The notes under the pieces are model-generated. The model worked only from the letters and a program-made list of their open reading frames with translations, was not told the origin of the DNA and searched no databases. Both the position numbers and the translations under genes were made by a program. Of a stretch of DNA of 26,161 nt, positions 1 to 26,161 are shown in pieces. The stretch spans positions 1 to 26,161 of IMG/VR virus record IMGVR_UViG_3300046010_000871, one strand, 5' to 3'. Within the stretch, counting starts at the first letter, position 1; every line of letters begins with the position of its first letter. The DNA is from a virus.

Positions 1-4
1 ATAG

Positions 5-1288
5 AGGGAGGCCGGTAGTGCTGCAGAGTGGAGTCGCATTTTCAATCTAATCTATAACCGCCCTAACACAGAGCATTATCAGTTTGTAGCATTGGCATTG
101 ATGGCGTCCCCGCTAGTTAAGCTGTTCGATGTATCGGGATGGCACGGTATTCCTGTAGCGATGACAGGCGATGGCGGTCATGGCAAAACTGCAGTTGGTA
201 GAGCCGCATGTTCTATTTATGGTAGGGGCGATGCCTTTATATTCCAAGCTAACTCAGCAACGATTAACTCAGTAGACCCGTTTGTTGCAGGCTTGCAGAA
301 CTTACCTTGTGTATTCGATGAGCTTACTGGTCGAGACCCTAGAGATGTATCTGGAAAACTGTACGCACTATCTAATGGTGGCAGTCGTATGAGGGCAGAC
401 CAGAAGGGCAATCTATCAGCGGTTAATCATGAGTGGGATATGATTGGGCAGATTAACGGTAATACCAACATCACAGAGTCTATGCGTGTATTGGAAAAGA
501 CTGTATCTGACGCGTCATCTGTTCGGGTGTTCGAGATCAACATTACAGACCAAAACGGTAACAAGTTATTCGCAGGGGTTAATGTACAAGAGCTTTTAGA
601 AGAACTTGACGGCCATCATGGTGTGGTAGGTAGAATGTTCCTACGATATGCGATGAAGCACAGAGAAAAACTGCGCGAGGACTTCTTGACGCTGCGAGCA
701 AAACTTGGGTACGAGTCTCCAACGTATGACCCTAAAGAGCGTTTCTTCATTGACCTTATCGCAACGGCAATTATCGCAGGTAGAATCTTAACGGAGCTAG
801 GCATCATCAAGTTCAACTTACTTAAGATTCAAGATTGGGCGATTGCTCACATTATGGATATGCGTCTAATGCGTTCTGAAACAGCGTATACCGTTGACGA
901 ACAAGTTGCAGCATTACTATCAGGTCTAGGCGGTCATATCTTAGCAACTAAACACGTTAGCAAAACAGGAGCTGAAATGCCTATGGATTCGTTCCGTATA
1001 TTCGGTGCGGTTCATGCTAGGTTAGTGTTAGGTGCAGGGGAAGAACGATTGATTGTATCGTCCAGAGCAATTGACGAGTGGTGTGCTAAAGCAGGACATC
1101 AACCTAGAATATTCCGCAGAGCACTTAAAGAAGCAGGATATGTAAAGGCAGGACACCCTGATAAGTTTACGCTAACTCAAGGAACTAACATACCATCTAC
1201 AAGGGAGAGAGTTATCGAATTTGTATATGAAAAAGTTAGTGGAATTGCAATTTCAAACGAGCATCTAGACGTTCAAGTGATTGCATAA
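5..1288 (+). CDS. DUF927-type P-loop primase/helicase, 5'-partial or broken
   Basis: Likely replicative helicase of the phage primase-helicase type (DUF927 superfamily). Counting from the TTG at 92, residues 26-33 (GDGGHGKT) are a Walker A loop, residues 70-77 ending in FDE are a Walker B strand, and GQINGN near residue 118 resembles sensor 1. The C-terminal ~110 residues look like the wedge after the ATPase core, with an IDEWC motif. The codons upstream of 92 also look coding: 29-91 read EWSRIFNLIYNRPNTEHYQF, and YNRP-x-x-x-x-YQF normally sits just before Walker A in this family. The first usual start in this frame is TTG 92 (ATG at 101), yet that start would remove conserved sequence, and an in-frame TAG lies at 2-4. 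The gene is therefore either cut by the window and frameshifted or amber-interrupted, or an unusual start is used. It is followed by an intrinsic terminator. Confidence 0.75.
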   Translation, partial: REAGSAAEWSRIFNLIYNRPNTEHYQFVALALMASPLVKLFDVSGWHGIPVAMTGDGGHGKTAVGRAACSIYGRGDAFIFQANSATINSVDPFVAGLQNLPCVFDELTGRDPRDVSGKLYALSNGGSRMRADQKGNLSAVNHEWDMIGQINGNTNITESMRVLEKTVSDASSVRVFEINITDQNGNKLFAGVNVQELLEELDGHHGVVGRMFLRYAMKHREKLREDFLTLRAKLGYESPTYDPKERFFIDLIATAIIAGRILTELGIIKFNLLKIQDWAIAHIMDMRLMRSETAYTVDEQVAALLSGLGGHILATKHVSKTGAEMPMDSFRIFGAVHARLVLGAGEERLIVSSRAIDEWCAKAGHQPRIFRRALKEAGYVKAGHPDKFTLTQGTNIPSTRERVIEFVYEKVSGIAISNEHLDVQVIA

Positions 1289-1293
1289 AGTGC

Positions 1294-1313
1294 TACAGAA
1301 AGTGTTACAGATT
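1294..1313 (+). repeat. 20-bp direct repeat, copy 1
   Basis: TACAGAAAGTGTTACAGATT, identical to 1483-1502. It lies a few bases after the helicase stop codon. Its right half also forms the left arm of the inverted repeat at 1302-1324. Confidence 0.9.
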
Positions 1314-1324
1314 TAATGTAACAC
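1302..1324. repeat. Inverted repeat GTGTTACA-N7-TGTAACAC
   Basis: A perfect 8-bp inverted repeat with a 7-bp spacer, overlapping copy 1 of the 20-bp direct repeat. It looks like a dimer binding site (repressor, excisionase or integrase arm). The left arm contains the TGTTACAG word that recurs around and inside the integrase gene. Confidence 0.7.
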
Positions 1325-1333
1325 CTAACAACG

Positions 1334-1354
1334 ACGGGGCTTCGGCCCCGTTTT
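1334..1354 (+). terminator. Rho-independent terminator after the helicase
   Basis: A perfect 7-bp stem (ACGGGGC/GCCCCGT) with a TTCG tetraloop is followed by a TTTT tract. It ends rightward transcription from the replication genes before the integrase promoter. The same hairpin core is found on the opposite strand at 23779-23795. Confidence 0.9.
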
Positions 1355-1356
1355 CC

Positions 1357-1375
1357 ACTTGCACCCCATGCAAGT
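1357..1375. repeat. Inverted repeat ACTTGCA-N5-TGCAAGT
   Basis: A perfect 7-bp inverted repeat around CCCCA, three bases beyond the terminator T-tract and 5' of the integrase gene. It could be a crossover (att core) region, where tyrosine recombinases use short inverted core sites about a 5-8 bp overlap, or a regulator site. Nothing in the window proves either. Confidence 0.5.
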
Positions 1376-1445
1376 ACGCTGCCAGACTGCGCTACGCCCC
1401 GATAGTATCTAACCCTTATAAACACTCAGTTTAGGGTACACCCAC

Positions 1446-1470
1446 TGCTATATTCTGCTACATATTGCTA
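1446..1470 (+). repeat. Helically phased TGCTA array upstream of integrase
   Basis: TGCTA starts at 1446, 1456 and 1466, so three copies are spaced exactly 10 bp, about one helical turn. The related TGTTACAG copies follow at 1480 and 1492. The array abuts the integrase -35 element, which fits multimeric protein binding on one DNA face. Confidence 0.55.
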
Positions 1471-1478
1471 CGTACAGG

Positions 1479-1507
1479 TTGTTACAGAAAGTGTTACAGA
1501 TTATAAT
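1479..1507 (+). promoter_or_regulatory. Integrase promoter (sigma70-like), nearly leaderless
   Basis: The -35 TTGTTA (1479-1484) and -10 TATAAT (1502-1507) are separated by exactly 17 bp. The expected start of transcription, about 7 bp after the -10, falls at the ATG at 1514, and no Shine-Dalgarno sequence precedes that ATG. The mRNA would therefore be leaderless or nearly so. Copy 2 of the 20-bp repeat (1483-1502) fills the spacer, so a protein bound there should block RNA polymerase. Confidence 0.75.
1483..1502 (+). repeat. 20-bp direct repeat, copy 2 (inside the integrase promoter)
   Basis: Identical to 1294-1313 (189 bp apart) and placed between the -35 and -10 elements of the integrase promoter. 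It is a candidate operator or arm-type integrase site. Together the two copies bracket the terminator and the 1357-1375 inverted repeat. Confidence 0.85.
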
Positions 1508-1513
1508 TTCCGC

Positions 1514-2590
1514 ATGAAACTAACAGATAAGCAAATAAAGAACCTAAAGTCAGAAGGTAAAGATATTGCCATATCCGATGGAGACGGATTGTACCTTAGA
1601 GTTATGGTGTCTGGGAATAAGGTGTTCGTATTTAGGCAGAAAGCACAAGGCAAAACAAGATGGGTGACTCTAGGAGCTTACCCGACCCTATCACTCGCAG
1701 AGGCTAGAGCTAAAGCAAAAGAGCTTAATATCTCGGGGGTTCCAAAGAATGTTACAGTAGGTGAATCTGTAGCACTTTTCATTACGTTTATAAAGACGCA
1801 GTACAAAGACCCAGCCCAAGTAGAAAATAGATTTAATAGAGACGTGGTACCAGTTATCGGAACCAAAAAGCTACACAGTGTAACGCGAGTAGACATAACA
1901 AATTTGTTACAGTCCATAGTGGATCGAGGTTCGCCCATTGCAGCTAACAGGACTATGGCTGATTTAAAACACTTGTTCGCATACTGCACAGAGAAAGGCT
2001 GGATACCATCAGACCCCGCAGCGGGTTTAACGCGGCGCGTTATAGGAGGTAGAGAAAAGTCCAGAGATAGAGCATTGTCATTTGATGAGCTTAAAGTTCT
2101 TATACGCAACTTGCGTACAGATAGGTTTGCCGTAAAGACGCGATTAGTTTTAGCCTTAATGATACTTACTGGGCAACGTGTTACAGAGGTTATTAATTTG
2201 GATAAGGCCGAGATAGATGGAGTATGGTGGACGATACCTGCAGAACGAATTGGGAAGTCTGACTCAGCACAAAAGGTTTACTTATCACCTCAAGCTAGAG
2301 CTATTTTAAAATTCTGGCAGCCGTGTAGCTTTGACCATCGTACTATAGCCCGTGCTGTTAAGCGTATGAATATGAACTTTACTCCGCATGACTTACGCAG
2401 AACAATGGCGACTAGATTATCTGACTTGGGTGTAATGCCACACGTTATAGAGAAGATGTTAAACCATCAGATGGAAGGGGTAATGGCGGTTTACAACCGT
2501 GCGGAATATCTGAATGAACGCAAGGAGGCTTGGAGGGTGTGGGGTTTAAAGATTTCGACACTGCGACGAGCAAGTGAAAGTCACACTTAG
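1514..2590 (+). CDS. int: Tyrosine-family site-specific integrase
   Basis: Catalyses integration and excision of the phage DNA. Residues ~1-75 form the DUF4102-type arm-binding domain (SDGDGLYLRV and TLGAYPTLSLAEARAKA are typical). Residues ~80-175 are the core-binding SAM-like domain and ~185-345 the catalytic domain. The active-site set is present: R222 in TGQRVTEV, H292 and R295 in PHDLRR, H318 in LNHQ and nucleophile Y327, with a Lys at 248 or 254. The length of 358 residues is somewhat short for the P4-like group. The ATG at 1514 is preceded by a good promoter and no ribosome binding site, so translation is probably leaderless. The 3' end overlaps the convergent nuclease gene by 146 bp. 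An attP is expected close by, but the core is not identifiable from this window. Confidence 0.95.
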   Translation: MKLTDKQIKNLKSEGKDIAISDGDGLYLRVMVSGNKVFVFRQKAQGKTRWVTLGAYPTLSLAEARAKAKELNISGVPKNVTVGESVALFITFIKTQYKDPAQVENRFNRDVVPVIGTKKLHSVTRVDITNLLQSIVDRGSPIAANRTMADLKHLFAYCTEKGWIPSDPAAGLTRRVIGGREKSRDRALSFDELKVLIRNLRTDRFAVKTRLVLALMILTGQRVTEVINLDKAEIDGVWWTIPAERIGKSDSAQKVYLSPQARAILKFWQPCSFDHRTIARAVKRMNMNFTPHDLRRTMATRLSDLGVMPHVIEKMLNHQMEGVMAVYNRAEYLNERKEAWRVWGLKISTLRRASESHT

Positions 2591-2930
2591 TTTCCATAAC
2601 AGCAGGCGTAATCCATAGAGTGCCTTTTCCGTCTAGTTCTTCCAGAGACCTGTAGTAAACAAGTTCTTTATCAAGCCCCACTAGAGCAATAATGTCGCAG
2701 TATGTTACACCATCAATCTTAAACTTATAGACGTAGGTGTTTGTTGTAGACCGCTTTACTGCACACTTTGTACCCTTAACCTGTACTCGTAAGAACCCAG
2801 ATCCAGTATCAACTAATAAATCGTAGGGGGCGCCTTCATACGGGGTGCATATCGCGTAGCCCCGTTTAGCCATGTCATATCGGACTAACGCTTCAGCAGC
2901 GCGTCCGGTTTTATGAGTCTCAGCTTTAAT
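2445..2930 (-). CDS. Small PD-(D/E)XK-type endonuclease, probable ATT start
   Basis: Resembles the short PD-(D/E)XK endonucleases (I-Ssp6803I-like/PDDEXK_5 type). The core reads PYDLLVD followed by LRVQVKGTK, giving the conserved D and the Q-x-K pair, then DIIALV and VYYRSLEEL strands. The first ATG (2873) gives 142 residues, but the in-frame codons upstream encode THKTGRAAEALVRYD, which matches the first helix of the family and carries its usual Glu. No ATG, GTG or TTG lies between that stretch and the upstream TGA. The ATT at 2930-2928 overlaps the giant gene's TAA as TAATT, with GAGG seven bases upstream, and gives 161 residues. The last ~45 residues are Pro-rich and antisense to the integrase 3' end. 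It could serve DNA processing, exclusion or genome mobility; its target is unknown. Confidence 0.65.
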   Translation of the reverse strand: MKAETHKTGRAAEALVRYDMAKRGYAICTPYEGAPYDLLVDTGSGFLRVQVKGTKCAVKRSTTNTYVYKFKIDGVTYCDIIALVGLDKELVYYRSLEELDGKGTLWITPAVMETKCDFHLLVAVSKSLNPTPSKPPCVHSDIPHGCKPPLPLPSDGLTSSL

Positions 2931-5900
2931 TATTCACCCTCGCCTGTAGCGTATTCCACGAAACCCTTATTGCGACTATTGAACTGTACGCCGTTGGCTG
3001 TTTCTTTCTCACGCTTACGTTGTTCTGCAGGAGCTTTTAGTAGGTTGCTAATTGGTTGAACTTTAAAACCATACTCGCGTTTGAACCCTTGCATTTCCAT
3101 CCAGTGGTCTCTAACTTCTGCCATAGCATCGTAGTCGCCAGCTTTGTAGGCTTTAGCATAGTCATTCTTAAGTTCGTGGGTTCTACCATTAAAGAACTGT
3201 TCAAATTCATACTTCTTAGCTTGAGCCATCTGACGCACAGAATCTGATTCCGTTCTAATACCAACAGTTTTAAGTGCTGTATCCCATAATGTAATTTCTT
3301 CTGGAGATACTGTCATGTCACCTTTAGTATTAGTTACACCAGATGCCGCTTCTGAGATAGCTTTCATTGAAGACTTAATAACGCCCGGAGCTAAACCCTG
3401 TAACATTTTGTAGTAATTACCTTCGTTACCTTGTTTGATAGCATCTGCGAACTGAACACCAAGACCACCGATCATTGGGCCAGACAGAGCAACCAATGTA
3501 TTTGCATAATTATCTCTACCACTCACATTAAAGTCTTGGTATGGCATTATGCTCAACATCTGACCTGCGCCTACGTTGCCTGAAATATTGGCATTAAACA
3601 TCGCTGCAGGCACACCGTGCAGTAACAAGGCAGACAAGAAATCATCATCAATAGCGTTACGAACTTCTAACTCTAAATCTTTCTTATCATCATCCCCGCC
3701 CATCGCACTGAACGCTAGAGCAACTAAGTTAGCTGCAGGTAATCCCAAACCACCCGCCATAATCGCATGATGTGCTAATGTATATCTTAAAGCCCTGCCA
3801 GCAGCCCACTTACCTATATCAGTTTTACCATCAGCAGATTTACCTGCCATCATTGTTTTATATTCACGAACTAACAGCGACAACTGGATTAACTGGAATT
3901 TACGGAACTGTGTAACCATACGAGCAAACGCATTTTGGTTCATAAGACTTGGCGCATTAAAGTTACTATAGTCACCGTGAGTATTATCAATAACCTCTTT
4001 AGCGTACTGCACTGCTTTAGCGTGGTCGTTTGATTTAGATAGTTCTAATCTATAAGCTGCAGCAGCAGTCACTACGCGGTTCGTCATCTCAACCTTCTGA
4101 GCCAGCCCACGCAGGAAACTATCCATCTTAGATACTGCATGAGAGACTTTAGACTTACCTTGATGAACACGCGCACCTAATTCTTGAGTCAGAGTAATAT
4201 CCAAACGACCCATATCACGTAATTCGTGAAGTGCTTTAGATACATCTGCAGGTACACCCTCTAAGTCCATGAAGCCTGACTTGATATTGAAACTAGGCAT
4301 TTTCTTAAGCTCTTTATAAGCCTTGAAAAGTTGACCCATAGATTCGTTATACCCATGATTCTGTGCCATGTAAGGCTGTGACATCATTAAAGGCTGTGTA
4401 GAGTTATAGAAGTAATATGCTGGTTTTGTTAAGAGCATCCAGATAGAGTTAATACCCATCAACTTACCTACCAACGGAGAAGGGTCGTAGTTAAAACTAT
4501 TCTCATAACGCTTAACTAATTCGTTATACACATCCATCTTGCCACCACGAAGTGCGTTAGAGTTCAAAGCCTCTTTCTGCATAGTTCCGTATGCGTTGTT
4601 TACTTCTTTGTGGTGTTTTAAAACTGACAGATAGTGAGCATCTGCTTTGCCTTTAGATACGAACGCTTGGTATGTAGAGTCAGGGTTTAGACCAGAAATA
4701 GCATCTCTTTTAAGCTCTGATTTACGTGCGCTAGTTTCAGCAAGCGATGTTAGGTACAACTCTGTGATTAAGTTATTAAGTTTAGTAGCAGCATCAGAGT
4801 TCTTTTCTGCGGACATACGACGTAACTGCTCAAACGCTTGGAATGGTAAGATACCACTAGAGTTCATCTCTTGTTTTGCAGAAGCAATTACACCCTCTGC
4901 TGGGTATTTAGTACGTAGTTTACGAGCGATAGCTTTAGCAGACGCTTCAGAGTCAGTAAATTCAACCCAGAAGTGAGCCTCATCAGACTTCATTTCGTCC
5001 ATAGCCTTCTCATCCTGCGCTGCTTCAGCATCCATATAAGCCTGAGATTTAGCAACAACTACGTGAGAACCGACGCGACGCATAGAGGTATATGGGCCGT
5101 TTAACTCTGATAGTTTTCTTCCGTACATCTTACGGAACTTTTCTTTCTCTTTTTCTACTTTAGCTTTAGCCTCTGGAGTCTTAGCGGCATTTAGCTTTTC
5201 TTCGTAGATTTCATCCAAGTGTTTGTCTAGAAGCTTTTGTGTTTCTACGATTGTATTGTGTCCATGTTCAAACACCGCTTTAACAACCGCTTGCTCTTTT
5301 GCAGATAGCTTATTAAAGGCGTCGGCAGTAGTTGCATCAACCTCAACATCTTTACCATTAACTTGGAAGTCAGGCTTATAGCCCCACTTTTGACCCTTAG
5401 TAGAGTTTAGAATAAAGCCCCAAGTCTTTTGTTTCTCTGCTTCAGATAGCTTGTCAGATTCATTGGCGATAGCATCCACTTTAGCTTCAAATGCAATTCT
5501 TGAAACCTCACGGGCGTTTACTGCATCGTACCAACCTTGAGCAGAAGTAAGCGTGTCTTTAACCATCTCGATAAGGTGGCTAGTAAACATACTAGAGTGC
5601 AGACCTTTTTTAGCAATAGAGCCAATAGTATCGGCAACCCAATGAGCTGAATCTTGTGCATCTGTAGGTAGGGATTCAATGAACTTGTCTGTTTTAGAGA
5701 ACCGCATAGCACGATTTTCTTTACCCGTATCTTTAGCACCGATGACCACATTCTTAGGGTCGAACACCACGTAGTTGTAGGTTGACTCTTTAGGCTTCAT
5801 CAAGTCCGTATGTTTCTTCAACGCCCTCTCAGCAGCGGCTAAAGACTCTGTAGTGAGTTTAACTTGGTTGTCCGTGAAGTCATTTTTAACACGCTTGCGT

Positions 5901-8900
5901 GTCCAGTGGGCCAGTGCTTTTTTCGCGTGAGCTAGATCTTTCTCAGCCATTACATGCGCTATTGTTTTGGCGCCACGACTAAGTTCTTTATTGAACTGCC
6001 AATTACCACGACTAGCGTTATCTTCATACTTAACGCCTTTGATGCCCAATGAATCTAGATACTCACTAGAAGCTTTTTCTGAAGCGTCCTCATCAAACTT
6101 ACGCAGGAACTCAGCACCATTTGCAAAAGCCTTAGATAATTTGCCTTTGTATAGCTCTGAGGCGTATAGGGTATCCCAGTCACTAAGACTAACAGACCCC
6201 CTCAAATCAGCTTTAACCCGCTCTAGTGCTTCTTTAACTTTAGGGCTTTGCTCATCAAGAGTTCTGTCCCACATTAACCACTCATCATCTGCTACATTGA
6301 AGTCGGTATTGAATAGTGCCCCTCCACTAGAAGACTTATCGAAACTAAATTTATCAGGGTCAATGCGACCTATACTCTCGACCATATAGGGCTGATCCAT
6401 GTCTATATAGTTCTGTTTGATTTTGGCTAGCTCGCTGGCAGCGTTTCTAATATCACCTCGGATAAACCTAGCCACATGTCGGAGTATTGGCCCCATAGGA
6501 GTTTCATTGTCCTGAACGCTAATTCCATCATACATAAGCTCAGATTTTCTCGTAGCTCTATCTCTATACCCTTTAGCGACGCTATTCAAGTCGGCAAAGT
6601 ACTGACCGTAGGCAATCATGTCAGTGAATTTTTTATCGCCTTCTTTGCGACCACCCTCACCTGTACCGCGATGTGCATTAGAGTGTTTATAGAAGTTGCT
6701 TGGCCCGCCCTGCCATGTACCTTTTAACTCTAATCGAGCTGCGCCATAAGCCAAATCAACAACATCCTGTGCAGATAGCTTGTTCGGACTAACACCTAGT
6801 TTGTGCAGTGCAGTTTTAAATGCAGCCCACAGTGTGCGGAACCAACGGCTTAACTCACTGCTGTATTTCATAGCACTTGGGTTTATACCGCGCTTAACTG
6901 CTTCTTCGATAAAGTAAGCAATAGTTTCTGGAGCGTAGTCTGCGTCGTTTGTAACAGCAAGGTCTACTCGCGCTAACGCAGCTTTAGCAACCTCTGACTC
7001 TATAGAACCGTCATCTTTCTTAGCCCAATCAAATATTTTTGTTACCAGAGATTCATACTGCTTGTCTGTTAATAACCGCTCTAATCCAATATGCGCGCCA
7101 ACCTCATGCAGAAGTACGGCTAGTTCAGCGCCTTTAGGAATATTGCTGGCAATAAAGAACGCGTGTAACCCGTTTTTCGTTTCTGCGACCCAAGCCTGAG
7201 TGCCTTGTACGTCTTCTGATTTGAGTCTTCCTGATGCGACCGCTTCTGCGGCGGTATCATACACAGTAACCCGCCAGTTGTTTGCATTTCCAGTGATCTG
7301 TGCAACTACGCTCTTAATTTCGTCTGCGGTAGAACCTACCCGAGTGTCGTTCTTTGAGAATTTCTTAGTGTCTAGTGCTTCGGCTCCGGCAATATCGGCT
7401 TCTTCACTTGTTTTCGTGTCAACAACTTTTGCTTTTGGTTTAAGGCTTAGTGTTTTCTTAGGCGTATCTGCTTTAATTGCAGTCAGCCAAGCAGTGGCTT
7501 CCGCCATAACATCCTCGCCATTCATAGCGCGTTTAGCGTAGTCGGCTGCAATGTCTTTATGAAGCTTAGTATCTGTCTTGGATCTGGCAATTGCCTGTAA
7601 TGATTTGAATAGCTCTACTTCAGCGGAGCTTGCTCCTGCGTCGCTAGTTTCTGGTTTTGCGATTGTTGCTGTTTGCTTAGTAGACTTTCCTCCACTGGCG
7701 GTTTTCCCGTTTTTATGTACTCCAGTATCGCTTGGTCTTTGAACTTCTGCGGTACGCTCGGATCCAGAATCCACGCTGGGTACACTCCCCTTACCTTTTT
7801 CTGTTTCGGCGAACTTAGAAAGCTCGTTGTAGATTTCTTTGTAGATTCTGTCATTTATAACTCCGTCTTCATGTGCGATAAACGCTCTAGCCCACTGTGC
7901 GTGATACTTCTTAGGTAGTGGATTCTCGTCAAGCTCAGACCATTCTTCCATCGCGTCTGAAATATCTACCGCTTTCATAGCGGAACCATCAGAGTAAACA
8001 AACCCAGATTCACCGTCAATATCTTTGTTTGTGTCTTCACCTTCTACATCGTCCGCCACTTCTTCAGGCGCAGCCTGTAGCTCAACATCATTTTGTGCAG
8101 CGGTGTCTGCTATAGATTCCATACCAATTACATCAGCCGCACTAGAGTCCGGAGCAAAAGATTCTTCCGTTGTATCTAAGTCGTCAGATTCAGCACGAAC
8201 ATTCTCAGCGTCACTCCAAGAAGCATCACCGTTGCCTGTGCCTCTGGCAGTTAATCCTGCTTGTGCTGCTTGTGCAGCGGATACGGTTTGAACATCTGCT
8301 TCTGATTCGCCATGCAAACCTAAAATACGTTCTGCTGCATCTACAGGAATACCCATACGGCCCGCAGCTTTATGGATTAGATTAAGTGCCTTGTCTGCGC
8401 GCTTACGCATTGTTTCATGGCTAACCCCCGCTTCAGCACCCATAGCTCTTGTAGATGTAGGAACCATCTCAACTTCTGTGCCGTCTTCATTCAGCAACGG
8501 ATTACCTTCAGCATCTAATACTTGTTTCCAACCAGTGTCCTCATCGTTACGTACACCTCGTAATTGTTGCAGAGCCTCTAGGTCAGCTTTTGTAACTGTA
8601 GCTGTTAGCTGTGTAGAAGCTTTCTGTTTGAACGCGGCGATGTCTTCTGGTGAAGCATCTTTTGCAATAGGTGGTTCCGCTGTCGTTTCAAGGTTTGGTT
8701 CTGCATAAACAGCCGTTGATGGGGATAGTATAGCTACGAACTGTTTAACTATATTGTTGCGCTCTTTAGCGTTAGTACCTGCATTACTGTAGGCTTTAAA
8801 AACCGCATCTATTTGACCTTCATCAACCTTACCTTCTTCTGCGGCTTTAAGTACATAGCTAATAAAATCATCAGTAATTTTACCCCGAGTTTTAATATTA

Positions 8901-10228
8901 TGAGTTTCGCGTACCTGTTTAATAGGGTCTACTTCTTTGACCGCTTTTACTTGCTTACCCTGTGCAGGGATTGGTATGCCGTTATCGTATAGATATAAAT
9001 GATACGCATCAGTAGTGCTAAATGGTTTACCGTTCTCATCAGGCAAGACTACAGGGTTAGGTAACTTCTCATTGTATGCAGCACTTACGTCTTTTCTATT
9101 TACAGATGGTTTACCGTTTACGCCTAATGTTTTATCGTTAAAAGCTTGTACGTCTTTATCTTCGCGTAGGTCGATAGCTGCTTCACGTTCTGCAATTACT
9201 CTACGTGCTTCAATTATATCTGCAGCTTCTTGACCCTCTTTCATCCGAGCTTCTGGGTTAGGTGCAGTTAGCCCTGCTGCAGCACCTTTTAACATATCAA
9301 CTTGGCGTTTTTCTTCTAGGTCTCTAGCGATTGCAGCGTCTTTATTCTTCTGGCCTACGTAAGCACCAACACCAAACATACCACCGCCGACAGCACCAGC
9401 TACACCACCAGCCAAAGCGTTAATGCCGACTTCTTTAGTAAATGGATCTTCGCCACTACCGTATGCTTCAATCGGAGTTTGTACAATTTCTTCAAATGCT
9501 TCTTCTGCACTTGACTTAGCAATAGATTTAACCAATCCGCCTTTAGCTGCAGCATTAGCTAGACCTCTACGACCTAACGATTCAATACCCCCTAGACGCT
9601 CAACAGCACCTACAGCTAGAGCAGAACCGCCAGCTTTTAGTAAATCCAAGCCTGAGTTTTCACCTTTAGCTTCTTGAGCATCACGCATTTGTCCATAAGA
9701 CGGAAGACCGAAAGATGTTGTTTCTAATGCAGCGTTACCTACCGTTGCAGCTCTACTTGGTACCTGTGCTGCTTGAACACCACGAATAGCCCTATTGCCC
9801 CACGCTGCGACCTTAAGACCTGTAGTTGGAGCCATCATACCTAGTGCAGCACCGCCGATTTGTGAGATAGTGTTTAGCGGTTTGTTTACTAGATTACTAC
9901 CAATATTCTCTAGGGCATTGCCGTCGCCTTCCATAATGGTAATAGGGTTGCGTTGTGTAACTTCACGACCATAAAGCTCAACTGCGTTGTTGTTCTCAAC
10001 GCCCGGCAAATAATCGCCAGCAAGCTGACCAACACCCTGAACCAAACCACCTATAGATGATTTAAACGCAGTAGTAAACCCAGCATTATTTCTTGGAGCT
10101 ACGCCAAGAGCATTAGCAACTTCCTCGAAACTAGCGTTGTTGTGCTTGGCAAATATATCAACTATTTCTAAATCGGTCTTAGACTGAAGCTCTGGATGTG
10201 ATATTTTTAAGTCTGATATTGATGGCAT
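2930..10228 (-). CDS. Giant polyvalent-type internal virion/ejection protein
   Basis: At 2432 residues this is the largest gene here and is likely a virion protein injected with the DNA, the positional counterpart of T7 gp16. What is visible: Gly/Ala-rich hydrophobic stretches near residues 120-145 and 263-290; a helix-turn-helix-like segment near 592-625; a long acidic, Ser/Thr-rich linker at ~650-870; HEVGAH at 1041-1046 (HExGxH metallopeptidase-like, as seen in polyvalent proteins); a region ~1290-1490 with LDEQS, LGIKGVKYED and NYVVFDP, resembling the ADP-ribosyltransferase-like domain of phage polyvalent proteins; a Lys/Glu-rich helical region ~1530-1850; and an LPD38-like C-terminal part from ~1900, with a hydrophobic Gly-rich segment near 2147-2178. 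No lytic transglycosylase motif was found. The ATG is preceded by a weak GGAT. Domain names are from recall of family patterns. Confidence 0.8.
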   Translation of the reverse strand: MPSISDLKISHPELQSKTDLEIVDIFAKHNNASFEEVANALGVAPRNNAGFTTAFKSSIGGLVQGVGQLAGDYLPGVENNNAVELYGREVTQRNPITIMEGDGNALENIGSNLVNKPLNTISQIGGAALGMMAPTTGLKVAAWGNRAIRGVQAAQVPSRAATVGNAALETTSFGLPSYGQMRDAQEAKGENSGLDLLKAGGSALAVGAVERLGGIESLGRRGLANAAAKGGLVKSIAKSSAEEAFEEIVQTPIEAYGSGEDPFTKEVGINALAGGVAGAVGGGMFGVGAYVGQKNKDAAIARDLEEKRQVDMLKGAAAGLTAPNPEARMKEGQEAADIIEARRVIAEREAAIDLREDKDVQAFNDKTLGVNGKPSVNRKDVSAAYNEKLPNPVVLPDENGKPFSTTDAYHLYLYDNGIPIPAQGKQVKAVKEVDPIKQVRETHNIKTRGKITDDFISYVLKAAEEGKVDEGQIDAVFKAYSNAGTNAKERNNIVKQFVAILSPSTAVYAEPNLETTAEPPIAKDASPEDIAAFKQKASTQLTATVTKADLEALQQLRGVRNDEDTGWKQVLDAEGNPLLNEDGTEVEMVPTSTRAMGAEAGVSHETMRKRADKALNLIHKAAGRMGIPVDAAERILGLHGESEADVQTVSAAQAAQAGLTARGTGNGDASWSDAENVRAESDDLDTTEESFAPDSSAADVIGMESIADTAAQNDVELQAAPEEVADDVEGEDTNKDIDGESGFVYSDGSAMKAVDISDAMEEWSELDENPLPKKYHAQWARAFIAHEDGVINDRIYKEIYNELSKFAETEKGKGSVPSVDSGSERTAEVQRPSDTGVHKNGKTASGGKSTKQTATIAKPETSDAGASSAEVELFKSLQAIARSKTDTKLHKDIAADYAKRAMNGEDVMAEATAWLTAIKADTPKKTLSLKPKAKVVDTKTSEEADIAGAEALDTKKFSKNDTRVGSTADEIKSVVAQITGNANNWRVTVYDTAAEAVASGRLKSEDVQGTQAWVAETKNGLHAFFIASNIPKGAELAVLLHEVGAHIGLERLLTDKQYESLVTKIFDWAKKDDGSIESEVAKAALARVDLAVTNDADYAPETIAYFIEEAVKRGINPSAMKYSSELSRWFRTLWAAFKTALHKLGVSPNKLSAQDVVDLAYGAARLELKGTWQGGPSNFYKHSNAHRGTGEGGRKEGDKKFTDMIAYGQYFADLNSVAKGYRDRATRKSELMYDGISVQDNETPMGPILRHVARFIRGDIRNAASELAKIKQNYIDMDQPYMVESIGRIDPDKFSFDKSSSGGALFNTDFNVADDEWLMWDRTLDEQSPKVKEALERVKADLRGSVSLSDWDTLYASELYKGKLSKAFANGAEFLRKFDEDASEKASSEYLDSLGIKGVKYEDNASRGNWQFNKELSRGAKTIAHVMAEKDLAHAKKALAHWTRKRVKNDFTDNQVKLTTESLAAAERALKKHTDLMKPKESTYNYVVFDPKNVVIGAKDTGKENRAMRFSKTDKFIESLPTDAQDSAHWVADTIGSIAKKGLHSSMFTSHLIEMVKDTLTSAQGWYDAVNAREVSRIAFEAKVDAIANESDKLSEAEKQKTWGFILNSTKGQKWGYKPDFQVNGKDVEVDATTADAFNKLSAKEQAVVKAVFEHGHNTIVETQKLLDKHLDEIYEEKLNAAKTPEAKAKVEKEKEKFRKMYGRKLSELNGPYTSMRRVGSHVVVAKSQAYMDAEAAQDEKAMDEMKSDEAHFWVEFTDSEASAKAIARKLRTKYPAEGVIASAKQEMNSSGILPFQAFEQLRRMSAEKNSDAATKLNNLITELYLTSLAETSARKSELKRDAISGLNPDSTYQAFVSKGKADAHYLSVLKHHKEVNNAYGTMQKEALNSNALRGGKMDVYNELVKRYENSFNYDPSPLVGKLMGINSIWMLLTKPAYYFYNSTQPLMMSQPYMAQNHGYNESMGQLFKAYKELKKMPSFNIKSGFMDLEGVPADVSKALHELRDMGRLDITLTQELGARVHQGKSKVSHAVSKMDSFLRGLAQKVEMTNRVVTAAAAYRLELSKSNDHAKAVQYAKEVIDNTHGDYSNFNAPSLMNQNAFARMVTQFRKFQLIQLSLLVREYKTMMAGKSADGKTDIGKWAAGRALRYTLAHHAIMAGGLGLPAANLVALAFSAMGGDDDKKDLELEVRNAIDDDFLSALLLHGVPAAMFNANISGNVGAGQMLSIMPYQDFNVSGRDNYANTLVALSGPMIGGLGVQFADAIKQGNEGNYYKMLQGLAPGVIKSSMKAISEAASGVTNTKGDMTVSPEEITLWDTALKTVGIRTESDSVRQMAQAKKYEFEQFFNGRTHELKNDYAKAYKAGDYDAMAEVRDHWMEMQGFKREYGFKVQPISNLLKAPAEQRKREKETANGVQFNSRNKGFVEYATGEGE

Positions 10229-10236
10229 GTACTATC

Positions 10237-11799
10237 CTATCTGTTGAATATTCTGGTAGCTAAACCAGTGCCTTTAGGCCACTCTCCATATTTACGGTGA
10301 TACTCCTCGGGGGTTAGATCTTCTCCTGTAAGTGGGTCTGCAGAAACAGCGATTTGCGGATTGTAAGATGTAACATCTACATGCTTATTTGTCGGGACGA
10401 CATCACTCTGCGGTGCTAGGCTGTTAGGATCTTTTTTAGATAAGTCAAAATTAAGAGGCGGAGCTAATCCTAAATTACGCTGTAACGCAGAGAGTTCCTC
10501 TGGTTTAGCATTAGGGTTTTCAGTTATAAACTTATAGTACGCTTCCTGCGCTTTAGTATTGTCCTTGATGCCTGTACCTTTTGTAGAGCCCTTGAACGGT
10601 TTGCCATCCTCTGTAGTAACAGGACGAACTTGCATACCCCCCGTTTTTCCAGCGAATAATTCCATTGCTGTGCCATCTTCAGCATAAGTGATGTTCTTAT
10701 ACGCGTTGCTAACGCTTCTATCTTTAGCTGCACTGGCGTTGTATGCACCTACTTGGGCGTTAGTTAATAACCCTTTAAGAGCTAACTCTTTTACGTCTAG
10801 CTTGTATTTGTTCTGCAGATACTCGATGTCCGCCGTGTTCTTACGAGTTAATTCTTTGTCTTGAAGAATCATATGGGCAGTCTCTGCCTCTGCTTTTGAC
10901 AACTGCAAACCAAAAGTTCTATCGGATTGGCTGTCTGCAACAGCGTCACGTTTGTCTCTATATGCCTCTGCTTTCGCCTCTTTGTAATTCTGAGGATTTG
11001 CATATTTAAGAGCTTCACCAAAAGCAGAATCAAATGTAACCCCCTGCTGTGAGCCGACCACATTATTGTTCTTCATTTGAGTAACTTCATAAGTACCGTC
11101 ACCCAATTTTTTAAACCCGTGAGTAATACCATCTTTGTGCATCGGGTCTGTAGCATCTACAAGGGCTGTCATAGCTTCGTCTTCTGTAATCTTCCCAGTT
11201 GACAAGTCGTGTCTAATCTTAAATAACTTAGCTTCGTTCTGCGCGTACCCTAGCTTTAGATTAGCGTCTTCTAACTGCACTTGGCCTAGTTTGATCTGTT
11301 GTGCTTGCGCTGCTCGGCTTGATGCGTTGTTACGCATACTCTCAGCCATGTCTTCTTTGCCGTAGTTAGAGTAGATGTCAGCTTTTAAACCTAGTTTGTG
11401 TTGTGCGATGTCATCTGCAGTAAATGCGGTATCTTGAGTTCTATCACCTAAACGGTATTGTGTTCTTGGGGCTGTAGTAACGCCAGTAGCATCATCGGTA
11501 TAAACACCTTTATCAGAAACAGAGGGGCCTGTAACACCACGAAGTCCACCAGAGGCGTCTTCATAGGCACCCATATCTGCGTTCCAAGTCTCACCCGCTT
11601 TAGGGCCGTAAGTATCGTTCAACGACTGTATCTGCTCTGGCGTATACTCATTTCCTGTGGACTGGTCTACCTTATTAGCGTCTTTAAGTTCCGACTGCAT
11701 TGATGAGTTTCTGTACGCCATTCCTAACTTGCTACCCAGTTCTATCCCATCGGCAAGCTCGGTCATCCAGTTATTACGTCTGCCTCTGTTTCTAGCCAT
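10237..11799 (-). CDS. Putative internal virion protein (520 aa)
   Basis: No confident family. The protein is hydrophilic and mostly helical, with Gln/Ala/Lys-rich coiled-coil-like stretches (around residues 155-200 and 270-345) and a Gly/Pro-rich C-terminus with DPLTGEDLTPEEYHRKYGEW. Its place between the giant protein and the 290-residue Ala/Gly-rich protein matches the order of ejection proteins in many podoviruses (gp14-, gp15-, gp16-like), so a periplasmic or core ejection component is the best guess. The ATG has a strong GAGGAG ribosome binding site inside the upstream enzyme gene and overlaps its stop (ATGGCTAG). It ends in TAG 8 bp before the giant gene's start. Confidence 0.65.
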   Translation of the reverse strand: MARNRGRRNNWMTELADGIELGSKLGMAYRNSSMQSELKDANKVDQSTGNEYTPEQIQSLNDTYGPKAGETWNADMGAYEDASGGLRGVTGPSVSDKGVYTDDATGVTTAPRTQYRLGDRTQDTAFTADDIAQHKLGLKADIYSNYGKEDMAESMRNNASSRAAQAQQIKLGQVQLEDANLKLGYAQNEAKLFKIRHDLSTGKITEDEAMTALVDATDPMHKDGITHGFKKLGDGTYEVTQMKNNNVVGSQQGVTFDSAFGEALKYANPQNYKEAKAEAYRDKRDAVADSQSDRTFGLQLSKAEAETAHMILQDKELTRKNTADIEYLQNKYKLDVKELALKGLLTNAQVGAYNASAAKDRSVSNAYKNITYAEDGTAMELFAGKTGGMQVRPVTTEDGKPFKGSTKGTGIKDNTKAQEAYYKFITENPNAKPEELSALQRNLGLAPPLNFDLSKKDPNSLAPQSDVVPTNKHVDVTSYNPQIAVSADPLTGEDLTPEEYHRKYGEWPKGTGLATRIFNR

Positions 11800-12475
11800 T
11801 CAAACTCTCCTCAATAGCGCGGCTAAGCGCATCTTTTCTTGTCTTGTATTCTTTAAATAGTATAGGGTGTTCTGTAGCGCAGTGACCTCTAATATCCTTT
11901 AAGTCTGCATCAAACGCCGTACAGTCGTAGCAGTCCATAGAGCTGTGTTTAAATCTGAAGTGATCTGGTAAGTCCATATGAGCTGCGTTGTAGGATAAAA
12001 CATCTTCAGTAGACCAAGTTTCAATAGGTTGTACAAACGTAACACCATTCAGGACGGTTCCATTTACTGCAGTAGACTTGCGGGACTCATCCAGTCTTTG
12101 GCCTCTGATAAGTGTAGTTATGTTGTTATCGGCACAGTAGTTAAGTAGTGGAAGGGCGATGTTTTCGTAGCAGCATCCTAGGTAGGATTGGATCGTTACT
12201 GATTTCTCTCCTGTAATTGCCTGTCCTATACCAGTCCAATCTATAGGAACTATGGCTGAAGGTATTCCGTGTCTTTCGTTCTGCGCTACGCGGTCTATGT
12301 TAAGTTCTACAAAGTTAGGGCACATCTCTTTTGCAAGTTCTATGGTTTTTAATAGTTCTGGGTAGTTCTTGCCTGTATTTACCCATACCACCTGAATATC
12401 GGCTAGTTGGTCTTTATAGAGCCACAAACACGCCCATGAGTCTTTACCTCCAGAAAATGCTAGCGCCGCTACCAT
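11792..12475 (-). CDS. APS/PAPS-reductase-like PP-loop enzyme with Fe-S Cys motif
   Basis: A member of the phosphoadenosine phosphosulfate reductase family (adenine nucleotide alpha-hydrolase fold). The PP-loop SGGKDS lies at residues 8-13, followed by WVNTG (31-35) and RGQRLDESRKS (124-134), the substrate-binding RxxES-type motif. It has CC at 101-102 and CYDC at 182-185, the CC-X~80-CXXC pattern that ligates the [4Fe-4S] cluster in assimilatory APS reductases. The C-terminal catalytic ECGLH-type motif of CysH is absent; the protein ends with a Lys/Arg-rich helix. So it may activate a substrate by adenylation or thiolation (nucleic acid modification is one possibility) rather than reduce sulfate. 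It starts at TAATG with the upstream virion gene and overlaps the next gene, so it is co-translated with ejection proteins. Confidence 0.85.
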   Translation of the reverse strand: MVAALAFSGGKDSWACLWLYKDQLADIQVVWVNTGKNYPELLKTIELAKEMCPNFVELNIDRVAQNERHGIPSAIVPIDWTGIGQAITGEKSVTIQSYLGCCYENIALPLLNYCADNNITTLIRGQRLDESRKSTAVNGTVLNGVTFVQPIETWSTEDVLSYNAAHMDLPDHFRFKHSSMDCYDCTAFDADLKDIRGHCATEHPILFKEYKTRKDALSRAIEESLNG

Positions 12476-13347
12476 TACATTGCTGTCCCGACAGCCATCG
12501 CACCTGTGCCTATTAGCCCCATAATTCCGCTACCGCCATCACTCTGACCATTAATCTGATTAGACTGACCTTGAAGGTTTGCATAGCCGTTGAATAGGCC
12601 TGTGTGCATTTGAGTTTGATTCTGATAACCTTGACCTACAAAGTTGGCGTAACCTAGACCGCCCTGTGCTCCTGTGTTGGAGTTATTAACCGCTGAGTTA
12701 CCTTGGTTGAGAGATGTTGCCGCTGTTTGACCTGCGACGTTCTGCATACCACGACCTGTAGCCACTGCACCCGCACGGAGTGCGATACCTTGATTCTTAG
12801 CTTGAAGTCGAGCATTAGTAGCCCCACCAGCGGCAGAAGCCGCACTAGACAAACCAGCAGCTTGTTTTGCAGCAACGAACTTAGCAGAATTAGGATTGAT
12901 ACCCATAGATGCTAGGTTACGTTCTAGCCCTGCCTGTTGAATTGCACTTTGTTGGCGTACATCGGCTACAGCCTTACCAGCTTGAATAGCTTGGTCTTCG
13001 ACACCGCCGTAGTTGTTGGCTTCAGCGAGAGAGCGTAGTTCTGTTGGTTTGTAATTGTCTTCCCAGAACTTATTTTGATCTGCTGCGCGCTGGTCAGAAG
13101 CCTTCATAGACTCATACTGCGCCGTACCAACCTTGTTTGCCATATCATACAACTGCATTAGGCGAGGTTTGGCTTCTTCGTATTGGCGAGTTCTAAAGGC
13201 TAAATCTGCTTTTGCAGAGCGCTCCGATGCGTTCGCCATTGCAATCATACCGGCAGTATAATCAGGAGCGTCACCGCCGCCTTTACCCCCACCATGAAGT
13301 GTAAATACGTTTTCGGCGAGCCATAAGAAGTCGAATAATTTAAGCAT
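12475..13347 (-). CDS. Putative internal virion protein, Ala/Gly/Asn-rich (290 aa)
   Basis: Resembles the small internal virion (gp14-like) proteins that sit upstream of larger ejection proteins. It has a short hydrophobic N-terminus (LKLFDFLWLAENVF) and a Gly/Lys/Asp patch, then an Ala-rich helical region, the motif NLASMGINPNSAKFVAAKQ, a Gln/Asn/Gly-rich section and a hydrophobic Gly-rich C-terminus. The start chosen is the ATG at 13347, which overlaps the GNAT stop by 8 bp (ATGCTTAA). An ATG at 13371 would add MTIVNGLN but overlaps that gene further. The stop overlaps the next start as TAATG. Confidence 0.7.
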   Translation of the reverse strand: MLKLFDFLWLAENVFTLHGGGKGGGDAPDYTAGMIAMANASERSAKADLAFRTRQYEEAKPRLMQLYDMANKVGTAQYESMKASDQRAADQNKFWEDNYKPTELRSLAEANNYGGVEDQAIQAGKAVADVRQQSAIQQAGLERNLASMGINPNSAKFVAAKQAAGLSSAASAAGGATNARLQAKNQGIALRAGAVATGRGMQNVAGQTAATSLNQGNSAVNNSNTGAQGGLGYANFVGQGYQNQTQMHTGLFNGYANLQGQSNQINGQSDGGSGIMGLIGTGAMAVGTAM

Positions 13348-13765
13348 GTTTAATCCATTTACAATCGTCACGGTGCAGTTGATAGATAATTAAATCATTA
13401 GGGCAAGCACCATCTTTAACCCTACCCACTTCAGTAAAACCTACGTGTTCAGTAAACCTTATAGAGTCAGCGTTATCTGCAGACACAGTGTTCACAACTA
13501 CCTTGCACCCTGCCTGATTAAATACGTAATCAAAGCACATCAATAAAAATGATTTAGTCAGCCACCGTCTACCTAATCCAGCACAGTGCATTGAACATCT
13601 AGCGTTGGAACTAAACCCTTCAAATATCACGCCGGCAATTAACTCACCGTTTTCTTCAATACCTAAAGCCTGAAATGAAGACTCAGGAAAGAACGCAGAT
13701 TCTCTGCCAATACGAGGCCAAATCCAGTCGTTAATGCGCTGTTTTTCTATGGTGTAGGTCTTCAT
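13340..13765 (-). CDS. GNAT-family N-acetyltransferase of phage type
   Basis: Acetyl-CoA-dependent transferase fold. ENGELIAGVIFEGF forms the central strands, HCAGLGRRWLTKSF is the acetyl-CoA pyrophosphate-loop region, and DNADSIRFTEHVGFTEVGRVKDG is the typical motif B with N-x-x-S and GF. The 141-residue length is usual for the short phage group that often lies beside internal virion genes. The acceptor substrate is unknown. This is the first gene after a 45-bp gap that holds a promoter-like sequence, so it may head a second transcript toward the ejection genes and the nuclease. No clear ribosome binding site precedes the ATG. Confidence 0.8.
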   Translation of the reverse strand: MKTYTIEKQRINDWIWPRIGRESAFFPESSFQALGIEENGELIAGVIFEGFSSNARCSMHCAGLGRRWLTKSFLLMCFDYVFNQAGCKVVVNTVSADNADSIRFTEHVGFTEVGRVKDGACPNDLIIYQLHRDDCKWIKHA

Positions 13766-13777
13766 TTTATATAGAGT

Positions 13778-13806
13778 CTTATACCATAAATACGTTTACG
13801 TGTAAA
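13778..13806 (-). promoter_or_regulatory. Candidate promoter before GNAT/ejection genes
   Basis: On the minus strand TTTACA (13806-13801) and TATAAG (13783-13778) are separated by 17 bp. The predicted transcript start is only ~6 bases before the GNAT ATG, and no ribosome binding site is seen. The -35 lies inside the 15-bp motif shared with 24232-24246. Sequence-only inference. Confidence 0.5.
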
Positions 13807-13809
13807 CAA
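13795..13809 (-). repeat. 15-bp motif TTGTTTACACGTAAA, copy 1
   Basis: Identical to 24232-24246 in the same orientation, and again directly downstream of a structural gene stop codon (1 bp away). The core TTTAC-AC-GTAAA is an inverted repeat. It may be a regulator site or part of a conserved phage promoter. Confidence 0.6.
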
Positions 13810-13810
13810 G

Positions 13811-15748
13811 TTAGCCGCCAATAACAAGGTAATTTAAAGTACCCGGAAGTGTGATAGCGCCAGCGGTTAATCCGAGAGACATACGAGACCTTTTATACCA
13901 GCGAGTCCCGTATGGCGGGTTGACTCCGTTCCAAACCAACTGAACTATATCTCCAGGCCATGTGTATACTCTAGCCGCCTGATAATATAGGTACGTCGAA
14001 TTTATCCTAATCTCCAGTGTACGAACGGCGTTGATCGGTGGGAAATTTACACTTACATAAAATTCGGAAGGTACTATTGTTGTCCAAGTTATTGATTTAG
14101 TGTCGGATAAAGTAGATAGTAGTACGCCGTCAACGTAAGTTTCAACAGTATGCGTTGCACCCCTATGCCCGAACAGGTCGCCACTGTGAAGTCCTATAAC
14201 AGAGTACCCCCTCATAGTTACCGTGAATGTGGCTGAATCGCAGAACTCTGGAAGTGTCACAAACTCAACACTATGAACCCCGCTGAACGGCCCTGTATCT
14301 ATCTCATTTCTTTGGACGTACCCGCCGGTTCCAAAATAGCCGCCGGTTTCAGACCATATAGCAGCTAACGGGTGTTTAGACCACGATTCACTATTTCCGG
14401 GGAACGAGAAGTTTGTAGCATCAACAGACAGCGTAGCCCTAGGAGTTACTTTCATAGTGTAATACAAAATCGAATTAGGGTCTTCACTAGATCGTTCTAC
14501 ACTCGCGGACACTTGAATACTCTGTCTAGGGTTGTCTGTCTGCGTGTTATCAAAATACTGAGGGTTAAATACAGATAAGTTATTCGGGCTTACCATGATG
14601 TAAGGAATATTCTTGTAATACTTACTTAGAGTAACCGCCGTTCCGGACTCAGCAACCCCTGTCTCTACCTGACTTAACATATTAGATGACGTGAACCCAT
14701 AATTAGGAACGTAAAAACTCTTGGTTACTTCACCATCAGCAAAAGTTGTATAGTCTCTAGTAGGCCCAGACTGGTTCATATTGTAGGCGACCATTGTGCC
14801 TGTATCGTTAATCTCGATATTAGGTTCTTCTTGGCTACCGCCAGCCCAGATGTGAGAGCCGTGTATTTCAACGCCGCTAATGTCTCCGCCAGTAATAATA
14901 GCCGCGCTTAACACCTTACCCGTAGCTAAATCAAAATCAATTTTAGTTGCGTCAAGACTAGCAATCTTAGCATTTGTGATAGAGGCGTCTTCAATCTTTG
15001 CACTAGTAATAGCTGCATCTTTAATCATCGCGTTGCTAATAGAAGCATTGGCAATCATTGCCGAGTTGATGTATGTCCCTGCAGGGATAACCGTACCAGC
15101 TAAATCACCCGTTTGAACCGTAAAAGTTTCAGATACATAGTAATACGGAAGCCCAGATACTCCAGCTATTCCGGCGTTCTTCATCGCGGTGATTACGTTA
15201 GCTGGGTCTGATCCCGGAGCTGCTTTATGCTCTACTGTTGTAAACTCACCATACTTACCTGCTTGGCTTACGTGTCTTGCCCAGTAATAGTTTTCTCCAC
15301 TGGCTGTATGGTCTACATACATAGTGCCTACGGCCCTACCAATTGGAGTGCTGGGAATTGAAGGTATGGCATTTCTGAATATCTCGGTGAACGCATGACC
15401 TTTTTGAGCACTCGCAGTCCATGTAAGAAACACAGATTCAATTGATGGAGCTACATTAAAGTTTTCAACAGGTGGAGGCGTAGTTAAGTCTACCTCGCTG
15501 GTATATGTTGGAGGTTTAACCGTAGGTCTTGTAGCTGGGTTGCTAGAAGCAGAGTGTTCGCCTGTAGGGTCTAGTGCAAGTCCTGCGTCAACCAAATCTC
15601 TGAATGTGGCATTAGCATCTAGTGGAGACCCTTTATTACCCTCTCTGACCTGCAGTACTTCTTTTACGGACTGTAAGAACTTGCGTAGCGAACTATCCTG
15701 TATAACGGGTACTTCAGGGATTGAGGGTACTATGGTTTCTTTAGACAC
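13811..15748 (-). CDS. J-like tail fibre / host-recognition protein
   Basis: A 645-residue structural protein resembling the C-terminal half of phage host-specificity (J-like) fibres. A short helical N-terminus (~1-40) and Pro/Thr-rich linker come first. A fibronectin-III-like domain follows (~95-175; FLTWTASA, FTEIFRN, NYYWARHV), then a 10-residue repeat block (~226-271; units like ISNAMIKDAA, ITSAKIEDAS), a short strand-rich region and Tyr/Ser/Thr/Gly-rich beta domains at the C-terminus, probably receptor binding. The start is GTG at 15748, overlapping the upstream stop (GTGTCTAA). It is unusual only in that J-like modules are best known from long-tailed phages, although short-tailed phages use them too. 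Confidence 0.75.
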   Translation of the reverse strand: MSKETIVPSIPEVPVIQDSSLRKFLQSVKEVLQVREGNKGSPLDANATFRDLVDAGLALDPTGEHSASSNPATRPTVKPPTYTSEVDLTTPPPVENFNVAPSIESVFLTWTASAQKGHAFTEIFRNAIPSIPSTPIGRAVGTMYVDHTASGENYYWARHVSQAGKYGEFTTVEHKAAPGSDPANVITAMKNAGIAGVSGLPYYYVSETFTVQTGDLAGTVIPAGTYINSAMIANASISNAMIKDAAITSAKIEDASITNAKIASLDATKIDFDLATGKVLSAAIITGGDISGVEIHGSHIWAGGSQEEPNIEINDTGTMVAYNMNQSGPTRDYTTFADGEVTKSFYVPNYGFTSSNMLSQVETGVAESGTAVTLSKYYKNIPYIMVSPNNLSVFNPQYFDNTQTDNPRQSIQVSASVERSSEDPNSILYYTMKVTPRATLSVDATNFSFPGNSESWSKHPLAAIWSETGGYFGTGGYVQRNEIDTGPFSGVHSVEFVTLPEFCDSATFTVTMRGYSVIGLHSGDLFGHRGATHTVETYVDGVLLSTLSDTKSITWTTIVPSEFYVSVNFPPINAVRTLEIRINSTYLYYQAARVYTWPGDIVQLVWNGVNPPYGTRWYKRSRMSLGLTAGAITLPGTLNYLVIGG

Positions 15749-18581
15749 TCTTTATTTCCTCCATAGAGTGAGCGATCATCATATTAAGAACAGTGCCAGT
15801 ACCTACAGCTTCAAGCTCCCAATACCGTGCTAAAAAGCCCGAAGGTAATCTATAAGGAACTCCGTTTGTAACTGCATGAGAGCTAACTAAGCGACCGTCA
15901 GCATAAACATTCATAGTTACATCACCTTCACAGAACGCTTGACCCCACGCGAAGTTGGTTTGTGCAGGGGCCTCAAATGTCTTAGAACGCCATACATACG
16001 GTAAGAACGTCGGAGCTGAATCCCACTCTACAATATCTCCGTCGATAGCTAAGAATAAAGCGTCGTTCCTTAAATCTGAGAACGCGGCACTCGCGTTGAT
16101 GTTGTGAACTTGGTACAAACCTAAAACGGTATCAAATATAAAACCGCCGCCTTCAGGGTAGAACGCGAAGTACTTACCATCATACTGACATGATGAGATT
16201 CTTTCTGTATTAAGTGCTTGCCACTCTCTACGAGTGAATTGTGTTTTAGTTACAATCTGAGTACCGCCGCTGTTAATAGCCACTAAACCATCCGGAGAAG
16301 CGTAATACACAGTACCGTTAATACTCACGATAGAACGCTTTGCGATACAGGCTTGTTTAACATCAATCTCTTGACTAGACATCGCTGAAGGGTCAATACC
16401 AGAAATGATATATGGATTACCTTTAGTCAATACAATCAGTGACGCATCAATAACCGCCAGCCCAACAACAGGGTATCCTACTGTAAGAGAGTAAGTACTA
16501 GGCCATGCGTACGGGCGGTAAGGTTCTGAGAAGTAAATGTCATTAAGAGCGTTACCTGCATCATCAACAACAAAGCCCGCCATAATTCCGTTAGGAAGAT
16601 TTATAACACCGCGTAGGTTCTTAGGCGGTGCGTCCCAGTAAAGAGATGGAATAATCTCACCCAAATCTTCCGCACGGGTTTTATCTATGTAATCGTTTGA
16701 GTACTCTGCGATAGGAATTTCATCTACATACTGCCAGTCAGTTGCCTGTGAACCCGAGTTAGTTCTGTACAGCCTTATAGATTCTAAGTTTTCTGTAGAG
16801 ATATTAGGAACTGTAAACCCAGTAACTTTAACCTCTTGCCCTGCTCTAACATTGACCGGTAACGATGCACCTGACGGAGCTGATTCTTCACCCCACGCTG
16901 TTACATAAGTATAGACATAGTACCGAGTTTCTAAGGCACTTGCTGCGTCTGAGTCGTTTACTGCAATAGCTGCTTTAGCTAAGTTCTCTGCGGACTTCTT
17001 GGCGGCATCGTACTCGGTTTTAGCCGTCGCCTCTGCAGCTTTTGCATCTAGTTCTGCTGCTACAGCCACACCCGCTTCATATTCATAAGTTGCAGTGATT
17101 CTGGTAGACATCCCTTTAGTTAGTGTCAGCGCATTAACCCATGCCATCGGAGAGCTGTCTTTATTCCAACTTAACCCGTGATCTGATGAGGTATAGACCT
17201 CTGCACTTGTAGCTGGTACTGCTTCTACCCCCGGAGCCGCTAATACTTCTGGAGTACCTTTTCTGGCAGCATATATAATTCCATCTACTACTGACAATCT
17301 AACGTGAGTTCCCGCTTCAAACTCGTACGGGTCTTTTGCAGTCCATGTAATACCGTCAGACGAAACGAAGCATCTCGGTGTAGGGTCTGTTAAAGACGTC
17401 TTACTCGCATAGGCAATAAAGTTAAGCCCATCAAATACCAAATCAGTCCAGTACGCTGAAGGAAGTTTGTTGGCTTGGTTTGTCCATGAGTTACCGCCGG
17501 AGCTTGTAAATACTGAAGTCTCTAGAGGGCCAATAGCTACAGTCAGCCCTGTACTTGTATTCGCCGCTGTTATTAAGCATGCTTTTGTTGGTGGTGTTGC
17601 TACTGCTGTCCACTCAATCCCGTCAACGCTTTTCATAAAGGCATTAGCAGGGCGTACTCCGGGGTAGTACCTAGCGACGATAAAATACGTACCGTTCCAT
17701 GTAATAGATACTGGAGTGCCTGCTGTGGCTGGCTGTTTTACGGTAGAGACCGTAGCCGATATAATCTGAGGAACCCATACAACGCCTGTCTCACTAATCA
17801 CCACCCCGCCAAAGTCAACGCTATCGATAGCACAAAAGTTAGTTCCGTTGTAAGCACAATCTGTCCATCTACCTGTAGGAAGTGTTTGCGGATCCCATGT
17901 AACAGCATCGGTACTTGTGTAAACCTTATTCGTCTCTAGACCCGCTGGCACTGAGTTACCGATGTAGATGCTATTATCCTCATCTCCCGCCGTAGGGGTG
18001 AGTTTTTGTATCTTTGTGAGTGCGGTTATTGTCGTTGCAATCGCAGTGGATGTTGTTGTTACCGCCGCTTTATATACATCATTTTTTGCTGTTGCTGCTG
18101 ACGCTGCTGTTGCCGCTGATTCTGCCGCTGCTATTGCTGCCGAGCTTTCTGGAGCTGTACCCGGCGTTGTTAATAGTGTATCAATAGGTTTAGCTACACC
18201 GATGTTAAATTGTTGAGACGGGTACGCATTACCAGCCTGTTGAACCGCCATAGCGTAATTCGTCTTACCTGATACGTAATTATCGCCAGTAAAGATTGTG
18301 CGCTCTGATTCATCGGCTGCAACTTGACCTCGAGCGACGTCCACATCGTTAGGCCATGAAAACCAGTATTTACCAAGTTCTGTCTCATTCTGACCGAAGC
18401 GATAGATTGTTTTCTTATTGCCCGTTTTAGTGAGTGCGCCTACTGATACTGGGTTCGCATAAGCGGATAAAGCTCCACCAGTTAGCCTAGTATTGAGTGC
18501 TATTTGCGCTGCGTTATCCGGCAGTTGTTTAGGACTTACCTGCGGCAGCATGCCACTGAAATTGGTGACTCTTAAGAGCAT
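15741..18581 (-). CDS. Podoviral tail protein with inserted Asp-box propeller
   Basis: Residues 1-135 (RVTNFSGMLPQVSPKQLPDN) and ~550-946 (TRYYVYTYVTAWGEESAPS; later WPSTYSLTVGYPVVGLAV and QACIAKRSIVSINGTVYYASPDG) match a widespread tail/nozzle-like protein of short-tailed phages with a repeated beta architecture. Between them is a ~400-residue insertion: an Ala-rich helix (~145-190), then six Asp-box-like motifs at residues 223, 263, 318, 360, 407 and 465 (such as SSDGITW), then a second Ala/Lys/Glu-rich helix (~500-545). The insertion resembles a sialidase/BNR-type six-bladed propeller and may bind or decorate the surface. The ATG has an AAAGG site and lies just past the 72-aa gene; the 3' end overlaps the J-like fibre gene. 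Confidence 0.75.
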   Translation of the reverse strand: MLLRVTNFSGMLPQVSPKQLPDNAAQIALNTRLTGGALSAYANPVSVGALTKTGNKKTIYRFGQNETELGKYWFSWPNDVDVARGQVAADESERTIFTGDNYVSGKTNYAMAVQQAGNAYPSQQFNIGVAKPIDTLLTTPGTAPESSAAIAAAESAATAASAATAKNDVYKAAVTTTSTAIATTITALTKIQKLTPTAGDEDNSIYIGNSVPAGLETNKVYTSTDAVTWDPQTLPTGRWTDCAYNGTNFCAIDSVDFGGVVISETGVVWVPQIISATVSTVKQPATAGTPVSITWNGTYFIVARYYPGVRPANAFMKSVDGIEWTAVATPPTKACLITAANTSTGLTVAIGPLETSVFTSSGGNSWTNQANKLPSAYWTDLVFDGLNFIAYASKTSLTDPTPRCFVSSDGITWTAKDPYEFEAGTHVRLSVVDGIIYAARKGTPEVLAAPGVEAVPATSAEVYTSSDHGLSWNKDSSPMAWVNALTLTKGMSTRITATYEYEAGVAVAAELDAKAAEATAKTEYDAAKKSAENLAKAAIAVNDSDAASALETRYYVYTYVTAWGEESAPSGASLPVNVRAGQEVKVTGFTVPNISTENLESIRLYRTNSGSQATDWQYVDEIPIAEYSNDYIDKTRAEDLGEIIPSLYWDAPPKNLRGVINLPNGIMAGFVVDDAGNALNDIYFSEPYRPYAWPSTYSLTVGYPVVGLAVIDASLIVLTKGNPYIISGIDPSAMSSQEIDVKQACIAKRSIVSINGTVYYASPDGLVAINSGGTQIVTKTQFTRREWQALNTERISSCQYDGKYFAFYPEGGGFIFDTVLGLYQVHNINASAAFSDLRNDALFLAIDGDIVEWDSAPTFLPYVWRSKTFEAPAQTNFAWGQAFCEGDVTMNVYADGRLVSSHAVTNGVPYRLPSGFLARYWELEAVGTGTVLNMMIAHSMEEIKSV

Positions 18582-18588
18582 AGGTTAT

Positions 18589-18807
18589 TCAACCTTTATT
18601 AATTAATTCTTTTGCGTACAGCGTGTCGTTAAGGTAGGCCATCTGGCAGTGGTCTTTATCAAACCATAGGATTAAGTCAATAACCTTGTACCAGATAGAG
18701 CGAGTACGCCATGCTCTACCACTTAGCGATTCGTTAGGGTGTCCATTAAGCAGGATTACGTTTGCTAATTGGCTTGTGGCATCGCCGATTTTTATAAAGT
18801 ATTTCAT
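18589..18807 (-). CDS. Small phage protein with HPNESLSGRAWR motif (72 aa)
   Basis: It begins at the ATG overlapping the upstream stop (ATGA at 18807-18804) and ends 7 bp before the tail gene. The sequence carries LLNGHPNESLSGRAWR, then IWYKVIDLILWFDKDHCQMAY. The same layout (HP-D/N-E-S/T-h-S-x-R, then W..., then DHC..AY) is common in small phage proteins near tail or lysis genes. Its function is unknown to me. An upstream start would give 104 residues, but the added part is antisense-like Cys/Arg-rich sequence overlapping the previous gene. Confidence 0.6.
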   Translation of the reverse strand: MKYFIKIGDATSQLANVILLNGHPNESLSGRAWRTRSIWYKVIDLILWFDKDHCQMAYLNDTLYAKELINKG

Positions 18808-19247
18808 ACGCGACTCGGTAACTCTGCAATCAATTCTGCAACGGTAGGTATCGGCCTCGTACTCGCTACTACTTCTGCAATCACACCGTGACAATACGCC
18901 CACACTTCACCTCTCCATGCTACAAAGGATTGCCCCTCTGCTTGAAATGGATTGTTAGCCCCTGCATAAGAACACGCTGACACAATATTGTCATAGCCTA
19001 ATGCTTGAGCCTCGTTATCTAAATGCTCCTGTACCGCACCAATAAACGATTGTTTAACCTGTTCAAATGTTGGAGGTGGTGGAGCAGGGTCATCCTCCCA
19101 AGCCAGTGTTAATTCACCAACAGACCATGTATAGGTATTATCAACCTGTGCAGGGAATGATGTGCCAGTTAAGTTACCAAATAGTGACGGATTCCAACCA
19201 CCTGATATGGCAACTTGAGTACCACCATTTTTAAGTATGAAGCTCAT
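18804..19247 (-). CDS. Tail fibre assembly-like protein (147 aa)
   Basis: The C-terminal half matches the pattern of phage fibre-assembly/chaperone-like proteins: ALGYDNIVSACSYA, NPFQAEGQSFVAWRGEVWAYC and a final PTVAELIAELP. The N-terminal ~60 residues vary and contain a PPPP hinge. Its position directly after the two fibre genes supports a role in folding or attaching them, though related sequences also occur as fibre tips. The start overlaps the upstream stop as ATGA. Confidence 0.65.
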   Translation of the reverse strand: MSFILKNGGTQVAISGGWNPSLFGNLTGTSFPAQVDNTYTWSVGELTLAWEDDPAPPPPTFEQVKQSFIGAVQEHLDNEAQALGYDNIVSACSYAGANNPFQAEGQSFVAWRGEVWAYCHGVIAEVVASTRPIPTVAELIAELPSRV

Positions 19248-20050
19248 AGCCCGAATCTTCCTTTAATTCCGTTGTATATATCTGTTAGGTTGGTCGATGT
19301 GAGAGCTGTACCCTCCCAAAATGCTAGGCAAGCTAATCTAGCACCTGATAACAAATAGTTTGTAGGCGTACCCTCTGCACCGATGCTCATCGCCAATTCA
19401 CCGCTGGTTGATGCTTGAGTGTAAGTTGATGTAACTTGTGATGTTGTGCCGTTTAATAACACATCGCAGCCGTTAGCACCTGTTGCCTCATTCAATCCTA
19501 TTCCAACAATAACCCATTGAGCAGTAGGCACAGTGACAAGCGAAATATTACTAAATGATGATTGTCCACTTCGGAATGTAAGTACCTGTGATGTGGATTG
19601 CCGTAAGACAAACCCTGCGCCCGATGCTCTAGTACCGATAAAGTCCTGATTTACTGCGCCATTTATAGGGTAGTAAACAATTACAGCAGACCAAATAGCA
19701 TTATTTCTACTAATATTCTGCATCCATGTTTCAACAGTAGTGTCATAACTAAAGTAATCAGCACCATCAAAAGACCAATACTCATTACTACTTAAACCAC
19801 CAGCAGTACCGTTGAAAGTAGGGTCTGCCGCATCACTTCCAGTTCCACTACCCCTAAAGAAGTCATGTCCATTACCACTAGTATCAAGCCATTTATCGGT
19901 TTGAACCCCTGAGTCATAACTTGCTGAATCCCCTGCATCTAAGCAGAGCTTCAAATTAGTAGTTAAGCCTAATCCACTGATAATGTCATAAAGGCTTTCA
20001 TTAGTATTTACCGCTGCTAAATTCGCACCTGCCATCTTGAGAATATTCAT
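19244..20050 (-). CDS. LamG/concanavalin-like fibre or receptor-binding protein
   Basis: After a ~30-residue N-terminus (a probable docking part with MAGANLAAVNTNE), the protein looks like a lectin-like jelly roll: LCLDAGD, KWLDTSGNGHDF, YWSFDGADYF, SAVIVYYPI, WVIVGIGLNE, CDVLLNGTT and LACLAFWEGTALT, then a helix LTDIYNGIKGRFG. The DxSGNxxD and WxxS-type sequence is typical of laminin-G-like domains in phage fibres. It probably binds a surface glycan. It starts at TAATG with the preceding fibre gene, which suggests the two are made and assembled together. Confidence 0.7.
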   Translation of the reverse strand: MNILKMAGANLAAVNTNESLYDIISGLGLTTNLKLCLDAGDSASYDSGVQTDKWLDTSGNGHDFFRGSGTGSDAADPTFNGTAGGLSSNEYWSFDGADYFSYDTTVETWMQNISRNNAIWSAVIVYYPINGAVNQDFIGTRASGAGFVLRQSTSQVLTFRSGQSSFSNISLVTVPTAQWVIVGIGLNEATGANGCDVLLNGTTSQVTSTYTQASTSGELAMSIGAEGTPTNYLLSGARLACLAFWEGTALTSTNLTDIYNGIKGRFGL

Positions 20051-21261
20051 TATGGTTTTCCCACTTCACAACCATAAATTGTGCTTCCTACTTCCCACAA
20101 CAGCACCCATGTAAAGCCAGTTGTGGCTAATGTTGGTGCGCTTGCTGTGCCTCCTGCTTTCACCCAAGTAACAGGTACAGAAGTCCATGTGATTGTGTAA
20201 GCTGTACCATCGTCAATGCCTAGTAAAACACATTGTCCAGCTTCAAAGTTTGTAGCCACTGGTGTACGGTTTGCGCCTAATGTAATGGTTTGAATTGAGC
20301 CGTTAGCAGGGTCTATTGAGAATCCTGCGCCATCGGTAATCGTGTGAACGGTATCTTTTAACTCTTTGAATGTTTGTTGTGCTGTCCAACTTTGGGCAAC
20401 GTCTAGCTTTGCCGTGTCAACATCGTATGCTTGTACTGAAACGCCAATAGCTGCTGGAGCTAAGAAGTCTGTACCTGCCACAGCAATACTAGGTACGCCT
20501 GTGCCTGTTGTGTTCTTTAATAAACCTGTAGCCAAGCTAGAGAGCTGAGTACCATTAATACGCACCACTGTAAGTGCCGTTGAACCAGTAGCATCGCCCG
20601 TGTGTGTCGCGTTAGAAACTAAGCCTGAGTACAAACTGTTGACTGCGTTATCGCCTGTGTTAGAGCCTGTAGCTGTACCACCGCCTGTTGCAAAGTCAGC
20701 GTCAGATAGTGCAGCGTTAAACTGTGCCAGAGTACCTGATAGTGTATTGCTTGTAAGGTTGATTGTTTTATTAGTTAAGGTTGCTGTAGCAGCGCGTTCT
20801 GTCGCGTTGCTTGTATTGTCTACGTTACCTAAACCTAGATTAGTTCTAGCTGTCGCAGCACTTGCTAAACCCGCTAAATTAGCATCTTTGTTCAGCGTGT
20901 TGTTTGCAGCGTAAGCCGTATAGCGCAGTGCTATATACACGATGCCTGAAGGATTGGTACCTATGGCCGATGGATACGTGCGGCCTACGCCTGAGTTACC
21001 GTTCTCAAAGTCTCGTACTGATATGGTAAAGGTGTCAGATGTTCTGGTAGTAACCTTAACTACTTCGTGATTAACTTCGGCTCCAGATCCGTTCACCTCG
21101 AACAGTGTGGCTAGGAAATAATCACCCGCTGTAGGGCTAGGCCAGTTATTACCGCCGCCGGGTACTAAAGTTACAGAGGTAGCCGCAGCACCGAGACTCC
21201 CCGGCACCGTTGATAGCGATAAGGCGAATTTTAGATTGTTACCAAATAATTGGGTTGCCAT
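20050..21261 (-). CDS. Tail fibre protein with TNLGLGNVDNTSN-type shaft
   Basis: Residues ~1-115 form a conserved-looking N-terminal virion-binding domain (FALSLSTVPGSLGAAATSVTL, YFLATLFEV, ISVRDFENG). Residues ~115-290 are Ala/Thr/Asn/Ser-rich, with ARTNLGLGNVDNTSN and LTNKTIN, repeats common in trimeric fibre shafts. The last ~110 residues (ITDGAGFSIDPANGSIQTITLG... FTWVLLWEVGSTIYG) form a small beta domain common in phage fibres. No catalytic pattern is seen, so it is a structural adhesin. The ribosome binding site is AGAGG. Confidence 0.75.
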   Translation of the reverse strand: MATQLFGNNLKFALSLSTVPGSLGAAATSVTLVPGGGNNWPSPTAGDYFLATLFEVNGSGAEVNHEVVKVTTRTSDTFTISVRDFENGNSGVGRTYPSAIGTNPSGIVYIALRYTAYAANNTLNKDANLAGLASAATARTNLGLGNVDNTSNATERAATATLTNKTINLTSNTLSGTLAQFNAALSDADFATGGGTATGSNTGDNAVNSLYSGLVSNATHTGDATGSTALTVVRINGTQLSSLATGLLKNTTGTGVPSIAVAGTDFLAPAAIGVSVQAYDVDTAKLDVAQSWTAQQTFKELKDTVHTITDGAGFSIDPANGSIQTITLGANRTPVATNFEAGQCVLLGIDDGTAYTITWTSVPVTWVKAGGTASAPTLATTGFTWVLLWEVGSTIYGCEVGKP

Positions 21262-21264
21262 TGA

Positions 21265-21549
21265 TTAAACCTCTTTTACTTTAACTTTAAACTCAGCCTC
21301 TTTAATTCGGCCCTCTGTGGTAGTCGCTGTAATCTGTACTTTATATGTCGTACCTGTAGTGCCGCCTGTAATCCACTGTTTTACTATTTTGTTAGTAACA
21401 TCTTTAAGTGGAGTCTCTGCAGTTAAACCTGTATCGCATACCGATACTACTGAAGTGATCGTGTCCGTAGTTGATAGCCATTCGGAGAAATCGACATCGA
21501 AGTCAAGGCGTTCTCCGGGTTGTTTTGTAAACGTGCCTAAAATTGCCAT
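21265..21549 (-). CDS. Fibre-tail adaptor-like small beta protein
   Basis: A 94-residue Ig-like protein: GERLDFDVDFSEWL, IVKQWITGGTTGTTYKVQITATTTEGR and a terminal strand KEAEFKVKVKEV. The GG-T-x-G-x-x-Y-x-V...T-x-x-G-R pattern is common in short phage proteins described as fibre-tail adaptors. It lies directly upstream of the fibre genes, and its ATG immediately follows the previous stop (TAGATG). Confidence 0.65.
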   Translation of the reverse strand: MAILGTFTKQPGERLDFDVDFSEWLSTTDTITSVVSVCDTGLTAETPLKDVTNKIVKQWITGGTTGTTYKVQITATTTEGRIKEAEFKVKVKEV

Positions 21550-22104
21550 CTAAACCACCGTAACCTTTCTGTCTTCTTGTTGCACTATGATGTATCGTTC
21601 GTCTGGAGCACTAGCACCGAATGTTGTAAAGTGGGCTTCTAAATTTGTTACCGCTGCGTCCAAATCCCCATACCCATAGATGTGAAGCCCTGATTTACCA
21701 ACGACGGTAGCCGTTGGGCCTGTAATCGCTTTTATTGCTACCTTAACCCTAGCAGTCCAGTTTGAAGAAGCGATCGCAGATATACGACCGTAAAGCATTG
21801 AAGCTATACCGGCCGACGCTTTCCCTATAACAGTTGCGTTTGCACTGCAGAAACCTACTAAATTACTCCACCTAATGCTGTAGGATGTACTTAGGGCTGT
21901 AGGTAGAGTGCTGCAGTACCACGAGAAAATAGCTCCGAACTTACCAACCGCAGTTGCTTTAGCTGTAGAGGTAACATAAAACCGTTGATGCCTTACGAAA
22001 CTTCCAAGACCGTTAGCTAAAACTGTAATCGCGCCGCGGAAGAAGATACCTGAGACAGTGCTCGAGCTTCCTATTTGATCCCCATTTAGCTGCGCGTCAT
22101 TCAT
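21550..22104 (-). CDS. Virion protein with ~40-residue internal repeats (184 aa)
   Basis: Family not recognised. Three clear copies of AT-A/V-V/I-GK (ATAVGKFG, ATVIGKAS, ATVVGKSG) occur at residues ~50, 90 and 132, and a weaker copy near 25-34, so the middle of the protein is about four ~40-residue beta units. The C-terminal ~45 residues (LEAHFTTFGASAPDERYIIVQQEDRKVTVV) differ. Its place between the two fibre-associated proteins suggests a tail or adaptor component. Confidence 0.55.
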   Translation of the reverse strand: MNDAQLNGDQIGSSSTVSGIFFRGAITVLANGLGSFVRHQRFYVTSTAKATAVGKFGAIFSWYCSTLPTALSTSYSIRWSNLVGFCSANATVIGKASAGIASMLYGRISAIASSNWTARVKVAIKAITGPTATVVGKSGLHIYGYGDLDAAVTNLEAHFTTFGASAPDERYIIVQQEDRKVTVV

Positions 22105-22108
22105 CTAG

Positions 22109-22537
22109 TTATACAAATGAAATTGTTAGAGCGCCTACAGGTAACACCATCACGTCGTTGACGTTAAGAGTCTTGGTAATTGTGTTACCACTTACATCAC
22201 GAAGTGTGTCGTAAAAACGTAAGTTTCCGCTATTAGGTGTAGTGCTGTTTGTATCGTAGATACCCCAATGTGTAATTGTGACCGTGCTACCTGTAACCGC
22301 ATTGAATGTCGCAGATCCAGTATTAGTACCTACCCCTAATGTACGAGAAAACGTACACGCTTGGCGGGTGTACCATGTTGCTGTCGCATTGTTTACTTCG
22401 CCTGATGTGTTAGCATCTGTAGGGTCTGAAACGAATAGTGCGATATATGTAGTCGTAGGCTGTGTCGGAACAACGACCCCGTTACTTAAGAAAAACTCTG
22501 CTGCAGCTTGCGCTGAATAATCTGTAAAACCTGTCAT
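22109..22537 (-). CDS. Phage tail-fibre-associated structural protein (142 aa)
   Basis: Matches a common small virion family: an N-terminal helix (YSAQAAAEFFLSNG), then TTTYIALFVSDPTDANTSGEV, WYTRQACTFS, a strand ending TVTITHWGIYDTN, GNLRFYDTL and a terminal PVGALTISFV strand. Homologues are usually called tail fibre or head-tail-associated proteins; the exact site on the particle is unknown. Its start overlaps the adaptor gene's stop as ATGA. Confidence 0.65.
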   Translation of the reverse strand: MTGFTDYSAQAAAEFFLSNGVVVPTQPTTTYIALFVSDPTDANTSGEVNNATATWYTRQACTFSRTLGVGTNTGSATFNAVTGSTVTITHWGIYDTNSTTPNSGNLRFYDTLRDVSGNTITKTLNVNDVMVLPVGALTISFV

Positions 22538-23166
22538 GTTGATGCTCCTTGAAGCGATACCATTAAATTAGATGATGCGAGTGACTTTTTAGTACGCCAT
22601 TTAGCATCTGAAATAACTGCTGAAAACTGTGCCCTATACATCATTGAAGCATTAAGGTCTGTAAACGGCTTAGAAGGCATTGCCATCAATCGAGCTTTAG
22701 CTCCTGCAGCGATACCCTCTGAATACAAGTCGTATATAAATGTTTCAATTCCTGTAGATTTCCTAGTAGGTGCAAGGGCTACGGTCATATTTAACTCGCC
22801 TGCCTCTTGAGGGATCCTATATAGCCTAAGTACATTAGAGTCATTAAGCATGTACCCTTCTACTGAACCTGCTTCTGTCTGCCATCTACGGCTTGTATTT
22901 TTCAACATCTCTGCTGATAAAGGGTTAATACGAGTATCGCCAAAATAGGCTGATGTAATACCAACTACCCTGTAACCCGCGAATGAATCTAAGTCATACT
23001 CAGCGGTGCCTACTACAACGGCAATAGGGTCTTGTTCTTGTGTGTAAATCCATGATTTCTGTAATAAGTCGATGCAAGTATTTCGCAGTGCATTAATCAC
23101 CATGTCTACAGAGCAGCCCATCAATTCTGGCATTACATCGTCAAGCATGTCTTCGTATTTGGTCAT
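22534..23166 (-). CDS. Head-tail adaptor (neck) protein, SU10-adaptor-like
   Basis: A 210-residue protein that fits the podoviral adaptor family: helix DMVINALRNTCIDLLQKSW, strand GTAEYDLDSF, VVGITSAYFGDTRINPLS, WQTEAGSVEGYMLNDSNVLRLYRIP, then GELNMTVALAPTR and the long C-terminal helices YDLYSEGIAAGAKARLMAMP and YRAQFSAVISDAKWR. These proteins form the ring below the portal. The start overlaps the preceding gene by 4 bp. Confidence 0.75.
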   Translation of the reverse strand: MTKYEDMLDDVMPELMGCSVDMVINALRNTCIDLLQKSWIYTQEQDPIAVVVGTAEYDLDSFAGYRVVGITSAYFGDTRINPLSAEMLKNTSRRWQTEAGSVEGYMLNDSNVLRLYRIPQEAGELNMTVALAPTRKSTGIETFIYDLYSEGIAAGAKARLMAMPSKPFTDLNASMMYRAQFSAVISDAKWRTKKSLASSNLMVSLQGAST

Positions 23167-23495
23167 AGAGCCATAACACCTTGTTTAAATAACTCCATAA
23201 ACATCGCAGCGCGACTATTTGCAGCGTCTTCTGTATCCCTTAATTGGGCATGAGCTACTACATAATCTCGTACAGCCATCTTGTATTCTTCGCCTATAGG
23301 AAACAAATCCGATAAGGTCTTATCAGCGATAGCCGTTTTGTACGTACCATAAAAAATATCAGGACGTAACTTTCTAACAATTTTCACAGCATCATTAGCC
23401 CCTACCATAAGCTCATCGTCTGTGTAGCGATACGGCAAAACAGAGTCCTGTAACAGAACCCTAGCTTGACTAATGATGTCGGAAAATAAAGCCAT
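23163..23495 (-). CDS. Small neck/head-completion protein (DUF6682-like)
   Basis: A 110-residue helical protein: DIISQARVLLQD, YRYTDDELMVGANDAVKIVRKLRPD, then the strand-like LFPIGEEYKMAVRDYVVAHAQLRDTEDAAN and a final helix. The A..LLQD...Y/W.D.EL...N.A...I...RP pattern is typical of a head-completion or connector protein that pairs with the SU10-type adaptor, as here. The stop overlaps the adaptor start. Confidence 0.65.
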   Translation of the reverse strand: MALFSDIISQARVLLQDSVLPYRYTDDELMVGANDAVKIVRKLRPDIFYGTYKTAIADKTLSDLFPIGEEYKMAVRDYVVAHAQLRDTEDAANSRAAMFMELFKQGVMAL

Positions 23496-23497
23496 TA

Positions 23498-23761
23498 TTA
23501 CTCTACGATCTCTGCGTCTTGAATTGCCAAACCGCCGTCTTTTGGTTTTTTCTTAGTTGGTGCTTTTACAACATCAACGCCGTCTACTGATACTTGAGGT
23601 GTGCCTAAAACTTCTTCACCCTCTGGAGTAACAAAGAACACGCCGTCTTTAAAGCCTGTTACGTTAATGTGCTTGCCACCGCGATACACCATGATGACGC
23701 CGCCTGAAATCTGTGCCTCTTTACCGAGGGCTGCTAATACTTCTTGTTGGGTTAATGCCAT
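23498..23761 (-). CDS. Small head-region protein, function unknown (87 aa)
   Basis: Not recognised with confidence. It has a short helical start (LTQQEVLAALG), a compact beta region (GGVIMVYRGGKHINVTG, GVFFVTPEGEEVLG) and a Lys/Pro then acidic tail. The ribosome binding site AGGAG is well placed. It lies between the decoration-like and neck genes and just after a GC hairpin, so its level may be set below that of the capsid genes. Confidence 0.6.
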   Translation of the reverse strand: MALTQQEVLAALGKEAQISGGVIMVYRGGKHINVTGFKDGVFFVTPEGEEVLGTPQVSVDGVDVVKAPTKKKPKDGGLAIQDAEIVE

Positions 23762-23778
23762 GCAAATCTCCTATTTAG

Positions 23779-23795
23779 AACGGGGCCGAAGCCCC
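23779..23795 (-). terminator. GGGGC-TTCG-GCCCC hairpin after decoration-like gene
   Basis: On the minus strand GGGGC-TTCG-GCCCC is followed by GTTCTAAA. The stem is strong but the T-tract is poor, so partial termination or 3'-end protection of the capsid mRNA is likelier than full stop. The 17 bases GGGGCTTCGGCCCCGTT are identical to the strong terminator at 1334-1354. Confidence 0.55.
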
Positions 23796-23800
23796 ATTTA

Positions 23801-24175
23801 TTACGCTGTTACTACTGCAATCCAATCTGTACCACTAATTGCTTTGTAAATACCCGTCTTGCCGTTTGCTAAAGCCAATGCAGCGTTAGCTGAACCACCG
23901 TTAATTGCACCGCCGGTGCGAGGAAACACGTTACATGATGCTGCGCCGTTATTACGGATAAACACTTCATCACCCACGCTTGAACTTACAGGTAACAAAA
24001 CACTGTCGCCACCTGTAGCACATGTTGCAATGATATTAATGCCTGCAGAAAGCGGAGTAGCTGAAGCCTGACCACCTGTTGCAAATGCGACAATACCTGT
24101 TGCTAATGAACCACCGATTGCGGCTGCTTGGCTTGTATGTAAGCCAGAACCTACTAAATCTTTTGTTAATGCCAT
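23801..24175 (-). CDS. Capsid decoration / head-fibre-like protein (124 aa)
   Basis: A short Ala/Gly/Thr-rich protein directly downstream of the capsid gene. The N-terminal LTKDLVGSGLHTSQAAAIGGS is followed by a beta segment with SVGDEVFIRNNGAASCNVFPRTGG and NGKTGIYKAISGTDWIAV. This last pattern (G-D-x-h-x-I/V-x-N-x-G-A...V-x-P...G...W) is common in phage head decoration or stabilising proteins. The strong AAGGAG site fits high expression. A GC-rich hairpin follows the gene. Confidence 0.6.
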   Translation of the reverse strand: MALTKDLVGSGLHTSQAAAIGGSLATGIVAFATGGQASATPLSAGINIIATCATGGDSVLLPVSSSVGDEVFIRNNGAASCNVFPRTGGAINGGSANAALALANGKTGIYKAISGTDWIAVVTA

Positions 24176-24197
24176 TTGAATCTCCTTAATCTGTTGT

Positions 24198-24222
24198 GGG
24201 GATGGTCGCCCACCCCCGTATT
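24198..24222 (-). terminator. GC-rich hairpin between capsid and decoration-like gene
   Basis: On the minus strand GGGGTGG-GCG-ACCATCCCC can fold with one bulged base. It lies in the 71-bp gap after the capsid gene. The minus-strand bases after it (ACAACAGATTAAGGAG) contain no T-tract, so it is probably an mRNA structure near the next ribosome binding site rather than a true terminator. Confidence 0.3.
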
Positions 24223-24231
24223 TTACACTAA

Positions 24232-24246
24232 TTTACGTGTAAACAA
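24232..24246 (-). repeat. 15-bp motif TTGTTTACACGTAAA, copy 2
   Basis: Starts at the base after the capsid stop codon. Identical to 13795-13809, which also follows a structural gene stop. A weak TAAAAT lies downstream on the minus strand, but the spacing (15 bp from TTGTTT) is not ideal, so promoter function is less clear than for copy 1. Confidence 0.6.
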
Positions 24247-25233
24247 CTAAGCTACAACAGAATAAACAAGTGATGTATCTTTAACAACAGCATAACCAAA
24301 TACGTTCAATGAACGGATGTAGTCACCAAAGTCGTTAGGATTACGCACTGTTTCCATTTTAGTCATTTGAGAAGCAAATGTAATTGCAGATTTGTGACCT
24401 GCAATCAAGATGCGGCGTTTAGCGTCACCTGTAGAAGTAATGCTATTCTCTGAACCATCACCTGATAAGTACGGTGTATTAGTACCAGCAATCGCTTTAG
24501 GTAAGTTGTTTGAAACATACACTGTGAAGCGGTCAATAGAACCGATACGACCATTACGAACCATAGATTGACTGTCACCCATGAACTGAGCTTGAGCCAA
24601 GTTAGATTGCATTAACAACTGACGAGTAGCTGGGTCGATAATTACATAACGATCTGTTTCTGGCACGTTTTGCTCATCTAAAACACCACCCATTGCAGTG
24701 ATTTGTTGTAACACGTTTGCTGCTGTCAAAGTAACTGGAGCGTCGTCTGTACCTAAGTTGTAAGAACCTGATAAAGCACCTGCTGTTGCGCCTTTGTTAG
24801 CTGCTGCCGCTGAAGCGAATGTGTTATACAAAACTGTTGAATCAATAGCAATCTTCATTTGCATAGCTGCGTCGTTTGAGAACACGTCTAACAATTTAGG
24901 TTGTGATTGATATGCTAAAACATCATTCAATTGGAAAGCAAAGTAACGACCTTTGTCGATTTGCAATGTAGTTGTGCTTGGTGTTGGAGCCTCGTAAGAT
25001 AAGCTCGTACCCGCTGTGTATGCACTAACTGTTAGTGAAGGGATGTTGTTGATGGTGATTTTGTCACCCATGCCCTTGATTTCACCTTCCCAATTGTTAT
25101 TTGAGATTTCACCAAAGATTGTGGCCTTATAGAACTTAGCATTTAATTTGCTAGACCATAACTGAGGGATAAAGGTACCGCTGTACGATGGGTTCGTATT
25201 AAACGGTGATGCTACTGGAAAAATTGCTGCCAT
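24247..25233 (-). CDS. Major capsid protein (HK97 fold)
   Basis: A 328-residue protein fitting the podoviral coat family. An N-terminal arm (FNTNPSYSGTFIPQLWSSKLNAKFYKATIFGEISNN) is followed by an E-loop-like region (GMGDKITINNIPSLTV). The P-domain helices come next (RYFAFQLNDVLAYQ, AAMQMKIAIDSTVLY, ANVLQQITAMGGVLDEQNVP), then RYVIIDPATRQLLMQS, RIGSIDRFTVYVSNNLP and a C-terminal ITFASQMTKMETVRNPNDFGDYIRSLNVFGYAVV strand/helix. The scaffold-like gene just upstream and the decoration-like gene downstream support the call. A strong AGGAG precedes the ATG. Confidence 0.9.
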   Translation of the reverse strand: MAAIFPVASPFNTNPSYSGTFIPQLWSSKLNAKFYKATIFGEISNNNWEGEIKGMGDKITINNIPSLTVSAYTAGTSLSYEAPTPSTTTLQIDKGRYFAFQLNDVLAYQSQPKLLDVFSNDAAMQMKIAIDSTVLYNTFASAAAANKGATAGALSGSYNLGTDDAPVTLTAANVLQQITAMGGVLDEQNVPETDRYVIIDPATRQLLMQSNLAQAQFMGDSQSMVRNGRIGSIDRFTVYVSNNLPKAIAGTNTPYLSGDGSENSITSTGDAKRRILIAGHKSAITFASQMTKMETVRNPNDFGDYIRSLNVFGYAVVKDTSLVYSVVA

Positions 25234-25281
25234 GATAAAACTCCTAAATTATAAAAATAAATTTTGTCATGGCCCTAGGTA

Positions 25282-26161
25282 CTACCAGCGGATGCGTCCT
25301 TCGTTGTACGCACGTTCTGCTTCTGCTTGCAATTCTGTAACTTCTGACTCAGTCATCGTATTGATTAATCGAACGTCATACGCTCTTTCATAATCAGCAC
25401 CAGTCCAAATTCTGTCAGGGCTTGGATTGCTCGTAGGAGCTGCTGTTTTAGCCGGGGCCACTTGACTCTGAAGTTCTTGCTGCGTTTTATCTGGGGCTGC
25501 TACGGGAGCTGGTTGTAGTGACTTAAACAACTTAAATAGCGCGATTGCTCGGTTACTATCTAAACTATCTGTCGCTGCATCTAAAGCTGCTTGGCGCGGT
25601 GCGCCCGTTTCCGGACTATACTCACCTAACCAATCCAACCACTTAGGGTCAGCATTTACTACTTCCCAATCAGGTACGGCTTTCGCAATGGCGCCCATAA
25701 ACTTCTCGCCTGCTGTAACTTCTTGATCCTTCAACACCGCCTCAACCTTACGGTCTACATTACGGGTTAAAGCTTCCGCCTGTTTAGCTGCTTCTGCTGC
25801 TTCCTGCTTTGCTACCTTTTTCATCACCGCGATTAAATCGCTACCGAACGCTTCTTCGTCTTCGGATGTAACTGTTTGGGCTACCTGTACTGGTTCAGGC
25901 TGTTGGTTTTTCCGGTCAAGCTCTGCACGTAAATCTGCGATAGCTTTGTTAGATTCTCTCAACTGCTCATATAACCGTGGTACTTCCGCATTGAATTTAC
26001 CTTGCAACGTATTAAATCGTGAATGCCAAGTTTCTTCTTCTGCGTCTGGTAAAGCCTTTACTTGTGGTTCAGGTACTGTTTCCGCTACTGGAGCCTCTAC
26101 TGGAGCCTCTACTGGTTGGGTATCCGTTGGTGTTTCTCGGGCCGCCTGTTCTGCTGCTATC
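25282..26161 (-). CDS. Scaffolding-like protein, 5'-partial (runs off right edge)
   Basis: The open frame continues to the window edge, so the true start lies outside; a TTG at 26007 is internal and not a convincing start. The visible part is acidic, Ala/Glu/Lys-rich and helical: an N-terminal disordered PVEAPVEAPVAETVPEP stretch, a coiled coil with LYEQLRESNKAIADLRAELDRK, then KFMGAIAKAVPDWEVVNADPKWLDWLGEYSPETG and NRAIALFKLFKSLQ. The C-terminus has RIWTGADYERAYDVRLINTM and ends near YNEGRIRW. Position right before the capsid gene and the helical, low-complexity make-up indicate a head scaffold. Confidence 0.8.
   Translation of the reverse strand, partial: IAAEQAARETPTDTQPVEAPVEAPVAETVPEPQVKALPDAEEETWHSRFNTLQGKFNAEVPRLYEQLRESNKAIADLRAELDRKNQQPEPVQVAQTVTSEDEEAFGSDLIAVMKKVAKQEAAEAAKQAEALTRNVDRKVEAVLKDQEVTAGEKFMGAIAKAVPDWEVVNADPKWLDWLGEYSPETGAPRQAALDAATDSLDSNRAIALFKLFKSLQPAPVAAPDKTQQELQSQVAPAKTAAPTSNPSPDRIWTGADYERAYDVRLINTMTESEVTELQAEAERAYNEGRIRW
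26086..26115. repeat. 12-bp tandem repeat in the scaffold gene
   Basis: TACTGGAGCCTC occurs twice in tandem plus a half copy, encoding VEAP-VEAP-V in the disordered N-terminal part of the scaffold-like protein. It is likely to vary in copy number by slippage. Confidence 0.7.

Follow-up and report, generated by a model that had tools for sequence, protein, structure and literature searches.

A podovirus family of PP-loop proteins with APS-reductase-type cysteines, a canonical ATP loop, and no reductase tail

APS and PAPS reductases bind APS or PAPS, and cleavage of ATP is unnecessary for them. The PP-loop enzymes DndC and SspD have known ATP pyrophosphatase activity, and PP-loop enzymes known to transfer sulfur are believed to keep one iron open. 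Cys146, Cys280, and Cys283 of DndC match cluster ligands of APS reductase (PMC12193691), and the fourth DndC cluster ligand is debated (PMC12193691; PMC10853773). In addition to being an active pyrophosphatase, SspD binds its cysteine desulfurase (PMC7188994). Phage cysH is a frequent entry among auxiliary metabolic genes, where it is interpreted as a viral contribution to sulfate assimilation (e.g., see PMC10914622). The paper on Burkholderia phage JC1 assigns the product of one such gene, gp65, a probable part in sulfate reduction that it does not put to a test (PMC9144972).

The DNA analyzed here, referred to below as the window, comprises a linear 26-kb virus record from IMG/VR (IMGVR_UViG_3300046010_000871, positions 1 to 26,161), with genes for capsid, tail, and internal virion proteins and for an integrase. 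It also carries a gene for a PP-loop protein related to JC1 gp65, and we compared this protein and its relatives with the systems described above.

Motifs, conservation, and distribution of the phage PP-loop protein

The PP-loop gene and the neighboring features of the window are listed in Table 1. Pfam and PHROG both name the protein a PAPS reductase domain protein, and its match to PF01507 (E = 4.8e-12) scores 46.7 bits against a cut-off of 22.5. The PP-loop signature is FSGGKDS, at residues 7 to 13. The protein has eight cysteines (residues 16, 52, 101, 102, 114, 182, 185, and 199), which include a CC pair at 101-102 and a CXXC at 182-185 with a spacer of 79 residues between them, and there is no CG-x-H motif anywhere in the 227 residues. 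The ATG of the gene overlaps the TAA of the upstream gene by one base, while the start of the downstream gene, at 11799, sits inside the PP-loop gene and gives an 8-bp overlap with its stop. The initial annotation, made from the letters of the window, had described a CC-X79-CXXC pattern without an ECG-x-H tail in a gene locked by stop/start overlaps, and the residue positions and both overlaps agree with that description.

Table 1. Features of the window around the PP-loop gene
Feature	Coordinates	Strand	Remarks
PP-loop Fe-S protein gene	11792..12475	minus (12475 to 11792)	227 aa, ATG start, PF01507/PAPS_reduct fold
Upstream virion structural protein	12475..13371	minus	phrog_8003, ...GGGKGGGDAPDY... 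motif; homologous slot JC1 gp64 present in virion
Downstream gene, probable internal/ejection protein	10237..11799	minus	520 aa; synteny with BcepIL02 gp69 / JC1 gp68
GNAT acyltransferase	13340..13765	minus	phrog_4470; regular companion, one gene upstream of virion protein
Giant protein	2930..10228	minus	2432 aa; C-terminal part DarB-like (phrog_10089); ends same operon; order as BcepIL02 gp70
Small PD-(D/E)XK endonuclease-like protein	2445-2873	minus	PF11645; between integrase and giant DarB-like gene

This PP-loop Fe-S family is widespread and occupies the same slot of podovirus late operons, including those of Burkholderia Bcep22-like phages. An alignment-based search of IMG/VR found at least 229 encoding stretches, 80 of which were kept, and ten viral contigs encode relatives at 49 to 63% identity. 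Relatives are also present in ten phage records, eight of them from Burkholderia phages (BcepIL02, JC1, DC1, CSP3, and BcepMigl among them), at ~31 to 32% identity, and prophages of Nitrosovibrio, Caballeronia, Limnohabitans, Comamonas, and further bacteria encode the protein as well.

Each of the 104 clade members that were aligned has FSGGKDS. C101, C102, C182, and C185 are likewise kept in all 104; some of the search patterns used to find relatives contained these four cysteines themselves, but relatives that came from the FSGGKD pattern or from a plain tblastn search have the four as well. Loss of the cysteine set in homologues, for which the initial annotation had proposed an alignment as a check, was not observed. 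The other four cysteines of the window protein are not universal among the 104. A CC-X70-90-CXXC pattern arises in 0.19% of shuffles of the window protein, and a chance origin can be dismissed because the four cysteines are conserved in every aligned member. The median dN/dS across 457 close pairs of the family is 0.07; the protein is therefore under purifying selection.

Several individual relatives depart from the common form. The relative in Aeromonas phage phiA008, found by plain tblastn, has SGGRDS and CC-X77-CMTC. Its deposited CDS (start 8136; locus L191:7854-8669) omits the PP-loop, which is contained in the upstream-extended open frame, and judging by that frame the annotated start is probably wrong. 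In Nitrosovibrio tenuis Nv1 (L099), the N-terminal PP-loop is absent from the open frame and CC and CXXC are kept; this gene looks like a degraded prophage copy. The Limnohabitans sp. T6-5 prophage (L103:5335-6678) encodes a class I SAM methyltransferase domain (PF08241) fused N-terminal to the PP-loop Fe-S domain, the sole such fusion seen. The combination of SGGKDS, CC, and CXXC is also found in other PF01507 proteins, from archaea and Firmicutes. Those of Nanohaloarchaea and Thermococcus (L112, L125, and L131) add extra ferredoxin-like cysteine motifs and are without CG-x-H.

Comparison with reductases and with sulfur-transfer enzymes

AlphaFold prediction, with 36 sequences from the window and IMG/VR as input, gave a model with a pLDDT of 95.7 and a pTM of 0.90. 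Its top structural matches are PAPS/APS reductases, with Z of 12.3 to 14 over 159 to 172 residues (e.g., 2goy, with Z of 12.3 over 165 residues and an rmsd of 3.4). GMP synthetases are close behind, QueC (2pg3) also ranks high, and LarE, NcsA, and TtuA are lower. The structure comparison proposed in the initial annotation thus places the fold closest to PAPS/APS reductases, but the model alone cannot choose between these and GMP synthetases, since we treated Z differences of <1 as ties. A close PDB homologue was also sought by sequence, which returned only a PAPS reductase (E = 0.015 with the single sequence and 1.5e-6 with the profile). In the tree, the phage family is a separate clade with support of 100/99. 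This clade lies nearer to APS/PAPS reductase and CysD than to DndC/SspD with weak support (92/74), a deeper placement that is unsure because of long branches. Isoelectric points fail to separate the groups.

Assimilatory APS reductase (CysH, TIGR02055; PDB 2goy and 7lhs) resembles the phage protein in its fold, in the positions of CC and CXXC, and in the G-x-R region. When the phage family is aligned with APS reductases by hhalign (probability, 97%), CC pairs with CC and CXXC with CXXC. Together with the conservation described above, these profile and fold comparisons bear out the APS-reductase-type Fe-S ligand set that had been predicted from the window protein. In contrast, the PP-loop, the C terminus, and the residues next to the cysteines differ. 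Three genuine APS reductases, whose source genomes also harbor related prophages, show SLAAED, SFGAED, or SLGAED at the PP-loop position and an ECGLH end, whereas the phage family has the canonical SGGKDS and no ECGLH. It has also lost the basic residues after CC and CXXC: in the profile alignment, N and mostly Ile/Val stand where APS reductases have RK after CC, and CTR is replaced by CTA. The position mostly taken by Ile/Val is that of the APS reductase Lys four residues past CC (K144 of the Pseudomonas enzyme). E. coli PAPS reductase (CysH, 1sur/2o8v) is alike in fold (Z of 13.3 to 13.5) but, with an SFGIQA loop, CGLH present, and CC/CXXC absent, it shows the opposite pattern.

The ECG-x-H catalytic Cys is absent from the window protein and from all relatives checked. 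As a candidate substitute nucleophile, C16 is kept in 91% of members but is replaced in the Bcep22-like ones, and no other candidate is universal. The window protein falls far below the NCBIfam reductase cut-offs (22.7 of 235.3 bits for TIGR02055 and 23.8 of 165.1 bits for TIGR00434). A degenerate loop fits enzymes that need not cleave ATP, and at the level of sequence the contrast between this loop in true reductases and the canonical FSGGKDS of the phage family is the decisive new point against a reductase. These motifs give no support to the usual label of "PAPS/APS reductase" for the phage clade, a label that also appears in the paper on JC1. BcepIL02 gp67 and JC1 gp65, the "PAPS reductases" of the Bcep22-like (Lessievirus) phages, are true homologues (~32% identity) with the same motifs and the same gene order; they form a divergent subgroup, and their database name claims a reductase activity that the motifs do not support. 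Our literature search found no report of a phage PF01507 protein without ECGLH, and the literature that we found contains no homologue of the phage clade demonstrated as a PAPS reductase and no biochemical datum on any clade member.

The DndC (8), SspD (4), and TtcA sequences that we compared have SGGKDS or SGGRDS without the reductase tail, and DndC and SspD have a single Cys and a CXXC at positions comparable to those of the phage CC and CXXC. The likeness to SspD extends to a common stretch after CXXC with a conserved HP, seen when the Bcep22-like subgroup is aligned with SspD (hhalign, 98%), and the SspD profile matches BcepIL02 gp67 at 1e-12, with 46 bits in two stretches. The window protein reaches 14.2 bits with the PADLOC SspD profile, over residues 5-47 only, compared with ~300 to 460 bits for a clear SspD, and it has no match to TIGR03183 (DndC) at E 0.1. 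Unlike SspD and DndC, it has CC in place of the single Cys, stands alone, and falls in a separate clade. The tRNA thiolases TtcA, NcsA, and TtuA are similar in having a PP-loop and a [4Fe-4S] cluster (NcsA 6scy, Z of 10.9), but their Cys spacing differs (in E. coli TtcA, CxxC at 122 and 210) and no tRNA-binding domain was recognized in the phage protein. By these tests, the phage clade belongs to none of DndC, SspD, and APS reductase.

Genomic neighborhood and place of action

The gene order in the window is that of BcepIL02: GNAT, virion protein, PP-loop protein, internal proteins, and DarB-like giant. An MGK..PPxPDY-type virion protein is encoded immediately upstream of the PP-loop gene in 88 loci. 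Overlaps were counted by ORF geometry, as the upstream protein of the window diverges too quickly for homology counting: of 99 loci, 86 have an upstream stop/start overlap of exactly 1 bp, and 48 of 92 overlap the downstream gene by 8 bp. The 520-aa downstream protein has no PHROG or Pfam match, and from the synteny given in Table 1 we infer that it is a virion protein.

A phrog_4470-like GNAT is encoded within 4 kb upstream in 67 of the 97 loci with enough flank, and among the other 30, 18 belong to distant relatives that the clade does not include. In one locus (L088:4609-5094), a different GNAT (PF00583) fills the slot of the missing one; a relative of this second GNAT was found in L059, again in that slot, and in three more loci, which suggests nonorthologous replacement. 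We considered Mom-type DNA modification by the neighboring GNAT and rejected it, since hhalign of the GNAT family against phage Mu Mom gave a probability of 0.7% and PHROG assigns them to separate groups. Mx8, LASTA, and MW202489 have the GNAT and no annotated PP-loop gene in the slot, which is a place for optional genes.

The initial annotation had suggested that the enzyme might act in the injected cell. Proteomics of CsCl-purified JC1 virions detected gp64, gp67, gp68, and gp69 but did not detect the homologue gp65 (PMC9144972). Although non-detection of gp65 is no proof, its absence among detected neighbors speaks against that suggestion, and delivery of the PP-loop enzyme with the phage DNA, or action from inside the virion, is disfavored. 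The enzyme would instead be translated alongside the virion proteins late in infection and act in the producing cell.

Possible functions of the phage enzyme

Based on the motif, profile, and fold comparisons, we favor, with a probability of roughly 0.55, an ATP-dependent PP-loop adenylating enzyme with an APS-reductase-type Fe-S site that possibly transfers sulfur and is not a sulfonucleotide reductase. That it is an adenylating Fe-S enzyme and not a reductase is quite probable; sulfur transfer specifically is a more tentative proposal, with somewhat less than an even chance. The protein would be an N-type ATP pyrophosphatase with a [4Fe-4S] cluster held by the APS-reductase-type Cys set. Because the ATP loop is retained in every full-length aligned member, adenylation would be the expected activity, and the canonical PP-loop makes it our best guess: ATP would be bound at FSGGKDS and a substrate adenylated with release of pyrophosphate, as by DndC, SspD, or TtcA. 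The cluster beside the active site could then hold or deliver sulfur from a host cysteine desulfurase, and nucleic acid may be the acceptor. Several observations count against this proposal. With four Cys ligands the cluster could be saturated, as it is in APS reductase and unlike the one Cys plus CXXC of DndC/SspD, and the weakly supported tree places the clade nearer to APS/PAPS reductase and CysD. Cysteine desulfurase, DndD/DndE, and SspB/SspC are not listed in the annotation of the complete genomes BcepIL02 and MW202711. Judged from neighbor clusters, no phosphorothioation partner cluster recurs within ~6 kb of the loci, but host genes could fill that role.

Four Cys ligands in keeping with a saturated cluster, the canonical PP-loop, and the high rank of QueC (2pg3) and GMP synthetase in the fold searches would also suit an adenylating enzyme whose cluster is merely structural or electrostatic and whose chemistry does not involve sulfur (amidation, ligation, or modification of a small molecule, tRNA, or protein, QueC-like or GMP-synthetase-like), and the methyltransferase fusion in the Limnohabitans prophage points the same way. 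We consider this unlikely, since the nearest characterized SGGKDS relatives with Cys at these positions, DndC and SspD, are sulfur enzymes, and no recurrent ammonia source or ligase partner lies beside the gene. An auxiliary metabolic APS/PAPS reductase that aids host sulfate assimilation, as annotated in the JC1 paper and often presumed for phage cysH, agrees with the PF01507 and PHROG names, the best structural matches, and the type of Cys ligands. It is nonetheless improbable given a missing nucleophile that no universal Cys replaces, an ATP-type PP-loop unlike that of reductases, and the lost basic residues. Finally, the 1-bp coupling, the recurrent virion protein family upstream, and the GNAT in most phage loci could mean that the enzyme, perhaps with the GNAT, modifies the translationally coupled virion or ejection protein. 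Such coupling also fits plain late co-expression, the GNAT also occurs in phages without the PP-loop gene, and the MGK..PPxPDY-like virion protein, with its characteristic start, is kept in such phages too (Mx8 and MW202489), on which ground we rejected it as a dedicated substrate; this explanation is very improbable.

A role other than sulfonucleotide reduction, as proposed in the initial annotation, is thus favored by the missing tail, and the canonical PP-loop, which had not been argued there, adds to this. Novelty is modest, because phage genes of this kind are already catalogued under the reductase name and the same motif combination exists elsewhere in PF01507; the analysis is of value for proposing that an annotation in wide use be corrected, in a form that can be tested. 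For a common podovirus clade, the missing nucleophile and the ATP-cleaving site argue against a reductase, and an inexpensive test would show whether many annotations should stand. If sulfur transfer is its chemistry, the adenylating Fe-S enzyme of these phages would be related to the enzymes of DNA phosphorothioation or tRNA thiolation while standing alone. In a bolder and rather doubtful extension, the family would be a branch of adenylating Fe-S enzymes peculiar to phages. Late in infection, this branch would carry out an undescribed sulfur (or other) modification, perhaps with the GNAT, whose target is phage DNA, host tRNA, or virion protein and which protects from host defense. If such a branch exists, a good part of the "viral cysH" now read as sulfur assimilation is something else.

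A different PF01507 protein, with SGGKDS and a single Cys plus CXXC, is encoded ~29 kb from the prophage homologue on contig 40 of Caballeronia zhejiangensis (L147 and L101), and the same genome also carries an SspD (L165).
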